The position numbers were made by a program, and so were the translations under genes. DNA of 64,000 nucleotides, taken from the NCBI RefSeq assembly GCF_014197435.1, contig NZ_JACIFP010000001.1, positions 2,356,001 through 2,420,000 on the forward strand, read 5' to 3'. Positions 1 through 64,000 of this stretch are shown here, in pieces. How positions within the stretch are numbered: position 1 is the first letter of the stretch; each line of letters begins with the position of its first letter. Source of the DNA: Gordonia humi. Lineage in GTDB: Bacteria; Actinomycetota; Actinomycetes; Mycobacteriales; Mycobacteriaceae. A model generated the notes under the pieces. The model searched no databases. It worked only from the letters and a program-made list of their open reading frames with translations, and was not told the DNA's origin.

Positions 1-1348
1 TGTAGCTCATCAGGCCCTCGTACACCGCGCCCAGCTGGTTGATACCCAGTTCCGCATAGGAGATGAAACCGCGGTCGGCGCCCTTGCGGCCCTTGCTCTC
101 CTTCGACAGCAGCAGATGTTCGAGCACCCGCTGCGTGGCCTCGTTGCCGAGGCCCACCTCGTCGATCAGCGCCGTCGACTCGGGCTTGAACAGGTCGGCG
201 CGCAGCGGCTGGAACTCCAGGCCCGGCGCCGGATCGTCCGCGACATCCTTCCGCACGGTGGGGGCGTGGCCGCGGTCCACGAGCCGGAACAGCGTCGCCA
301 GCGACTCGTACAGGTGTGTGCCGGTGCGGGCTTGCTCCGACACCAGCTCGGTGAGCGTCAGCTCCCGCAGCCGGTCCAGGCCGTAACCCTCCTCGTACTC
401 CGCCGTGCCGGTCGGCAGAACCCTCATCTCCGGCGACGCCTCCGCATACAGCAGGAACAGGATGCGGTACAGGAACCGCAGCGAGTGCTTCGCGAGATCC
501 TGCCCGTCAATGCCGTCGAGAGTCAGGCCCTTGGCGGCGCGGCGCCGGACCACCTCGTTGGCGATGATCTCGATGGAAAGCCGTATGCCTTCACGCAGGT
601 CCTTCGAAACTCCGACGGTGTGCTTGACCGAATCGTCCAGGACCCCGGTCCACCAGATGTTGCCGTCGGCGTCAGGCAGCAGCGCTTGGCGTCCGAACAT
701 CGCGGCGACACGGTCGACCTCGCCGCCCTTCGCCTCGTGGCGTCGCTCCGCGACGACGAGGAGGTCCACGGCGAGGTATCGACCCTCAGCCCATCGCTCG
801 GCTTCGGCGAGCAGCAGCCACTGGCCGGCCTGCACCACCACGAACGCAGGCGGCATATCGGATCGGAACGCGGCGGACACGGTCTTCGACGCCGACTCGA
901 TCGGCTTGCCGTCCTCAATAGCCGGGGTGATCAGCAACCCGGTGTCTGGGTCGAGCAGATCCTCGATCGAGGCGACCGGTGCGGCCTGCAGAAGCAGCAC
1001 ACTCGCGGTGCCGTCGAGTTTCGCGTCCGGAATCTCCAGCTCAGAGCCAGCGCGTTCGGCGGTGAACGTCGACAGCGCGCCCGGATAACCGAACGTGGTC
1101 CGGGCCAGTGTGTGTGCCTCTGGTGCGGCGTCGGGGTTCTCTGCCAGCCCGGCCAGCGCGGTTTGCAGGGCACCAGTGGCGGCAAGGAGGTCGTCGCGGA
1201 CCGTTGTTCGGCCCGCTTTCTTCTCCGCATCCCACAGCTTGCGTAGTTCCAGCACTTTGCCGTGGAACGACTCCTTCGCGGAGTCGGTGGTGAAGTAGTG
1301 CTCGCTGATCCAGTCCTCGCCGATGACGATGGAATCGAAAGACGCCAC
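1..1348 (-). CDS. Class I SAM-dependent DNA methyltransferase, N-terminal part (cut by window edge)
   Basis: About 449 residues of an open frame with no stop, starting at a GTG three bases after the helicase stop and continuing past the left edge. The visible part is the N-terminal region of a large Eco57I/PglX/DrmMI-like adenine methyltransferase. The segment FISYAELGINQLGAVYEGLM just before the edge resembles the stretch that precedes the catalytic domain in this family; the NPPY motif itself would lie outside the window. Tight coupling to an SNF2-type helicase suggests a methylate-self, attack-foreign defence operon such as class 1 DISARM (drmD-drmMI). Family membership is inferred from pattern; the DISARM assignment cannot be settled without drmA/drmB/drmC, which would lie to the left. 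Confidence 0.7.
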   Translation of the reverse strand, partial: MASFDSIVIGEDWISEHYFTTDSAKESFHGKVLELRKLWDAEKKAGRTTVRDDLLAATGALQTALAGLAENPDAAPEAHTLARTTFGYPGALSTFTAERAGSELEIPDAKLDGTASVLLLQAAPVASIEDLLDPDTGLLITPAIEDGKPIESASKTVSAAFRSDMPPAFVVVQAGQWLLLAEAERWAEGRYLAVDLLVVAERRHEAKGGEVDRVAAMFGRQALLPDADGNIWWTGVLDDSVKHTVGVSKDLREGIRLSIEIIANEVVRRRAAKGLTLDGIDGQDLAKHSLRFLYRILFLLYAEASPEMRVLPTGTAEYEEGYGLDRLRELTLTELVSEQARTGTHLYESLATLFRLVDRGHAPTVRKDVADDPAPGLEFQPLRADLFKPESTALIDEVGLGNEATQRVLEHLLLSKESKGRKGADRGFISYAELGINQLGAVYEGLMSY

Positions 1349-1351
1349 GAC

Positions 1352-4240
1352 CTACTGGTCCTTTCCGGAGGTGTTGGGAACGATGAGTAATAGCGGTCGC
1401 ACCAACTGCTGGGTGGGAGCGAGGGATTCGGCGAGACGCTGCTCGTCAGCGATCCGCCGTGACCAGGTATCCACCTTCTTACGCTGCGCGCCAAAGAGTT
1501 CGAGTTGTTCGGCGCCGGTGTGCCAGCGGTCGCCGCGTCGCCGCCACTGGTCCAGCCGTTCGGTGGCGGCCCTCTCCTGCGCGTCGAGCACCGTTGTCTG
1601 CATCGTCGTCGTCGCTTCATCCACTGCGATCGGCACCAGCGACCGGTACTGCTCGACGTCGGCGACGGGACCAGGGTTCGCTGACCCCGGCTGCAGCCCC
1701 GTCTCCGTGGTGAGGAAATCGAGATCCGCTCGCGTCTCCACTACACAAAACGACGGGTTGTTTGGATTGGGGAATTCGGCGGTGGAGAACACCCGTGAGA
1801 TCAACTGGCCGCGCCGGTTCATCAGCGTGCCCATCAGAAGGACTGTGGGGGAGTCGACGTCGCCGCGTATCACGAAGATCTGGCCTCGGCCCAACGCGCT
1901 CAGTGCGCGGTCGCTCGCCCAGTCGAGCACGGGGTGCAGTGGTCCGAGGTAGTGGGCCTCCGGCCACGTGGTGTTCGCGACGCCCTTGCCCTCGCGGGCC
2001 GCGGCGAGCTGAGCGTTGCCGACTTCCGGGGAGGTCGCGAGGGTGAGTCGTTCCATCACCCTGCCGTGCTGCAGGTAGTTCTGCGGCAGCTGCCCGAGGC
2101 GCTGCCGCAGATCCCGCGGCGGTGTCAGCTCGGCGACGGCGTGGTTGGCGTGCACAGTCCAGTCGATGCCACCGGCCTCGATGCTTGCGTGCGGAACGTC
2201 GTGGAACGCGGCCTTGAGGGCCTCGTCGAGGAAGGTGAGGTCGTCGGCGTATAGGCTCTGCCGCGGGGCCTGCGGCAGAGCGGCCGCAGGGTCGTCGTCT
2301 TGCGTTTCCTCGAGATCGAACTGCGCGAAGAACGCGTCCAGATCGTCGCCGGCGGCGACCTCCTCGGCGTCGCGAATCTGTTCGCTGAGGGTGGCCTTGC
2401 CGATCAGGATGTCGCGGATTGCGTTCTCCTCGTCCGTGACCGAGTGCTTACCCATGAGTGAGGCCACGTCGCCGAGAGTGCCGTGTGCCTGATTCTCGCG
2501 CTCCAATAGGCGCGAGAGCACCCGAAGGTCACCGGAGAAGTCCGGGTCTGTCGGTTCCAGAATGAGCGACGAGATGACGGGAGGGTGGGTCTGTCCGTAG
2601 CGGTCGATACGGCCGTTGCGCTGTTCGATCCGAATCAGTGACCACGGGATGTCGAAGTGGATCAGATCATGACACTGTGCGTGAAGGTTCACACCCTCCG
2701 ATGCGACGTCGCCGGTGACGAGCACACGGATCGGCGAGGTCTCTAGCTTGAAGCTGTCTACTATCTCCTGTTGCTCGACATCCGACAGCCCACCGTGGAG
2801 CATCGCGATGTTCTGCGGCTTGAGCCCCAACTGCTTCGGCAGGTGCTCGGTGAGCCACCGCAGTGTTGCGACGCGCTCCGCGAAGACCACGGCGCGAGTG
2901 TCGGATCTCGCGCCGACTCCGATCTCCTTGAGTCGCTTCACCAGCGCGGCCTGCTTGCCTGCCGAGTCCGTCAGGGCCTTCGCGTTCAGTTCGTCGAGAG
3001 TGTCCAGCGCTGCGAGTTCGGTGGCGTGGTCGGGGACCTGAGGGTCGAGTTTGGCCCGACGCTGCTTGATCGACTCCGCGAGCGCGGCGGGGGAGGAGAG
3101 GAAGGCCTTGGCGAGTATCCACGGAAACAGTGCTTTAGTCGCGCCCGAGTATGGGGAGCGGCCGGTAGCCGGGTGCAGCCATGTCTGCGACAGTTCGTGG
3201 GCGACGGCGTCCTCTGCCTGCGACGGCTTGACGAGTCGGTGGACCGGTTCGGCGCGTTCGGCCCAGTCGCTGCCTACTTCCGCGGCTACCTCTGGGTGGT
3301 GTCGGTGCCGCCGGATCAACAGTGACGCCACATCTTCCTTGGTGAAGCTGCCGTCGGCGGCGACCGCCGTTGGGTCGAGCAGGCGCAGCAGCTCTGCGAA
3401 CGACTCCTCTTTACCGTTGTGCGGCGTCGCTGATGCGAGGATCAGAGCCTCCGTGTTCGGTGCGAGGACACGGGCGAGTTCGTTGTTCTGCGTACCGACG
3501 TTGGTCAAGTTGTGGGACTCGTCGATGACCACTGCGTCCCAGTGCTGACGCTGGAGATGCGCCTTGTAGCGGGGGCTCTTGAGCGTGTCGATCGAGATGA
3601 TCGCCCGCTTGAAGTACGTGAACGGGTTGCGCGTCGCCGGCAGTTTCTGCCGCACCTTTTGAATACCCGTCGAGTCCAGTCGTACGAACGGCAACGCGAA
3701 GCGGCACCACAGCTCGTGCTGCATCTGTTCGAGCACGTGCTTCGGGGTGACGATCAGTATCCGCTCGCCGCGTCCGCGCCGAACCAGCTCCGAGAGGATC
3801 ATTCCGATCTCGAGTGTCTTGCCCAGACCGACGGCGTCTGCGATCAGAATGCGCGGGCGGATGTGTTGCGGATCGAGGGCCTTCGCCACTGCTGCGCGCT
3901 GGTAGCCGAGCGAATCGGCGAGCATCTGTGTCGACACCGTCAGAGTCTGGTCGCCGTAGGGGACCGGCGTCTTACGCAGGAGGGCCTCCAGCCAGAGCCG
4001 AGAGTCACGGTAGCCAGGAGAACCGTCCGCGACGACCTCGGCGTTCCTGGGATCCTGCGGTTTGATCGTGTCGAGGCTCGAGTAGAAGGACGCGGTCGTG
4101 TCCGCGACGAGCTCCGACAGACCTCGCGCTTTGATGAGCCACCCGTCAGAACCCTGCTCGGCCGACGTCACGAGCCATTCCTCGTCGCGGACCACCACGA
4201 TAGAACCGGGCGCGACGTTGAGGTCGACGTGTGTCGTCAT
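1352..4240 (-). CDS. SNF2/HepA-type DEAD-like helicase of a DISARM- or Pgl-like defence operon
   Basis: A 962-residue superfamily 2 ATPase. Visible motifs are Walker A (DAVGLGKT, about residues 135-142), a Walker B DESH box (about 240-243), motif III SATPHNGK, and the C-terminal helicase half with motif V (GDVASEGVNL) and motif VI (QRNGRIDRYGQ). The N-terminal 60 residues (VAPGSIVVVRDEEWLV) look like the small beta-barrel that opens DrmD proteins of class 1 DISARM. The gene is followed after three bases by a large DNA methyltransferase, as drmD is followed by drmMI. Expected role: ATP-driven translocation on incoming phage or plasmid DNA. It could instead belong to another helicase-methylase defence family; confidence in the helicase call is high, in DISARM about even. 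Confidence 0.85.
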   Translation of the reverse strand: MTTHVDLNVAPGSIVVVRDEEWLVTSAEQGSDGWLIKARGLSELVADTTASFYSSLDTIKPQDPRNAEVVADGSPGYRDSRLWLEALLRKTPVPYGDQTLTVSTQMLADSLGYQRAAVAKALDPQHIRPRILIADAVGLGKTLEIGMILSELVRRGRGERILIVTPKHVLEQMQHELWCRFALPFVRLDSTGIQKVRQKLPATRNPFTYFKRAIISIDTLKSPRYKAHLQRQHWDAVVIDESHNLTNVGTQNNELARVLAPNTEALILASATPHNGKEESFAELLRLLDPTAVAADGSFTKEDVASLLIRRHRHHPEVAAEVGSDWAERAEPVHRLVKPSQAEDAVAHELSQTWLHPATGRSPYSGATKALFPWILAKAFLSSPAALAESIKQRRAKLDPQVPDHATELAALDTLDELNAKALTDSAGKQAALVKRLKEIGVGARSDTRAVVFAERVATLRWLTEHLPKQLGLKPQNIAMLHGGLSDVEQQEIVDSFKLETSPIRVLVTGDVASEGVNLHAQCHDLIHFDIPWSLIRIEQRNGRIDRYGQTHPPVISSLILEPTDPDFSGDLRVLSRLLERENQAHGTLGDVASLMGKHSVTDEENAIRDILIGKATLSEQIRDAEEVAAGDDLDAFFAQFDLEETQDDDPAAALPQAPRQSLYADDLTFLDEALKAAFHDVPHASIEAGGIDWTVHANHAVAELTPPRDLRQRLGQLPQNYLQHGRVMERLTLATSPEVGNAQLAAAREGKGVANTTWPEAHYLGPLHPVLDWASDRALSALGRGQIFVIRGDVDSPTVLLMGTLMNRRGQLISRVFSTAEFPNPNNPSFCVVETRADLDFLTTETGLQPGSANPGPVADVEQYRSLVPIAVDEATTTMQTTVLDAQERAATERLDQWRRRGDRWHTGAEQLELFGAQRKKVDTWSRRIADEQRLAESLAPTQQLVRPLLLIVPNTSGKDQ

Positions 4241-4272
4241 GCGGTGTGGCTCCTCGGGGCGGTGACGGTGGT

Positions 4273-4301
4273 CTCAGACTGTTAATCTAGCGAAGTCTGA
4301 G
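4273..4301. promoter_or_regulatory. Inverted repeat upstream of the helicase-methylase operon
   Basis: A perfect 8-bp inverted repeat, CTCAGACT and AGTCTGAG, flanks a 13-bp AT-rich spacer containing TAATCT/AGATTA, which on the minus strand could serve as a -10 element. It sits about 30 bp upstream of the helicase start. A repressor operator over the defence promoter is one reading; no regulator gene is evident beside it. Confidence 0.35.
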
Positions 4302-4559
4302 TTATGCGAGTTGTGTACCCAAGTCAATGTCTGGGAAACAGTCGGTCGGCGCCAATCTAACTGGTGGTTCGGACATCCCAGGAGTAACGACCGTTTTGAT
4401 GGGCTGACGGCACCCCATCATTTCGAGCCACGGCACGACTCCAGCGAGTACCCAGTTGTATGTGACTCGCCAAATTGTGGCGGGGAGCGAGGGGATCTCT
4501 GGGAGCAGGTCGTCGTCGATCACGTGGAAGCTGTTGAGGGAAACTGCTACGGACGACAT
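4302..4559 (-). CDS. Small hypothetical protein, possibly a remnant
   Basis: An 85-residue frame on the same strand as, and between, the T5orf172 gene and the helicase. It begins MSSVAVSLNSFHVIDDDLLP and contains several Trp residues. I recognise no domain, and the base composition here is lower in GC than the flanking genes, which fits acquired DNA. No convincing ribosome binding site was seen. It may be a genuine small member of the defence operon, a gene fragment, or chance; the last cannot be excluded. Confidence 0.25.
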   Translation of the reverse strand: MSSVAVSLNSFHVIDDDLLPEIPSLPATIWRVTYNWVLAGVVPWLEMMGCRQPIKTVVTPGMSEPPVRLAPTDCFPDIDLGTQLA

Positions 4560-4588
4560 TAACCGGCAGGATCGTCAGGTTGACCGCT

Positions 4589-5455
4589 TCACCGGAGGAT
4601 CGACGGCCTTGCGTCCGCTCGTCGCTGAAGCTCGGATACCGCATTCCACTGGTGGTAGCGTTTGTACGTGCTTTCGCGGTCGTCCTCACGCATTTCGAGG
4701 AGACCTTCGGTCCAATATGCGATCATGCTGCGCCGCACGCCTGGCAGACCGAGCAGCTCGAGCGCATCGTCGAAGCCACCACAGAACCATATACCTGTGG
4801 CCCGATCACGCTGCGTGGCATAGTCGACGTCGTCGACAGAGCCTCCATGCTGCCGGGCCCACTGTGTGACTTCGGGGAAGTCGTTGATCAGGCGGTCGAC
4901 CATCAGGAAGTTGGTGTGTCCATTTTCGCCGCGGCGTGGAGTCGATGAGAAGGCGACCTCGTGCGAACCGATGTTGACGGTGAAATATCTGCCGCCGCTC
5001 GTGGTGGTGAAGAGGGTGAGGGTCCATGCGCCTTGATCGTCGACGAAGTTCGGCAGTCCGGCGTACTGATAGAGCGTGTCGAGGTACGCCGCCAGCCGTG
5101 GGTCGTAGAAGCAGCGTTCGAGTTTTGGGTACGCGTACATCTCGTCCACTGTCGGTATTGACCGGAGGAGAGCCAGCGCTTCGGCGAGTGGGATGCGGAA
5201 CAACTCGTTCTGGCCCGAGACCGATGAATCGTGGTGCGCACGAATCTGACGGTGGATCCTGGTCTCTACCGCGACCGAATCGTAGACCTGGACGACGTCG
5301 GCGATGGTCCACGGTCCGAGCTCCTTGTACGGCGAGGTGTTGTTGATTTCGCGGAGTCGATGCGGCGGCTGTTGGTTGGTTCGGCCGATCTTGACGCTCG
5401 GGCAGTTCGGTGAGGTCAGAACGTAGACGTAGCCGAGGTCGTTGTGAGATGGCAT
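4589..5455 (-). CDS. GIY-YIG (T5orf172/MUG113-type) nuclease-domain protein
   Basis: A 288-residue protein when started at MPSHNDLGYVYVL, rather than at a methionine 19 codons upstream that gives an unlikely extension. The first 100 residues are a T5orf172 domain: YVYVLTSPNCPSVKIGRT is the GIY-YIG strand pair, followed by the conserved arginine (PPHRLREIN) and an E..IH helix (VETRIHRQIRAH). This family nicks or cuts DNA and is common in phages and defence islands. The remaining 190 residues contain no domain I recognise. It is transcribed toward the helicase-methylase pair, so it may be an upstream component of that operon; its start overlaps the end of a decayed RNA-ligase frame. Confidence 0.7.
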   Translation of the reverse strand: MPSHNDLGYVYVLTSPNCPSVKIGRTNQQPPHRLREINNTSPYKELGPWTIADVVQVYDSVAVETRIHRQIRAHHDSSVSGQNELFRIPLAEALALLRSIPTVDEMYAYPKLERCFYDPRLAAYLDTLYQYAGLPNFVDDQGAWTLTLFTTTSGGRYFTVNIGSHEVAFSSTPRRGENGHTNFLMVDRLINDFPEVTQWARQHGGSVDDVDYATQRDRATGIWFCGGFDDALELLGLPGVRRSMIAYWTEGLLEMREDDRESTYKRYHQWNAVSELQRRADARPSILR

Positions 5456-6054
5456 CGGGTGGGAAGCTCCTCGGCTATGTAGGAGGCGGTCCGCTTGGGT
5501 ACCCGGTGGCACCGCGTAGTCCGCCGACAGACAGGATTTTCACAGTAGCGGTGAAGACTCTGACATGTGTCGTCGATCGGCGGATTCCGCATGTTCGGAT
5601 GGCGGGGCCACTGATGGTTGTCAGAAACTTCGACGTAGCGATCACCGTCGTGTTCGAGAGCGACCAGACGGACGACGACTGGATCGACGCAGTTGTCGCG
5701 GATATGGGTGATCGGTGTGCCATCGACCTTTTCGGTCGCGGTCCACGGACCCGCAGCGCGCGGGTCGTCGAAGACGGCAGGACTGAAGTTCTGGACGCGT
5801 CCGGCGTTGGTCTTACGCGCCAGGCTCGCGGGGAACGGTCCGCGGACCACACCACTGTGTTCGCCCGGCGTCGACGGTTCCCATTTCACGATGTCGAGCC
5901 GGTTGGTCAAGTCGTTGCCGGCGTCGAAGGATGCTAGCTCGGAGTCGGTGCCGGGAACGATCAAACCCGGCGAGATCTTGCCGCGCAGCTTCACGTTCGC
6001 GACCGTCGATCGGCTCGATCTCGTCGGGGTGGACAGGCGCGCGAGGATACGCAT
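5416..6054 (-). pseudogene. Decayed RNA ligase of the DRB0094 (DraRnl) type
   Basis: The 212-residue frame contains recognisable blocks of the Deinococcus-type RNA ligase in order: an initial MRILARL, then VKLRGKISPGLIVP, then DLTNRLDIVKWEPS, then GPFPASLARKTNAGRVQNF, and finally the nucleotidyltransferase motif I, EKVDGT, whose lysine would take AMP. The N-terminal OB fold between the first two blocks is missing (about 60 residues deleted) and everything after motif I is unrelated sequence, so motifs III, IIIa, IV and V are absent. An intact member is roughly 340 residues. I read it as an inactivated RNA-repair gene; a very reduced but functional protein is unlikely. Confidence 0.5.
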
Positions 6055-6199
6055 GGCGATGCTTTTCGAATGGAGAACTCAGAAGCGTAAGTCGGAACTG
6101 CGACGGTGTCGCCTCATTTGTCTCCGTGGATGCTATTCACACGGTCTGGCCGCGACGGATTCGGCTTACCTCATGGTACCAATGAGGCACGATGGGCAT

Positions 6200-7162
6200 A
6201 TGCCTCGAATCGACGTCACCCAAGGCGACATCACCCGCGTCGACGCCGACGCTGTCGTCAACGCAGCGAACACTCGCATGCGTGGCGGTGGCGGCGTCGA
6301 CGGCGCCATCCATCGGGCTGGTGGACGGGCGATCCTCGAGGACTGCATTCGACGGTTTCCCGACGGCCTGGCAGCCGGCGGGGCCGGGTACACGACGGCG
6401 GGTGACCTGCCCGCGCAGTATGTGATCCACACCGTCGGACCGAATTTCTCTGCGGGACAACGCGACCGCTCACTGCTCGAATCCTGCTATCGGAACAGTC
6501 TCGCCGTCGCGGACGACCTGGGCCTGCGCAGAGTCGCGTTTCCACTGATCAGCGCCGGCGTCTACGGATGGCCGATCGACGACGCGATCGCCGCGGCAGT
6601 CGACACGGTCGCCGGCGCGATGACGTCGGTTGAGACGGTCACGTTTGTGGCGTTCAACGATGAGTTGGCCGATCGCCTGCGCACGCATCAGATGCTCGCG
6701 ACGCCGCTGCGGATCCTGGCCGGCCTGCGCGAAGCACATCGACGCGGCCGCGGAGACCTCCGGTTCGTGCCGTACATCTACGCGACGGGCGCGTGGCGGA
6801 TTGAGATCGGTACTCGTCGCGCGGTCCACGACCAGGGAAGCAGTCCGCGCGTCGGCGATGCCGGTGGAATTCTGCGGTATTCGAGTGCGCAGGGGACCGA
6901 GTTCGGGAGCGGTCGAGTCACAGGGGCGACGCCGGTCGGCGCCGTCGCCGATCTGATCATCGCGTCGACGGCCGAGGAGAATGGGGTGCGCTCACCCGCT
7001 TACGGGGCGTGGCTCGACGCGCTGATCGACGCATGCACCGACAAGCGCGCACTGCCGTACGCGTTCGACGACGAAGACGGCGCCGACGGGCAGGTGTGGA
7101 GGCTGACCGGAGGTCATGGAACGGTGCCGGTGCCGCCGAGCCCCGAGTTCGATCGTGCCTGA
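6200..7162 (+). CDS. Macrodomain protein with an unassigned C-terminal domain
   Basis: A 320-residue protein starting MPRIDVTQGDIT. Residues 1-165 are a MacroD/YmdB-like macrodomain: GDITRVDADAVVNAANT, then GGGGVDGAIHRAGG, VIHTVGP and the ISAGVYGWP loop are all present, so ADP-ribose or O-acetyl-ADP-ribose binding and hydrolysis is plausible. Residues 165-320 (rich in Gly and Ala, with FVPYIYATGAWRIEIGTR) are not a domain I know. The longer upstream frame was rejected because it crosses non-coding sequence. It lies among defence-type genes (RNA ligase remnant, Fic, T5orf172), which suggests a role in ADP-ribosylation-based conflict, but this is inference from location. Confidence 0.8.
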   Translation: MPRIDVTQGDITRVDADAVVNAANTRMRGGGGVDGAIHRAGGRAILEDCIRRFPDGLAAGGAGYTTAGDLPAQYVIHTVGPNFSAGQRDRSLLESCYRNSLAVADDLGLRRVAFPLISAGVYGWPIDDAIAAAVDTVAGAMTSVETVTFVAFNDELADRLRTHQMLATPLRILAGLREAHRRGRGDLRFVPYIYATGAWRIEIGTRRAVHDQGSSPRVGDAGGILRYSSAQGTEFGSGRVTGATPVGAVADLIIASTAEENGVRSPAYGAWLDALIDACTDKRALPYAFDDEDGADGQVWRLTGGHGTVPVPPSPEFDRA

Positions 7163-7169
7163 GGACAGA

Positions 7170-7400
7170 CAGCGACGTCGTTGTGCAGATCGTCGGCGGG
7201 CTTGACTGTGAACGGTCAGGAAATCCTGAGGCTCCAGATACCAGAGATTCAGGTCGTCGCTGGGGACATCACTCTGTTCGTAGCTATTGCGATCGTCAAC
7301 CTGAAGGATAGGAAGTCCGTGTGCTCTCGAAGCAGAACGTCGACATAGCGGTGGTCTTCTTCTGAATCAGTGAGAGCGAGTGTCGGTGGCCACCGGTAAT
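7170..7400 (-). pseudogene. Frame-shifted coding remnant on the minus strand
   Basis: Between the macrodomain and Fic genes the minus strand reads as protein-like sequence in two successive frames: YRWPPTLALTDSEEDHRYVD continuing to HTDFLSFR in one, then SYEQSDVPSDDLNLWYLEPQ in the next. Together they look like one short domain broken by a frameshift near 7290. No start or full-length frame exists. I do not recognise the family; chance open sequence remains possible. Confidence 0.3.
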
Positions 7401-7447
7401 CTGCACGTGTCGGACTGCTCACGGATCAACGGAGAAGGAGAGGCTCA

Positions 7448-8104
7448 GTGGCGGAGGAATGGAGCGTCGTCGACCTCAGCCGCGTTGTCTACTCCTCCGG
7501 GAAAGTGTTCGACGGGCTGTCGACCGGGCGCCTGGACACCGAGAACTTCCTCGCCGACGGCAGCCTTGAAGGAATCGCGTCGCGTGCGGACCTCGCGTTG
7601 CTCGAAGATCTTCGGGATGCGGCGTCGTTCATCATCGGCAACGCCGACCGGGGTGTGGATGCGAACTTCGTCAAGGCGCTCAACGCGACGATCACTCGCA
7701 GTGGCGCGTTGCATCCGGGCCGACTACGGACAGCTAGTCAGCGGATCGGCGTTGCGACGCAGCATGGCAGACACGAGCCGAAGGCGCTCACCGACGATGA
7801 GTTGCAGACTCTGATCGAGTCGGCGTCGGCGAGTGATGACGTCCTTGAGGCGGCAGTCGACCTGTTCGTAGCAGTTGCGAAGGCACAGCCGTTCGAAGAT
7901 GGCAACAAACGAACTGCGATCTTCGCGGCCAATGCGTTGCTCATCAAGGGCAGCGACGTCATTCTCACTATCCCCGTCAGCGAGGACGACCCGACGGTGG
8001 CGTCGTCGTTCAACGAGGCGTTGGCGCGTGCGTACGTCTTCGACGACCCCGACGATGTGAAGGCGATGCTTCGGAGTCGAGGCCTGGTGTCCCGGACCGC
8101 GTGA
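7448..8104 (+). CDS. Fic/Doc-family protein with a glutamine in place of the catalytic histidine
   Basis: A 218-residue protein from a GTG with an AAGGAG ribosome site 9 bases upstream. The Fic core is at about residues 85-195. The signature reads QPFEDGNKRTA where active Fic AMP-transferases have HxFx(D/E)GN(G/K)R, so the general-base histidine is Gln while the nucleotide-binding GN(K)R is intact. Fic proteins transfer AMP, phosphate or other groups to hydroxyls of target proteins; Doc is a toxin. With Gln the usual reaction should be weak or altered. No separate antitoxin gene is adjacent, and the N-terminal helix region lacks a clean (S/T)xxxE(G/N) inhibitory motif. It lies just upstream of guaA. 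Confidence 0.75.
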   Translation: MAEEWSVVDLSRVVYSSGKVFDGLSTGRLDTENFLADGSLEGIASRADLALLEDLRDAASFIIGNADRGVDANFVKALNATITRSGALHPGRLRTASQRIGVATQHGRHEPKALTDDELQTLIESASASDDVLEAAVDLFVAVAKAQPFEDGNKRTAIFAANALLIKGSDVILTIPVSEDDPTVASSFNEALARAYVFDDPDDVKAMLRSRGLVSRTA

Positions 8105-8170
8105 CGTGCTGCGTCACATCCGCTCCACCAGCGTCGATAGCACGTCCCTGCGACCGTTAGACTCACTCTC

Positions 8171-9751
8171 GTGACGAACCCATCCTCAGAGCATCCCCGC
8201 CCTGTCCTCGTCGTCGACTTCGGAGCCCAGTACGCCCAGCTCATCGCTCGGCGCGTGCGTGAGGCTCGGATCTACTCGGAGGTCGTCGCGCACGACGCGC
8301 CGCTCGAGGAGATCACCGCGAAGAACCCGGCGGCCATCATCCTCTCCGGGGGGCCGGCGTCGGTGTACGCCGACGGTGCGCCGACCGTCGACGAGAATCT
8401 GTTCGACCTCGGGGTTCCCGTGTTCGGCATCTGCTACGGCTTCCAGAAGATGGCGTCCGCACTCGGCGGTGTCGTCGCCAACACCGGCGGCAGCGAGTTC
8501 GGCCGAACGACATTGACGGTGTCGGGCGACGGCGCACTGCACCGCGGGCTCCCAGAGACCCAGCCGGTGTGGATGAGCCACAACGACGCCGTGCAGACCC
8601 CGCCCGACGGATTCGCCGTGACCGCGTCGACGCCGGGCGCTCCGGTCGCCGCGTTCGAGTGCGTCGAGCGCCGCATGGCCGGCGTCCAGTATCACCCCGA
8701 GGTGATGCACAGCCCGCACGGCCAGGAAGTGCTCACCCGCTTCCTCTACGAGGTCGCAGGCCTCGAACCGACGTGGACCGCGGCCAACATCGCCGAGGCG
8801 CTCATCGCCGACGTGCGTGAGCAGGTCGGCGACGGCCTGGCGATCTGCGGTCTGTCCGGTGGCGTCGACTCCGCCGTCGCCGGTGCGCTCGTGCAGCGCG
8901 CCATCGGCGACCGCCTGACCTGTGTGTTCGTCGACCACGGACTTCTCCGAGCCGGTGAGCGCGAGCAGGTGCAGAACGACTTCGTCGCAGCCACCGGCGC
9001 CCGTCTGGTGACGGTCGACGCCGAGGAGACCTTCCTCGGCCACCTCGACGGCGTCTCCGATCCGGAGACCAAGCGCAAGATCATCGGCCGCGAGTTCATT
9101 CGCTCCTTCGAGGGCGCCGTCTCCGACGTCCTCGGCGACCAGGCGGCCGACGGTAAGAAGGTCGACTTCCTCGTCCAGGGCACCCTGTACCCGGACGTCG
9201 TCGAATCCGGCGGCGGCAGCGGCACCGCGAACATCAAGAGCCACCACAACGTCGGTGGTCTCCCGGAAGACCTCGAGTTCAAGCTCGTCGAACCGCTCCG
9301 CCTCCTGTTCAAGGACGAGGTGCGTGCCGTCGGACGCGAGCTCGGACTGCCCGAAGAGATGGTCGCCCGCCAGCCGTTCCCCGGCCCGGGTCTGGCCATC
9401 CGCATCGTGGGCGCAGTCACCAAGGACCGCCTCGACCTGCTGCGCAAGGCGGATCTGATCGCCCGGGAGGAACTCACCGCGGCCGGGCTCGACGGCCAGA
9501 TCTGGCAGTGCCCCGTCGTACTGCTCGCCGATGTCCGCAGCGTCGGTGTGCAGGGCGACGGCCGCACCTACGGTCACCCGATCGTGCTCCGTCCGGTCTC
9601 GAGCGAAGACGCCATGACCGCCGACTGGACCCGCATTCCCTACGAGGTGCTCGAGACCATCTCCACGCGCATCACCAACGAGGTTCCCGACGTGAACCGC
9701 GTGGTTCTCGACGTCACCAGCAAGCCGCCGGGGACCATCGAGTGGGAGTGA
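8171..9751 (+). CDS. guaA: GMP synthase (glutamine-hydrolysing)
   Basis: A 526-residue enzyme that aminates XMP to GMP in purine synthesis. The N-terminal class I glutaminase has its nucleophile in [10 protein letters not shown] and the His-Glu pair in QYHPEV. The ATP-pyrophosphatase P-loop is [10 protein letters not shown] (about residue 230), and the C-terminal dimerisation domain ends KPPGTIEWE, the canonical terminus. Length and motifs are standard. It is a fixed core gene here with accessory defence genes on both sides. In M. tuberculosis it neighbours imuA'/imuB, so the mcrBC, PspC and kinase genes between guaA and imuA' are insertions relative to that order. Confidence 0.98.
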
Positions 9752-9772
9752 TCCTCCCATAACTTCGAAGCG

Positions 9773-9809
9773 TCAGGCCCTCGCACTCGTAGAGAGCGCG
9801 AGGGCCTGA
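9773..9809. terminator. Bidirectional hairpin terminator between guaA and mcrC
   Basis: A perfect 12-bp inverted repeat, TCAGGCCCTCGC and GCGAGGGCCTGA, with an 11-nt loop, placed between convergent genes. There is no long U tract, as is common for actinobacterial terminators. Confidence 0.7.
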
Positions 9810-9822
9810 TGTGGTTCCGGGG

Positions 9823-10899
9823 TCAATGCCACCCGGCGATCGCGGTCGTCAGCGATTCTCGAATCGCGCTCGGTGGCTGTGACAGATCGATCTGCCGTAC
9901 GCGAACAGGGATACCGGTCAATTCGATGTCGAGGTCCCTTCCGGTGGATCCGTCGACAAGAGCCCCGATCAGCAGCGCCGACGTCGTCACCGTCGCATCC
10001 CCGGCGAAGACCGACGCATAAGAGTGGATCTGACGGACATACCCGGGCTTGATCATGGTCTTGCCGTGCCACTGATCGAACATCGGGGCGAACTTGCACT
10101 CGACGACGGTCTGATGGTGCGGTCCGCGGATCACCGCGTCGGTCTTCAGCCGCGGTAAGAACGCGAGATGCTCGGGATCGCCCGAGGCCGGCCAGGGCCT
10201 ACTCGGCGCCGAGACCGTCGCGTCGTCGAGCCGGACCCGATAGAAGCCGCGCACCGCGGCCTCGAACAGCCAGCGGAACGCGGGCTCGTCGTCGACGACG
10301 GCGGGAAGACCGACATCGCCGGGAGTGTGCTCGGGCGCACACATGTCCCGAACGAGCCGGCTGGTCCGCAGCAGCGCGCGGTCGACCGAGTCGAAGTGAC
10401 CGTACTGCTCCTTCGACAGGTCGGCCGCCGTCGGATCGACCGGGGCGACTCCGCTGCGTTCGAGCGTCCGCGCGGTCGTCAGACACCGACGGCGGACACG
10501 CTCGGAGGAGGCGCGGTGCGCGGCGCGGCGCAGTGTGATCAGCATGTACCGGTACCGCGGCAGATCGAGGGTCTGCTCGGTGTAGCGACATCGGATGCGG
10601 CCGGACTCGGTCAGTCGTCGTCGGGCGGTGCCCAGATGATCGATGCGGCCGCGGACCCGCGACAGCGCCTCCGTGCGTGGGCGGTAGCCGACGGACATCA
10701 TCGACCGGATCCGCGCGTCGACGTCGCGGGCGAACGTCTCGGCGACCGCGTCGAGGAGGTCGTTGTCCCGCTCACCGCGCAGCAACGACTCCTTCTGCGC
10801 TCGATCAGTGAGCCTGTCGAGATGGTCCGACGCGTACAGGAGGAGGAACCAGACGCTGCGGACGTCGATCCTCGTCGTACCCGCCCCGGCTCGGTACAT
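9823..10899 (-). CDS. mcrC: McrC-family restriction endonuclease subunit
   Basis: A 358-residue partner of the McrB GTPase/ATPase. McrC-type proteins carry a C-terminal PD-(D/E)xK nuclease; here Asp253 (in LKTDAVI) and Glu267-x-Lys269 (in TVVECKF) form that site. The N-terminal IDVRSVWFLLLYAS is the typical opening of the family (YAS in LlaJI/McrC-like subunits). The gene starts one base after the mcrB stop, so the two are translated together. Expected role: cutting modified (5-methylcytosine or similar) or otherwise recognised DNA when stimulated by McrB translocation. Confidence is high for family; target specificity is unknown. Confidence 0.9.
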   Translation of the reverse strand: MYRAGAGTTRIDVRSVWFLLLYASDHLDRLTDRAQKESLLRGERDNDLLDAVAETFARDVDARIRSMMSVGYRPRTEALSRVRGRIDHLGTARRRLTESGRIRCRYTEQTLDLPRYRYMLITLRRAAHRASSERVRRRCLTTARTLERSGVAPVDPTAADLSKEQYGHFDSVDRALLRTSRLVRDMCAPEHTPGDVGLPAVVDDEPAFRWLFEAAVRGFYRVRLDDATVSAPSRPWPASGDPEHLAFLPRLKTDAVIRGPHHQTVVECKFAPMFDQWHGKTMIKPGYVRQIHSYASVFAGDATVTTSALLIGALVDGSTGRDLDIELTGIPVRVRQIDLSQPPSAIRESLTTAIAGWH

Positions 10900-10900
10900 C

Positions 10901-12652
10901 TCAGAGGCCCGACATGAGGTCGGCGACGACGTCGTCGACCGTCGCCGGAGCGTCGTGCCAGTATTCGGCGAGCTGAGGTCGGACCGATGATTCGACGACC
11001 GAGGTGAACCAGGTCGCGAGATCGGGGGCCTCGAGCCCGGGCGTGAAGTACGCGTGTCCGATCCGGAACGACGGGCCCAGGCTCGGGTCGTCGGCGATGC
11101 GCTGGTTCATCGCGACGATCCGGGTGCGCAGGCCGTCGATACGGGTAGGTGCGTCACTGCGGAAGCGGCCGGCGAGTTCGGCCGCCCATGCGTCGGTGAA
11201 CTGCGGTTCGAGCTCGAAGAAGGCGAAGCGGCGGCGCAACGCGAAGTCGACGAGGGCGAGCGACCGGTCCGCGGTGTTCATCGTGCCGACGACGTACAGG
11301 TTGTCCGGAAGGAAGAACGCGAGCTCGTCGTCGCGCATGTAGGTCAGCTCGAGGGCGTCGGCCGCCGTGCGCTTGCTCCGCTCCAACAAGGTGAGCATCT
11401 CGCCGAGAGCCTGTGCGGGGTTGCCGCGATTGAACTCTTCGATGACGATGACGTGCGGGATGTCCGGTGCGGTGCGTGCGCGTGCGGCGTGCTGCAGCAG
11501 AGGTCCATCGACCAGGGTGAGTCTGCCGTCGCCGCCGGGACGCCACCCTCGTACGAAGTCCTCGTACGAGGTGCCCGGATGGAACTGAACCGACCGCACC
11601 GCATCGTCGAGTCGGCTCCCGATGAGCGCGTACGCCAGTCGTCGGGCGAGCCAGGTCTTACCGGTGCCGGGAGCGCCCTGCAGCACGATGTTCCGGGTCT
11701 CGCCCCACCGCTGAACGATCTTGCGGAGCTCCTCGGGGGAGTGGAAGGCGCCGTCCGCGATGATCGATTCGACGGTGTAGTCGCCGTCGACGACGGGGCA
11801 GGCGGTGTCTACGTCGCCGTCGACCTCCTCATCGTCGGGCTGCCAATACGACTTGAGCGGCTCGGCATAGTAGTCCGGCGTGTCACCGGGTTCGGACTGC
11901 AGCCAGAATCGGAGTGCGGCGAGATCGACGTCGACGTCGTCGGACGGGGCGCGACCGGTCACGGACGGGAAGAACGATTCGACGATGGCGCGCTTCTGAC
12001 CGACCGACACGATCGACATGAAGTAGTCGGGGTGGCCGAGGTAGGTCAGACATGCCCGCAGCGACGGCTCGGCGGCTCCGGGGGAGCCGTGCACTGTCGC
12101 GCGCCAGAGCAGCGGATCCGCGAACGCGGCGTCGACCTCGTCCGCGGGCAGCGCGCGGAGGTGCCGGGCGAACTCGATGAGAACGGACAACTGCTGGAAT
12201 CTGCGGATCGTGAACGCGACGCCGCCGTTGAAGATCGGGTGATCGAGCGCGTCGTCGACCTCCGCCGGGACCCGATGGTCGACCTCGACATCGCGGAGCA
12301 CGGACTCGATGTTGGCGAGCTTCTTCTGCTTCGACACCTGCATGATCGGCAGCATCTGCAGGAGATAGATCTCGGCGAACAGGATGCGGACGTCGTCGCC
12401 GGTGCCGGCGAGCTGTTTGTCGAGCTTGGCGGGGAACGACGAGCCCGAGACGTCCGGCTGATTGACGAACCGCTCGACCAGCGTCTCGATGTTCGCCTCC
12501 GTCCAGACATCTCGCTCGCACAGCACGGAGCCTCCGGACCGGAGCGCGTCGAGAAACATCGCGGCGGCGACCTTCACCGGGCCCTCATCGGCGCGGTGCT
12601 CACACGGGATCGGCGGTACGTCGATGGCGGTCGGCGATGCATGCTCGGGCAC
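10901..12652 (-). CDS. mcrB: McrB-family AAA+ NTPase of a McrBC restriction system
   Basis: A 583-residue protein. The C-terminal half is the McrB AAA+ motor: Walker A GAPGTGKT (residues 326-333), Walker B VIVIEEFNRG, and the McrB hallmark MNTADRS about 60 residues later. The N-terminal 300 residues carry no DNA-recognition fold I can name (no clear DUF3578, SRA or YTH/EVE motif), so the modification read by this system is open. AAA rings of McrB hydrolyse GTP and drive the McrC nuclease. It is the first gene of the mcrB-mcrC pair and follows a 131-residue unknown gene on the same strand after 86 bp. Confidence 0.92.
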   Translation of the reverse strand: MPEHASPTAIDVPPIPCEHRADEGPVKVAAAMFLDALRSGGSVLCERDVWTEANIETLVERFVNQPDVSGSSFPAKLDKQLAGTGDDVRILFAEIYLLQMLPIMQVSKQKKLANIESVLRDVEVDHRVPAEVDDALDHPIFNGGVAFTIRRFQQLSVLIEFARHLRALPADEVDAAFADPLLWRATVHGSPGAAEPSLRACLTYLGHPDYFMSIVSVGQKRAIVESFFPSVTGRAPSDDVDVDLAALRFWLQSEPGDTPDYYAEPLKSYWQPDDEEVDGDVDTACPVVDGDYTVESIIADGAFHSPEELRKIVQRWGETRNIVLQGAPGTGKTWLARRLAYALIGSRLDDAVRSVQFHPGTSYEDFVRGWRPGGDGRLTLVDGPLLQHAARARTAPDIPHVIVIEEFNRGNPAQALGEMLTLLERSKRTAADALELTYMRDDELAFFLPDNLYVVGTMNTADRSLALVDFALRRRFAFFELEPQFTDAWAAELAGRFRSDAPTRIDGLRTRIVAMNQRIADDPSLGPSFRIGHAYFTPGLEAPDLATWFTSVVESSVRPQLAEYWHDAPATVDDVVADLMSGL

Positions 12653-12738
12653 GGGAGGGTCTCCTCGGGGTCGGGATCGCGATTGATGCGTCGATGGCGA
12701 TGGTAGTGACGAGCCACGACAAATCGTCGCGGCGGAGG

Positions 12739-13137
12739 TCAGACCCGCCCGTCACGCTCGGAGACGATCCGGTCGTAGTCGCGTTTGCCGCTGATCCTCA
12801 GCAGCGGAATGTCGTCGATCTGGTCGAACGTCAAGACTGCCTCGGGGCGGGAGAGGCGTTCGACGTCGTCCTTCGACGGTTCCGGGACCACGATGGCGGC
12901 GTCGACGAAGTCCCAACCGGTGATCGAATCGTGGGTCCACCGACGTTCGTTCTCATCGAGCTGGCGATCGTGGGAGAGAAACCAGTTGGCGATCAGACGA
13001 CGCTGCCCGGGCAGAAGAGTCCACACCTTTTGACGATCGATCCTGGCGTGCGCCGTCGGACGCATCACGCCGAGCCACTCGAGGTCGCCGTCGCTGTTGA
13101 AGAACTGCCAGAAGCGGTACTTGTCGACATTCACCAT
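12739..13137 (-). CDS. Hypothetical protein upstream of mcrB
   Basis: A 132-residue protein beginning MVNVDKYRFWQFFNSDGDLE, rich in Trp, Arg and Asp, without signal peptide or membrane segment. I do not recognise the family. It is on the same strand as mcrBC with an 86-bp gap, so it could be an accessory part of the restriction locus, but it may equally be an independent gene. The codon pattern looks like its neighbours and it has a clear ATG. Confidence 0.6.
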   Translation of the reverse strand: MVNVDKYRFWQFFNSDGDLEWLGVMRPTAHARIDRQKVWTLLPGQRRLIANWFLSHDRQLDENERRWTHDSITGWDFVDAAIVVPEPSKDDVERLSRPEAVLTFDQIDDIPLLRISGKRDYDRIVSERDGRV

Positions 13138-13174
13138 GGTGGAACGGTAGCGGGCGGTACCGACGAAATCGGCG

Positions 13175-13384
13175 CTACCGCCGGTGGATCCCGCTGGCGA
13201 CGAGGCCGACGCCGATCACGACGCCGATCACGAGGATGGTCCAGGGGACGGCGCTGGTGGAGCTGATGTCGGGGCCGTCGGCCAGGCCCCATCCTGCGAC
13301 GAGGAGGGCGAGGACGCCGAGGACGGCGAGGAACGGACTGCGTCGTCCTTCGGCGGTGGTCTCGGTGGACTGGTCGTCGGTCAT
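13175..13384 (-). CDS. Small two-segment membrane protein downstream of PspC
   Basis: A 69-residue protein with an acidic N-terminus (MTDDQSTETTAEG) and two hydrophobic stretches (about residues 17-35 and 46-64) ending in IHRR. Its start overlaps the stop of the PspC-domain gene in an ATGA junction, so it is co-translated with it. No specific function is recognised; it belongs with the envelope-stress PspC module. Confidence 0.7.
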   Translation of the reverse strand: MTDDQSTETTAEGRRSPFLAVLGVLALLVAGWGLADGPDISSTSAVPWTILVIGVVIGVGLVASGIHRR

Positions 13385-14619
13385 TTGGTCATCTCCACAC
13401 CGCCGACGGTGACATGGGCGTCAATGGTCAGGGTCGGGGTCTTCGCATCGGGATTGATCAGGCCGTCAGTGCAGGTCACGTCGCCGACGGTCACCTCGCA
13501 GTCGGTGCGGACGCGGATGTCGTCGGGCAGGTAGACGGTCATGTCGCCGACGCCCTGGCGCAGACGGATCGTGCGGTCGCGATCGAGCGGACCGAGATCG
13601 CGGAGGTCGAGGGTGGTCGAGCCGAGGGTCAGCTCGTACGAGTCGCGCAGGTCCGTCGCCGCGCGCGGATGCCAGGTCCGGTCGCCGACTCCGCCGTTCG
13701 GGAACGGGCCGCTCATACCGGCGAAGCCCGTCGTCGCGACGACGACGACCGCGGCCACGAGGGTGACCGGAACCAGACCCGAACCGCCGCGCTTGCGGGT
13801 CAGCGCGCCCATCACCAGGCCGAGTCCGAGGACGGCCAGCACCAGCGAGGCGATCCTGCCGGGAGTGAACCAGTCGACGCCGGCCAGATTCGCGGCGGCG
13901 CCCGCGGCGCCGGTCATGACGGCCAGTCCGAGGAAGATCGGCGTCACCGGTGATCGCGGCACCCGCGGCGCCGGCGGCTCGGCGGGAACGGTCGGCTCGG
14001 GAAGATCCCACGCGAACTTGGCCGCGCCCAACGGATCCCAACTCGGCGGCTGATCGATCGGAGCGGTCGGCAGACCGTCGGCCGGAGTGCCGGCGGGCAG
14101 AGTCGGCTTGGTCAGATCGACGCCGCCCGGCGCCTCGACCATCCCGGCCATCACCGGAGCAGGCGCCTGGACGAGCTGATCCGCGGAGGTGCCGGCCGGG
14201 GCCTGCGGAGTTCGCTGGTACAGCAGCCACCAGCCCACGCCCATCAACAGGAACCCGAGGAAGCCGCTGCTGCCCCAACGGAACTGCGAGCCGATCACCG
14301 AGAACACGATCACCGCGAGGATCGCCAGCGGGACCACCTTCGAGAGCGGATGGTCGTTCCGGTTCCAGTTGTGGCGGCGTCGTCTGTGCTCGCGGCGAGG
14401 CTCGGTCTCGTCATCGGCGGGAAACGCGATCAGCGCCGCGATGTACAGCAAGACGCCGCTGCCGCCGAACACGGTCGCGACGACGAAGGCGACCTTCACC
14501 AGCGTCGGATCGACGCGGTAGCGGTCGCCGATCCCCGCGCACACGCCGCCGATCGTGTTCCCTTCACGGCGGCGGACAGGCCGGGTGGTCCACATGTCCT
14601 GGATGGTCGAAGCGTTCAT
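13381..14619 (-). CDS. PspC-domain membrane protein
   Basis: A 412-residue envelope-stress protein. Residues 14-70 are a PspC domain (GNTIGGVCAGIGDRYRVDPT followed by a hydrophobic helix). Further membrane helices follow at about 95-140, and again at about 225-315 after a Pro/Ala-rich cytoplasmic stretch. The C-terminal 100 residues form a beta-rich adhesin-like domain of the kind seen in LiaF/cell-wall-active-antibiotic response proteins (repeated DLRDLG, VGDMTVYLP, VTVGDVTC). It is divergent from a kinase that itself carries a PspC domain, which suggests that the two sense the same membrane signal. An intergenic space of about 100 bp is shared. Confidence 0.85.
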   Translation of the reverse strand: MNASTIQDMWTTRPVRRREGNTIGGVCAGIGDRYRVDPTLVKVAFVVATVFGGSGVLLYIAALIAFPADDETEPRREHRRRRHNWNRNDHPLSKVVPLAILAVIVFSVIGSQFRWGSSGFLGFLLMGVGWWLLYQRTPQAPAGTSADQLVQAPAPVMAGMVEAPGGVDLTKPTLPAGTPADGLPTAPIDQPPSWDPLGAAKFAWDLPEPTVPAEPPAPRVPRSPVTPIFLGLAVMTGAAGAAANLAGVDWFTPGRIASLVLAVLGLGLVMGALTRKRGGSGLVPVTLVAAVVVVATTGFAGMSGPFPNGGVGDRTWHPRAATDLRDSYELTLGSTTLDLRDLGPLDRDRTIRLRQGVGDMTVYLPDDIRVRTDCEVTVGDVTCTDGLINPDAKTPTLTIDAHVTVGGVEMTK

Positions 14620-14718
14620 GTCATCAATAGTGTCGCCCGAACGCCGTCGGCGGATCGGGCTAAACCCTGAGATGCTCCCTGATGTGCGGACCGCCCCGTT
14701 CGTGCCACTATCGAATCA

Positions 14719-15966
14719 ATGACTTCACAGATTCGACCCCGGCCCGAGCCGCGGCTGCGACGACGCAGCGGCGGCAAGGTGATCGCGGGTGTGTGCGGCG
14801 GCGTCGCCGATCACCTCGACGTGTCCGTGTTCCGCGTACGCGTCGTGTTCGTCGTCCTGGCCGCACTCGCGGGAGCAGGAGTCCTCGCGTACGCGTTGCT
14901 CTGGTTCTTCTGCCCGGCGGGCGACGACACGGCCCCCGCCGAACCGCGAGAACGACGACAGGCGTACGGCCTCGTCGTGATCGGCGTGATGGCGCTGATC
15001 GGCAACCTGATCGTCGCGTCGAGCGCTCCCGCGCAGTCGTTCCTGGCGGTCCTGTTCGTCCTCGGCGGCGCCGCCCTGGTGTGGCGCGAAGCCGACGTCA
15101 CCGGACTGTCGACGGGACGCTCGCGGCTGCTCACCTGGTCGCGGCTGATCCTCGGTGCGTTGTTCGTCATCGGCGGTCTCGTCGTGATGGTCGCCGCGCC
15201 CGACACTCCGCTGGCCGGTATGAACCCGATCCTGCTGGCAGTCCTGGTGACCATCGTCGGCGGCGTCTTGCTGACCGTTCCCGTGTGGATGCGGATGCTG
15301 CGGGCCCTCAACGAGGAGCGCGCCGCGCGCATCCGCACCGACGAACGCGAGGAGATCGCCTCCCACCTGCACGACTCGGTGCTCCAGACGCTCGCGCTGA
15401 TCCAGAAGCAGGCGTCCAACCCGGACACCGTCGCACGACTGGCGCGCAGCCAGGAACGTGAACTGCGCCAGTGGCTCTTCGGCGACCAGGCACGGCCCAA
15501 CGAGTCGCTCGCCGCCGCGATCAGTGCCGTCGCCGTCGAAGTGGAGGAGACCTACGGTCCCGAGATCGAGACGGTCACCGTGGGCGACGTGACCGCCGAC
15601 GAACTGCGCGACCCCGCGCGAGCCCGGGCGTGGGGCGCACTCGTCGCCGCTACACGCGAGGCCCTCGTCAACGCGGCCAAGCACTCCGGCGCCTCCACGA
15701 TCGACGTGTACTGCGAGGTGGTCGACGACGAGGTGGAGGTGTTCGTCCGCGACCGCGGTGTCGGATTCGACGTCGACGCCGTCGACCCGGACCGCCAGGG
15801 CGTGGCCCGATCGATCCGAGGCAGGATGGAACGCGCGGGCGGTCGGGCACGGGTCACGTCGACGCCGGGTCGCGGCACCAACGTCGCACTGACTCTGCCG
15901 CGTACCGCCGAACTGACCGAACGACCCGCCGACCCTCGCCCCGAGAACGACCAGGAGATCGCATGA
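14719..15966 (+). CDS. PspC-domain sensor histidine kinase (MacS-like)
   Basis: A 415-residue sensor. It opens with a PspC domain (GGKVIAGVCGGVADHLDVS, about residues 14-70), then several membrane helices to about residue 195, then a HisKA_3 dimerisation helix with the phosphorylated histidine in HLHDSVLQTLALIQ. A HATPase domain follows with the N-box REALVNAAKHSG and the G-box DRGVGFD. This layout is that of actinobacterial PspC kinases which respond to cell-envelope stress. The stop overlaps the start of the response regulator by four bases, so the pair is an operon. Confidence 0.93.
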   Translation: MTSQIRPRPEPRLRRRSGGKVIAGVCGGVADHLDVSVFRVRVVFVVLAALAGAGVLAYALLWFFCPAGDDTAPAEPRERRQAYGLVVIGVMALIGNLIVASSAPAQSFLAVLFVLGGAALVWREADVTGLSTGRSRLLTWSRLILGALFVIGGLVVMVAAPDTPLAGMNPILLAVLVTIVGGVLLTVPVWMRMLRALNEERAARIRTDEREEIASHLHDSVLQTLALIQKQASNPDTVARLARSQERELRQWLFGDQARPNESLAAAISAVAVEVEETYGPEIETVTVGDVTADELRDPARARAWGALVAATREALVNAAKHSGASTIDVYCEVVDDEVEVFVRDRGVGFDVDAVDPDRQGVARSIRGRMERAGGRARVTSTPGRGTNVALTLPRTAELTERPADPRPENDQEIA

Positions 15967-16622
15967 GTGAGTACCGACTGTTCCTCGTCGACGATCACGG
16001 AGTGTTCCGCTCCGGAGTCCGCGCCGAACTCGCAGGCGAGGACGGATTGGAAGTGGTCGGCGACGCCGGAACCGTCCCCGAGGCGATCGCGCAGATCACC
16101 GCGACGCGTCCCGACGTGGTGCTGCTCGACGTCCACATGCCCGGCGGCGGAGGCGTCGCCGTGCTCCGCGGCGTGACCGACGCCCTCGGATCGGAGGCCC
16201 CGGTGTTCCTGGCGCTGTCGGTCTCGGATGCCGCGACCGACGTCATCGCGACCATCCGCGCGGGCGCCCGCGGCTACGTCACCAAGACCATCGACGGCAA
16301 AGAGCTGGCCGACGCGGTACGACGGGTCGCCGAGGGCGACGCCGTGTTCAGCCCGCGACTGGCCGGTTTCGTCCTCGACTCCTTCACCGGGAAGTCGGCC
16401 GTGCCCGAGCCGCACCTGGATCCGGAACTCGACTCGCTGACCAAACGCGAACTCGAAGTGCTCCGGCTGCTGGCGCGCGGATACACCTACCGCGAGATCG
16501 CCGAGGAACTGTTCATCTCGGTCAAGACCGTCGAGACGCACGCGTCCAACGTGCTGCGCAAGACACAGCAGTCGAACCGGAACGCGCTGACGCGGTGGGC
16601 GGTCAACCGGCAGTTGGGGTAG
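15963..16622 (+). CDS. LuxR/NarL-family response regulator
   Basis: A 219-residue regulator starting MSEYRLFLVDDHG. The receiver domain has the acidic pair DDH, the phospho-acceptor Asp in VVLLDVHMPGG and the conserved Lys in YVTKTIDG. The C-terminal LuxR helix-turn-helix (LTKRELEVLRLLARGYTYRE, then KTVETHASNVLRK) binds DNA. It partners with the PspC kinase just upstream and is likely to control the divergent PspC gene. Confidence 0.95.
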   Translation: MSEYRLFLVDDHGVFRSGVRAELAGEDGLEVVGDAGTVPEAIAQITATRPDVVLLDVHMPGGGGVAVLRGVTDALGSEAPVFLALSVSDAATDVIATIRAGARGYVTKTIDGKELADAVRRVAEGDAVFSPRLAGFVLDSFTGKSAVPEPHLDPELDSLTKRELEVLRLLARGYTYREIAEELFISVKTVETHASNVLRKTQQSNRNALTRWAVNRQLG

Positions 16623-16651
16623 GGGCGCTGCGGCTCGACCGGCGAGGCTCG

Positions 16652-17890
16652 CTACACCGTCAGCACGATGATGACGGCGACGATCACCGTCAGCAAGACC
16701 AACAGGGCGAAGATCGCGGCGGCCAGGCCGAGATTGCTGCTCTGCTGGGGCTGCTGTGGATAGTAGGGCTGCTGGTAGGGGCCGGACTGGGGTTGTCCGG
16801 GGTATCCCATCTGCGACGGGTTCGACGGGTACGGCACCGGCTCGGGTGTCATGCGCGGAGCGTAGTTGCCGCTGGTGGTCGGGGCCACCTGGGTCGGCGC
16901 GTGCGGCGGCGGAGTCGGGGTGGTCGGCGGTCGTACGGGTCCCGGCGTCGCGGCAGGCGGCACGAGGGTCTCGCGCGCCGACTTGGCTCGCTGCGGTTTG
17001 GTCGTGACGAGGCCGGTCAGCACCTTCTCGGTGGTGCCGAGTGTTCCCGCCGCGAACTGCACCAGTAGATCACGAGCCTCCGACATCGTCGGCCGAGCCG
17101 CCGGTGAGGGCTGCAGGAGTCGCAGCAGCACCGGTTCCAGCGCGCCGGCGCGGACCGGCGGATCGATGTTCGCGTTCGCGGCGCGGTGCAGCGTCGCGAT
17201 GTAGTTGTCGTTGTCGCCGTACGGAGGTCGGCCCTCGACCATCGTGTACAGTGTGGCACCCAGCGAGTACACGTCGGCTGCTTCGCCCGGTTCGTCGCCG
17301 CGGGCCACCTCGGGCGCGAAATAGGCTGGTGTGCCGGTCACGATGCCGGTCTGAGTCAGCGAGACGTCGTCCTTGGCGCGTGAGATCCCGAAGTCGGTGA
17401 TCTTCACCAGGCCCAGACTGCGTCCGCTGTTCGCGATCAGGATGTTGGCCGGTTTGATGTCGCGGTGGATGATGCCCGACGCGTGCGCCTCGGCGATGGC
17501 GTCGGCCACCTGCGCGGCGATCTGCGCGGCCTCGACCGGTGGGATCGTCTCGTTGTCGCGGAGGACGTCGGCCACGCTGTGCGACGGAAGGTACTCCATC
17601 ACCAGCCACGGATTCTCGCCGTCGAGGGCGACGTCGTGCATCGCGATGGCGTTGCGGTGGGACATGCGCGCCGCCAGCCTGCCCTCGCGCATCGCGCGTT
17701 GGCGGTTGGTGAGGGCTTCGTGGTCGGTCATCCCGTCGGTCGAGAGGACCTGCTTGACGGCGACGTCACGGTCGAGCAGCGTGTCGCGGGCAAGCCACAC
17801 CGCGCCCATGCCGCCGCGCCCGATCTGTCTGACCAGTCGATAGCGGCCGGCGACGAGGTACGAGGGTGCAGGCGCGGCCGGTCCGGTCAT
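16652..17890 (-). CDS. Membrane-anchored Ser/Thr protein kinase (PknB-like)
   Basis: A 412-residue Hanks-type kinase. It shows the glycine loop GRGGMGAVW (about residue 24), AVK lysine, catalytic HRDIKPAN, DFG, and the GTPAYFAPEV activation-segment end. Residues 300-385 are a Pro/Gln-rich linker and a single hydrophobic helix (about 388-410) ends the protein, leaving essentially no extracellular domain and no PASTA repeats. It phosphorylates proteins on Ser/Thr in growth or envelope signalling; its targets are unknown. It sits tail-to-tail with the response regulator and is expressed separately. Confidence 0.93.
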   Translation of the reverse strand: MTGPAAPAPSYLVAGRYRLVRQIGRGGMGAVWLARDTLLDRDVAVKQVLSTDGMTDHEALTNRQRAMREGRLAARMSHRNAIAMHDVALDGENPWLVMEYLPSHSVADVLRDNETIPPVEAAQIAAQVADAIAEAHASGIIHRDIKPANILIANSGRSLGLVKITDFGISRAKDDVSLTQTGIVTGTPAYFAPEVARGDEPGEAADVYSLGATLYTMVEGRPPYGDNDNYIATLHRAANANIDPPVRAGALEPVLLRLLQPSPAARPTMSEARDLLVQFAAGTLGTTEKVLTGLVTTKPQRAKSARETLVPPAATPGPVRPPTTPTPPPHAPTQVAPTTSGNYAPRMTPEPVPYPSNPSQMGYPGQPQSGPYQQPYYPQQPQQSSNLGLAAAIFALLVLLTVIVAVIIVLTV

Positions 17891-17968
17891 GGGCTGAGTC
17901 TAAGCGATCGCCGTTCGTCGTCGTCCGGACCCTTGACGCGGAGATAGAACATGTGTTCGGATGTTGGC

Positions 17969-18889
17969 ATGAGTGGGTTGCCCGGACTGGTCGCGGACAG
18001 TCTCGAGCGGACCGTCCGGTTCCCCGAGGCGCCGCGGCTGACTGTGCACGAGACGTGCTCGCGGACCGTGCTGCGTTCGGTGACCGGCGATCGACGGCAT
18101 CCGTACGACTACGCGCTCGAGACGATCACGCGCGCCGGCGACGACGCGCATGTCGCGGTGAATGCCGCCGCCGTGCTGCGGCGAGAGCTGCGTCGTCGGT
18201 CGTGGCATCGGTCGACGGTGGCGATCGGTGCCACGGGCTCGGATCCGTACGGGCACCTGGAGGAGCGGTATCGGCTGATGCCGGGAGTCGTCTCGACGCT
18301 CGCCGAGTTCGAGACGCCGTTCGCGCTGTACACGGGGTCCGACCTCGTGCTGCGCGATCTGACGATGCTGCGCGTGGTGCGGCATGCGGTGCCGACGACG
18401 GTCGTGGTGACCGTACCGTGCCTGGACGTCGACCTGTGTCGACGTGTCGATCCGGACGGGTCGTCGCCGGTGGAGCGGATCGAAGCCGTGCGACGTCTGG
18501 CCGATGCCGGGCTCGCGCCGCACGTGCGGATCGCGCCGCTCCTGCCGCTGCTGACCGACTCGACGTCGCAGCTCGACGAACTGCTCGGACTGCTCGCCGA
18601 GGCGGGCGCCGATCGAGTGTCCGTGTCGGTGCTGGTGCTCTCCGACGACGGCTACCTCGACTGGCTGGCCGACGAGCATCCGGCGCTGGTGCGCCGATAC
18701 CGGTCGCTGTACGGCCGTGGATCCTATGCGCCTGCCGACTATGCGGTCCGGCTGCGCGAACGGATGGCGCCGCTGGTCCGTCGCCACGGACTCGAACGGC
18801 CGCATGATGAGGAGGTGACGCCGGTGCGTGAGGCGGCGCCGGCGGTGCACGAGCAGGATGTGGGCGAGCAGGCGCTCACTCTGTTCTGA
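17969..18889 (+). CDS. Rv2578c-family radical-SAM homologue lacking the cluster cysteines
   Basis: A 306-residue protein from the ATG of MSGLPGLVADSL (an ATG six codons earlier is also possible). It aligns by eye along its whole length with Rv2578c-type radical SAM enzymes: VLRRELRRRSW, then DPYGHLEERYRLMPGV, then the C-terminal RYRSLYGRGSYAP. The segment that should carry the CxxxCxxC [4Fe-4S] loop is gone: RRHPYDYALETITRAGDD runs straight from the strand before it to the strand after it. Only four scattered cysteines remain. It therefore cannot bind a standard radical-SAM cluster and may be a pseudoenzyme with a scaffold role. The frame is otherwise intact. Confidence 0.75.
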   Translation: MSGLPGLVADSLERTVRFPEAPRLTVHETCSRTVLRSVTGDRRHPYDYALETITRAGDDAHVAVNAAAVLRRELRRRSWHRSTVAIGATGSDPYGHLEERYRLMPGVVSTLAEFETPFALYTGSDLVLRDLTMLRVVRHAVPTTVVVTVPCLDVDLCRRVDPDGSSPVERIEAVRRLADAGLAPHVRIAPLLPLLTDSTSQLDELLGLLAEAGADRVSVSVLVLSDDGYLDWLADEHPALVRRYRSLYGRGSYAPADYAVRLRERMAPLVRRHGLERPHDEEVTPVREAAPAVHEQDVGEQALTLF

Positions 18890-18904
18890 TGCTTGTATCA
18901 ATGC

Positions 18905-19705
18905 GTGAGTGCACACGAACTGGTGACGACGATCGTCGCCGTGGCGATCTTGGCGTGCGTAGCCGTCGTCGTGCTGCGCATGTACCGGGTACCGGGGAAC
19001 TGGGCGCCCGCGTGGGCGATCGTGCGCGGTGCGCTGCAACTCGCAGTGCTCAGCGTGATCCTGGCCGGGGTCATCACGAGTCCGCTTCTGGTGGGTGTGG
19101 GGATCGCGGTGATGTTCGGTGTCGCGGTGACCACCGCGACCATGCGGATCGGGGCTCCGGGCGGACGGCGCCGCGCCGTCGTGTTGGCGGCCGCGGCCAT
19201 CGCTGCCGGGGTGGCGGTGTCGTTGACCGTGGTGTTCGCCTCCGGCGCGCTCGACTTCTCGATCCGCTATGTCCTGGCGATGGCAGGCATCGTCATCGGC
19301 AACACCATGAACATCGTGTCGCTGACCGGGCGGCGATTCGCCGAAGCGGTGAACGAGCGGTGGGACGAGGTGCAGGCATGGCTCGCGATCGGTGCGACGC
19401 CGCGGCAGGCCACGTCCGACATGGCCCGCCATGCCGTGCACAGCGCCCTGGTGCCGTCGATCGATCAGGCGCGCACCACCGGCCTGGTGACGTTGCCCGG
19501 TGCCTTCGTCGGCGCGATCTTCGGCGGACTCTCACCGTTGGAGGCGGGCCGGTTTCAGATGCTGGTGCTGGCCGCGCTGCTGGCCTCCGGTGCGATCGCA
19601 TCGGTGACCGTCGCGCATGTCACGTCAGCGGTGACCACACGTCCCGTTCTTCCCGACCCCGGTCGGTCGCGGAGTATGCGCAGAGCGCGGCGGTCAGCAG
19701 CATGA
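18905..19705 (+). CDS. UPF0014/FetB-family membrane permease
   Basis: A 266-residue polytopic protein from a GTG (VSAHELVTTIVAV). It has about seven hydrophobic helices and the family signature of FetB/YbbM around VRGALQLAVLSV, MAGIVIGNTMN and the LPGAFVG loop. E. coli FetB pairs with the ATPase FetA in iron or metal homeostasis; no ATPase gene is adjacent here. The 3' end overlaps the convergent downstream gene by 86 bases, and the last 40 residues are Arg-rich and probably cytoplasmic. Confidence 0.85.
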   Translation: MSAHELVTTIVAVAILACVAVVVLRMYRVPGNWAPAWAIVRGALQLAVLSVILAGVITSPLLVGVGIAVMFGVAVTTATMRIGAPGGRRRAVVLAAAAIAAGVAVSLTVVFASGALDFSIRYVLAMAGIVIGNTMNIVSLTGRRFAEAVNERWDEVQAWLAIGATPRQATSDMARHAVHSALVPSIDQARTTGLVTLPGAFVGAIFGGLSPLEAGRFQMLVLAALLASGAIASVTVAHVTSAVTTRPVLPDPGRSRSMRRARRSAA

Positions 19706-20135
19706 CGACGGTCAGCGGGATGAGGACGGCCTTGCTCGGCCCGAGTTCGGTGCCGAACGGTACGAGGCCGACCTGATCGAGGACGTTGTTCGAGTACCAG
19801 CCCGGCCAGATCATCACCGCGACCGGGACGAACGCGCCCAGGACGCAGACGACGGCGGCCGCCGCGTTGGCCAGACGCGCCACCGGCTGTGCTTGAACGG
19901 CGGGCATCAGCGAGATCAGCGCGGCAAGGATTGCGACGATGGAGGCCGCGATGACCAGCCAGCCGCGGCCTGCGGGGGCGAAGTCGTCGACACCGGCCAG
20001 ACCGCCCATGCCCAGTCCGTTCCAGGAGACGTCGAACCCGACTGGACGCAGACTCATCCAGGGGAGTGCGGTGAGGGCGATCGCCGTCGCAGCGGCGACG
20101 ATCGTGGCGAACGGGAACAGGCGAGACGACTGCAT
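19620..20135 (-). CDS. Hypothetical four-helix membrane protein
   Basis: A 171-residue protein starting MQSSRLFPFATIV; the frame is open further upstream but that extension would overlap the SOS promoter of imuA'. Four hydrophobic helices are evident (about residues 7-25, 57-75, 88-110 and 135-158) with a Trp/Gly-rich loop after the first. It resembles the TIGR-type small transmembrane proteins of mycobacteria, but I assign no function. It is convergent with the FetB-like gene and overlaps its end. Confidence 0.7.
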   Translation of the reverse strand: MQSSRLFPFATIVAAATAIALTALPWMSLRPVGFDVSWNGLGMGGLAGVDDFAPAGRGWLVIAASIVAILAALISLMPAVQAQPVARLANAAAAVVCVLGAFVPVAVMIWPGWYSNNVLDQVGLVPFGTELGPSKAVLIPLTVVMLLTAALCAYSATDRGREERDVWSPLT

Positions 20136-20211
20136 GACGCCGACTGTAATGGATTCGCTTTCCGTCGGTGATCTGCGGCGTTGACGATTGTCGGACCCCG
20201 CAACTAAAGTA

Positions 20212-20227
20212 TCGAACAGAAGTTCGA
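20212..20227 (+). promoter_or_regulatory. LexA (SOS) box of imuA'-imuB
   Basis: TCGAACAGAAGTTCGA is a perfect match to the mycobacterial SOS operator TCGAAC-N4-GTTCGA. It ends 21 bases upstream of the imuA' start, so LexA binding would block this promoter until DNA damage. Confidence 0.93.
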
Positions 20228-20248
20228 ACACCGGGGATTGGGGAAGCG

Positions 20249-21025
20249 ATGGCTCGGTCAGCAAGTTCCAGCACAGGGCGACGGGACGTCCCCGTGGAGA
20301 TCGAAGAACTGCGTCGTCGACTGGCGAGTATGAGCGGTGACGCGATGGCGGAGACGTCGACGCTGCCGGTCCCGGAGGCGATGACGCCGTTGTTTCCGCG
20401 AGGAGGTCTCTCGCGCGGGACGGTGGTCTCCTCGGTCGGGGCCACCACTGTGCCGATGGCGATCATCGCCGCGGCCACCAGATCCGGAGCGACGGCCGCT
20501 CTCGTCGGACTGCCGCGACTGAACCTGGCCGCGGCCATGGACATGGGCGCCGATCTGAGCCGTGTCGCCGTGGTCACCGAGCCGGGGGTGGACCCGTTCG
20601 AGGTGGCCGGAGTGCTGCTCGACGGGATCGACCTGGTGGTGCTCGGGTCCGATCTGGGGCACGGACGCTTGCGCGGTCCGGTGACGCCGTCGCGGGCTCG
20701 GGTGCTCGCGGGGCGGGCGCGTAAGCAGTCGTCGACGCTGCTGGTGCTCGACGACGACTGGCCGGGGGCCGCCGTGCGAATCGAAAGCGAGGTGACCGAC
20801 TACCGCCATGTGCCCGCTCGCCGCAGCGGGTACGGCCGGATCGGAGGGTTCGGGGTCGACGTGCAGGTGTCGGCGTCGGGGGCGCGTCCGTCGTCGGGCC
20901 GGTTCGACCTCGTGGCGCCCGCGATGGGAGAGGGACCGGTCGACGGTCACGGCGGGTTGGAACTGGTGGCGGCCGCGGGCAGTGCCGTGGTGCCGTCGCG
21001 TCCGCGTCTGGCCGTGGCGAATTGA
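20249..21025 (+). CDS. imuA': ImuA' mutasome accessory protein
   Basis: A 258-residue actinobacterial ImuA' (RecA/SulA-like fold, Rv3395c type). It starts at the ATG just after a perfect LexA box and overlaps imuB by four bases. The RecA-like region (GGLSRGTVVSSVGATTVPMAIIAA, written here only in outline) has a degraded nucleotide loop without the Walker lysine, as is normal for ImuA'. In mycobacteria ImuA' and ImuB bring DnaE2 to damaged templates for error-prone translesion synthesis. Confidence 0.85.
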   Translation: MARSASSSTGRRDVPVEIEELRRRLASMSGDAMAETSTLPVPEAMTPLFPRGGLSRGTVVSSVGATTVPMAIIAAATRSGATAALVGLPRLNLAAAMDMGADLSRVAVVTEPGVDPFEVAGVLLDGIDLVVLGSDLGHGRLRGPVTPSRARVLAGRARKQSSTLLVLDDDWPGAAVRIESEVTDYRHVPARRSGYGRIGGFGVDVQVSASGARPSSGRFDLVAPAMGEGPVDGHGGLELVAAAGSAVVPSRPRLAVAN

Positions 21026-22617
21026 CCGGCGGGCAACCGGGGGAGTCGGGTCCGTCGCGTCGGGTGATGGCGGTGTGGTGCCCGGACTGGCCGGCCGTGG
21101 CGGCCGCGTCGACGGCGGGGCTGACCGCCACGGCACCGATCGCGGTATTGGAGGCGGGCACGGTGCAGGCGTGCTCGCGGGCGGCACGGGCCACCGGTGT
21201 GCGACGAGGCATGCGCAAGCGGCAGGCGCAGTCGTTGTGCCCGGATCTGGTGCTCTCCGATGCGGATCCGGCGCGAGACGGGAGGCTGTTCGATCCGGTG
21301 GTGACGGCGGTGACCGATGTGGTCCCGCTGACCGAGGTGCTGCGTCCCGGCCTGCTCGTGGTGACCGCCGACCGCGCCGCGCGCTATTTCGGCGGAGAGG
21401 ACGCGCTCGCCGAACAGATCGTCGACGCCGTCGCCACGACCGGGGTCGTCGCCTCGGTCGGGACCGCCGATGAACTGTTCACCGCGGTGCTCGCCGCGCG
21501 GTCGGGTCAGACGGTGCCCCCGGGGACGGATGCCGCTTATCTGGCCACGAGACCGATCTCGGACCTCACCGTCGAGTCGACGCTGTCCGGACCGGAACGC
21601 GGGAATCTCGTCGACCTGCTGTGGCGACTCGGCCTTCGAACCCTGGGGGCGTTCGCCGAACTGTCGGCCGCCGATGTGACATCACGGTTCACCGCCGACG
21701 CGGTGACCGCGCACCGACTGGCCGCCGGGATGCCCGGACGGCGTCCCAGTCGCGCGCCGATCCCCGCCGCGCTGGAGGTGGAGTACGAATGCGATCCGCC
21801 GATCGATCGCATCGACGCGGCGGCGTTCCTCGGTCGCCGTCTCGCCGACGACCTGCACCGACGTCTATCGGCGGCGTCGCTGGCCTGCACCCGGTTGACC
21901 GTGCATGCGATCACCGAACGCGGCCAACGGCATTCGCGGACCTGGCGATGCGCCGAACCGCTCACCCCGGAAGCGACGGCCGACCGTGTCCGGTGGCAGT
22001 TGGAGGGTTGGCTGACCGGTGGTGCGCGGGGCGGGAGCGCTCCCGACTCGCCGATCGCCAGGCTGCAGCTGGAACCGGTGGAGGTGGTCGACCCGGGGAC
22101 TCTGCAGTACGCGTTCGTCGGCGCCGGACTGCCCACTGCCGTCGGTGACGGTCTCGGCGACCGCGCTCGACGGGCTCTGGTCCGCGTGCAGGGGTTGCTT
22201 GGCGGCGAAGCCGTGCGGGTGCCGGTCCGCAGCGGCGGTCGCGGTCCGGCCGAGCAGGTGTCGCTGGTGGCATTGGGCGACGAACTCGTCGCCGAGCGGG
22301 ACCCGGACGCGGCCTGGCCCGACCGGTTGGCTCGGCCGTCGCCTGCTCTGCTCTCGCACACCGATGCCGAGGTGCTCGACGCGGACGGTCGTCTCGTCGC
22401 GGTGACCCTGCGCGGTGCGTTCACCGCCGAGCCGACGGACGTGCGGATCGGACGCAGTCTGCATCGCCTGCGGTGGTGGGCCGGTCCGTGGCCCTTCGGA
22501 TCGGCCGCGCAGCCTCTCGCGGTGTCGGCGAGAGCCCAAGTGCTGCTGGAGGATTCGCGCGCATTGCTGCTGTGCTATCGGGAAGAGGAGTGGACGGTGG
22601 AGGGGGTGTACGAGTGA
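21022..22617 (+). CDS. imuB: ImuB, Y-family polymerase-like mutasome hub
   Basis: A 531-residue Y-family homologue, probably catalytically inactive like mycobacterial ImuB. A TTG overlapping the imuA' stop gives the full frame; the ATG of MAVWCPDWPAVAA 15 codons later is the alternative start. The palm and finger regions run to about residue 230 and the little-finger region to about 330. In M. tuberculosis a clamp-binding hexapeptide QLPLWG follows the phrase PVEVV; here the same place reads QYAFVG (from residue 362), so the beta-clamp contact may be weak or moved. ImuB links ImuA', the clamp and DnaE2. It is SOS-controlled through the imuA' promoter. Confidence 0.9.
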   Translation: MTGGQPGESGPSRRVMAVWCPDWPAVAAASTAGLTATAPIAVLEAGTVQACSRAARATGVRRGMRKRQAQSLCPDLVLSDADPARDGRLFDPVVTAVTDVVPLTEVLRPGLLVVTADRAARYFGGEDALAEQIVDAVATTGVVASVGTADELFTAVLAARSGQTVPPGTDAAYLATRPISDLTVESTLSGPERGNLVDLLWRLGLRTLGAFAELSAADVTSRFTADAVTAHRLAAGMPGRRPSRAPIPAALEVEYECDPPIDRIDAAAFLGRRLADDLHRRLSAASLACTRLTVHAITERGQRHSRTWRCAEPLTPEATADRVRWQLEGWLTGGARGGSAPDSPIARLQLEPVEVVDPGTLQYAFVGAGLPTAVGDGLGDRARRALVRVQGLLGGEAVRVPVRSGGRGPAEQVSLVALGDELVAERDPDAAWPDRLARPSPALLSHTDAEVLDADGRLVAVTLRGAFTAEPTDVRIGRSLHRLRWWAGPWPFGSAAQPLAVSARAQVLLEDSRALLLCYREEEWTVEGVYE

Positions 22618-22640
22618 AGGGGGCCTCGACGGGTGGGATG

Positions 22641-24563
22641 CTACTTCCGACCCAACGCCGCGTCCGACTCGCCGACCATCAGGAACTCCTGGTGCATGAT
22701 GCGGGTGGTCAGGCGGGGCAGCAGGTGGTGGCCCGCGTCGACGAGATCGCCGAGAAAGGTGTTGATCCTCGTCGGACGGTCGACGACGGCGTGCAGCACC
22801 CGGGCGGCGGCCTTGTCGACGCTCCACACACCGTGCTGTGATTCGTAGGCGTCGGTCGGCGCGATCATCCGAGTCCGCGTCAGCGGGAGTCGCACGGTGC
22901 TGAACGTGATGTGGTCCGAGAGGGTTTCGGCCGCGGTCGCCGCGCTGAACGCCTCGAGCGCCGCCTTCGACGCGGCGTACGCGCCGAACCTCGGCCCGCG
23001 ACTCTGCACGGCGATCGACGACACGTTCACCACGTGCCCGGACTGACGCTCGGCCATGTGCGGGAGCAGTGCGAGGGTCATGTAGACGGCGCCGAAGTAG
23101 TTGACGGCCATCGTCCGCTGATAGTCGTGCGAGCGGTCCACCGCGTTCAGCGTCGACCGACGGATGGATCGGCCCGCGTTGTTGACCAGCACGTCGACGT
23201 GACCGTGCTCGGCGATGATCGACTTCACGACGGTCTGCACCGATGCCTCGTCGGTGATGTCGGCCTGGTATGCGTACGCTCGGCCGAGCGGCAGTCCGTC
23301 GACGGGCGTCTCGGTCTCCAGTTCGGCGACGGCCTCGGCGAGCCGGTCGGCGTCGCGGGCGACGAGGAAGACGTTCGCACCCCGGCGGATGCACATACGC
23401 GCCGTCGCCCGGCCGATACCAGCGGACGCGCCGGTGATCAGGATGTTGGTGCCGACCAGCGGTCCACGCAGATCCCGGCGACGGTGCCGGGCCGGATCGA
23501 GATTGTCGTACCAGTACCGCCACAGTCGCGGGCCGTACTCGGTCAGATCGGGGATCTCGACGCCGAGTTCGCGCAGCGTCGCGGCCGAGGAGTCGCTGCG
23601 GAAGTCGACCGGAAGCGAGACGAGGTCTGCCATGACCGGCGGAACCCCGAGCTGGGCCACCACCAGATCGCGTGCGGCACGCAGCGGACCGCGGGAACCG
23701 GCCGCCAGAAGCGGGCGTACCAACGCGTTCGGCACGACGTCGAATCCGCGCGGCGCGTCGAACGCGGGTGCCAGCGCGTTGACCATGTCGGTGATGGTCC
23801 TCGGTGTCGGATCGGCCAAGTGGAACACGAGCTCGCTCTCGTCGGGACGGTGGTCGACGAGAGCGACGATAGCGTCGGCCACGTAGTCGACCGGCACCAA
23901 CTCGATGCGTCCGAGGTCGGGCATCGGCATCTTCACGAACGACGGCAGCTTCCCGAGACCGGCCAACTGGCCGAAGAAGTAGTAGGGGCCGTCGATCTTG
24001 TCCATTTCGCCGGTGCGCGAGTCCCCGACGACGGCGGTCGGCCGGTAGACGCGCCAGCGCAAGTCAGGAGCATCACGGACGATCTTCTCGGCTTCGAACT
24101 TGGTGCGATGGTACGGGGTGGGGAAGCCCTGCCCCTTGTCGAAGTCGGTTTCGGTGAAGACTCCGTCGTAGTCGCCGGACACCGCGATCGACGAGACATG
24201 ATGCATCATCGCGTCGAGTTCGACGGCGAGCGCGGTGACCCGCCGCGTGCCCTCGATGTTCGCCGCTTCCTGCGACGCCGCATCGGCCGCCATGTCGTAG
24301 ATCGCGGCCAGATGGATCACGTGGTCCACGTCGCCCAGAGCCGCGGCGTCGACGCCGAGGCCGTCGACGGTGAGATCGCCGGTCGCGGTGATCACCCGGT
24401 CGCCGCCGTCGATCGTCTCGAGCATCTGAGCGAAACGCGGCACCGATGCGGAGCGGACGACCGCGGTGATGCGCACGGCGGGATCGGCGGCGAGGAGTCG
24501 CTGCAGTACGCGGCGGCCGATGAAGCCGCTCGCGCCCGTCAGAAGGTATCCGGTCACTGACAC
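22641..24563 (-). CDS. acrA1: Two-domain fatty acyl-CoA reductase/SDR (AcrA1-like)
   Basis: A 640-residue fusion of two Rossmann domains. The N-terminal half is an extended reductase (TGASGFIGRRVL at residue 8; YHRTKFEAE as the Tyr-xxx-Lys pair) of the type that reduces acyl thioesters. The C-terminal half (from about 370) is a classical SDR (ITGASAGIGRATA, NNAGRS, YAASKAALE). The same architecture and the same position next to imuB occur in M. tuberculosis Rv3391 (acrA1), linked to wax-ester or lipid reduction. It is convergent with imuB and divergent from def. Confidence 0.85.
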   Translation of the reverse strand: MSVTGYLLTGASGFIGRRVLQRLLAADPAVRITAVVRSASVPRFAQMLETIDGGDRVITATGDLTVDGLGVDAAALGDVDHVIHLAAIYDMAADAASQEAANIEGTRRVTALAVELDAMMHHVSSIAVSGDYDGVFTETDFDKGQGFPTPYHRTKFEAEKIVRDAPDLRWRVYRPTAVVGDSRTGEMDKIDGPYYFFGQLAGLGKLPSFVKMPMPDLGRIELVPVDYVADAIVALVDHRPDESELVFHLADPTPRTITDMVNALAPAFDAPRGFDVVPNALVRPLLAAGSRGPLRAARDLVVAQLGVPPVMADLVSLPVDFRSDSSAATLRELGVEIPDLTEYGPRLWRYWYDNLDPARHRRRDLRGPLVGTNILITGASAGIGRATARMCIRRGANVFLVARDADRLAEAVAELETETPVDGLPLGRAYAYQADITDEASVQTVVKSIIAEHGHVDVLVNNAGRSIRRSTLNAVDRSHDYQRTMAVNYFGAVYMTLALLPHMAERQSGHVVNVSSIAVQSRGPRFGAYAASKAALEAFSAATAAETLSDHITFSTVRLPLTRTRMIAPTDAYESQHGVWSVDKAAARVLHAVVDRPTRINTFLGDLVDAGHHLLPRLTTRIMHQEFLMVGESDAALGRK

Positions 24564-24649
24564 AGGTTCTCATATCTGTGTCGAAGCCGTTCGATCGAAC
24601 CAGTCGGGTGTGTCTTGACGACCGCATCGCTCCGGTGCAGCGTGAAGCC

Positions 24650-25237
24650 ATGCCTGTCGAAGAACTGCTCCGTCTCGGAACCGTCCGCCCGATCGTTCGC
24701 TGGGGTGAACCTGTCTTGCACCGCCCCGCCCGGCCGGTCACCGACTTCGGTGACGACCTTCAGAACCTTCTCGCCGACATGTTCGCGACCAACCGAGCCG
24801 CGTCCGGTGCGGGACTGGCGGCGCAGCAGATCGGTGTCGACCTGGCCGTCTTCATCTACGACTGCGCCGATGAGACCGGGCGACGCCGCACCGGGGTCGT
24901 CTGCAACCCGATATGCGAGCAGCCCCGGGGCGCCGAGCGACGTCTGATCTCGTACGACGAGGGGTGTCACTCGCTGCCGGGCGCGTTCGTTGATCTGGCG
25001 CGCCCCGAGTCGGCGACATGTCGAGGGTTCGACCAGTTCGGTGAGCCGATCGAGTTGACCGGCGGCGGTACATTCGGCCGGTGCCTGCAGCACGAGACCG
25101 ATCACCTGGGCGGGACGGTGTTCGGCGATCGGTTGTCGTCGAAGAAGCGCAGACAGTTGTATCGCCGGTTCGAGGAGACGGCGGACGAGTATCCGGCGGA
25201 GTGGCCGGTAGAGATCGCGACGAGTCGTATGCGGTGA
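24650..25237 (+). CDS. def: Peptide deformylase
   Basis: A 195-residue metalloenzyme that removes formyl groups from nascent proteins. All three family motifs are present: GAGLAAQQIG, EGCHSLPG (metal-ligand Cys) and QHETDHLGG (HExxH). The start MPVEELLRLGTVRPIV fits known actinobacterial deformylases; an upstream ATG at 24578 would add 24 residues. It is probably a second, paralogous copy rather than the one in the fmt operon; this is inferred from its location beside dnaE2. Confidence 0.93.
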   Translation: MPVEELLRLGTVRPIVRWGEPVLHRPARPVTDFGDDLQNLLADMFATNRAASGAGLAAQQIGVDLAVFIYDCADETGRRRTGVVCNPICEQPRGAERRLISYDEGCHSLPGAFVDLARPESATCRGFDQFGEPIELTGGGTFGRCLQHETDHLGGTVFGDRLSSKKRRQLYRRFEETADEYPAEWPVEIATSRMR

Positions 25238-25268
25238 CATCTTCCGAGCGTCCGCGCGATGGCAGTCA

Positions 25269-25284
25269 TCGAACGTACGTTCTA
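25269..25284 (+). promoter_or_regulatory. LexA (SOS) box of dnaE2
   Basis: TCGAACGTACGTTCTA matches the SOS operator TCGAAC-N4-GTTCGA at 11 of 12 defined bases. It ends 10 bases before the dnaE2 GTG. A start codon at 25259 would put the operator inside the gene, so the downstream GTG is preferred. Confidence 0.88.
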
Positions 25285-25294
25285 TACTGTCCTG

Positions 25295-28200
25295 GTGGGT
25301 TGGAGTAATGGTCCGCCGACCTGGTCGGAGATGGAGAGAGTGCTGTCGGGGCGGTCCCCCGGGGCCAATGACCGAGGCGGCGATACGTTCCCGCCCACGG
25401 CCGACGGCAGGGTGCCCGGCGACGGGGGCGACTCGCCCGCGTGGTCGCGCAGACGGGGCGAGTACGTGGCCGCCGACATCGCGCACGGCCGGTCGACCGT
25501 GCCGTACGCCGAACTGCACGCGCACAGCGCCTACAGCTTCCTCGACGGTGCATCGATGCCGGAGGCCATGGTCGAGGAGGCGCAGCGACTGGGTCTGACA
25601 GCACTCGCGCTGACCGATCACGACGGCTTCTACGGTGTCGTGCGTTTCGCTGAGGCGGCGCGAGAATTCGGCATGCCCACTGTGTTCGGGGCGGAGCTGT
25701 CACTGCAGCGCGATGCGGCCCGGGCCGGTGCCGTGGACCCGCCGGGCGATCACCTGCTGATTCTCGCGCGCGGCGCCGAAGGCTACCGGCGGCTCTCGCG
25801 CGTCATCGCCGACGCGCACATGAGCGGCGGCGAGAAGGGACTGCTTCGGTACGACGCCGATGCCATCACCGCGGCGGCCGTCGGCGGGCACTGGCAGGTC
25901 CTCACCGGCTGCCGCAAGGGGACGGTCCGACGAGGCCTGGCCCGCGCCGGACGGCACGGCGCTCGTGATGCGCTCGGCGACCTCGTCGAGCGGTTCGGGG
26001 CGGGCAACGTCGCTGTGGAACTGACCGCCACCGGCGTGTCCGACGACGACGAACGCAATGCGATCCTCGCCGACCTGGCCGCCGAGATGAGCCTGACGAC
26101 GGTCGCGACGACGGGCGCGCATTTCGCCGGACCGGCGAACCGCAGGCTGGCGACGGCGGTCGCAGCGGTACGCGCCCGCACCGACATGAACACCATCGAC
26201 GGCTGGCTCCCCGGCGTCGGCGGCGCCCACCTGCGCAGCGGCGACGAGATGGCACGACTGCTGTCCGCTCATCCCGACGCCGTCGAGCACGCTGTCGCCA
26301 TCGCCGCCGACTGCGCGTTCTCCTTGGCGCTGATCGCCCCGAATCTGCCGCCGTTCGAGGTCGGTGAGGGGCACACCGAGGCGACCTGGCTACGGCATCT
26401 CACCGAGGAGGGAGCGGTGCGCCGCTACGGTACGCGCGCCGAGCGGCCCGACGCGTATCGACAGATCGACCACGAACTCGCGATCATCGAGGCGCTGACC
26501 TTTCCCGGCTACTTCCTGGTGGTCCACGACATCGTCACGTTCTGCAAGACCCACGACATCCTGTGCCAGGGGCGGGGGAGTTCGGCCAACTCCGCGGTCT
26601 GTTTCGCGCTCGGCATCACCAACGTCGACCCGGTCGGCAACAAGCTGTTGTTCGAGCGATTCCTCTCCCCCGAGCGCGACGGTCCGCCGGACATCGACGT
26701 CGACATCGAATCGGACCGTCGCGAGGAGGTGATCCAGTACGTCTACCGCAAGCACGGCCGGAGTCACAGCGCGCAGGTCGCCAACGTCATCACTTATCGG
26801 GGACGGTCGGCGGTGCGGGACATGGCGCGCGCCCTCGGATACGCGCCGGGACAGCAGGACGCGTGGAGCAAGATCCCCGACTCCGCCCCCGACGACGTCC
26901 GTGACCTCGCATCCCAGATCTCCTCCATGCCGAGGCATCTCGGAATCCACTCGGGCGGCATGGTGATCTGTGACCGGCCGATCGCCGACGTCGTCCCCAC
27001 CGAATGGGCGCGGATGGAGAATCGCAGCGTCCTGCAATGGGACAAGGACGACTGCGCCGCCGTCGGTCTGGTGAAGTTCGACCTCCTCGGCCTGGGCATG
27101 CTGTCGGCGCTGCACTACGCGATCGACCTGGTGAGCGAGCACAAGGGGATCGACGTCGACCTCGCGCAGCTGGATCTGAGCGAGCAGGCCGTCTACGACA
27201 TGCTGTGCCGCGCCGACTCGATCGGCGTGTTCCAAGTGGAGTCGCGCGCGCAGATGGCGACGCTGCCTCGGTTGAAGCCGCGGAACTTCTACGACCTCGT
27301 CGTCGAAGTGGCGCTCATCCGTCCCGGCCCGATCCAGGGCGGTTCGGTGCACCCGTACATCCGGCGGCGCGACGAGAAGGAGGAGGTGACCTTCGATCAC
27401 GACTCGATGAGACCCAGTCTGGAACGCACCCTCGGCATCCCGCTGTTTCAGGAGCAGATGATGCAGGTGGCGGTCGACGTCGCCGGCTTCGATCCGGCCG
27501 AAGCCGACCAGTTGCGTCGCGCGATGGGCTCCAAGCGGTCGCCGGAGCGGATGGAGCGGCTGCGCAAACGCTTCTACGACGGGATGCGCCAGACGCACGG
27601 GATCGAGGGGGCGGTGGCCGACCGCATCTACGAGAAGATGGCGGCGTTCGCCAATTTCGGCTTCCCGGAGAGTCATTCGCAGAGTTTCGCGTCGCTCGTG
27701 TTCTATTCGTCGTGGTTCAAGCTGCACCATCCGGCGGTGTTCTGTGCGGCACTGCTGCGGGCGCAGCCGATGGGCTTCTACTCGCCGCAGAGTCTCGTCG
27801 CCGACGCCAGACGGCACGGAGTGCAGGTGCACCGGCCGGATGTGAACGCATCGCGCTCGTACGCGTGGTTGGAGAACGGCGGCCTCGACGTGCGGATCGG
27901 GCTGGCCGCGGTGAAGGGGCTCTCGGACGATGCGGCGCAGCGGATCGTCGACGCTCGGGAGTCGGGTCCGTTCACCTCGGTCGCCGACCTGTCGCGGCGG
28001 ACGGAGTTGACGTTGCCGCAGCTGGAGGCGCTGGCGACGGCGGGCGCCTTCGAATGCTTCGGGCTGGACCGGCGTACCGCGCTGTGGGAGGCGGGCGCGG
28101 CGGCCGGTCTGCGGGACGAGCAACTCGACGTCACATCGCCGCGGGCGGCGCCGATGCTGCCCGGCATGTCGGAGGTGGACCTGACCGCCGTGGATGCGAT

Positions 28201-28579
28201 CTCGACGGGCATCTCGCCGCGCGCGTATCCGACCGAGTATCTGCGACCGCGGCTGGCCGCGATGGGCGTGACCCCGGCCGACGGACTGCTCGCGGTGCCC
28301 GACGGGACGCGCGTGCTGGTCGGGGGAGCGGTGACACATCGGCAGCGGCCGGCGACGGCGTCCGGGGTGACCTTCGTGAACCTCGAAGACGAGACCGGCA
28401 TGGTGAACGTCGTCTGCTCGGTCGGCCTGTGGTCGCGGTACCGGACACTCGCACAGACTGCGTCCGCGTTGCTCATCCGCGGAAAGGTGCAGAATGCCGA
28501 GGGCGCGGTGACCGTCGTCGCCGACCGGCTGCAGAAGCTGGATCTGAAAGTGGGGACGCGGTCGCGGGACTGGTGCTGA
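25295..28579 (+). CDS. dnaE2: Error-prone DNA polymerase III alpha, DnaE2
   Basis: A 1094-residue C-family polymerase. The chosen GTG gives MGWSNGPPTWSEMERVL, the conserved opening of mycobacterial DnaE2. It has a PHP domain (HAHSAYSFLDGAS), the catalytic aspartates of the palm (PDIDVDIESDRREE) and tower and finger motifs (GRGSSANSAVCF, RPGPIQGG, GFPESHSQSFA). A C-terminal OB domain (VLVGGAVTHRQRP) follows and there is no clamp-binding tail. With ImuA' and ImuB it performs damage-induced mutagenesis; all three genes are within 8.4 kb and share LexA boxes. It ends 11 bases before the convergent citrate synthase gene. Confidence 0.97.
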   Translation: MGWSNGPPTWSEMERVLSGRSPGANDRGGDTFPPTADGRVPGDGGDSPAWSRRRGEYVAADIAHGRSTVPYAELHAHSAYSFLDGASMPEAMVEEAQRLGLTALALTDHDGFYGVVRFAEAAREFGMPTVFGAELSLQRDAARAGAVDPPGDHLLILARGAEGYRRLSRVIADAHMSGGEKGLLRYDADAITAAAVGGHWQVLTGCRKGTVRRGLARAGRHGARDALGDLVERFGAGNVAVELTATGVSDDDERNAILADLAAEMSLTTVATTGAHFAGPANRRLATAVAAVRARTDMNTIDGWLPGVGGAHLRSGDEMARLLSAHPDAVEHAVAIAADCAFSLALIAPNLPPFEVGEGHTEATWLRHLTEEGAVRRYGTRAERPDAYRQIDHELAIIEALTFPGYFLVVHDIVTFCKTHDILCQGRGSSANSAVCFALGITNVDPVGNKLLFERFLSPERDGPPDIDVDIESDRREEVIQYVYRKHGRSHSAQVANVITYRGRSAVRDMARALGYAPGQQDAWSKIPDSAPDDVRDLASQISSMPRHLGIHSGGMVICDRPIADVVPTEWARMENRSVLQWDKDDCAAVGLVKFDLLGLGMLSALHYAIDLVSEHKGIDVDLAQLDLSEQAVYDMLCRADSIGVFQVESRAQMATLPRLKPRNFYDLVVEVALIRPGPIQGGSVHPYIRRRDEKEEVTFDHDSMRPSLERTLGIPLFQEQMMQVAVDVAGFDPAEADQLRRAMGSKRSPERMERLRKRFYDGMRQTHGIEGAVADRIYEKMAAFANFGFPESHSQSFASLVFYSSWFKLHHPAVFCAALLRAQPMGFYSPQSLVADARRHGVQVHRPDVNASRSYAWLENGGLDVRIGLAAVKGLSDDAAQRIVDARESGPFTSVADLSRRTELTLPQLEALATAGAFECFGLDRRTALWEAGAAAGLRDEQLDVTSPRAAPMLPGMSEVDLTAVDAISTGISPRAYPTEYLRPRLAAMGVTPADGLLAVPDGTRVLVGGAVTHRQRPATASGVTFVNLEDETGMVNVVCSVGLWSRYRTLAQTASALLIRGKVQNAEGAVTVVADRLQKLDLKVGTRSRDWC

Positions 28580-28590
28580 AGTCGCGTGAT

Positions 28591-29715
28591 CTACTCCGCG
28601 CGCACCGGCTCCGGTCCCACGTAGCGGGCCACCGGCCGGATGATCTTGGCCTCGGCGACCTGCTCGAGGATGTTCGCGGTCCAGCCGACGACGCGGGCGA
28701 CGCCGAAGGTCGGGGTGAACATGTCCACGGGCAGGCCGACCTCGTGCATCAGCACCCCCGCGTAGAACTCGACATTCGCGTACAGACGGCGACCCGGCTT
28801 CAACTCGTTGATCGCGGCCTCGATCTCGGCTTCGACGGCCATCGCCTGCCGCACCAGATCGGAGTCGTAGCGCTGCCGTACAACCGATTTCAGCAGTTCC
28901 GCGCGGGGGTCGCGGGTCCGGTAGACGGCGTGGCCGAAGCCCATGACGATCTCGCCTCTCTCGATGCGTCCGCGCACCCAGTCGCGCGTGTTCGCCGGAT
29001 CGCCGATCTCGTCCAATGCGGCCAGCGCTCGACTCGGTGCGCCACCGTGCCGCGGGCCGAGGAACGCGCCGAGCGCGCCCAACACCGACGACGTCATATC
29101 CGATCCGGTGGAGGCGACGACGCGACCGGCGAACGTCGACGCGTTGAACCCGTGATCGATCGTGGTGATCAGATACGTGCGCAGTGAGTCGGCGGCCTCG
29201 GCGTCCGACGAACCGGTGGCCATTCGCAGATAGTCGGAGACGTGGTCGGCCTCCGGATCGGGGTCGAGGACATCGAGTCCCTGCGAGATACGATGTGCCG
29301 CAGCGAGAATGGTCGGTACGACCGCTCCGGTGCGCAGTGCTGCGTCGACCAGTTCGGGGCGGTCCATGTCGAACGTCGGTCGGTCGGCGACGCCCAGCGC
29401 CGCCAGTGCCACGCGCAGCGCGGCGAGCGGTTCGACGCCCGGGCCCGCCACTCGACGGAGCAGCTCGACGGTCTCGTCGTCGATGACGCGGAGTGCGCCG
29501 ATCCGTCGCACGAACGCCGCCGACTGCTCCGGAGAGGGAAGCGTCCCGAACACCATCAGATGCCAGACGTCTTCGAACGTCGCCGTCCGAGCGAGCTGCG
29601 TCGCGTCGTACTGCCGGTAATGGTAGAAACCCTCTTCGCCTCGCACATCACCGATCTCGGTGTCGGTGACGATGACGTTCTTGAGGCCGCGGGGAACGCT
29701 GATCGGTGTGCTCAT
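28591..29715 (-). CDS. citA: Citrate/2-methylcitrate synthase
   Basis: A 374-residue citrate-synthase-family enzyme from ATG at MSTPISVPRGLKNV; the longer open frame upstream runs antisense through the divergent gene and was rejected. Active-site histidines are in HGGAPSRALA and GFGHAVYRTRDPR. The third catalytic acid is Glu in RLYANVEFYAG, where classical enzymes have Asp; some actinobacterial paralogues share this. It condenses acetyl-CoA (or propionyl-CoA) with oxaloacetate. Palindromes in the 40-bp gap to the divergent HTH-citrate-synthase gene suggest joint control. Confidence 0.9.
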   Translation of the reverse strand: MSTPISVPRGLKNVIVTDTEIGDVRGEEGFYHYRQYDATQLARTATFEDVWHLMVFGTLPSPEQSAAFVRRIGALRVIDDETVELLRRVAGPGVEPLAALRVALAALGVADRPTFDMDRPELVDAALRTGAVVPTILAAAHRISQGLDVLDPDPEADHVSDYLRMATGSSDAEAADSLRTYLITTIDHGFNASTFAGRVVASTGSDMTSSVLGALGAFLGPRHGGAPSRALAALDEIGDPANTRDWVRGRIERGEIVMGFGHAVYRTRDPRAELLKSVVRQRYDSDLVRQAMAVEAEIEAAINELKPGRRLYANVEFYAGVLMHEVGLPVDMFTPTFGVARVVGWTANILEQVAEAKIIRPVARYVGPEPVRAE

Positions 29716-29734
29716 GACTCGATCATCATCGACA

Positions 29735-29766
29735 TTGATCAACATCGTCAATGTTGATTGAATCAA
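29735..29766. promoter_or_regulatory. Stacked palindromes between divergent citrate synthase genes
   Basis: Three overlapping symmetric elements made of TTGAT/ATCAA half-sites: TTGATCAA (29735-29742), ATCAACAT-N5-ATGTTGAT (29738-29758, perfect 8-bp arms) and TTGATT-G-AATCAA (29754-29766). The region is AT-rich against a GC-rich background and covers both presumed promoters. A natural ligand is the HTH domain of the adjacent citrate-synthase-like protein. Confidence 0.6.
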
Positions 29767-29769
29767 CGT

Positions 29770-30849
29770 GTGGACTCCTGGATCACCACGTCGGAGGCGG
29801 CGGCGCGACTCGGCGTCAAACGCGGCACGCTGTACTCGTACGTCAGTCGAGGGCTGCTGGAGTCGCGACGGCAGCCGGGGCAGGAGGAGTCGCTGTTCGA
29901 CCGCACGCAGATCGACTCTCTCGCCGCGGCCAAACACGACGGTCGCCGTGCGGGCGACCGTCTGCTCAAGTTCCGGGCGGTGTCGACGCGCGTGTCGTCG
30001 ATCAGCGACGACCGGCTCTACCTGCGAGGGCGCGATCTCTCCGACGTCTGCGACACCATGGACTTCGCGGCCGCCGCGCGGTTCGTCCTCGCCGTCGACG
30101 AACCACGGCGAGCGCCCGAGGTGGATCTGTCCGTCATCGCACGGGTCGACGTGGAGCGACGGATCCCCTTGACCGTCGCCTTGATCGCGGCCGGCGATCC
30201 GCTGCGCGCCGACCGCACGGACGCCGCGGCGAAGGCACTCGGACTGCTTCCCGTTCTGGCGCAGGCTGTTTCGGAGATCGATCTCGGACACCCGTGGATC
30301 GACCTCCTCGTGACGACATTGATCGACAACGGACTCGCCGCTTCCACGACCGCGGCGCGTGTCGCGGCCTCGGCTCGTGCCGGAATCTTCGACGCGGTGC
30401 TCGCGGGTTACGCCGCACTGTCGGGCCCGTTGCACGGTGGCGCGCCCGCCGCGGCGTACGAACTCGTCGACGCCGTGGTCGACGGCACTCCCGTCGATCG
30501 GGCCCTCGCCGACGCCGTGGTCGACGGCAGACTCCCCGGATTCGGACACGTCGTCTACGGTGGCCCGGATCCCCGTGCGACGATCGTCTTCGACCGGATT
30601 CGAGCCGATCGGCCGACCTCACCCGCATTGGCCGCCGCCGACCTGATCGTCGGCCGCGCGGGGAGGGCGGCCAACGTCGATCTGGCGAGCGCCGTCGTCG
30701 CCCGCGAGCTGGGTCTCGGGCCGCGCGCCGGCGAGGTCCTGTTCCAATACGGCAGGACGGTCGGCATGGCCGCGCACGTGGTCGAGGAGTACGGCGAGGC
30801 GCCGCTGCGCTGGCGCGGCAGCGACACCGGGCACGACCGTACGAGATGA
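29770..30849 (+). CDS. Citrate-synthase-like protein with N-terminal helix-turn-helix
   Basis: A 359-residue protein from a GTG (VDSWITTSEAAARLGV). The first 60 residues are a MerR/excisionase-type helix-turn-helix (TSEAAARLGVKRGTLYSYVS) and the rest is citrate synthase fold, with HGGAP, GFGHVVYGGPDPR and NVD all retained at the catalytic places. The family is known in actinobacteria as DNA-binding citrate synthase homologues. The intact active-site residues mean it could sense oxaloacetate or acyl-CoA, or still catalyse. The stacked palindromes overlap its start and are the likely operator, so autoregulation and control of the divergent synthase are plausible. Confidence 0.85.
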   Translation: MDSWITTSEAAARLGVKRGTLYSYVSRGLLESRRQPGQEESLFDRTQIDSLAAAKHDGRRAGDRLLKFRAVSTRVSSISDDRLYLRGRDLSDVCDTMDFAAAARFVLAVDEPRRAPEVDLSVIARVDVERRIPLTVALIAAGDPLRADRTDAAAKALGLLPVLAQAVSEIDLGHPWIDLLVTTLIDNGLAASTTAARVAASARAGIFDAVLAGYAALSGPLHGGAPAAAYELVDAVVDGTPVDRALADAVVDGRLPGFGHVVYGGPDPRATIVFDRIRADRPTSPALAAADLIVGRAGRAANVDLASAVVARELGLGPRAGEVLFQYGRTVGMAAHVVEEYGEAPLRWRGSDTGHDRTR

Positions 30850-30931
30850 CGGACGGCCGCGGATCGGCGATATTCGCTGGACGCCTCGGGCCGGGCGTTG
30901 TTAGCCTCGTCGCGACCGTGCAGTACAGCTG

Positions 30932-31003
30932 AGGAGGTGGTTACCCGTGAACGATTCGACAGGGTGCTCCTCGCAGAGGTCACGGTAGGACGACAAGTCG
31001 TCC
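30932..31003 (+). promoter_or_regulatory. Possible leader peptide and hairpin upstream of the hydrolase gene
   Basis: A strong ribosome site GAGGAGG (30931-30937) precedes a GTG-initiated 13-codon frame (30947-30988, peptide VNDSTGCSSQRSR). The stop codon touches a perfect hairpin, GGACGAC-AA-GTCGTCC (30988-31003). The arrangement resembles a translational attenuator in front of the alpha/beta hydrolase gene 40 bases later. It is suggestive only. Confidence 0.3.
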
Positions 31004-31042
31004 GCGGAGCGCCGATCACGCACTTCGCAAAGGACCACGACC

Positions 31043-31771
31043 ATGTATTTTCACTCCGATCCTCGTATCGACGACGTCGTCGTCGAGCGTGACTTCACTC
31101 TCGGCGACATACCGGGAATCCTGTGGACGCCCGCGTCGGTGTCGGCTTCCGCATCGCCGATCCTGCTGGGCAATCAAGGCGGACTCGACCGGATGCGCGC
31201 ACGTCTGGCGGCCCGTGCCCGAGCGGCGGTCGAATCCGGATTCGCTTGCGCGACTCTGGAACTTCCGGGCAGTGGCGTCCGTGAGCCGCTCGACGCCGTC
31301 GACCGGGCTCGCGCGGACCTGCATCGAGCGCTTGCCGCGGGCGAACCGCTCGACGGGATCGTCGACCGACTGATTCCGCCGTTGGTGGACGCGGCCGTCC
31401 CCGAGTTCCAAGCTCTGCTCGACGCGCTCTACGAGTTGCCTGGGATCGACGGCCCCGCCGGGACGTCCGGCGGGATCACCGCGATCGCGGTGCGCCTGGC
31501 CAGAGTCGACCCGCGGATCGTCTGCGCGGTGCTGTTCGCCGGGAGTCTCCTTCCCGCGGCCACGTTCGACGACGCCCGCGAGCTGACGATCCCGCTGCAC
31601 GTCCTGCTGCAGTGGGACGACGAGGGCAACGACAGACAGGCCGCCCTCGACCTGTTCGACGCGTTCGGCTCCGCCGAGAAGACGCTGAACGCCAATATGG
31701 GCGGTCACGCCGGTGTGCCCGAGCACGCCGGGGCGGCCGCGTCAGCGTTCTTCGAGCGGCACCTGCGCTAA
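31043..31771 (+). CDS. Alpha/beta hydrolase (dienelactone-hydrolase-like)
   Basis: A 242-residue protein with an alpha/beta hydrolase layout: an oxyanion-region loop LLGNQGGLDR, a nucleophile elbow GTSGG (about residue 142) and late acidic and histidine residues (QWDDEGND, GGHAGVPEH). No signal peptide is seen, so it is cytoplasmic. The substrate is unknown; small esters, lactones or carbamates are possible. The last 30 bases overlap the convergent sigma-factor gene. Confidence 0.75.
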   Translation: MYFHSDPRIDDVVVERDFTLGDIPGILWTPASVSASASPILLGNQGGLDRMRARLAARARAAVESGFACATLELPGSGVREPLDAVDRARADLHRALAAGEPLDGIVDRLIPPLVDAAVPEFQALLDALYELPGIDGPAGTSGGITAIAVRLARVDPRIVCAVLFAGSLLPAATFDDARELTIPLHVLLQWDDEGNDRQAALDLFDAFGSAEKTLNANMGGHAGVPEHAGAAASAFFERHLR

Positions 31772-32590
31772 CGTCTCGATCTCGACGGCGGCGAGTTCGT
31801 CCCGTCGGAGCGTCGCGTCGATCGCCGCGATCGCTCCGGCGGGCGTGAACGACACGTCCATCACCAGCAGCATCGCGTCGCCGCCCGCCGGATGAGGGAC
31901 GGCCACACCGACCTTCCCGTCGAGGGCGACGGTGAGCGCGGTCTTCGCCCGGAACATGAACGCGTCGGCGATCGCCGGTGCACCGTGCACCAGGGCGGGA
32001 GGCTCGTCGTCGGTGAACGTGCGGAACACCGAGTCCGGATCGAGGAGTTCGACGAGGCCGGTGAAGTCGCCGTCGCGCGACGCGGCCAAGAACGCCGACA
32101 CGGCGCTCGCCCGACGAGACCCGGCGTCGGGTGGCGCCGCGGACACCCGCTTACGCGCACGGCTCGCGATCTGCCGAGTCGCGGCGGGAGTCTTGCCGAG
32201 GATCGACGCGACGTCGTCGAACGGGACGCCGAACACGTCGTGCAGCACGAATGCGACGCGTTCGGCGGGTCCGAGGGAGTCGACGACGGCGCCGAGCGCG
32301 GCCCCGACGGCGTCGGCGAGCTGCGCTTGGTCGTCGGGTCCCGCGTGCGGGTCGGCGAGCTCCACATCGTCGATCGACGCGGTGTCGCGGCGGGCGCGCA
32401 GCATGTCCAGGCATACGCGTGAGACGACGGTGGTCAACCAGGCGGGCGGATTGTCGATCTCGTCGTCGACGCCGACCGCTCGAAGCCACACCTCCTGCAC
32501 GGCCTCCTCCGCGTCCGTGGGCGATCCGAGCATCCGTGTGGCGATTGCGACGAGCCGTGGTCGGGCGGTCTCGAAGTCGTCTACCTGCAT
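31742..32590 (-). CDS. sigJ: ECF sigma factor with SnoaL-like C-terminal domain (SigJ-type)
   Basis: A 282-residue extracytoplasmic-function sigma factor: sigma-2 at residues 6-70 (DAEEAVQEVWLRAV), sigma-4 at about 100-155 (PAERVAFVLHDVFGVPFDDV) and a SnoaL/NTF2-like regulatory domain from about 165. The fused domain replaces an anti-sigma factor in the ECF41/ECF56 and SigJ families. The WLPEP linker motif and DGGG(K/R) motif usually seen in ECF41 are not evident here. The next gene, divergent, encodes a carboxymuconolactone-decarboxylase-like protein, the typical ECF41 partner, and both genes carry a matching TGTCACA-CGTC promoter. Confidence 0.9.
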   Translation of the reverse strand: MQVDDFETARPRLVAIATRMLGSPTDAEEAVQEVWLRAVGVDDEIDNPPAWLTTVVSRVCLDMLRARRDTASIDDVELADPHAGPDDQAQLADAVGAALGAVVDSLGPAERVAFVLHDVFGVPFDDVASILGKTPAATRQIASRARKRVSAAPPDAGSRRASAVSAFLAASRDGDFTGLVELLDPDSVFRTFTDDEPPALVHGAPAIADAFMFRAKTALTVALDGKVGVAVPHPAGGDAMLLVMDVSFTPAGAIAAIDATLRRDELAAVEIETLAQVPLEER

Positions 32591-32591
32591 G

Positions 32592-32618
32592 TGTCACATC
32601 CTTGTCCATCGATCCGTC
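32592..32618 (+). promoter_or_regulatory. ECF41-type promoter for the carboxymuconolactone-decarboxylase gene
   Basis: TGTCACA (32592-32598), a 16-nt spacer, then CGTC (32615-32618), which is the ECF41 consensus. Transcription would run to the decarboxylase-like gene starting at 32674. Confidence 0.75.
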
Positions 32619-32626
32619 ATAGGTGT

Positions 32627-32653
32627 GACGAAGTGAGCGCTTTGCATGTGACA
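32627..32653 (-). promoter_or_regulatory. ECF41-type promoter for sigJ (autoregulation)
   Basis: On the minus strand, TGTCACA (32653-32647), a 16-nt spacer, then CGTC (32630-32627). It lies 37 bases upstream of the sigma-factor start and has exactly the same spacing as the divergent promoter, implying that the factor drives both its own gene and its partner. Confidence 0.75.
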
Positions 32654-32673
32654 TCGACTCGAGGAGACCACCC

Positions 32674-33132
32674 ATGTCCGCACGTATGACCAACCCCGTG
32701 TTCCTTCTGCCCGGCGTGTTCGAGGGGCTCACCGCGATCGGGAAGGCGATCGCCGACACCGGCCTCGGCCAGGATCTCTGCGAGATCGTGAACATGCGCG
32801 CCAGCCAACTCAACGGCTGCAGCACGTGTCTCGACGGGCACTGGCGACTCGCACGCCGACACGGCGTCAGCGACGAGAAGCTGTTCGCCGTCGGCGCCTG
32901 GCGCGACGCACCGTACTTCTCCGCCGCCGAGCGCATCGCGCTGGAGATGACCGAGGAGCTCACCCACCTGTCGATCAAGCCCGCGGCCGTCTCGGACGAC
33001 CTGTGGGATCGTGCGGCCGACGAGTTCGACGAGGCCCAGCTCGCGGCCCTCGTCGTCGCCATCGCGAACATCAACCTGTACAACCGGGTCAACCACGCCA
33101 CTCGTCAGGAGGGCGGCTCATGGAAGCCGTGA
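32674..33132 (+). CDS. Carboxymuconolactone-decarboxylase/AhpD-like protein
   Basis: A 152-residue all-helical protein with the AhpD-type redox pair in NGCSTCLDGH and the following conserved histidine. Such proteins act as alkylhydroperoxidase-like reductases or decarboxylases and are the usual targets of ECF41 sigma factors. A GAGGAGA ribosome site lies 8 bases upstream of the ATG. The SigJ-type promoter upstream suggests that it is induced by the divergent sigma factor. Confidence 0.88.
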   Translation: MSARMTNPVFLLPGVFEGLTAIGKAIADTGLGQDLCEIVNMRASQLNGCSTCLDGHWRLARRHGVSDEKLFAVGAWRDAPYFSAAERIALEMTEELTHLSIKPAAVSDDLWDRAADEFDEAQLAALVVAIANINLYNRVNHATRQEGGSWKP

Positions 33133-33180
33133 CGAGCGTCGTGGCCGGCGGTTGAGCAACTCGTGACAAGATGACCCGGA

Positions 33181-33332
33181 GAGCAGGCGGCGCGAGAGGG
33201 ATCGATGATCCGTCTCAGGGGCATCCCCTGGGTTCATGCACGGCACGGCTTCGCGTCGCGCGCAGACGGGCACACTCCGTGTACGGCGCTGCGCGCCGAG
33301 AACGACATGTTCTGGTCGCGCCGCCTGCGCTC
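33181..33332 (+). ncRNA. Candidate retron msr-msd non-coding RNA
   Basis: A 152-nt region just upstream of the reverse transcriptase, framed by a long inverted repeat of the a1/a2 type. GAGC plus AGGCGGCGCGA (33181-33195) pairs with TCGCGCCGCCT plus GCTC (33316-33332), 15 pairs with a 2-nt bulge. Inside are perfect small hairpins: GGATC-GAT-GATCC (33199-33211), CAGGGG-CAT-CCCCTG (33216-33230) and CGGCGC-TGC-GCGCCG (33284-33298), plus a TGCACGG/CCGTGTA pairing that could close an msd loop. The layout a1, two short stem-loops, longer stem, a2, reverse transcriptase is that of a retron. The branch guanosine was not identified. Confidence 0.65.
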
Positions 33333-33350
33333 GTCGACGAGGGGAGCGCG

Positions 33351-34652
33351 ATGACGGGGCAGGGGCTCGAGCCGCCGCAGCGCTTCACCGGACACGATGC
33401 GAACGCGATGGGATTCGCGGTGTCCCGCCGCATGATGCGGCTCCGACCCGCCGAGAGGGCCGACGCCTGGACGTGGCTCACCCTGCAGGAGATGTTCGCC
33501 GACACGGTGTGGCCCGACGACGCGGACGAGATCGCCCAAGCGGTGCTCGCCGTGTATCCGGAGCCGCCGTCGCGCATCCAGGAGGCGTTGACGGCTGTCA
33601 TCGTCGCGATGCCCGGGCGGCGCGAACCCTTCGCCGCCGACCCCGGGAGCTCGTCGCCGGTGTTCGACGTCCGGCAGATCGCCGATGTCGAGGAGCTCGC
33701 GGCCTGGCAGAATCTGTCGATGCCCGAACTGGACTGGTTCGCCGCCCGCGGCCGTGGGTCCCGCCGGGCGCCGACGCGACTGCGGCACTACCGGGTCTGG
33801 CAGATCCCGAAGCGGCACGGCGGTCTCCGCATCATCGAGGCGCCGAAGGAACGGCTCGCCACCATTCAACGACGCATCCTCGACGACGTCCTCGCGCATG
33901 TCCCGCCCCATCCGGCGGCCCACGGTTTCGTCCGCGGGCGCTCGGTCACGTCGTTCGCGGGTCCGCACGCGCTGCACGACGTCGTGCTCCGCATCGATCT
34001 GCGCCACTGTTTCGAACATGTCACGTATCCGCGAGTCAAGGCGGTGTTCACGGCGATCGGGTACCAGCCGGGCGTCGCCGCGTACCTGACGGCGCTGTGC
34101 ACGACGACGATCGCGGTCGACGACCAGCGACTCACCGACTCTCTCCACGCGGCACTGCTCCGGGAACGGCACCTGCCCCAGGGGGCGCCGACGTCGCCTG
34201 CGCTGCTCAACCTGGTGTTGCGACGCACGGACATCCGCATCGCGGGTTTCGCCGCCGCGAACAGGCTCACGTACACGCGGTACGGCGACGATCTCGCGCT
34301 GTCCGGCGACGACGTCGACGTGGGGCGGGTGCTCTGGGCGGTGTCGTCGATCATCCGCGACGAGGGCTTCACCGTGCATCCCGACAAGGTCCGTGTGATG
34401 GGCGAGCATCAACGTCAACAGTTGACCGGGCTCGTCGTGAACGCCGGACCGCGCGCCGCCCGGGCCGACTACGATGCACTGAAAGCGCTGCTGCACAATG
34501 CGATCCGCGACGGAGGTCAGTCGCAGAACCGCGCAGGCCGAGACGACTTCCGGGCGTATGTGTACGGGCGTATCGGCTGGGTGTCGACCGGATCGCAGGC
34601 CAGGCGTCGCAAACTCACCGAGATGGCGGCACGCGTCGACTGGGAGCGTTAG
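33351..34652 (+). CDS. Retron-type reverse transcriptase with N-terminal extension
   Basis: A 433-residue RT from the ATG of MTGQGLEPPQ, with GAGGGGAG as ribosome site; a start 60 codons upstream would run through the candidate RNA. Residues 1-145 are an extension like that of myxobacterial retron RTs (Mx162 class). The RT core has IPKRHGGLRIIEAPK, HPAAHGFVRGRS, motif A RIDLRHCF, motif B LPQGAPTSPALLN, motif C YGDD (residues 311-314) and the retron-like LTGLVVN. Motif C normally reads YADD. It would copy part of the upstream RNA into msDNA. No effector gene is adjacent: upstream is the AhpD-like gene and downstream trmL is convergent, overlapping by four bases. Confidence 0.9.
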   Translation: MTGQGLEPPQRFTGHDANAMGFAVSRRMMRLRPAERADAWTWLTLQEMFADTVWPDDADEIAQAVLAVYPEPPSRIQEALTAVIVAMPGRREPFAADPGSSSPVFDVRQIADVEELAAWQNLSMPELDWFAARGRGSRRAPTRLRHYRVWQIPKRHGGLRIIEAPKERLATIQRRILDDVLAHVPPHPAAHGFVRGRSVTSFAGPHALHDVVLRIDLRHCFEHVTYPRVKAVFTAIGYQPGVAAYLTALCTTTIAVDDQRLTDSLHAALLRERHLPQGAPTSPALLNLVLRRTDIRIAGFAAANRLTYTRYGDDLALSGDDVDVGRVLWAVSSIIRDEGFTVHPDKVRVMGEHQRQQLTGLVVNAGPRAARADYDALKALLHNAIRDGGQSQNRAGRDDFRAYVYGRIGWVSTGSQARRRKLTEMAARVDWER

Positions 34653-35113
34653 ACCGCCCCGTCGAACCCGTGCTGCCGCCAGGCCTCGTACAGGACGACG
34701 CTGGTCGCGTTGGCCAGATTCATGGATCGGCGGTCCGGGAGCATCGGGATCCGCAGCTGGTCGGTGACGTGCGGGTCGGCCATCACCTCGTCGGGCAGCC
34801 CGGTCGGTTCCGGTCCGAACATCAGCACGTCGCCCGCGCGATACTCGACGTCGGTGTAGAAGCGCGTCGCGTGCGAGCTCAGCGCGAAGACACGTTCGGG
34901 TCGTAGTCGGTCCCATGCGGTCTCCAGATCCGGGTGCACGGTGACGTTCGCCATCTCGTGATAGTCCAGACCGGCCCGCTTGACCTGCGTGTCGGTCATG
35001 GTGAACCCGAGCGGCTCGATCAGGTGCAGTTCGCAGCCCGTATTGGCCGCGATCCGGATCGCGTTGCCGGTATTGGGTGGAATGCAGGGCTGGTAGTACA
35101 TGATCCGGAACAC
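34649..35113 (-). CDS. trmL: tRNA (cytidine/uridine-2'-O) methyltransferase TrmL (SpoU family)
   Basis: A 154-residue SPOUT methyltransferase starting MFRIMYYQPCIPPNTGNAIR, the canonical TrmL opening. The C-terminal knot is LRIPMLPDRRSMNLANATSV. It methylates the ribose at the wobble position 34 of certain tRNA-Leu. Length is standard for the family; M. tuberculosis has the equivalent spoU (Rv3366) in the same neighbourhood. Confidence 0.95.
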   Translation of the reverse strand: MFRIMYYQPCIPPNTGNAIRIAANTGCELHLIEPLGFTMTDTQVKRAGLDYHEMANVTVHPDLETAWDRLRPERVFALSSHATRFYTDVEYRAGDVLMFGPEPTGLPDEVMADPHVTDQLRIPMLPDRRSMNLANATSVVLYEAWRQHGFDGAV

Positions 35114-35156
35114 GACTGCGAGTGTATGCCTGACCCGTCGCCGCGATCTCGGATGG

Positions 35157-35615
35157 TCAGCAACTCCCCGGTTCGCCGATCTTCACCGCAGACAGAACGG
35201 CCTCGCCTTCGCCGAATTCCGTACCGGGGTCGGGCGTCTGCGATACGACCACCCAGTTCCGGTCGAGGATCTGAGCGCGGCCCTGGCCGGTAGCGTCCTC
35301 ACTGCGTGAGAAGAAGACGCCCGCCTCCTGGATGCGGTTCTGCGCAGCCTGAAGATTCATACAGACGACGTCGGGCATGATCGCGGTGCTCGCCTGCGTT
35401 GAGCTCTCGACCGCTTCGGTGGTGGTCGTGGTCTCGGCCGCCGTGTCCTCGGTCTCATTGTCGTCATCCGACGACGGTGCGAGCACCGGTGCAGGGATCG
35501 ATGCGCTCGTAGCATCGCTCGGGGGAGTCTCCGCAGTATCAGTGCCGCTCGAGCACCCTGCCAGGGCCAGAACTGCGGCTGCCGACAGGATGGCCGCGGA
35601 CACGGAACGTCGCAT
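35157..35615 (-). CDS. PASTA-like lipoprotein
   Basis: A 152-residue exported lipoprotein: a signal sequence with lipobox LALAGC (Cys at about residue 21), a 50-residue Thr/Asp/Ser-rich spacer, and a C-terminal PASTA-type domain (MPDVVCMNLQAAQNRIQEAG, then VVSQTPDPGTEF). PASTA domains bind peptidoglycan stem or beta-lactam moieties. Role unknown; it is a probable cell-wall-associated protein. Confidence 0.8.
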   Translation of the reverse strand: MRRSVSAAILSAAAVLALAGCSSGTDTAETPPSDATSASIPAPVLAPSSDDDNETEDTAAETTTTTEAVESSTQASTAIMPDVVCMNLQAAQNRIQEAGVFFSRSEDATGQGRAQILDRNWVVVSQTPDPGTEFGEGEAVLSAVKIGEPGSC

Positions 35616-36020
35616 CGACGAGATGCCTTTCGGTAAGGAGAACGGGCCGTCTCATCTTGTCGCTGGAACTGACGTCGTTCCCGTGTATGAGGGATCTTCG
35701 TCTGAACGAATGAATCGACAGTTTCCACATAACCCTTGACGTACACCGAACGTTCGTGCGAGACTGGTATGTCTGCAGCAAACAGCGTTGATCATCTCAC
35801 GGTCCGCGAGCACCGCTGCGAAAACTCCCGAGGTTTCAGGGTCGACGGATCGCGCGCCACACGGCGAAGGCGAACCGGGACAACCTCATCTGACAGGGAC
35901 CCGGACTCTGATCGATCGGCGTGAGGATCACGCCGATCCGGAGCCGGACCGACCCACGACACATGTCGAAGCAGTGGCGCGCCGCGTCGCTGCCCACTAC
36001 TCATGCCAGGAGGCATACAC
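35616..36020. other. Intergenic region without a confident gene
   Basis: About 400 bases between the lipoprotein start and a small frame. It contains a -35-like TTGAC (35736-35740) followed by a 10-bp palindrome CGAACGTTCG (35747-35756) of the sort used by TetR-type regulators. Short open frames here have no recognisable features and I do not call them. Confidence 0.4.
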
Positions 36021-36161
36021 ATGCATACCCACAAGACCGACACCACCGATCTCGATCCGCGCCAGACCGTCTGGTTCCAGATCGACGACGCCACCGGCTT
36101 CTACGTGACCGTCGAGGAGTTCCTCGCCGTCGCACGTTCGCAGCAGCCGATCGCCGCCTGA
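36021..36161 (+). CDS. Small hypothetical protein (46 residues)
   Basis: A 46-codon frame with a textbook AGGAGG ribosome site (36008-36013) seven bases before the ATG. The peptide opens MHTHKTDTTDLDPRQTVWFQ and includes IDDATGFYVTVEEFLAVA; it is acidic and not membrane-embedded. A hairpin follows 16 bases after the stop. The family is not recognised, but ribosome site, codon use and terminator together favour a real gene. Confidence 0.55.
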   Translation: MHTHKTDTTDLDPRQTVWFQIDDATGFYVTVEEFLAVARSQQPIAA

Positions 36162-36176
36162 CCTGCGCGCGTAGAC

Positions 36177-36212
36177 GGGCGAATCCGAGACCGCGAGGCG
36201 TCGGATTCGTCC
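36177..36212 (+). terminator. Hairpin after the small ORF
   Basis: GGGCGAATCCGA and TCGGATTCGTCC form a 12-bp stem (one G-U pair) with a 12-nt loop, 16 bases after the small gene and about 95 bases before nagB. Confidence 0.6.
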
Positions 36213-36306
36213 ATCGAGCGCGCGCGGACGCTCGACCCTCGGTAGCGTGATCGGCAAGCGCGATGAGCGATGTGCCGACCATCGACCCGAGAAGGCAGGG
36301 CTGTCA

Positions 36307-37056
36307 ATGGAAGTCGTGATCACCGACCGTCCCGAACACGTGATGGCCGACATCGTCACGAACGCCGTCGCCGAGGGGGCGACGACCCTGGGACTTGCGA
36401 CCGGGTCGTCGCCGCTGGCGACGTACACCGAACTGATCCGCAGGCACCGGGAAGACGGGCTGTCCTTCCACGGAGTGAACGCCGTCCTGCTCGACGAGTA
36501 CATCGGACTCGAACCGACGCACCCGGAGGCGTACGCCCGATTCATCCGCGACAACTTCACCGACCACGTCGACATCGGCGAGGTCCATTCCCCGGACGGG
36601 ATGAACCCCGACTTTCGGGGTGCCGCCGACGCATACGACGCGTTGATCGCCGACCTCGGCCCGGTGGACGTCCAGATCCTGGGCATCGGCAGCAACGGAC
36701 ACGTCGGCTTCAACGAGCCGTCGTCGTCGCTGACGTCGAGGACGCGGATCAAGACACTCACCGAGAAGACGCGGCAGGACAACGCCCGGTTCTTCGACTC
36801 GATGGACGACGTGCCCATGCACGTCATCACCCAGGGCCTCGGCACGATCAGCGACGCGAAGCACCTCGCCCTCGTCGCGACGGGGGAGGGGAAGGCCGAA
36901 GCGATCGCGGCCGCCGTCGAGGGGCCGCTGTCGGCGTCCTGTCCGGCGTCGATCCTGCAGTGGCATCGGCACGCGACCGTCGTCGTCGACGAGGCGGCGG
37001 CGAGCCGCCTGCGCGACGCCGACTACTACCGATACGTGTACGACCACAAGCCGTAG
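36307..37056 (+). CDS. nagB: Glucosamine-6-phosphate deaminase
   Basis: A 249-residue enzyme converting glucosamine-6-phosphate to fructose-6-phosphate and ammonia. Signatures are [12 protein letters not shown] (substrate phosphate loop), DEYIGL (catalytic Asp) and [13 protein letters not shown]. Length is near the bacterial average, without the longer allosteric C-terminus of E. coli NagB. No nagA is adjacent in the window. Confidence 0.95.
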
Positions 37057-37126
37057 CCCCCTGGTGGAGGTGACCGACCGATCCGATTGCGCGGCACACG
37101 GCCCCCGCGTGGAAGAATGGGACACC

Positions 37127-37990
37127 GTGACGGCGATTCGACTGGACGGCAAACTCACCCGCGACGAGATCTTCACCGACCTCACGACCCGCGTGGACGC
37201 ACTCCGCGCGGCGGGCATCACCCCGGGACTCGGGACGGTGCTCGTCGGCGACGACCCGGGCTCGCAGAGCTACGTGAAGGGCAAGCACTCCGACTGCGCG
37301 AAGGTCGGCATCGCGTCGATCCGCCGGGACCTGCCCGCTGACATCACGCAGGACCAGTTGAACGCCACGATCGACGAACTCAACGCCGACCCGGAGTGCA
37401 CCGGGTACATCGTTCAGCTCCCGCTGCCCAAGCACCTCGACGAGAACGCGGCCCTCGAGCGCATCGCGCCGGAGAAGGACGCGGACGGTCTGCACCCGAT
37501 CAACCTCGGGCGCCTGGTCCTCGGCAAGGCGTCGACCCTGCCGTGCACCCCGCGCGGCGTGATCCACCTGCTCCGCCGCTACGACATTCCGCTCGACGGC
37601 GCGCACGTGACCGTCGTCGGTCGCGGCGTCACCATCGGTCGCCCGATCGGACTGCTGCTGACCCGCCGCAGCGAGAACGCGACCGTCACCCTGTGCCACA
37701 CCGGCACGCGCGACCTCGCGGCCGAGGTCCGCCGCGCCGACATCGTGGTCGCCGCGGCCGGCGTCGCGCATCTGATCACCGCCGACATGGTCAAGCCGGG
37801 GGCCGCCGTCGTCGACGTGGGCGTCTCGCGCACCGACGAGGGACTCAAGGGCGACGTGGCCCCGGACGTCTGGGACGTGGCGGGCGCGGTCTCGCCGAAC
37901 CCGGGCGGCGTGGGCCCCCTGACCCGAGCGTTCCTGCTCGCGAACGTCGTCGAGCGCGCCGAACAACAGCTGGCCGCAGCGAGCGCCTGA
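37127..37990 (+). CDS. folD: Bifunctional methylenetetrahydrofolate dehydrogenase/cyclohydrolase
   Basis: A 287-residue FolD from a GTG ([15 protein letters not shown]). It interconverts 5,10-methylene- and 10-formyl-tetrahydrofolate using NADP. Visible motifs are the Tyr-Lys pair in [43 protein letters not shown], and the NADP loop [15 protein letters not shown]3017 gene follows with a 1-base overlap, the arrangement found throughout actinobacteria. Confidence 0.97.
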
Positions 37991-38304
37991 TGACCGACGA
38001 GCGCGTCGACGAGCTCCGCCGGGCCCGGCGGATCCACGGCTGGATCGTGAACATCCCGTTCTACGTGGTGCTCGCGCTGGTCGCGGTGGCCGCCGTGCTC
38101 GTGCTCGTCGACCGCTGGCGTCGCGGCGCGTTCGTCTTCGGAGCGGCGCTGGTCGTCGCCGCGACGATCCGCGCCCTGCTCCCGACATCGCGTGTGGGAC
38201 TGCTACAGATCCGCAGTCGCCCGTTCGACGTCGTGACCATGGCTGCCCTCGGCGCCGCCGTCCTCTGGCTCGCCACGTCGATCGACGCGCTGGGCACGGC
38301 CTGA
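37990..38304 (+). CDS. DUF3017 membrane protein downstream of folD
   Basis: A 104-residue protein with three hydrophobic helices (about residues 21-40, 46-65 and 81-98) and a charged N-terminus ([17 protein letters not shown]). The start codon overlaps the folD stop. DUF3017 proteins always neighbour folD in actinobacteria but have no known function. The last 100 bases overlap the convergent EamA gene. Confidence 0.85.
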   Translation: MTDERVDELRRARRIHGWIVNIPFYVVLALVAVAAVLVLVDRWRRGAFVFGAALVVAATIRALLPTSRVGLLQIRSRPFDVVTMAALGAAVLWLATSIDALGTA

Positions 38305-39174
38305 CCGGCGAATGCTGCCGAAGAGCACACCGGACACCACCAGCACGGCTCCCGCGATCTCGACCGGACGCACGGACTGATCCAGCATCAGCCAGGCCGT
38401 CGTCATCCCGACCACGGGAACGAGCATCGAGAACGGGGCCACGACGCTCGCCGGATACCTGGACATCAGCCAGGTCCACACGCCCGATCCGAGGACTGTC
38501 GCGACGACCACGGTGAACAGCAGTCCGAGATCGGCGGGCAGACCGTCGAGAGTGAACGCGGTGCGAACCGATTCGCCGATCTCCGCGGGCCCCTCGACCA
38601 GCAGGCTCACGGCGAGCATCGGGATCGGCGGCACCACCGTCATCCACAGCATCAGCCGAAACGGATCCGCCGTTCGTGCCTGTCGGTTGCAGACATTGCC
38701 GATCGCCCACCCGAACGCGCCCGCGAGGGTGAGCAGAAACGGCAGGATCGCCGCGTGCTCGGCACGCTGCCAGCCGACGACCGCGAGTCCGGTGACGGCG
38801 ACGACGATGCCGACCACCTGGCGAGTCGACAGCCGCTCGCTCAGGAATGTCGCGCCGAGGAGGACGGTGAACGGCGCCGACGCCTGCAGTACGAGCGACG
38901 CCAGACCGGCGGGCATCCCGGCCGACATGCCCCAGTACAGGAATGCGAACTGCAGGACGCCGAACCCGACACCGTAGCCGATCAGCCAGCGAGTCGGAAC
39001 CGCCGGGCGGGGTACGAACAGCACCGTCGGAATCGCGATGAGGGCGAAGCGGACCACCACGAGGAACATCGGTGCGAACGTGTCCAAGGAGTAGTCGATG
39101 GCGATGAAGTTGACGCCCCAGACAGCGGCGACGAGGACGGCGAGAGCGATATGGCGGGAGGGCACGTCATCCAT
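38203..39174 (-). CDS. EamA-family (DMT) transporter
   Basis: A 323-residue protein with ten predicted helices in two EamA repeats (first repeat to about 140, second from about 148). The basic tail from about residue 292 is antisense to the DUF3017 gene. EamA transporters export amino acids or other metabolites (O-acetylserine type). A LysR gene is divergent across a 63-bp gap with palindromes, so substrate-induced control is likely. Confidence 0.85.
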   Translation of the reverse strand: MDDVPSRHIALAVLVAAVWGVNFIAIDYSLDTFAPMFLVVVRFALIAIPTVLFVPRPAVPTRWLIGYGVGFGVLQFAFLYWGMSAGMPAGLASLVLQASAPFTVLLGATFLSERLSTRQVVGIVVAVTGLAVVGWQRAEHAAILPFLLTLAGAFGWAIGNVCNRQARTADPFRLMLWMTVVPPIPMLAVSLLVEGPAEIGESVRTAFTLDGLPADLGLLFTVVVATVLGSGVWTWLMSRYPASVVAPFSMLVPVVGMTTAWLMLDQSVRPVEIAGAVLVVSGVLFGSIRRSGRAQRVDRRGEPEDGGAEGSHGHDVERATADL

Positions 39175-39190
39175 CGTCCCGCCGTTGACA

Positions 39191-39228
39191 TTTCAGTACA
39201 ACTGAAAACATCTACATCGACACTGTAG
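39191..39228. promoter_or_regulatory. LysR-type operator between the EamA transporter and lysR genes
   Basis: Two symmetric elements: TTTCAG-N5-CTGAAA (39191-39207) and CTACA-N7-TGTAG (39212-39228). They fill the divergent intergenic space, as expected for LysR recognition and activation sites. Confidence 0.6.
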
Positions 39229-39237
39229 TTTGGCTGC

Positions 39238-40134
39238 ATGGACGTGCGTCATCTGGAGCTGCTGCGCGAATTGGCCGACCGCGGCAGCATCACCGCCGTC
39301 GCGCGGGCCTCCCATCGGACGGTGTCGGCGGTCTCCCAGCAGCTGCGGACCGCTCAACGCGAGTTCGGGATGGCCCTCACCGAACCGGACGGACGAGGGC
39401 TGCGACTGACCGAGGCGGGCCGTCTGCTGGCCGACGGCGGCCGTCGAGTGCAGACGACGGTGGCGCAGGTCCAGGCCGAATGGGACGCCTACCGGAACGA
39501 CGCGGGCGGATCGGTCTCCATCCTGGCGTTCCCGAGCTCCGCGGCGGTGTTCTACCCCGCGGTCGTGGCCGCCGCCGATCTCGCGGGCATCGACCTGAGG
39601 CTCGACGACGCGGACCTCGCCGAGGTCGAGTTCGCCGAGCGCACGGCCGATTACGACATCGTCGTCGCGCACAGTCTGGACCGTCGACGACCGGCCGGGA
39701 CCGACGGCCTCGTGGTGCGCCAGGTGGCCGTCGAGCCGCTCGACATCGCGATGGCGCCCGGGCATCCGCTCGCCGCGCTGCCGACCCTGCGGGCCGCAGA
39801 CCTCGCGGGGCAGCGCTGGATCGGCGTTCCCGAGGGCTATCCGTTCGATTCGGTGCTGCGCGGGATAGCCGCGACGCTCGACGAGACTCTCGACGTCCGT
39901 CAGCGGCTCCGGGACAATCGGGTGGCCGAGTCGTTGGTCAGGACCGGAGACGTGCTCGCCGTGCTGCCGCGGTTCACCACCGTGCCCGACGACGGCCTGG
40001 TCCTCCGCGAGATCGTCGACGTGCCCGCGGAGAGGACCTTGTCGGCGATCATGAGGCCCGACCGGGCGCGGCGCCGTGCGGTGACGACCGTCCTCGACGC
40101 GATCGTCGAGGCGATGACGTCCGCCGCTGGGTGA
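39238..40134 (+). CDS. LysR-family transcriptional regulator
   Basis: A 298-residue regulator: N-terminal winged helix (MDVRHLELLRELADRGSITA, with the HTH in HRTVSAVSQQLRTAQREFG) and a C-terminal periplasmic-binding-like effector domain from about residue 92. It is divergent from the EamA transporter and presumably controls it. The ligand is unknown. Confidence 0.9.
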   Translation: MDVRHLELLRELADRGSITAVARASHRTVSAVSQQLRTAQREFGMALTEPDGRGLRLTEAGRLLADGGRRVQTTVAQVQAEWDAYRNDAGGSVSILAFPSSAAVFYPAVVAAADLAGIDLRLDDADLAEVEFAERTADYDIVVAHSLDRRRPAGTDGLVVRQVAVEPLDIAMAPGHPLAALPTLRAADLAGQRWIGVPEGYPFDSVLRGIAATLDETLDVRQRLRDNRVAESLVRTGDVLAVLPRFTTVPDDGLVLREIVDVPAERTLSAIMRPDRARRRAVTTVLDAIVEAMTSAAG

Positions 40135-40156
40135 GACGAGTGTGTCACGGTGGAGT

Positions 40157-40531
40157 ATGCACGAAACCACCGACACCGACCTGTATCGCCGTTGGATCGA
40201 CGACCTGTGGAACGGTCCCAAGGATCGAGGCAAGCTCGCCGCCGCGGCGGAGGAGTTCGTCGATGAGGACTTCGTGGGGCACTGGCCGACGATGGATGTG
40301 ATCGGTCCCGGCAAACTCGCAGCGCTGGTCGCCGCGGTGAAGGCCACGCACACCGGTCTCGAGTACCGCCTGGAAGTGGAGCCGTTCGCCGGAGACGGCC
40401 ACGTCGCCGCCCGCTGGATCAGTCACGGCGCCGTGCGCGCCGGTCAGACGACGCACGGTTCGGGCAACGACATCCTGCGCGTCGAGAACGGGCGGATCGT
40501 CGAATGCTGGGTGGCGTCGCCGGGCGTGTGA
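40157..40531 (+). CDS. SnoaL-like ester-cyclase/NTF2-fold protein
   Basis: A 124-residue protein starting MHETTDTDLYRRWIDDLWN. It has the NTF2-fold pattern of SnoaL-type proteins (FVDEDFVGHWPTMDVIGPGK, then VAARWISHGA, and a terminal GRIVECWVA). Such proteins are small lyases, cyclases or binding domains. It starts 22 bases after the LysR gene and may be co-transcribed with it. Confidence 0.75.
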   Translation: MHETTDTDLYRRWIDDLWNGPKDRGKLAAAAEEFVDEDFVGHWPTMDVIGPGKLAALVAAVKATHTGLEYRLEVEPFAGDGHVAARWISHGAVRAGQTTHGSGNDILRVENGRIVECWVASPGV

Positions 40532-40545
40532 GTGGCGGGTTCTCT

Positions 40546-40574
40546 CCGCCGGTCGAGCGAGTCCGGACCGGCGG
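40546..40574. terminator. Bidirectional hairpin between the SnoaL-like gene and metX
   Basis: CCGCCGGTC and GACCGGCGG form a 9-bp perfect stem with an 11-nt loop, directly abutting the metX stop on the other strand; a convergent-gene terminator. Confidence 0.6.
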
Positions 40575-41729
40575 TCAGCGGCGCTGCGACCGCACCAACT
40601 CCAGCGCCTCGCCGAGCAGCTCGCCGATGGGCTCCTTCGCGGTGAGGAAGCCGTCGTGGCCCGCGTCGGAGGAGATCACGCGCAGGTCGCCGACCGTGTG
40701 GGCGAGCTCGTCGGCGATCTGCTGTTGCTGGTAGATCGGGTACAAGCGGTCCGAGTCGATGCCGCCGACGATGGTCGGCACGGCGCAGGCGTTGAGGGCG
40801 GCCCGCCAGCCGCCGCGGCCGCGGCCCACGTCGTGGTTGTTGAGCACCTCCGAGAGGGCGACGTAGCTGCCCGGGTCGAAGCGCGACTTGAGCTTCTCCG
40901 ACTGGTATTCGAGGTAGCTGGCGATCGCGTAGCGGCCGCCGGTCAGCGGATCCTCGTCGCCCTGCGGTTGATTCTCGAACCGCTCGTCCAGCTCGCGTCC
41001 GCTGCGATACGACAGGTGCGCCACCCGGCGGGCGATGCCCATGCCGGCCATCGGCTCGCGGCCGGTGCCGTAGTAGTCGCCGCACTGCCAGTCGGCGTCG
41101 GCCTTGATGGCCGCGATCTGCGTGCTCTGGGTGCCGATCTGGTCGCCCGAGGCGTGGGGGCCGACGGCGAGCACCAGCGCGGCGTCGATCCTGTCCGGAT
41201 GGCTGACCGCCCACTCGAGTGCGCGGGCGCCGCCCATCGATCCGCCGGCGACGACGGCGAACCGCTCGATGCCGACCGCCGAGAAGGCGGTCCGCTCCGA
41301 ACGCACGAGGTCGCGCACGGTCAGCAACGGGAAACGCGAACCCCACGGCTTGCCGTCGGGGGCCGGGGAACCGGGACCGGTGGAGCCGTAGCATCCGCCG
41401 ATCGCGTTGGGGGCGACGACGCACCACTCGTCGGTGTCGACGGCCGCGCCGGGGCCGATCAGGCCGTCCCACCATCCGGTCATCGAGAACCGTTCGTCGG
41501 CGGGGCCGGTCACATGGGAGTTGCCGGTCAACGCGTGCAGCGCGAGCACGATGTTGTCGCGTGCGGCGTTGGGCCGACCCCACTTCTGAAAGGTGACCGT
41601 GACATCGGCGAGGACCGCCCCCGAATCGAGGGACAGATCGCCGATGCGCACGGCGACGTCCGACCCGTCCGGGGCCGCGGCCCAGTCCGGGTCGAACGCC
41701 GTGGCGGCCGGGTCGAGGATCACCGACAC
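40575..41729 (-). CDS. metX: Homoserine O-acetyltransferase
   Basis: A 384-residue alpha/beta-hydrolase-fold acetyltransferase from a GTG. The nucleophile is in [14 protein letters not shown], the aspartate in GIDSDRLYP and the histidine in DAGHDGFL. It makes O-acetylhomoserine for methionine synthesis, the substrate of metY just upstream (25-bp gap). Both genes form an operon under the SAM-IV riboswitch. Equivalent to M. tuberculosis metA (Rv3341). Confidence 0.96.
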
Positions 41730-41754
41730 CGGACGCCTCCTTCGTGAGTTCGAA

Positions 41755-43056
41755 TCACTTGGCGGCCTTGAAGCCCTCGGTCAGGTCGGCCAGGATGTCG
41801 TCGATGCCCTCGATGCCGACGGCCAGGCGCACCAGTCCCGGTGTCACACCCGCGGACAGCAGTTCCTCCTCGGTCAGCTGGCTGTGCGTGGTGGACGCCG
41901 GGTGGATCACCAGTGAACGCACGTCGCCGATGTTCGCGACGTGGCTGTGCAGGGTGAGAGCGTTGACGAACTTCTTGCCGGCCTCGACGCCGCCGTCGAT
42001 CTCGAACGCGATGATCGCGCCCTGGCCCTTGGGCAGGAGCCGCTGGCCGATCTCGTAGTACGGCGACGACTCGAGACCGGCGTAGGTCACGCTGGTCACC
42101 TGGTCGTGCCCGTCGAGGAACGCCGCGACCTTCTGCGCGTTGGCGACGTGGCGCTCCACGCGCAGGCTCAGGGTCTCGATGCCCTGGGCCAGCAGGAACG
42201 CGTTGAACGGCGAGATGGCCGAACCGGTGTCACGCAGCAACTGCACGCGCGCCTTGAGCGCGTAGGCGGGTGCGCCCAGGTCGGCGAACACGACGCCGTT
42301 GTAGCTGGGGTCCGGGGTGGTGAAGCCGGGGAACAGGTCCTGACCGTCGCGCTGCACACGCCAGTCGAAGGTGCCGCCGTCGATCAGGACGCCGCCGATC
42401 GAGTTGCCGTGTCCGCCGATGTACTTGGTGGCCGAGTGGACGACGACGTCGGCGCCGAGCTTGAGCGGATTCAGCAGGTACGGGGTGGCGACCGTGTTGT
42501 CGACGATCAGCGGCAGCCCGGCGTCGTGCGCCACCTTCGCCAGGCCCTCGACGTCGAGGATCTGGTTGTGCGGGTTCGAGATCGTCTCGGCGAACACGGC
42601 GCGCGTGTTCGGCTTGATCGCGGCCTTCCAGGACTCGAGGTCGTCGGGATCCTCGACGAACGAGACCTCGACGCCGAACTTGGGCAGGGTGTAGTTGAAG
42701 AGGTTGAACGTGCCGCCGTAGATGCGCGGGCTCGAGACGACGTGCCCGCCGGCTTCGACGATGTTCTGGACGGCGTACGTGGTCGCCGCCATGCCGGAGG
42801 ACACCAGGAGCGCGGCGACGCCGCCCTCGAGCGCGGCCAGGCGCTGCTCGACGGTGTCCTGCGTCGGGTTCATGATGCGGGTGTAGATGTTGCCCGGCTC
42901 GGCGAGTGAGAACAGATTCGCGGCGTGGTCGGTGTCGTTGAATACGTACGACGTGGTCTGGTAGATCGGGAGGGCGCGAGCATTGGTGGTCGCGTCCACG
43001 ACCTGCCCGGCGTGAACCTGGGTGGTCTCGAAGCTCCAGTTTGCGGCGTCAGACAT
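41755..43056 (-). CDS. metY: O-acetylhomoserine sulfhydrylase
   Basis: A 433-residue PLP enzyme of the Cys/Met metabolism family. The PLP lysine is in [13 protein letters not shown] and the start is [17 protein letters not shown]. It makes homocysteine from O-acetylhomoserine and sulfide. It is the first gene of the metY-metX operon, with a SAM-IV riboswitch in the leader. Equivalent to Rv3340 of M. tuberculosis. Confidence 0.96.
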
Positions 43057-43085
43057 GAGACGTCATCACTTTCTTCTGGTCGGCC

Positions 43086-43129
43086 GGGCGCACTGCCCGC
43101 TTGTTCCTTGGGTCCGACCTTCGGACCCG
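43086..43129 (-). promoter_or_regulatory. Expression-platform hairpins of the metY riboswitch
   Basis: Downstream of the aptamer on the minus strand are GGGTCCGA-AGG-TCGGACCC (43129-43111), whose 5' arm includes the aptamer's final GGGTC, and CGGGC-AGTGC-GCCCG (43100-43086), about 30 bases before the metY start. They are positioned to transmit SAM binding to transcription or translation; the mechanism is not shown by sequence alone. Confidence 0.5.
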
Positions 43130-43245
43130 CGCTTGCGGCGACGAAGCTTCGCCCCGTTGCCGCCAGGTCATCACCCGGAGCACCCCACCGCGGTTGGAGG
43201 GTTGCCGGTCAGCAAGCCGGGGCTCACTGCTGACGCTCATGACCT
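43124..43245 (-). ncRNA. SAM-IV riboswitch controlling metY-metX
   Basis: About 122 nt in the metY leader match the SAM-IV aptamer: a 5' P1 strand GGUCAUGAGC, the core CCCCGGCUUGCUG, GGCAACCCUCCAACCGCGGU, GGGGUGCUCCGGGUGAUGACC (core shown in parts), a variable extra stem, and a 3' GCAAGCGCGG that forms the pseudoknot with CCGCG. SAM-IV is known only from actinobacteria, upstream of methionine genes. High SAM is expected to switch off metY and metX. Confidence 0.93.
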
Positions 43246-43418
43246 GAGAACGAGAGTATCGCACGCGTGTACTCGGGTGAGAATGCCCGAACCTCCCGGG
43301 CCTGAAACCCTTTCGCCGCCGTGCGAACCTGTGCTAACAGGCAGCCGTCCGACAGTCGACTGGCAAGCGTCGTCTGATCGATCGACATGCGCGGGCGCGC
43401 TCCACCCCATGCTATTAG

Positions 43419-43437
43419 TGAGGCATGCCTAACCTCA
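43419..43437 (+). promoter_or_regulatory. Possible DtxR/IdeR box upstream of the cutinase-like gene
   Basis: TGAGGCATGCCTAACCTCA agrees with TWAGGTWAGSCTWACCTWA at 15 of 19 positions. It covers the ATG at 43425, which supports translation starting downstream at the GTG. Weaker than the sdh box. Confidence 0.4.
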
Positions 43438-43571
43438 ATAGCAAACGAGAGTGCAACAGTGCGGATACGTTCTGTAGCGCCGATGCGACGGACCGGGTCG
43501 ACCGTGTGAACTCTGCGCCACATGTGATCTGCGTCGTACGGAAGCGACTCCGGGCGCTCAACGATCTGGGA

Positions 43572-45023
43572 GTGACCAAGACACGAACCCTCCCGCTACT
43601 TCTCATGTCGATCTCCGTGATCGCCGGCGTGACAGCCCTGGTGAATCCGGCAGGCGGAAGTACGGCATCGGCGGACTCGTGCGGCAACGGCGGTGCCGTC
43701 GTCGTCGCAGGCACGCTCGCTCCCCGCAACGCGGACGGGGTTCCGGCGGGCGGCGTGACGGGCGTCGGAGATCGGTACGCGGACCGCGGCTATCAGGTCG
43801 CGTACGTCGACTATCCGACATCTCTGTGGCCACTCGGCCCGATCAGTTACGACGACGACGTCGCCCTCGGCAAGATCGCCACGGAGAACGCCATCGTCGA
43901 CTACCAGCAGCGCTGCCCGGGACGGCCGGTGGTCGTCGCCGGCTACTCACAGGGCGCCCGCGTCGCCGGTGACGTCCTCTCGGACGTCGCGAACGGTCGC
44001 GACGCCAACGGCGTGCGACAGGCGGGCCTGTCGGGCGAGCTGTACTCCGATCCGCGACGCGTGGGCCGGGCGGACGGCACCGGCGTCGAGAACTCCCTCA
44101 TCGGGTTGCTCCCCGGGACCACCATGTCGGGGCCGCGCGACGGCGGGTTCGGCACCATTCCGGTCCGTCAGGTCTGCGCTCAGGGCGACGGCGTCTGCGA
44201 CGTCCCCGATCCGCTCTACGACCCGATCGGCGCAGCGGACTCGCTCGTCGGCTACTTCGTCAAGCACGGCTACTACCCGATGCGCATGCGGACGACGCCG
44301 GCCGACTGGGCGGGCGTGGACTGCCGGACGCAGGGCGCCACCGACGACTGCGTGGTGCCGCAGACGTCGGCGGCGTCGATCGTCGCGGCCGGTGCCGCAC
44401 GCGAGACGGGCACGCCGCTGCCGGCCCTCGACACGGCGGCCACCGCGGTGGAGGGCCGGTCGGCGCTCGATCTGACGCCGGGCCTCACGCTCGCGTCGCT
44501 CCGTCCGATCGTCGGCGGCCGTCCGGACTCGTCGTCGGGCGATCTGACGATCGGCGTCCGGACCGTCGTCGCCGGTCTGGTCGGCGTGGATGTGAGCCGC
44601 AGCTGGGGCACGGAGAACAGCCTGTCGGTCGGCGTCGACCTGGGCGTCGGGATGACCGATTCGCCGGCCGTCCCCGACGCGCTGGTCCCGGACACCCGAC
44701 TGCTGCGCACGGAGCTCGATGTCCCGATGATCGACAGCCGGAAGCTGCCGGGCATCGTGTTGAATCCGTCTCGGGCACTCGGCGACCGTGCACCCGAGAG
44801 TGCGATCCTCGCGGACCAGGCACCGACGACGCAGCCGTTGCTGACCGTTCGGGCGGCACCGCGCACCATCGCGGACACGACGGTGGCGGCCGGTCCGTCG
44901 ACCCCGCAGATCGCTCCGACTCCTGCGCCGCGGGACGTCCCGACGCCGACCGCGCCGACCGCGGGGCCGCAGTCTCCCGCGTTCATCCGGAACGCGATCG
45001 CGACGGTCCGGGTCGGACAGTGA
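43572..45023 (+). CDS. Secreted cutinase/PE-PPE-type serine esterase
   Basis: A 483-residue exported hydrolase from a GTG (VTKTRTLPLLLMS); the frame is open further upstream, but that part holds an IdeR-like box and no coding features. A signal peptide is followed by ASADS. The cutinase fold has the nucleophile in VVAGYSQGARVAGDV (about residue 105 of this start), a disulfide-like CQRCPG-type cysteine set (DSCGN, YQQRCPG), and a late acid-histidine region (DPLYDPIG, VKHGYYPM). The C-terminal 200 residues are Pro/Thr-rich with no second enzyme domain. Likely surface lipase/esterase for polyester or lipid substrates. Confidence 0.8.
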   Translation: MTKTRTLPLLLMSISVIAGVTALVNPAGGSTASADSCGNGGAVVVAGTLAPRNADGVPAGGVTGVGDRYADRGYQVAYVDYPTSLWPLGPISYDDDVALGKIATENAIVDYQQRCPGRPVVVAGYSQGARVAGDVLSDVANGRDANGVRQAGLSGELYSDPRRVGRADGTGVENSLIGLLPGTTMSGPRDGGFGTIPVRQVCAQGDGVCDVPDPLYDPIGAADSLVGYFVKHGYYPMRMRTTPADWAGVDCRTQGATDDCVVPQTSAASIVAAGAARETGTPLPALDTAATAVEGRSALDLTPGLTLASLRPIVGGRPDSSSGDLTIGVRTVVAGLVGVDVSRSWGTENSLSVGVDLGVGMTDSPAVPDALVPDTRLLRTELDVPMIDSRKLPGIVLNPSRALGDRAPESAILADQAPTTQPLLTVRAAPRTIADTTVAAGPSTPQIAPTPAPRDVPTPTAPTAGPQSPAFIRNAIATVRVGQ

Positions 45024-45047
45024 CGGCGGGCATCGCGCCGAACGGCG

Positions 45048-45179
45048 TCAGACGATGCTGCGGCCCTCCTTGCGGGCCTGGCGCCACTCCTTATAGAAGG
45101 CGCGCACGATCACGCTGAGCATGCCGAGGGTGATCGCGGGCCAGACGAGTACATACAGGGTCATCCAGAAGGTGGTCAT
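45048..45179 (-). CDS. 43-residue transporter small subunit
   Basis: A tiny protein (MTTFWMTLYVLVWPAITLGM, one membrane helix, then a basic tail ending EGRSIV) whose start overlaps the symporter stop in an ATGA junction. Proteins of this size and shape accompany actinobacterial sodium/solute symporters, as MetS accompanies MetP. It is likely needed for assembly or stability of the transporter. Confidence 0.75.
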   Translation of the reverse strand: MTTFWMTLYVLVWPAITLGMLSVIVRAFYKEWRQARKEGRSIV

Positions 45180-46864
45180 TCGGTGGCTTCCTCTCCGGTG
45201 GCGGCGACCGCGGGGGTCGTCGGGTGGTCGTCGCTGTCGTCGAAGCGGCCGGTGCGATCGGCGATGACGGCGAAGTCGAACCTCTTATCGGTGTTGAGCA
45301 TGGTCAGTCCGACGCATACGAGCGTGCTCACCGCGTACGCCACGAGCGATGCCGACAGCACCGCGTACTGGTGCAGGAATCCGATTGCGAACGGGGCGGC
45401 GATGATCGGTGCGACGATGCCGATGACGAGTGCGACCGTCTTGCCGAAGAAGCCGAACGCCATCAGTCCCAGGACGACGCCGATCCCCACCGTCGACAGC
45501 ACGTCGAAGAAGATTCCGACGCCGCCGTCCATCGAGATCCAGGAGAAGCGGACGGGCAGGAAGAAGATCAGCGCGACGACGACGGCGACGCTGAACGCGA
45601 GGTTGGTCACTCGGTTCCAGTAGAAGGAGGCGATCACCGGGAACACGAGCGCACCCCACAGGGCGCCGACGAACACGAGCAGGTCGAGGACGTTGAGGTG
45701 CTGTGCGGCGAAGACCATGCCGAGGACGGTGGCGACGACCATCGTGACGCGGCCGATCATGACCATGGTGGCCGGGTTCGCCTTCCTCTTGCCCGCGATG
45801 TTCTGTCCGTAGACGTCGGCCATCATGATGGACGCGAGGGCGGTCATGTCGGCGTCGGCCGTCGAGGCCAGCGAACCGATGATCATGACGAAGAACAGGC
45901 ACAGCAGGACCGCGGGAAGGTACGTCGCCGCCATCTGGGGGATCAGGTTGTTGACGTCACCGTCCATCGGGCTGATCCCGGCGTACAGACCGAGGACGCC
46001 GAGCATCCCGATGCCGATGATCGCCGCCCCGTAGCCCACGGTCGCCGTGACGAAGGTCTTCTTGATCAGATCCTCGCGCACGGCGAACAGGCGCTGGGCG
46101 ATGGTCTGGTTGCCGATCGCGTATGCGAGGACGGCCGCGATGTAGGGGGCGCCCTGGTTGAAGAACGCGTCGGAGGAGAAGAAGTCGCGCTGCTGATCGG
46201 TGAGGTTGTGCGCACCGCTGGTGAACAGATCCGGGCCGCCCGCGGCGAAGAACACCACCGGAATGATGATGACGACGGCGCCGAGCATGAACACGACTTG
46301 GACGAAGTCGGTGAGCACGGAGGCGCGGAAGCCAGACCACAGCGTGTACAGGAGGACGCCGCCGCCGATGGCGACGATGCCCTCGACGAAGGTGAACGGC
46401 GAGAGCATGTCGATCAGTGCGCCGCCCGCGATCAGGTTGGAGGTCAAGCTGATCAGACTGCCGAGCACATTCGAGCCGGCGAGCAGGAGTTGGCTCGACC
46501 GCCCGTGGCGGGCGAACATGACCTCGGCGATCGTGTGCGCATTCGGCGCCACCGCGCGGATCCGCTTGCCGAACGGGTAGATGAGCAGGATCATCAACGC
46601 GCCCCAGAGTCCGTAGTGGATGGGCCCGGAGACACCGTAGGTGTAGCCCGATTCGGCTGAGGCGTACATCGACGACGCCCAGATCCAGGTCGCGGTCATC
46701 GATGCGGCTGAGATGCCGTATCCGATCTTGCCGCCGGCGGTCATGTATCCGTCGGCGTTCTCCTTCTTGCGTCCGATTCGGAGCGCGATGTAGAGACTGG
46801 TGCCGAAGAAGGCCACGAAGAGCAGGATGACTATCGGGCCGGAGAGGGTTGTCAGTTCTGACAC
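45176..46864 (-). CDS. Sodium:solute symporter (SSS family)
   Basis: A 562-residue polytopic protein from a GTG (VSELTTLSGPIV) with about 13 membrane helices, including the SSS signature around the GSLISLTSNLIAG helix and SLASTADADMTALAS. The substrate is not clear; the sequence is nearer the urea/DUR3-like and short-chain-acid branch than the PutP branch by eye. It is translationally coupled to the 43-residue subunit. The C-terminal 30 residues are acidic and cytoplasmic. Confidence 0.88.
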   Translation of the reverse strand: MSELTTLSGPIVILLFVAFFGTSLYIALRIGRKKENADGYMTAGGKIGYGISAASMTATWIWASSMYASAESGYTYGVSGPIHYGLWGALMILLIYPFGKRIRAVAPNAHTIAEVMFARHGRSSQLLLAGSNVLGSLISLTSNLIAGGALIDMLSPFTFVEGIVAIGGGVLLYTLWSGFRASVLTDFVQVVFMLGAVVIIIPVVFFAAGGPDLFTSGAHNLTDQQRDFFSSDAFFNQGAPYIAAVLAYAIGNQTIAQRLFAVREDLIKKTFVTATVGYGAAIIGIGMLGVLGLYAGISPMDGDVNNLIPQMAATYLPAVLLCLFFVMIIGSLASTADADMTALASIMMADVYGQNIAGKRKANPATMVMIGRVTMVVATVLGMVFAAQHLNVLDLLVFVGALWGALVFPVIASFYWNRVTNLAFSVAVVVALIFFLPVRFSWISMDGGVGIFFDVLSTVGIGVVLGLMAFGFFGKTVALVIGIVAPIIAAPFAIGFLHQYAVLSASLVAYAVSTLVCVGLTMLNTDKRFDFAVIADRTGRFDDSDDHPTTPAVAATGEEATE

Positions 46865-46959
46865 GAGTGAATCGCTTTCACATCAGGCGGCGCGGGACCG
46901 CGACGAGGTGGACGAGGATTCAGCGGTCAGTCGGGAGGTTCGAGCTGTCCGGGAGTGAT

Positions 46960-46976
46960 CGTTCTCGCCGAGAACG
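46960..46976. promoter_or_regulatory. Palindrome in the symporter/beta-lactamase-like intergenic region
   Basis: CGTTCTC-GCC-GAGAACG is a perfect 7-bp inverted repeat about 95 bases upstream of the symporter start, a candidate operator. The rest of the 330-base region (46865-47192) shows nothing I can identify. Confidence 0.35.
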
Positions 46977-47192
46977 AGATCCGCGTTGCTGAGCGGGGGA
47001 CGGTGACACTCCGGGCCGTCGACACAGTGGTCCTTTCTCTCCAGGTGGCGTCGCATACGACGCGAGGCATCCTCTGTCTTTACCCAACGGCCCGCGCGGA
47101 AGCCAGTTCATCCGTTTGCCCGACAATGCCGTCGATGCGTCATATGCACTGGTGAGGTGTGGTGATCACACGAGGGGGTGCAGTGCGGAAAG

Positions 47193-48146
47193 TCACACTC
47201 GGGTCGACTGTCGCAGTGCGGGCAGCGCCACGACGGCGAACGGGTTCTCGGTCCGCGGTCGCCTGACCTCGGCGCCGAGTGCGTTCACCGCGGACAGCGC
47301 GGCCGCGGACAACGCGGCGCGCATCGAGTTCCAGTCGGTGGCGGTCGTCTGCGGGGTGCGGCTGACCAGCACGACGATGAAGCGCCGATCGGTGCCGACG
47401 ACGCCTGCGCTGTGCAGGTGCGCGGTGTCGGCCAGGCAGCACATCCAGCCCTGCTTCACGGTCGTGAAGGAGTCCAGGTCCTCGCTGCGCAGCCCGAAGA
47501 GCTGATCGAAGCCGTCCGCGGCGACCGGAGGGGCCGACTCCATCGGTCCGAGCACGATCTCGCGTGCGAACTCGGGAAGTCCGAGAACGTTGTCGAACAC
47601 CCGGGCCACCTCCCGCGCCGTCGTGGTCGTCGCGCCCCAGAACGAGCCGTCGACCGGTGGCGCTGTCTGCCGGAGACCCCACATCGTGTCGAGTCGGCGC
47701 AGGACGTCGACACCGTCGAACCGCACCCACAGCTCGTTCATGGCCAGGTCGTCGCTCGGTCCGAGTGCGCGGCCGATGAGATCGACGTCGTACGGGTCCA
47801 CCGGAACTCCTGCGCGGCGTGCACCGTCGACGATCGAGGCGGCGACCATCAGCTTCGCCAGCGACGCGGTGAACATCGGCTCGTCGGCGGCACCGGAGAC
47901 GGCGACCTCACCCGTGTGCCGATCGACGACGACGGCGCCGATCCGCGTGGACGATCCCGGTGAGGGGCTTTGCGCGCCCGCCAGCGTCGCGGCGCGGGCG
48001 GCACGATCGGCGGGGGAGCCGACGACCCCGTCGCCGGTCGGCGCCGCCGAACCGGATGTCAGGAAACCGCAGGTCGCGACCAGAACCGCGAACACGGCGA
48101 CACCGACGGGTGTCATCCACCGTGCCGCGGGTCGTCGAACCTTCAC
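47193..48146 (-). CDS. Secreted serine hydrolase, class A beta-lactamase-like
   Basis: A 317-residue exported protein from a GTG (VKVRRPAARWMTPVG) with a hydrophobic N-terminal signal (residues 12-35); an ATG 17 codons earlier is also possible. The beta-lactamase/DD-peptidase fold is shown by SLAK in FTASLAKLMVAAS (SxxK) and a later TVKQGW (KTG-like place). The general-base SxN motif is SDDLAMN. The KTG equivalent is Lys-Gln-Gly, so it may not be a true beta-lactamase. It could act in peptidoglycan metabolism. It is divergent from an MFS gene. Confidence 0.75.
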   Translation of the reverse strand: MKVRRPAARWMTPVGVAVFAVLVATCGFLTSGSAAPTGDGVVGSPADRAARAATLAGAQSPSPGSSTRIGAVVVDRHTGEVAVSGAADEPMFTASLAKLMVAASIVDGARRAGVPVDPYDVDLIGRALGPSDDLAMNELWVRFDGVDVLRRLDTMWGLRQTAPPVDGSFWGATTTTAREVARVFDNVLGLPEFAREIVLGPMESAPPVAADGFDQLFGLRSEDLDSFTTVKQGWMCCLADTAHLHSAGVVGTDRRFIVVLVSRTPQTTATDWNSMRAALSAAALSAVNALGAEVRRPRTENPFAVVALPALRQSTRV

Positions 48147-48276
48147 GAAACGGAAGTTTAGGCGATGACGCCGATCAGAGGATATGCGATCGGGCACGCT
48201 CGGTGAGCGGAATCACCGCGGTGTCGGGAAGCCCGCGACGGGGTCCGCACGTTATGGCACTGTGCGTGAATCTCCT

Positions 48277-49500
48277 GTGACCCTCGATCATGCCCCGGCC
48301 GGCACCGACACCTCCCGTCGATCGCCTCGGCTGGCGTTGATCATCCTCGTCCTGGCACTCGGCGGCTTCGGGATCGGGACCACCGAGTTCGTGGCGATGG
48401 GACTGCTGCCCGACATCTCTCGTGACCTGGGGATCACCGAGGCGACAGGCAGCCATCTGATCTCCGCGTACGCGATCGGTGTGGTGATCGGAGCGCCGGT
48501 GATCGCCGTGGCCGCCGCCCGCATGTCGCGTCGTACGCTGCTGATCGCGCTGATGGTCGCGTTCACCGTCGGCAACGCGTTGAGCCTGGTGGCACCGTCG
48601 TACGGCGTGCTGATGGCGGCGCGAGTGATCGCGGGTCTGCCGCACGGTGCGTACTTCGGGGTGGCCGCCCTGGTCGCCGCCCACGTCGCGGGGCCCGGGC
48701 GCCGCGCCAAGGCCGTCGGACAGGTGATGCTGGGACTGTCGGTCGCCAATGTGATCGGCGTGCCCGCGGCCACCTGGCTCGGGCAGAGTTTCGGCTGGCG
48801 TGCGGCGATCGCGATGGTCGTGGTGATCGGCGCGGTCACCGTCGCCGCCCTGTGGCGGGTCGTGCCGAGTCTGGCCGATATGACCACCACCGATCCGCGG
48901 ACCGAACTCGGCGGCCTGAAGAACCGGCAGATCTGGCTGACTCTACTCGTCGGCATGGTCGGGTTCGGCGGCTTCTTCGCGTTCTACACGTTCCTGAACT
49001 CGGCGCTGACCTCGCTCGGCGGTCTCGCCGAATGGACCGTGCCGATCGCGCTCGCGCTCTTCGGCGTCGGCATGGTGGTGGGCAACCTGGTCGGCGGTGC
49101 ACTCGCCGACCGCCTCGGCGACCGCGCCATCGCGATCGGCATGATCGGTGCGGCCGCCGCGCTGCTCGTCTTCGCGGCGACGGTCACCACCGGGTGGCCC
49201 GCCGTGGCCGTCGCCTTCCTGGTCGGCATGTCCGGATCGGTCGCGATACCGGGGCTGCAGACCCGGCTGATGGATGTCGCGCAGGACGCGCAGACGATCG
49301 CCGCGGCGCTCAACCACTCGGCGCTCAACGTGGCGAACGCCATCGGCGCCTGGCTCGGCGGGGTGGTCGTCGCCGCCGGGTGGGGTTACCGCGCGCCGTC
49401 GTTGGTCGGCGCCTGCCTCGCGTTCGGGGGAGCCGTGGTCCTGGCCGTCGCCGTGCTGGTGAACCGCCGGGAATCGTCCGTTGTCGGCGCCCGAGGATAA
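48277..49500 (+). CDS. MFS efflux transporter (AraJ/Cmx type)
   Basis: A 407-residue transporter from a GTG (VTLDHAPAG). Twelve hydrophobic helices are evident; motif A appears after TM2 (VAAARMSRRTLL) and the DHA1-type GIGTTEFVAMGLLPDIS starts TM1, as in AraJ, Cmx and related sugar or drug exporters. The substrate is unknown. The stop is 11 bases before the xthA start. Confidence 0.9.
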   Translation: MTLDHAPAGTDTSRRSPRLALIILVLALGGFGIGTTEFVAMGLLPDISRDLGITEATGSHLISAYAIGVVIGAPVIAVAAARMSRRTLLIALMVAFTVGNALSLVAPSYGVLMAARVIAGLPHGAYFGVAALVAAHVAGPGRRAKAVGQVMLGLSVANVIGVPAATWLGQSFGWRAAIAMVVVIGAVTVAALWRVVPSLADMTTTDPRTELGGLKNRQIWLTLLVGMVGFGGFFAFYTFLNSALTSLGGLAEWTVPIALALFGVGMVVGNLVGGALADRLGDRAIAIGMIGAAAALLVFAATVTTGWPAVAVAFLVGMSGSVAIPGLQTRLMDVAQDAQTIAAALNHSALNVANAIGAWLGGVVVAAGWGYRAPSLVGACLAFGGAVVLAVAVLVNRRESSVVGARG

Positions 49501-49509
49501 GGTCGGGCC

Positions 49510-50352
49510 GTGACGAACTCCTTCACCATCAGCACAGTCAACGTCAACGGGATTCGCGCCGCGGTCAAGACCCGCAACGAGAACAATCACGGCATGCTTC
49601 CGTGGCTGTCGGAGAACACTCCCGATGTGGTGCTCATGCAGGAGATCCGCGCATCGGAGGCCATCACGCGGAAGGCCCTGGCGCCCGCGCTCGACGACGG
49701 TTGGCACCTGCACATGACCGAATCATCGGTCAAGGGGCGCTCGGGCGTCGGCATCCTCTCGCGCACCGAACCGACCGCCGTCCGCACCGGCTTCGGCAGC
49801 GACGAGTTCGACGAGCTCGGGCGCTACATCGAAGCCGACTTCGACCTCGGCGGAGGGCCGGTGACCGCGGCGAGCCTCTACCTGCCGTCGGGCGCCGCGC
49901 TGACCGACGATCCGAAGGACGTCGAGAAGTACGAGGAGAAGGTGCGCTTCCTCGACGAGTTCGGGCCGTACCTGGACGGTCTGCGCGACGACGCGCGCCA
50001 GGTGGTGGTCGCAGGCGACTGGAACATCGCCCACACCGAACGCGACATCAAGAACTGGCGAGGCAACCGGAAGAACTCCGGATTCCTGCCACACGAGCGC
50101 GAATGGGTGGGCGCCCGCATCGACGGCGGTTGGGTCGATGTGGCGCGCACCCACCACGGTGACGTCGACGGTCCCTACGCGTGGTGGTCCTGGCGCGGTA
50201 AGGCCTTCGACAACGACTCCGGCTGGCGCATCGACTACCACCTGGCGACGGCGTCGCTCGCCGACCGACTCCAGCGGACCTGGGTCGATCGCGCGTCGGC
50301 CTACGACCGTCGCTGGTCCGACCACGCGCCGGTCACCGCCGAGTTCGCCTGA
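49510..50352 (+). CDS. xthA: Exodeoxyribonuclease III (AP endonuclease)
   Basis: A 280-residue EEP-fold nuclease for abasic-site repair. Motifs: VNVNGIRAA, MQEIRAS (metal-binding Glu), YLPSGAA, GDWNIAH (catalytic Asp/Asn) and the terminal WSDHAPV (Asp-His). It lies just downstream of the MFS gene and before trpS; M. tuberculosis lacks it at this place but has the related xthA elsewhere. Confidence 0.95.
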   Translation: MTNSFTISTVNVNGIRAAVKTRNENNHGMLPWLSENTPDVVLMQEIRASEAITRKALAPALDDGWHLHMTESSVKGRSGVGILSRTEPTAVRTGFGSDEFDELGRYIEADFDLGGGPVTAASLYLPSGAALTDDPKDVEKYEEKVRFLDEFGPYLDGLRDDARQVVVAGDWNIAHTERDIKNWRGNRKNSGFLPHEREWVGARIDGGWVDVARTHHGDVDGPYAWWSWRGKAFDNDSGWRIDYHLATASLADRLQRTWVDRASAYDRRWSDHAPVTAEFA

Positions 50353-50377
50353 GCGAAACCCGGTTGCGCCGATCTGA

Positions 50378-51409
<1,032 letters not shown>

Positions 51410-51433
51410 GAGGAAGCTGAGCGAGAGGGACGC

Positions 51434-52486
51434 GTGGACCGGATCAAGGCATTCTTCGCCGGATTGCCGGCGCTGCTCGAAGCGATCAAGCAGTGGCCGG
51501 TGGTGGGCCGCATCTTCGCGATGCAGGATCATTACACAGCGCGTCGGGGCAACGTCTATGCCGCGGCGATCAGTTTCACCGGCATCCTGGCGCTGGTACC
51601 GATCCTCATGGTCTCGTTCGCGATCGCCGGCTTCGTGCTCGCGAGCCGACCGGAGCTGATCACCGAGATCACCGACGCCGTTCTCAAGAACATCCCCGGC
51701 GACCTCGGTAAGCAGCTCAACACCGTGATCGACTCGGCGATCGCCTCGCGTGCCACGGTCGGTGTGCTCGGTCTGGCCAGCGCGGCGCTGACGGGCCTCG
51801 GTTGGATGGGGCTCACGCGCAACGCGCTCAGCGACATGTGGGGCGGGCGCCGCAAGCGCAATGCCGTCGTCGGCAAGCTCGTCGATCTGGTCATGTTCGT
51901 CGCGCTCGGGCTGCTGTTCGTCCTCACCATCGCACTGACCGTGGCGACCACCGGGCCGGTCGGGCAGTGGGTGATCGATCAGCTCGGCATCGAGCAGTCC
52001 GGTGGAGGCAGACTGCTGCTGCGGGTGGCGTCGATCGTCGCCTCGGTGATCGCGACGTGGCTGCTCTTCTCGGTGGTCCTGTCCCGGATGCCGATGCAGA
52101 CCATCCCGATCCGCGTGGTGATGCCCGCGGCCGTCGTCGTCGCGGTGTTCTTCGAGATACTCAAGTCGCTCGGCGCGGTGTACCTCCGGTCGGTGTTGAG
52201 CAGCCCGGCGGGTGCGGCCTTCGGACCGATCATCGGCGTCATGGTGTTCGCGTATCTCGCCGTCCGGGTGGTGCTGTACGCGACGGCGTGGACCGCATCG
52301 AACCCGGACAACGTCGAACTGCTCACCGACGACGAGGTCGAGTCGAACGGAGACGAGACCGAACACGAGCCGGTCTACCTCGCCCCGGTGTACGAGGTGT
52401 CCCCGACCTCGAAGACACGCAGCCTGGTCACGGCTGCGGGTCTGGGAGCGGCGATCGGCGCCGTGCTCGGTCGGCGACGGCGCTGA
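51434..52486 (+). CDS. YihY/BrkB-family membrane protein
   Basis: A 350-residue protein with six membrane helices (about residues 45-68, 110-135, 150-172, 200-225, 240-262 and 275-297) and the family motif RRGNVYAAAISFTGILALVP. It starts at a GTG 25 bases after trpS; the equivalent M. tuberculosis gene is Rv3335c, next to trpS. YihY proteins are inner-membrane proteins of uncertain role; the early name RNase BN was wrong. Confidence 0.9.
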   Translation: MDRIKAFFAGLPALLEAIKQWPVVGRIFAMQDHYTARRGNVYAAAISFTGILALVPILMVSFAIAGFVLASRPELITEITDAVLKNIPGDLGKQLNTVIDSAIASRATVGVLGLASAALTGLGWMGLTRNALSDMWGGRRKRNAVVGKLVDLVMFVALGLLFVLTIALTVATTGPVGQWVIDQLGIEQSGGGRLLLRVASIVASVIATWLLFSVVLSRMPMQTIPIRVVMPAAVVVAVFFEILKSLGAVYLRSVLSSPAGAAFGPIIGVMVFAYLAVRVVLYATAWTASNPDNVELLTDDEVESNGDETEHEPVYLAPVYEVSPTSKTRSLVTAAGLGAAIGAVLGRRRR

Positions 52487-52498
52487 GTCGTTCGGCGA

Positions 52499-53785
52499 CT
52501 ATTCCGAGCCGTCGCCGTCGGCGCGGTTGCGACGGGTCACGAGCGCCCAGAGCAGGGCCGCGACCACCACCACGGCGATGCCGAGCAACGCCCACCGGCC
52601 CCAGTGGGACGGTTCGTCCACGAACGACGCGGTGAGCTCACCGCGATCACCGTGGCCGTCCTCGTGCGAGGTCGGCGGATCGATCAGCGTCCCGACGGAC
52701 GTGCCCGCGGGGCAGGCGAAACCGTAGTCGAGCATGCGGACCGCCTGATCGGTGTAGAGGTTCTCGCTCTGGTTCACCCCGTACATCTGCACGATGATCA
52801 GGGTGCGGCCGTCGCGTTGGACGGCGCCGACGAACGTCTTCAGCGCATCGTCGGTGTATCCGGTCTTGCCGCCGATCATGCCGGGGAAGCCGTCGCGCAG
52901 CAGTGCGTTGCTGGTGGTCATCGTGTAGCCGGGGTGCGGTTTGTCTCCGGGGACGTCCGTCAGCGGCGGAAAGCCGGGGAAATCATAGGTCGTCAGCGTG
53001 ATCATGTGCCGGAACGTCTCGTTCGCCATGGCGTCGCGGAAGATCAGCGCCTCGTCGTACGGCGAGGTCGACATGCCTGCCGCGTCGAGGCCCGACGGGC
53101 TCGCCGCTCGCGTGTCCTGTGCGCCGAGTGCCACCGCGTGCGCGTTCATCTTCGCGAGCGCCTCGTCGCGTCCGCCGAGTTCGCGGGCGAGGGCGTTGGC
53201 GCAGTCGTTTCCGGACACGAGCAGCAGTCCGCTCAGCAGATCGCGGACGGTGTAGGTCCCGCCGGGACCGATCCCACAGGAGTCGCCTTCCATGGCGTAG
53301 TCATCGTCGGTTCCCGTCACTTCGGCGTCGAGATCGAGTTCGTCGAGGGCGGTCAGCGCCAGCAGCACCTTGACGGTCGACGCCGGACGGTAGCGTCCGT
53401 GCGGGTCCTTCGCGGCGATCACGTCGCCGGTGTTGAGGTCGGCCAGGAGCCATCCCGCGCTCGTGAGCCTCTCCGGCAGCGGGCCTGCGGCGGGATCGGC
53501 GACGATGTCGCAGCCGGCGAGTCGCTCGCCGCCGACGGCGGGTGTCGGTACCGGCAGGGGAGTGGGCGTCGTGGACCCCGGGGTCACGACCTCGGAGGTG
53601 TCGACCGCGTCCGGGGGATGCGTCTTGTGCGGACAGTCGCGGGTGTCCGGATGCGGGACGGGCACGAACTCGGTGTACTCGTCGATCGGGTCGGCGGACG
53701 CGAGGCCGCCCGGGACGGTGAGCGTCGCCGCCATGACCGCTGCTGTGATCAGGCGTGCCATCCGCCCGGTGCGTGATCGAGACAT
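52499..53785 (-). CDS. dacB1: D-alanyl-D-alanine carboxypeptidase (DacB1/DacC-like)
   Basis: A 428-residue secreted and membrane-anchored penicillin-binding protein. Start at MSRSRTGRMARLITA; the longer frame upstream is rejected as it crosses the sdh terminator. A signal peptide is followed by the catalytic PASTVK (SxxK), LLVSGNDCAN (SxN) and IGGKTGYT (KTG) motifs. A C-terminal membrane helix (about residues 395-415) with a basic tail anchors it. It trims peptidoglycan pentapeptides. The M. tuberculosis equivalent is Rv3330. Confidence 0.95.
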   Translation of the reverse strand: MSRSRTGRMARLITAAVMAATLTVPGGLASADPIDEYTEFVPVPHPDTRDCPHKTHPPDAVDTSEVVTPGSTTPTPLPVPTPAVGGERLAGCDIVADPAAGPLPERLTSAGWLLADLNTGDVIAAKDPHGRYRPASTVKVLLALTALDELDLDAEVTGTDDDYAMEGDSCGIGPGGTYTVRDLLSGLLLVSGNDCANALARELGGRDEALAKMNAHAVALGAQDTRAASPSGLDAAGMSTSPYDEALIFRDAMANETFRHMITLTTYDFPGFPPLTDVPGDKPHPGYTMTTSNALLRDGFPGMIGGKTGYTDDALKTFVGAVQRDGRTLIIVQMYGVNQSENLYTDQAVRMLDYGFACPAGTSVGTLIDPPTSHEDGHGDRGELTASFVDEPSHWGRWALLGIAVVVVAALLWALVTRRNRADGDGSE

Positions 53786-53857
53786 CGCGCTACAGGGTAC
53801 CCGCCGGTCTCGTCCGCCCGAGGCACCGCGCGTCCGGGCCGGGAGGCGAGCAGACAA

Positions 53858-53888
53858 GAGCGCCCCGACCGATACGGTCGGGGCGCTC
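53858..53888 (-). terminator. Strong hairpin terminator after sdhB
   Basis: A perfect 14-bp stem (GAGCGCCCCGACCG and CGGTCGGGGCGCTC) with an ATA loop, 29 bases past the sdhB stop; the likely end of the sdhCDAB operon. Confidence 0.85.
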
Positions 53889-53916
53889 TCGGGGCTGCAG
53901 AGACAGGTCTGCTGAT

Positions 53917-54699
53917 TCAGCGCGAGAACATCAGGGCGCGCTTGACTTCCTGGATGGCCTGCGTCACCTGGATGCCGCGGGGGCATGCGTCGGTGCAGTT
54001 GAAGGTGGTGCGGCAGCGCCACACGCCGTCGACGTCGTTGAGGATGTCCAGGCGCTCGGCCGCGGCCTCGTCACGGCTGTCGAAGATGAAGCGGTGAGCG
54101 TTCACGATCGCGGCCGGACCGAAGTACGAGCCCTCGTTCCAGAACACCGGGCAGCTCGTGGTGCAGCATGCACAGAGGATGCACTTGGTGGTGTCGTCGA
54201 ACCGCGCGCGGTCGGTGGCACTCTGCAGGCGCTCCTTGGTGGGCTCATTGCCCGTGGTGATCAGGAACGGCTTGATCGCGCGGTACGCGTCGAAGAACGG
54301 CTCCATGTCGACCACGAGGTCCTTCTCCACCGGGAGACCCTTGATCGGCTCGATGGAGATGGTGATCTCCTTCGACGGGTCCTTGGGCAGCAGGTCCTTC
54401 ATGAGGAGCTTGCAGGCCAGGCGGTTCACGCCGTTGACACGCATGGCGTCCGAGCCGCACACGCCGTGGGCGCAACTGCGTCGGAACGTCAGCGATCCGT
54501 CCAGGTAGCCCTTCACGTAGAGGAGCAGGTTGAGCAGACGGTCGGTCGGCAGCGCCGGGACGCGGAAGCTCTCGAAACCCTGCGCGTCCGGATTCTCCGG
54601 GTTGAACCGGTAGATCTTCAGCGTGACCATGGTCGCCTCGGCGGGGACCGGGGGCAGCGGCGGCTCGCTGGTCGCCGGGTTCTCCAATGTGGCAGTCAT
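53917..54699 (-). CDS. sdhB: Succinate dehydrogenase iron-sulfur subunit
   Basis: A 260-residue subunit with all three clusters: [2Fe-2S] (CAHGVCGSDAM), [4Fe-4S] (CILCACCTTSCP) and [3Fe-4S] (CRTTFNCTDACPRGI). It carries electrons from SdhA to quinone. The start overlaps the sdhA stop by one base. The ligand order and length are standard. Confidence 0.97.
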   Translation of the reverse strand: MTATLENPATSEPPLPPVPAEATMVTLKIYRFNPENPDAQGFESFRVPALPTDRLLNLLLYVKGYLDGSLTFRRSCAHGVCGSDAMRVNGVNRLACKLLMKDLLPKDPSKEITISIEPIKGLPVEKDLVVDMEPFFDAYRAIKPFLITTGNEPTKERLQSATDRARFDDTTKCILCACCTTSCPVFWNEGSYFGPAAIVNAHRFIFDSRDEAAAERLDILNDVDGVWRCRTTFNCTDACPRGIQVTQAIQEVKRALMFSR

Positions 54700-56453
54700 C
54701 AGTACTTACGCTCCATCGGCTCGTAGCGGGTCTGGACGACGGGCTTGTAGTCCAACTCGATGTCGGAGAGCAGGCCCGTGCCCTTCTTGTACGCCATGGT
54801 GTGCACCATGAAGTTCTCGTCGTCGCGCTTGGGGAAGTCCTCGCGCGCGTGTCCGCCGCGCGACTCCTTGCGGTTCAGCGCACCGACGACGGTGACCTCG
54901 GCCATCTCCAGCAGGAAGCCGAGTTCGACGGCCTCGAGCAGGTCGGTGTTGAAGCGCTTGCCCTTGTCGTGGACGCGGACGTGGTTGTACCGCTTCTTGA
55001 GTTCGCGGACACCGTCGAGGGCCGTCGTGAGTGTCTCGTCGGTACGGAACACCGAGGCGTTGTTGTCCATGAGCTGCTGCAGCTCGGTGCGGATGTCGGC
55101 CACGCGCTCGTTGCCGTGCTCGGAGAGCAGACCCGCGAGCCACTCGTCGACCATCGCGGTCGGGGTCTCCTCGAGTTCGGAGAACGACGCCGAGTTCGCG
55201 TAGTCGGCCGCGGCGATGCCCGCGCGACGACCGAAGACGTTGATGTCGAGGAGCGAGTTGGTGCCCAGACGGTTCGCACCGTGCACCGACACGCACGCGC
55301 ACTCGCCCGCCGCGAACAGACCGTGAACGATCTGCTCGTTGTTGCTCAGCACCTGGCCGTTGATGTTGGTCGGGATGCCGCCCATGACGTAGTGGCAGGT
55401 GGGGTACACCGGGACGAGCTCGGTGACCGGGTCGACGCCCAGGTAGGTGCGCGAGAACTCGGTGATGTCCGGGAGCTTCTCGTTGAGCACGTCCTCGCCG
55501 AGGTGGCGGACGTCGATGTACACGTAGTCCTTGTTGGGGCCGGCGCCGCGACCTTCGAGGACTTCGAGGACCATCGAGCGGGCGACGATGTCGCGCGGTG
55601 CGAGGTCCTTGATGGTGGGGGCGTAGCGCTCCATGAAGCGCTCGCCGTCGGCGTTGCGGAGGATGCCGCCCTCGCCTCGGACCGCCTCGGAGATCAGGAT
55701 GCCCAGACCGGCCAGGCCCGTCGGGTGGAACTGGTGGAACTCCATGTCCTCGAGGGGCAGGCCCTTGCGGAAGATGATGCCCATGCCGTCACCGGTGAGG
55801 GTGTGCGCATTCGACGTCGTCTTGTACATGCGGCCCGAGCCGCCGGTGGCGAACACGATCGACTTCGCGTGGAAGACGTGGATCTCGCCGGTGGCCAACT
55901 CGTAGGCGACGACGCCGTTGGCGACGGGCTCGCCGTTCTCGTCGGTCGTCATGTTGATGTCGAGCGCGTAGAACTCGTTGAAGAACTCGACGTCGTGCTT
56001 GACGCAGTTCTGGTACAGAGTCTGGAGAATCATGTGGCCGGTGCGGTCGGCGGCGTAGCAGGCGCGACGGACCGGAGCCTTGCCGTGGTCGCGGGTGTGC
56101 CCGCCGAAGCGGCGCTGATCGATGCGGCCTTCGGGGGTGCGGTTGAACGGGAGACCCATCTTCTCCAGGTCGAGCACCGCGTCGATGGCCTCCTTGGCCA
56201 TGATCTCCGCGGCGTCCTGGTCGACGATGTAGTCGCCGCCCTTGACCGTGTCGAAGGTGTGCCACTCCCAGTTGTCCTCTTCGACGTTCGCGAGCGCGGC
56301 GCACATGCCGCCCTGTGCGGCGCCGGTGTGGCTGCGCGTCGGGTAGAGCTTGGTCAGCACCGCGGTGCGGGCGCGGGGCGCGGCCTCGATGGCCGCACGC
56401 ATGCCTGCACCACCGGCACCCACGATGACGACGTCATAGCGATGTTCCTGCAT
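54699..56453 (-). CDS. sdhA: Succinate dehydrogenase flavoprotein subunit
   Basis: A 584-residue subunit that oxidises succinate to fumarate. FAD-binding VVIVGAGGAGMRAAIEA, the FAD-attachment TRSHTGAAQGGM histidine, and active-site segments HTRDHGKAPVRR and HPTGLAGLG are all present. Third gene of the sdhCDAB operon; 17 bases separate it from sdhD. Confidence 0.97.
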   Translation of the reverse strand: MQEHRYDVVIVGAGGAGMRAAIEAAPRARTAVLTKLYPTRSHTGAAQGGMCAALANVEEDNWEWHTFDTVKGGDYIVDQDAAEIMAKEAIDAVLDLEKMGLPFNRTPEGRIDQRRFGGHTRDHGKAPVRRACYAADRTGHMILQTLYQNCVKHDVEFFNEFYALDINMTTDENGEPVANGVVAYELATGEIHVFHAKSIVFATGGSGRMYKTTSNAHTLTGDGMGIIFRKGLPLEDMEFHQFHPTGLAGLGILISEAVRGEGGILRNADGERFMERYAPTIKDLAPRDIVARSMVLEVLEGRGAGPNKDYVYIDVRHLGEDVLNEKLPDITEFSRTYLGVDPVTELVPVYPTCHYVMGGIPTNINGQVLSNNEQIVHGLFAAGECACVSVHGANRLGTNSLLDINVFGRRAGIAAADYANSASFSELEETPTAMVDEWLAGLLSEHGNERVADIRTELQQLMDNNASVFRTDETLTTALDGVRELKKRYNHVRVHDKGKRFNTDLLEAVELGFLLEMAEVTVVGALNRKESRGGHAREDFPKRDDENFMVHTMAYKKGTGLLSDIELDYKPVVQTRYEPMERKY

Positions 56454-56470
56454 GAGTTTCTCGATGCTCC

Positions 56471-56896
56471 TTAGCGGCCGAAGGTGAGGATGGTGTAGGT
56501 GCCCAGGACGAGGATCAGGATCATCGACAGGCCGAGGAGGACGTTCAACCAGAAGCGGGTGCGGTCGTTACGCGAGTAGTCGGCGATCACGGTGCGGACG
56601 CCGTTGCCGCCGTGGAGTTCGGCCAGCCAGAGCATGAACAGGTCCCAGACCCGCCAGAACGGCTGATGCCAGCGCTCGGCGACGTAGCTCGCGTCGATGC
56701 GGTGCACGCCGGTGTCGACCATGAGGCCGATGAAGATGTGGCCGAACGTCAGGACGATCAGGAAGATGCCGGAGAAGCGCATGAACATCCACGCGTACTT
56801 CTCGAGGTTGCCGCCGCGTCGCGGACGCGGGCTGCGCGGGTTGTCCAGGCTGGCCGGACGGTCGTAATCGGTGCCGAGAGTCTTCACTTCAGTCAT
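56471..56896 (-). CDS. sdhD: Succinate dehydrogenase membrane anchor SdhD
   Basis: A 141-residue subunit with three membrane helices (about residues 35-56, 76-94 and 116-136). It belongs to the actinobacterial Sdh2-type complex. A conserved histidine (FGHIF, helix 1) is a heme or quinone ligand candidate. It starts 15 bases after sdhC. Confidence 0.88.
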   Translation of the reverse strand: MTEVKTLGTDYDRPASLDNPRSPRPRRGGNLEKYAWMFMRFSGIFLIVLTFGHIFIGLMVDTGVHRIDASYVAERWHQPFWRVWDLFMLWLAELHGGNGVRTVIADYSRNDRTRFWLNVLLGLSMILILVLGTYTILTFGR

Positions 56897-56911
56897 TGGT
56901 TTCTCCCGGTC

Positions 56912-57319
56912 CTAGAACGCGTGGGTGATCAGGATCTGCAGCAGGCGAGCGGCCGCGGCGATGAACACGATGGCGACGATGACGAGGATGGTCCACAGCA
57001 TCTGTCGCTGGTACTTGGCACCCTTGCCCCAGAAGTCGACGAGCACGACGCGCAGACCGTTGAACGCGTGGTACACCAGGCAGAAGACCAGACCGATCTC
57101 CATGAGGCCGATGACCGGGTTCTTGTAGGTGCCGATGATCTCGGTGTACGTGTTCTCGTTGACGTTGATCGTCGCCGTGTCGAGGACGTGCACGAAGAGG
57201 AAGAAGAAGATGGAGACGCCGGTGATGCGATGCAGCACCCACGACCACATTCCTGGGTCACCTCTGTAGAGAGATCGTTTGCGCACCGGAGTCGGTGCAA
57301 CCTCGGTGGGGGTGCTCAT
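56912..57319 (-). CDS. sdhC: Succinate dehydrogenase cytochrome b556 subunit SdhC
   Basis: A 135-residue subunit with three membrane helices and the SdhC signature RGDPGMWSWVLHRITGVSIF, whose histidine is a heme/quinone-pocket residue. First gene of the operon; a good DtxR/IdeR-like box lies about 150 bases upstream. Confidence 0.93.
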   Translation of the reverse strand: MSTPTEVAPTPVRKRSLYRGDPGMWSWVLHRITGVSIFFFLFVHVLDTATINVNENTYTEIIGTYKNPVIGLMEIGLVFCLVYHAFNGLRVVLVDFWGKGAKYQRQMLWTILVIVAIVFIAAAARLLQILITHAF

Positions 57320-57472
57320 AGCGAAACTACGCCTCCAAAGTCGTCGAATATTTCAGTGAGTCTCACCGGCGCGCTCAGACGGCGCAGCGGGACTCATCGC
57401 ACCTGACTCTAAACCTAAGCTGAGTCCTATCGTGAATTGCCCGAACAATGTGATCAGAGTCCCGAGAATTCA

Positions 57473-57491
57473 TTAGGTATGCCTTACCTTT
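57473..57491. promoter_or_regulatory. DtxR/IdeR-like box between sdhC and cdd
   Basis: TTAGGTATGCCTTACCTTT agrees with TWAGGTWAGSCTWACCTWA at 17 of 19 positions. It lies about 150 bases upstream of sdhC and 30 bases upstream of cdd. Iron control of succinate dehydrogenase is known in corynebacteria (through DtxR and RipA), which makes sdh the more likely target. Confidence 0.7.
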
Positions 57492-57520
57492 TGCATTCTG
57501 GGGATGGACGAGAGGGAATT

Positions 57521-57952
57521 GTGACGCACGTCGACTTCGATGTTCTGCGGAAATGTGCTGTAGATGCGATGACCAGGGCGTATGCGCCCTACTCCGGCTT
57601 TCCAGTCGGCGCGTCCGCCATCACTTCCGAAGGTGAATTGATCAGCGCAGCCAATGTGGAGAATGTCTCATATGGTCTGGGTCTCTGTGCGGAAGTGGCT
57701 TTGGTCTCAGTGGGAGTCTCCCGAGGTGCCCTAGTGGAACCGTCGAGGGTTTCCGGGAGGCGACTCGTCGCCGTCGCCGTGGTGGACGGCGACGGTCGCG
57801 TCCTGACGCCCTGTGGTCGGTGCCGACAGGTCCTCCTCGAGTTCGGCGGGCCCGAGTTGATGATCGACACCGTCGACGGGCCCCGCCCGCTCGGCGAGCT
57901 GTTGCCGGACGCCTTCGGTCCGGCCGATCTCGACCGTGTGCGGGGCGCGTGA
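57521..57952 (+). CDS. cdd: Cytidine deaminase
   Basis: A 143-residue zinc enzyme converting cytidine to uridine. The zinc ligands are in GLCAEVAL and LTPCGRCRQVLLEF. It starts at a GTG (VTHVDFDVLRK); an upstream ATG would read through the IdeR-like box. It overlaps deoA by one base (TGATG), forming a nucleoside-salvage operon cdd-deoA. Confidence 0.95.
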   Translation: MTHVDFDVLRKCAVDAMTRAYAPYSGFPVGASAITSEGELISAANVENVSYGLGLCAEVALVSVGVSRGALVEPSRVSGRRLVAVAVVDGDGRVLTPCGRCRQVLLEFGGPELMIDTVDGPRPLGELLPDAFGPADLDRVRGA

Positions 57953-59259
57953 TGGATCCGATCGCGGTGATCGCGACCAAGCGTGACGGTGCCGAACTCT
58001 CGACCGTGCAGATCCGCGAGATGGTCGCGGCGTACACGGCCGGCGACGTGGCTCCCGAACAGATGTCCTCGCTGTTGATGGCGATCGTGCTCAACGGGAT
58101 GGGCCGACGCGAGATCGCGGACTGGACCGCGGCGATGATCGACTCCGGAGTCCGTCTGGATCTGTCCGGGCTGCGGACCGTCGACAAGCATTCGACGGGC
58201 GGCGTCGGCGACAAGATCACGTTGCCGCTCACTCCGCTCGTGGCCTCGTACGGGCTCGCGGTGCCGCAGTTGTCCGGCCGCGGGCTGGGCCACACCGGCG
58301 GAACGCTCGACAAGCTGGAGTCGATACCCGGCTGGCGGGCGGACCTCGGTGTCGATGAGATGCGGGCGCAGTTGCACGGCGTCGGCGCGGTGGTGTGCGC
58401 GGCGACCGCCGACCTCGCGCCCGCCGATCGCAAGCTGTACGCGTTGCGCGATGTGACCGGGACCGTCGCCTGCATCCCGCTGATCGCGAGTTCGATCATG
58501 AGTAAGAAGATCGCCGAGGGCACCGGGGCGCTGGTACTCGACGTCAAGGTCGGCTCGGGCGCGTTCATGAAGTCCTACGACGAGGCGCGTGAGCTCGCGC
58601 AGACCATGGTCGAGTTGGGCGACGACGCGGGGATGGACACGCGCGCCCTGCTCACCGACATGTCGACACCGCTCGGCCGAACGGCCGGAAACGCCGTCGA
58701 AGTGGTCGAATCGTTGGAGGTGCTGGCCGGCGGCGGGCCGTCGGACGTCGTGGAGCTGACCCTGGCCCTGGCGCGCGAGATGCTCGACGCCGGCGGGCTC
58801 GACGACGTCGATCCGGCCGAGAATCTGCGGAACGGGCGGGCGATGGACACCTGGCGTGCGATGGTCGTCGCCCAGGGCGGCGACCCGGATGCCGACCTGC
58901 CCGTTCCGGGGCACACGCATGTGCTGACCGCGGGCCGCTCCGGCGTGCTGTCGTCGCTCGACGCTCTCGCCGTCGGAGAGGCCGCCCGGCTGCTCGGCGC
59001 CGGTCGGTCACGGCCGGGGGAGCCGGTCTCGTACGCGGCCGGCGTCACATGGCATGCGGGCGTCGGCGACGACGTTCGCGCGGGCGCGCCGCTGTTCACA
59101 CTGAGCTTCGACGACGAGGCGCGACTGAATGCGGCGGCGGCGCGACTGGCGGATGCGGCGCTGATCGGTGAGGCGGCCGAGCCGGCGGGCTCGCGCGTGC
59201 TCGGCCGTGTGGGGCCTACCGCCGGTACTTCGTGGGCAGCGGAACACCCTCGGCCTTGA
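57952..59259 (+). CDS. deoA: Thymidine phosphorylase
   Basis: A 435-residue pyrimidine-nucleoside phosphorylase. Motifs: KHSTGGVGDK (phosphate loop), LSGRGLGHTGGTLDKLE (family signature, shown in part) and SSIMSKKIAEG. The last 44 bases overlap the convergent glycerophosphodiesterase gene. It makes thymine and deoxyribose-1-phosphate. Confidence 0.96.
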   Translation: MDPIAVIATKRDGAELSTVQIREMVAAYTAGDVAPEQMSSLLMAIVLNGMGRREIADWTAAMIDSGVRLDLSGLRTVDKHSTGGVGDKITLPLTPLVASYGLAVPQLSGRGLGHTGGTLDKLESIPGWRADLGVDEMRAQLHGVGAVVCAATADLAPADRKLYALRDVTGTVACIPLIASSIMSKKIAEGTGALVLDVKVGSGAFMKSYDEARELAQTMVELGDDAGMDTRALLTDMSTPLGRTAGNAVEVVESLEVLAGGGPSDVVELTLALAREMLDAGGLDDVDPAENLRNGRAMDTWRAMVVAQGGDPDADLPVPGHTHVLTAGRSGVLSSLDALAVGEAARLLGAGRSRPGEPVSYAAGVTWHAGVGDDVRAGAPLFTLSFDDEARLNAAAARLADAALIGEAAEPAGSRVLGRVGPTAGTSWAAEHPRP

Positions 59260-60226
59260 ACACCGAGCGCAGACGCGTCGGGTAGTCGGTGATGATGCCG
59301 TCGACGCCGTAGGAGAGCTGTGCGCGCATGTCGGCGGCCTCGTCGACGGTCCACGGGATCACCGCGAGGTGCGCGGCGTGCGCCCGGTCGACGAGATCCT
59401 TGTCCGAGAGGGTGAAGTCGGGGGAGAGGATGTCGAAGCCCGCGGACTTCGCGGCGGCGACCACGTCGCCGTCGAACTTCTCGTAGCTCACCGGGCCAAG
59501 CCACTGCGACTTCGGCTTCCACGTGGTCGCGTCGTAGAGCGCGACCAGCGGGATGTTCGGCTGCTCCTTGCGGACCAGCGGGAGACTGCGCCAGTCGAAG
59601 CTCTGGATCTCGACCCGATTCGTCAGATGCGCCTTGCGCACCTCGCGGAGGATGGCCGACACGAACTCCCGCGGCGTCGCGCTGCGGGTGCGTTGCTCCG
59701 CTTCGATCTTGGTCTCGATGTTGAAGCGGACCTTGTTGTTCTTGTACTGCGCGGCCAGTGCGAACAGCTGCGGCAGCGTCGCGATCCGATTCCCGAGGAC
59801 ACGCTTCGCGTCGGGGAAGTCCGGGAGCTTCTTATCGCAGACGAGGGTCTGGACCTGACGATAGGTGAGGTCGTGAAGGTCCTTGCCGACGTACGGGAAC
59901 TGCTTGTCGCCGGGAGACGCCGGGATCGTGTCGATGCATTTGGCGGCCTGGACGTCGGGATCGTGCCAGACCAGCGGCACGCCGTCCTTGGTCATGATGA
60001 TGTCGAGTTCGAGTGTGGTGACGCCGAGTTCGAGCGCCCGAGCGAAGCCGTACAGCGACTCCTCGGTGTGCTCGCCGCGGCCGCCGCGGTGGGCCTGGAG
60101 ATCGATGGTCTCGGTCGGTCGTCCGGGCTCGGCGTGGACGGGGCCGGCGAGCGCGGTTCCGGCCGCGATCGCGGCGGCGACGGTGGTCACGGCGCGGCGG
60201 GCGAGTCGAGTTCTCATGGCGGGCAA
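59216..60226 (-). CDS. Secreted glycerophosphodiester phosphodiesterase
   Basis: A 336-residue exported GDPD. A signal peptide (residues 1-28, ending VHAEPG) precedes the TIM-barrel motifs QAHRGGRGEHTEES (family HRG...E), TTLELDIIMTKDG and WHDPDV. It splits glycerophosphodiesters to glycerol-3-phosphate and an alcohol, probably in the envelope for phosphate or lipid recycling. The usual HRGxxxxxPEN has EH in place of EN. Confidence 0.9.
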   Translation of the reverse strand: MPAMRTRLARRAVTTVAAAIAAGTALAGPVHAEPGRPTETIDLQAHRGGRGEHTEESLYGFARALELGVTTLELDIIMTKDGVPLVWHDPDVQAAKCIDTIPASPGDKQFPYVGKDLHDLTYRQVQTLVCDKKLPDFPDAKRVLGNRIATLPQLFALAAQYKNNKVRFNIETKIEAEQRTRSATPREFVSAILREVRKAHLTNRVEIQSFDWRSLPLVRKEQPNIPLVALYDATTWKPKSQWLGPVSYEKFDGDVVAAAKSAGFDILSPDFTLSDKDLVDRAHAAHLAVIPWTVDEAADMRAQLSYGVDGIITDYPTRLRSVFKAEGVPLPTKYRR

Positions 60227-60364
60227 CGCTAGTGGTGGCAGGTGGCCGCGAGCGGGCGAACACGTTGCCGGGACTCGTCGAACTCATGTCGTCTGATCGA
60301 AGGACGGCGGGTCGGAAGCCCGTTCTGACGAGCGAGTACGTGCGACGGCGGATACGGTCGAGTC

Positions 60365-61447
60365 ATGATCACCGTCGACCAGTGCCGGCTGGCACCCAAA
60401 GTCCTTCTGCACGACCATCTCGACGGAGGACTGAGACCGTCGACGGTCCTGGAACTGGCCCGCGAGACCGGGTACGACGCGCTGCCCGCCGACGAGGCGG
60501 AGTCGTTGGCCGCGTGGTTCGCCGCGGCGGCCAACAGCGGTTCGCTGGAGAAGTATCTGGAGACGTTCGCGCACACCGTCGGCGTGATGCAGACCGCCGA
60601 CGCGTTGGAACGCGTGGCCCGGGAGTGCGTCGAGGACCTGTCCGCCGACGGCGTCGTGTACGCCGAGGTGCGGTTCGCGCCGGAACAGCACCTCGAGGCC
60701 GGCCTGTCGCTCGACGAGGTGGTCGAAGCCGTCCTCGCCGGTTTCGACGCCGGGCAGCGGCAGGCCCGCGACGCGGGCCGTCCGATCGTGGTCGGATGCC
60801 TGGTGACCGCGATGCGCCACGCCGCGCGATCGCGGGAGATCGCCGAACTGGCCGTGCGGTTCCGGGACCGGGGCGTGGTCGGCTTCGACATCGCCGGCGC
60901 CGAGGCGGGCAATCCGCCGAGCCGTCACCTGGACGCCTTCGAGTACCTGCGTGCCGAATGCGCGCATTTCACCATCCACGCAGGGGAGGCCTTCGGCCTT
61001 CCGTCCATTCACGAGGCGATCGCCTTCTGCGGCGCCGACCGACTCGGGCACGGCGTCCGCGTCACCGACGACATCGACCTCACCGACGGGATCGCCGGTG
61101 CGCGTCTGGGACGCGTGGCCGACTACGTGCGCGACAAGCGGATCCCGTTGGAACTGTGCCCGAGCAGCAATGTGCAGACCGGAGCCGTCGCCTCGCTCGC
61201 CGACCACCCGTTCGACGAGCTCGCCCGACTGCGCTTCCGCGTCACGGTGAACACGGACAACCGGTTGATGAGCGATACGACGATGAGTCGCGAGTTCATG
61301 GTGCTCCACGAACAGTTCGGTTACGGCTGGGCCGACTTCGAACGCTTCACCGTCAACGCCATGAAGTCGGCGTTCATCCCCTTCGATGAGCGTCTGGCCC
61401 TGATCGACGATGTGATCAAACCGGGGTTCCGGGTGCTGATGGGATAG
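60365..61447 (+). CDS. add: Adenosine deaminase
   Basis: A 360-residue zinc hydrolase. Motifs: the metal ligand pair HDHLDGG near residue 17, [10 protein letters not shown] (zinc His plus catalytic Glu), SSNVQTG and [10 protein letters not shown] (zinc Asp). It deaminates adenosine and deoxyadenosine. Same order as Rv3313c next to Rv3314c/Rv3315c. Confidence 0.96.
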
Positions 61448-61457
61448 GTCCGACAGG

Positions 61458-62729
61458 CTACCCGCGCTTGATCAGGCGGTCCTCGAAATCGTGGACCAGG
61501 GCGCGCCAGACCTCGGCCTCGTTGTCGTACGGGCCCGAGGGCGCCAGACGCTTCGGGTCCGGGGTGATCGCATAGTCGACGAACCAGCCGAGGGGCGTGG
61601 TCGAGGCCAACTCCTCGTTGACGGTGTCGATGCCCGCGTAGTCGGCGGCGTCGGTGAGCAGTTCGACCGCCAGATCCATCTGGCGGGCCTCGACGCGGCG
61701 CGGACCGTCGAGGATGTCCTCGTCGATGCCCTGCAGCGCGTACACGTTCTCCGGCAGCACCTGGTACTCGATCTCCGCCGTCTCGGCGGCACTGCGCACG
61801 TCGGTGAACGTCGAGAGCTTCTTCAGGTCGTGGTCGGCGTCGCCGGCGAGGAAGCGGGTCAGCGCGCGTTCGGAGCCGAAGCCGAAGATCTGGCCCTTCG
61901 ACCCGAGGAACAGCGGGTCGTCGCCGAGGTAGCAGCGCAGGGTGAGGAATTCGCCGTCATCGGTGTAGATGCGGATCGGGTCGATGCCGACCGCCGCCCA
62001 GAAATCGTCCTCGTCGACGAGGTCGTCCTCGTCCTCGTCGTCTTCCTCATCGTCCTCGTCGTCGGATTCCTCGCCGTCCAGCGGGTCGATGTCGTCGTCG
62101 GGTTCGTCCTCGTCCTCGGCCGATGCGGCGGCCTCGAGCTCGTCCTCGGCCTCCTCGACCGCCTTCGGGTCGACCTTCGGCCTCGAGACGACGGCGTCGA
62201 GTGCGTCGATGACGTCGTCCCAGTGCTTGGCGATGATGCGGCCGATGCGGACCCACAGATCGACGCCGTCGCGCCCGGAGAAGTCGTTGGTGCCGACGGC
62301 GACGGCGCCCAGGATCGGATTGCCGGTGAAGAACTTGACGATCGGCGCCAGATCGCAGACCTCGCCGATGATCCGCACGATCTCGAGCGCGTCCTCGAGT
62401 TCGGCGACGACCTCGGGCTTCGGGTCCTCGGCGGCCAACTCGGGCACGCCGATCAGATCGTACGAGTGACGGTCGTCGGGGACCAGCTCGTCGGCCTGCA
62501 GCTTCTTGATCATGTCCCATGCCGGGTGATCGGCGAGGTCGTTGTCGTCGTCGCCGCGCACGAACGCGGCGAGCTCCGCGACAGAGTCGAGAACGTACAG
62601 GTCCTCGTCGAGACCGAGGAAGGCCTCCCACTCGTCGTCGCCCTCGCGCCAGCGCGGGGCCCACAGAGTGAAGAGGTTTCCTTCGGTGAGTCCGAGTTCA
62701 ATGGGGACGATGTCTCCGGCCATGATCAC
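61458..62729 (-). CDS. Rv3311-like acidic protein of unknown function
   Basis: A 423-residue cytoplasmic protein. The N-terminal 185 residues and C-terminal 150 residues are two regions with similar Trp/Asp-rich patterns (WAPRWREGDDEWEAF, AVGIDPIRIYTDDGEF). Between them is a stretch of about 60 residues that is nearly all Asp and Glu (about residues 205-262). The equivalent gene in M. tuberculosis is Rv3311, next to add, and it is sometimes labelled primosomal without evidence. No catalytic motif is visible. The start may be two codons later (ATGGCC). Confidence 0.85.
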   Translation of the reverse strand: MIMAGDIVPIELGLTEGNLFTLWAPRWREGDDEWEAFLGLDEDLYVLDSVAELAAFVRGDDDNDLADHPAWDMIKKLQADELVPDDRHSYDLIGVPELAAEDPKPEVVAELEDALEIVRIIGEVCDLAPIVKFFTGNPILGAVAVGTNDFSGRDGVDLWVRIGRIIAKHWDDVIDALDAVVSRPKVDPKAVEEAEDELEAAASAEDEDEPDDDIDPLDGEESDDEDDEEDDEDEDDLVDEDDFWAAVGIDPIRIYTDDGEFLTLRCYLGDDPLFLGSKGQIFGFGSERALTRFLAGDADHDLKKLSTFTDVRSAAETAEIEYQVLPENVYALQGIDEDILDGPRRVEARQMDLAVELLTDAADYAGIDTVNEELASTTPLGWFVDYAITPDPKRLAPSGPYDNEAEVWRALVHDFEDRLIKRG

Positions 62730-62856
62730 AGAGCGTAGTCATGTTCGATCGATCCTGCTGCACGCACCCGCCCGAGACGTCCTCATCGGGCACGGAGTCG
62801 AGTCGCATACGGGCCGCGGTCGGGTGCCCCACCCTCCGGTCGGGCGCTCCGCAGCG

Positions 62857-62895
62857 GGTTCGCGACGGGGGTTCGCGACGGGGGTTCGCGACGGG
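62857..62895. repeat. Three tandem copies of a 13-bp GC-rich repeat
   Basis: The unit GGTTCGCGACGGG is present three times without a mismatch, in the gap between the Rv3311-like gene and the acyl-CoA synthetase. It is followed at 62897-62924 by a hairpin (GGCGATGT and ACATCGCC). No function is evident; the rest of 62730-63037 shows nothing else. Confidence 0.8.
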
Positions 62896-63037
62896 TGGCG
62901 ATGTCCTCTAAAGGAGACATCGCCGCGGTGAATCCGATGTTTCCATTGACACGAAATGGCGGTCGGGTGAATCTGGTCACTGACTGTTCGCCGAGGAGCT
63001 GCGCGAACGGCATGTGAGACGGGCAGGGTGGCACGAC

Positions 63038-64000
63038 GTGACAGACATGAGTACGCGCGGGATCTGGATCGAGCAGTACACGGCACCTCGGGAACGCTAT
63101 GTCGCGCCTGCCGCATCGATCCCCGCCGCGTTCGCCGACACCGTCGCCGCTCGTCCGGACGAGACGCTGATCCGCTACTTCGACGGCGCGCTGTCGGTGT
63201 CCGAGGTCGACCGGCTCGCCGATGCGACGGCCGTCGCCCTGGCCGAGCGCGGCTTCGGACGCGGCGACCGCGCGGTTCTCTACCTGCAGAACGTTCCGCA
63301 GTACCTGATAGCGGCCCTCGGGGTCTGGCGGCTCGGCGGCGTCGTGGTCTCGGCCAATCCGATGTACAAGGCGCGCGAACTCGGCGAGATCGTCGCCGAC
63401 AGCGGAGCGCGGGCCGTGATCGCCATGGAGTCGCTCCACACCGTGGTGACTGAGGTCCTCGTCGAGCATCCGACGCCCATCGTCGTCACGACCTCCGAGC
63501 TCGAGTTCGCCGAGCGCCGCGACGGCGTCCTCTCGTCGTCGGCCCGCATCAACTGCCCGGGCGCCGTACCGCTCGCGGACCTGCTCGCCGAGTACGCGGG
63601 CGCTCGCCCCGAACCCGTGGCCGTCGGCGCGGACGATCTCGCCGTCCTGACCTACACCTCGGGTACGACCGGCCCGCCCAAGGGGGCCGAGATCAGCCAC
63701 GGCAACCTGGTGTTCAGCGCGACCACCTACCGCGACTGGATCGGCATCGACGCCGACGACGTGATCTTCGGCGTCGCGCCGATGTTCCACATCACCGGTG
63801 TGGTGGGCCACGCGGCCCTGGCGATGCTCACCGGCGCGACTCTCGTCCTGACGTACCGGTTCGACCCGGTCGACGCGGTCGAGACGATCGCCGAGTACGG
63901 CGCCACCTTCACCGTCGGATCGATCACCGTCTTCATCGCGCTGATGAACGCTCCGAACGCCACCCGCGAGAAGCTCGCGACGCTGGCCAAGATCTACTCC
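63038..64000 (+). CDS. Acyl-CoA synthetase / AMP-binding ligase, N-terminal part (cut by window edge)
   Basis: About 320 residues of an ANL-superfamily ligase, from a GTG (an ATG three codons later at MSTRGIWIEQYTAP is also possible), running off the right edge. The AMP-binding P-loop LTYTSGTTGPPKG and the upstream A3-type region (GVVVSANPMYKARE) are clear. It activates a carboxylic acid with ATP and CoA (FadD type or similar). Substrate specificity cannot be told from this half. Confidence 0.88.
   Translation, partial: MTDMSTRGIWIEQYTAPRERYVAPAASIPAAFADTVAARPDETLIRYFDGALSVSEVDRLADATAVALAERGFGRGDRAVLYLQNVPQYLIAALGVWRLGGVVVSANPMYKARELGEIVADSGARAVIAMESLHTVVTEVLVEHPTPIVVTTSELEFAERRDGVLSSSARINCPGAVPLADLLAEYAGARPEPVAVGADDLAVLTYTSGTTGPPKGAEISHGNLVFSATTYRDWIGIDADDVIFGVAPMFHITGVVGHAALAMLTGATLVLTYRFDPVDAVETIAEYGATFTVGSITVFIALMNAPNATREKLATLAKIYS

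Follow-up and report, generated by a model that had tools for sequence, protein, structure and literature searches.

The DNA studied here, referred to as the window, is a 64,000-nucleotide stretch of Gordonia humi (assembly GCF_014197435.1, contig NZ_JACIFP010000001.1, positions 2,356,001 to 2,420,000 of the forward strand). On its + strand it contains, from 5' to 3', a repeat arm (a1), approximately 120 nucleotides of structured RNA, a second repeat arm (a2), a gap of 18 nucleotides, and a reverse transcriptase (RT) gene. The RT gene spans 33351-34652, begins with the ATG at 33351, and encodes 433 amino acids. The open reading frame (ORF) extends from 33171 to 34652, and the ATG at 33351 is a good internal start with the ribosome site AGGGGAG in front of it. 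The protein is composed of an N-terminal extension (residues 1-105; 33351-33665), predicted to form helices and a linker, and of the retron RT core with the C-terminal part (33666-34652). The codon GC3 of the RT is 0.866, similar to that of the neighboring genes (0.815-0.919).

Two further features of the window lie outside this arrangement. Two adjacent citrate-synthase-like genes are found on opposite strands at 28591-30849, the second of which (29758-30849) encodes an N-terminal HTH_17/MerR-like domain and part of the citrate synthase domain. A SAM-IV riboswitch (109.2 bits) is located at 43124-43244 on the - strand and is also present in two related loci (L062 and L064).

The a1 arm (33179-33195) pairs with the a2 arm (33316-33332) through 16 Watson-Crick pairs, 13 of them contiguous, with one mismatch. 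The first-pass annotation had given this repeat 15 base pairs with 11 contiguous; the repeat itself is there, but it is longer than described. No other perfect 13-bp inverted repeat in the whole window has its arms 90-200 nucleotides apart. At the same spacing there are five repeats of 12 bp and 13 of 11 bp, counts that include sub-words of a1/a2. Between the arms, the predicted fold contains msr stem-loop 1 directly after a1 (33196-33214), msr stem-loop 2 (33215-33231, CAGGGG NNN CCCCTG), which is the most conserved element, and the msd (33232-33315), the predicted msDNA template, with a hairpin at 33258-33296 and exact ends that are estimated. These are the structures that had been described as two short stem-loops and a larger pairing. 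The gap of 18 bases between a2 and an RT with retron-like motifs was likewise described correctly, with YGDD and LTG present in the protein.

The RNA at 33178-33335 folds at −87.8 kcal/mol with a z of −3.66, and 0 of 200 shuffles are as good. A wider cut (33150-33360) has a z of only −1.40, with 17 of 200 shuffles as good. The folding of one sequence alone could therefore not decide the matter and was not relied on.

A promoter-like extended −10 element, TGACAAGAT, matches the consensus at 33164-33172 on the + strand and would set the transcript start near a1. The pattern TGNYANNNT occurs just upstream of the RNA in 40 of 59 loci, compared with 1.0% of stretches taken at random from these sequences. 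Many of the remaining 19 loci have TANNNT minus the TG, as judged by eye. The stretch after a1 is conserved and GAGAG-like. The excerpt of PMC6868368 lists TAGC, CAGA, CAGC, GAGC, and ACGC as contexts of the priming guanosine, and the GAGAG-like stretch is absent from that list.

An RNA model was trained on 20 upstream sequences, that of the window among them. It matches directly upstream of the RT in all 59 sources, with scores of 82-177 bits. The RNA of the window scores 111.6 bits, though as part of the training set. The scan of the 59 sources gave 17 extra matches, which are at or below 22.5 bits and lie on the opposite strand of the same RNAs. Within the training set, covariation affects 15 of 34 pairs (shuffled mean 8.2), a count equaled by 0 of 500 shuffles.

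The held-out set consists of the 39 sources outside training, 36 of which were aligned with MAFFT. L024 was left out because its RT is broken, and L036 and L040 because they are near copies of L034. RNAalifold, run afresh on the 36 sequences, predicted the inner part of a1/a2, both msr hairpins, and an msd hairpin in two parts. Of 24 pairs, 14 have changes on both sides, compared with a mean of 5.6 after shuffling, and 0 of 500 shuffles reach that count. Paired cells make up 98.1% of the total, and sliding the partners by 1-3 columns lowers this value to 32-53%. Stem-loop 1 has compensatory change in two of three pairs at the held-out loci. Stem-loop 2 is paired in 100% of cells in the 36 sequences, with both-sided change at four of eight pairs; among 40 loci, its motif has a tight form in 29, a looser form in seven, and is absent from four. 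The helices recovered in the held-out covariation analysis also include two in the msd region.

Just the inner three pairs of a1/a2 were recovered by RNAalifold because the outer arms are misaligned in the MAFFT alignment of the held-out loci, and an arm-swap test was therefore used. Across the 59 loci, which are akin and thus do not count as 59 independent events, an average of 14.1 of 18 positions pair with the own a2 and 10.4 with a foreign a2, a result reached in 0 of 1000 permutations. The poorest a1/a2 repeats in a simple count are those of L083 (8 of 18) and L071 (9 of 18), both held-out. The first-pass annotation had made its reading depend on a covarying a1/a2 upstream of related RTs, and such covariation was found by both approaches, the pair counts and the swap. 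At the gathering score, Rfam has nothing over this RNA in the window or in eight related loci, and its only matches within 33100-33400 have E values of 6 and 7.9.

The RT contains RVT_1 and no other Pfam domain. Retron profile models score it at 146-159 bits, compared with 40 bits for group II and 27 bits for Drt2. The unclassified PADLOC models RT_other (549.5 bits) and RT_outgroup (514.1 bits) score far above RT_XIII (320.9 bits), the best typed model, and in this respect the window RT differs from typed retrons. The closest solved sequences are in line with retron RTs, and in the fold comparison of the RT model the 14 top rows are all retron RTs. A 21-row RT tree agrees with this placement, with weakly supported deep forks and one row (L100) that is a poor 69-residue piece. 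The excerpt of PMC4244168 gives region Y of retron RTs as VTG, with I/L variants known, and region X as NAxxH. The window RT has the LTG at region Y, and its region X reads FAGPH, which keeps the A and the H but not the N. YGDD or YADD is kept in 40 of 40 loci. Judged by profile scores, closest solved sequences, and predicted fold, the window RT belongs with the retron RTs. A comparison of the RT model with a viral fold library gave a list headed by distant polymerase-type matches. Phage records contain 37 matches to the RT, the best with 40% identity across half the protein.

The search for a partner effector used neighborhood clustering of 40 loci of 13.6-17.3 kb, with ORFs of at least 80 amino acids within 6.5 kb. 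The RT is the sole ORF family common to all 40 loci. Where the RT lies, clustering also gave two families (33 and 15 loci) that are opposite-strand readings of the same stretch, and the next commonest neighbor family is a polymerase, present in 12 of the 40. Home-made gene calling had the same outcome, with no shared effector. The upstream gene is co-directional in 28 of 40 loci and lies no more than 100 nucleotides away in 26. A Pfam scan of 20 neighbors, 19 upstream and one downstream, showed that the upstream genes are unrelated, with CorA, thiolase, luciferase-like monooxygenase, DNA polymerase I, nitronate monooxygenase, carboxylesterase, and regulators among them. PADLOC, applied to 11 neighbors in the window, found nothing except a 28.6-bit match to a helix-turn-helix region. 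No adjacent or fused effector was found among ORFs of at least 80 amino acids within 6.5 kb in the 40 loci; a partner of fewer than 80 amino acids, or one encoded elsewhere, would escape this search. On the RT being all that the 40 loci share, the unrelated upstream neighbors, and the near-empty PADLOC result, the earlier description of the retron as solitary is borne out within the reach of this search.

The RT is present in 22 of 59 Gordonia genomes, with one copy broken, and 37 genomes are without it. At an E value of 0.001, 23 Gordonia genomes match, among them G032, which carries a different RT (7e-7). At the same threshold across the family, matches are found in 99 of 301 genomes from 15 genera, with those of G068, G108, and G296 weak. 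After removal of these three, strong matches remain in 96 genomes and 13 of the 31 genera sampled.

The trmL gene lies directly downstream of the RT in 12 of 40 loci (six Gordonia, six Williamsia), and 11 of these also have a co-directional dnaE2 upstream. For the trmL locus without dnaE2 (L052), the sequence examined reaches 4.3 kb upstream of the RT. A twelfth dnaE2 match (L081) is approximately 4 kb off, on the other strand, and without trmL. The remaining 28 loci are elsewhere, beside unrelated genes. Of the 58 Gordonia trmL neighborhoods, 20 were examined; 19 have no RT at this site, and the examined sequence includes dnaE2 in 18 of the 19. In G018, a broken RT with two in-frame TGA codons lies between dnaE2 and trmL (L107, 4676-5245). 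The RNA beside this broken RT (L024) still scores 108.3 bits in the RNA model.

The twelve trmL-locus rows of the RT tree require two changes among labeled rows, compared with 5.9 when shuffled, and three once every other row is included. A clade (100/99) unites the six Gordonia trmL-locus rows, and copies at other sites, Gordonia included, nest among the Williamsia ones. This pattern fits an ancestral trmL site from which the retron would later have moved. In Tsukamurella-like loci (L074, L082, and L154), the retron is repeatedly downstream of DNA polymerase I; after dnaE2 this is a second tie to a DNA polymerase gene, and it may be chance. An empty-site comparison at the globin locus fixed no insertion ends, the flanks being too diverged. 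The first-pass annotation had regarded the retron as fixed rather than mobile. That view is correct for a single locus shared across genera (12 of 40 by trmL), but not for the patchy presence (22 of 59), the broken G018 copy, and the copies at other sites and on a plasmid.

A phylum-wide profile search matches 46 of 296 genomes and also three of 14 control genomes. Only three matches exceed 77.4 bits, two within the family and one (G570) in another family. The upstream RNA of G570 scores 36.6 bits in the RNA model (E 6.1e-06). Plasmid records contain 156 RT matches, 32 of them from Burkholderia, and the best 120 matches of a protein search include relatives in many Burkholderia and Paraburkholderia species. 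The RTs of B. pyrrocinia and B. arboris are 44-45% identical to the window RT, group with it at 100/100 in the 21-row tree with its weak deep forks, and have an N-terminal extension that is collinear by eye. As in the window, their loci have a long a1/a2, here spanning 17 positions with no more than one mismatch, and an msr-like hairpin, which is short in B. pyrrocinia. They differ in belonging to another phylum and in an RNA sequence that has largely diverged, with RNA model scores of only 20.4 and 13.7 bits, so that the layout hints at kinship of the RNA.

One of the two Burkholderia loci, that of B. pyrrocinia, was annotated. The retron lies between an SDR oxidoreductase gene and a D-Ala-D-Ala carboxypeptidase gene. 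Located 2.4-6.5 kb upstream of the retron are an ATP-dependent endonuclease gene and, after it, a 3.8-kb gene without known function (L153, 1-4141). The pair is not recurrent in the 40 loci and is possibly a separate defense system. The Dietzia plasmid copy (L155, 2853-4298) is the next gene after merA (mercuric reductase). A TIR-domain gene lies 6.6 kb downstream of that retron and is not recurrent in the 40 loci either.

Mestre and colleagues reportedly sorted retron defense systems into types I-XIII in 2020. The window family resembles the typed systems in RT family and fold and in the order a1-msr-msd-a2 upstream of the RT, and it differs in that no effector gene or recognizable fused effector was found. 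Myxobacterial Mx162-class retrons are not known to have a partner gene. In the excerpt of PMC6868368, the RTs of Mx162, Mx65, Sa163, and Ne144 are described as having an extended N-terminus and vertical inheritance, and by this description the window RT resembles them in its N-terminus. Mx162 differs in the msd, which is 162 nucleotides by the same excerpt and approximately 80 in the window, and in its host phylum. The usual description of a retron comprises an RT, an RNA, and a toxic effector (PMC12548924, excerpt), and the structure 7v9x presents Ec86 (Eco1) with its effector partner. Residue 4 of Ec86 aligns with residue 97 of the window RT model, and Ec86 therefore has no such N-terminal extension. 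A Rhodococcus ruber gene is labeled retron-type polymerase, and no more, in the excerpt of PMC6498646. The literature search found no description of the retrons reported here; the 2020 classification and an experimental census were outside its reach.

It is highly likely that the locus is a self-contained solitary retron, expected to synthesize msDNA. The RNA covariation, the retron-type scores of the RT, and its retron fold all agree with the original reading of an a1-msr-msd-a2 array followed by an RT. The comparable layout in Burkholderia and the −10-like element before the RNA are further points in its favor. Judged on sequence, fold, and covariation, the lineage appears to be a genuine retron lineage that is effector-free and untyped by PADLOC. 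The GAGAG context, the FAGPH motif, and the faint Burkholderia scores in the RNA model are counted against the retron explanation. The defense-like genes near the B. pyrrocinia and Dietzia plasmid copies are counted against the effector-free picture.

In the proposed mechanism, the promoter just before a1 would start the transcript. The RNA would form the a1/a2 stem, the two msr hairpins, and the msd hairpin, a structure shown by the covariation. As in other members of the retron family, the RT would bind the msr, prime at the conserved G beside a1, and copy the msd of approximately 80 nucleotides into msDNA. The helical N-terminal domain may stay in the complex as a docking or RNA-binding part. 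The most likely role, held with about as much confidence as doubt, is that of a putative sensor of phage or DNA damage that would work together with a host protein whose gene lies elsewhere.

A more tentative explanation is that the locus is a domesticated msDNA maker with a non-defense role, for example in the SOS response beside dnaE2. An equally tentative extension of it is that an old effector-free lineage, spanning Mycobacteriales and Burkholderia, was kept for a housekeeping use of msDNA, with an ancestral site in Gordonia and Williamsia behind an SOS-controlled dnaE2. The dnaE2-type polymerase matches the NCBIfam entry for error-prone DNA polymerase at 1516 bits, and its gene lies at 25259-28579 in the window. 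With at most one mismatch, a LexA-like SOS box is present near the dnaE2 start in 26 of 27 loci, the window included, compared with 12% of random stretches. The box in the window, near 25269, has one mismatch and lies just inside the called dnaE2 ORF, so the true dnaE2 start is probably further downstream. In five loci (L062, L063, L064, L067, and L086), the retron RNA begins 5-78 nucleotides past dnaE2. Together with the SOS-like box, this makes read-through upon DNA damage possible in these five. A domesticated role is also favored by the trmL and dnaE2 arrangement of 12 and 11 loci, by the polA neighborhood that recurs in Tsukamurella-like loci, and by an RT GC3 like that of the neighbors. 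However, 28 of 40 loci are elsewhere beside unrelated genes, five genes separate dnaE2 from the retron in the window, and 37 of 59 Gordonia genomes do without the RT. Moreover, from 1.5 kb upstream to the end of the RT, LexA-like boxes occur, at scattered places, in only four of the 40 loci (L054, L060, L069, and L084) and in none of the dnaE2 group.

It is unlikely that the N-terminal extension is itself the effector, which would make this a single-gene retron comparable to the TIR, Toprim, or protease fusions. The aligned family has the extension throughout, the full model shows it as confidently helical (block pLDDT mostly 80-96), and no other candidate is common to the neighborhoods. The first-pass annotation had allowed for an effector fused into 145 N-terminal residues. 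In 13 of 14 rows of the fold comparison, the superposition of retron RT structures on the model begins at residue 97-111, and in the remaining row at 145, so there is an extension but its length is approximately 105 residues. It evolves fast, with a mean pairwise identity of 0.255, compared with 0.592 for the polymerase (residues 106-366). W40 and P73 are the only positions at least 90% conserved in 57 proteins, so no catalytic set is visible, and the fused effector is not upheld. The extension has no match in Pfam, and PDB sequences reach E values of 0.32 and 1.2 at best. Modeled alone it has a pLDDT of 57.8, which is too poor for a fold search. The whole-model comparison barely covered residues below 101, so the missing fold match is no evidence of a new fold. 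The sequence features speak for a docking or RNA-binding part rather than an enzyme.

It is less probable still that the locus is a decaying or selfish relic that has no function at present. The patchy presence and the broken G018 copy with its two TGA codons would be expected of a relic, but compensatory changes in the RNA and a YxDD retained in 40 of 40 loci indicate long selection. There is very little likelihood that the locus is no retron but a group II intron or DRT-type RT beside a chance inverted repeat, since, although the RT fold is common to all of these and the deep forks of the small tree are weak, the retron models outscore those of group II and Drt2, retron RTs fill the first 14 fold-comparison rows, and the RNA covaries.

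The solitary retron described here represents a family found in many soil actinobacteria, with an RNA under clear selection and no adjacent effector found. If the housekeeping use of msDNA behind dnaE2 were true, the task of some retrons would lie in DNA damage or mutagenesis and not in defense. According to the excerpt of a preprint (PMC12262390), ten retrons have been ported into other bacteria, including two Actinomycetota species. The lineage adds GC-rich actinobacterial retron parts, and its hosts could be used to learn what msDNA does by itself or together with a distant partner.
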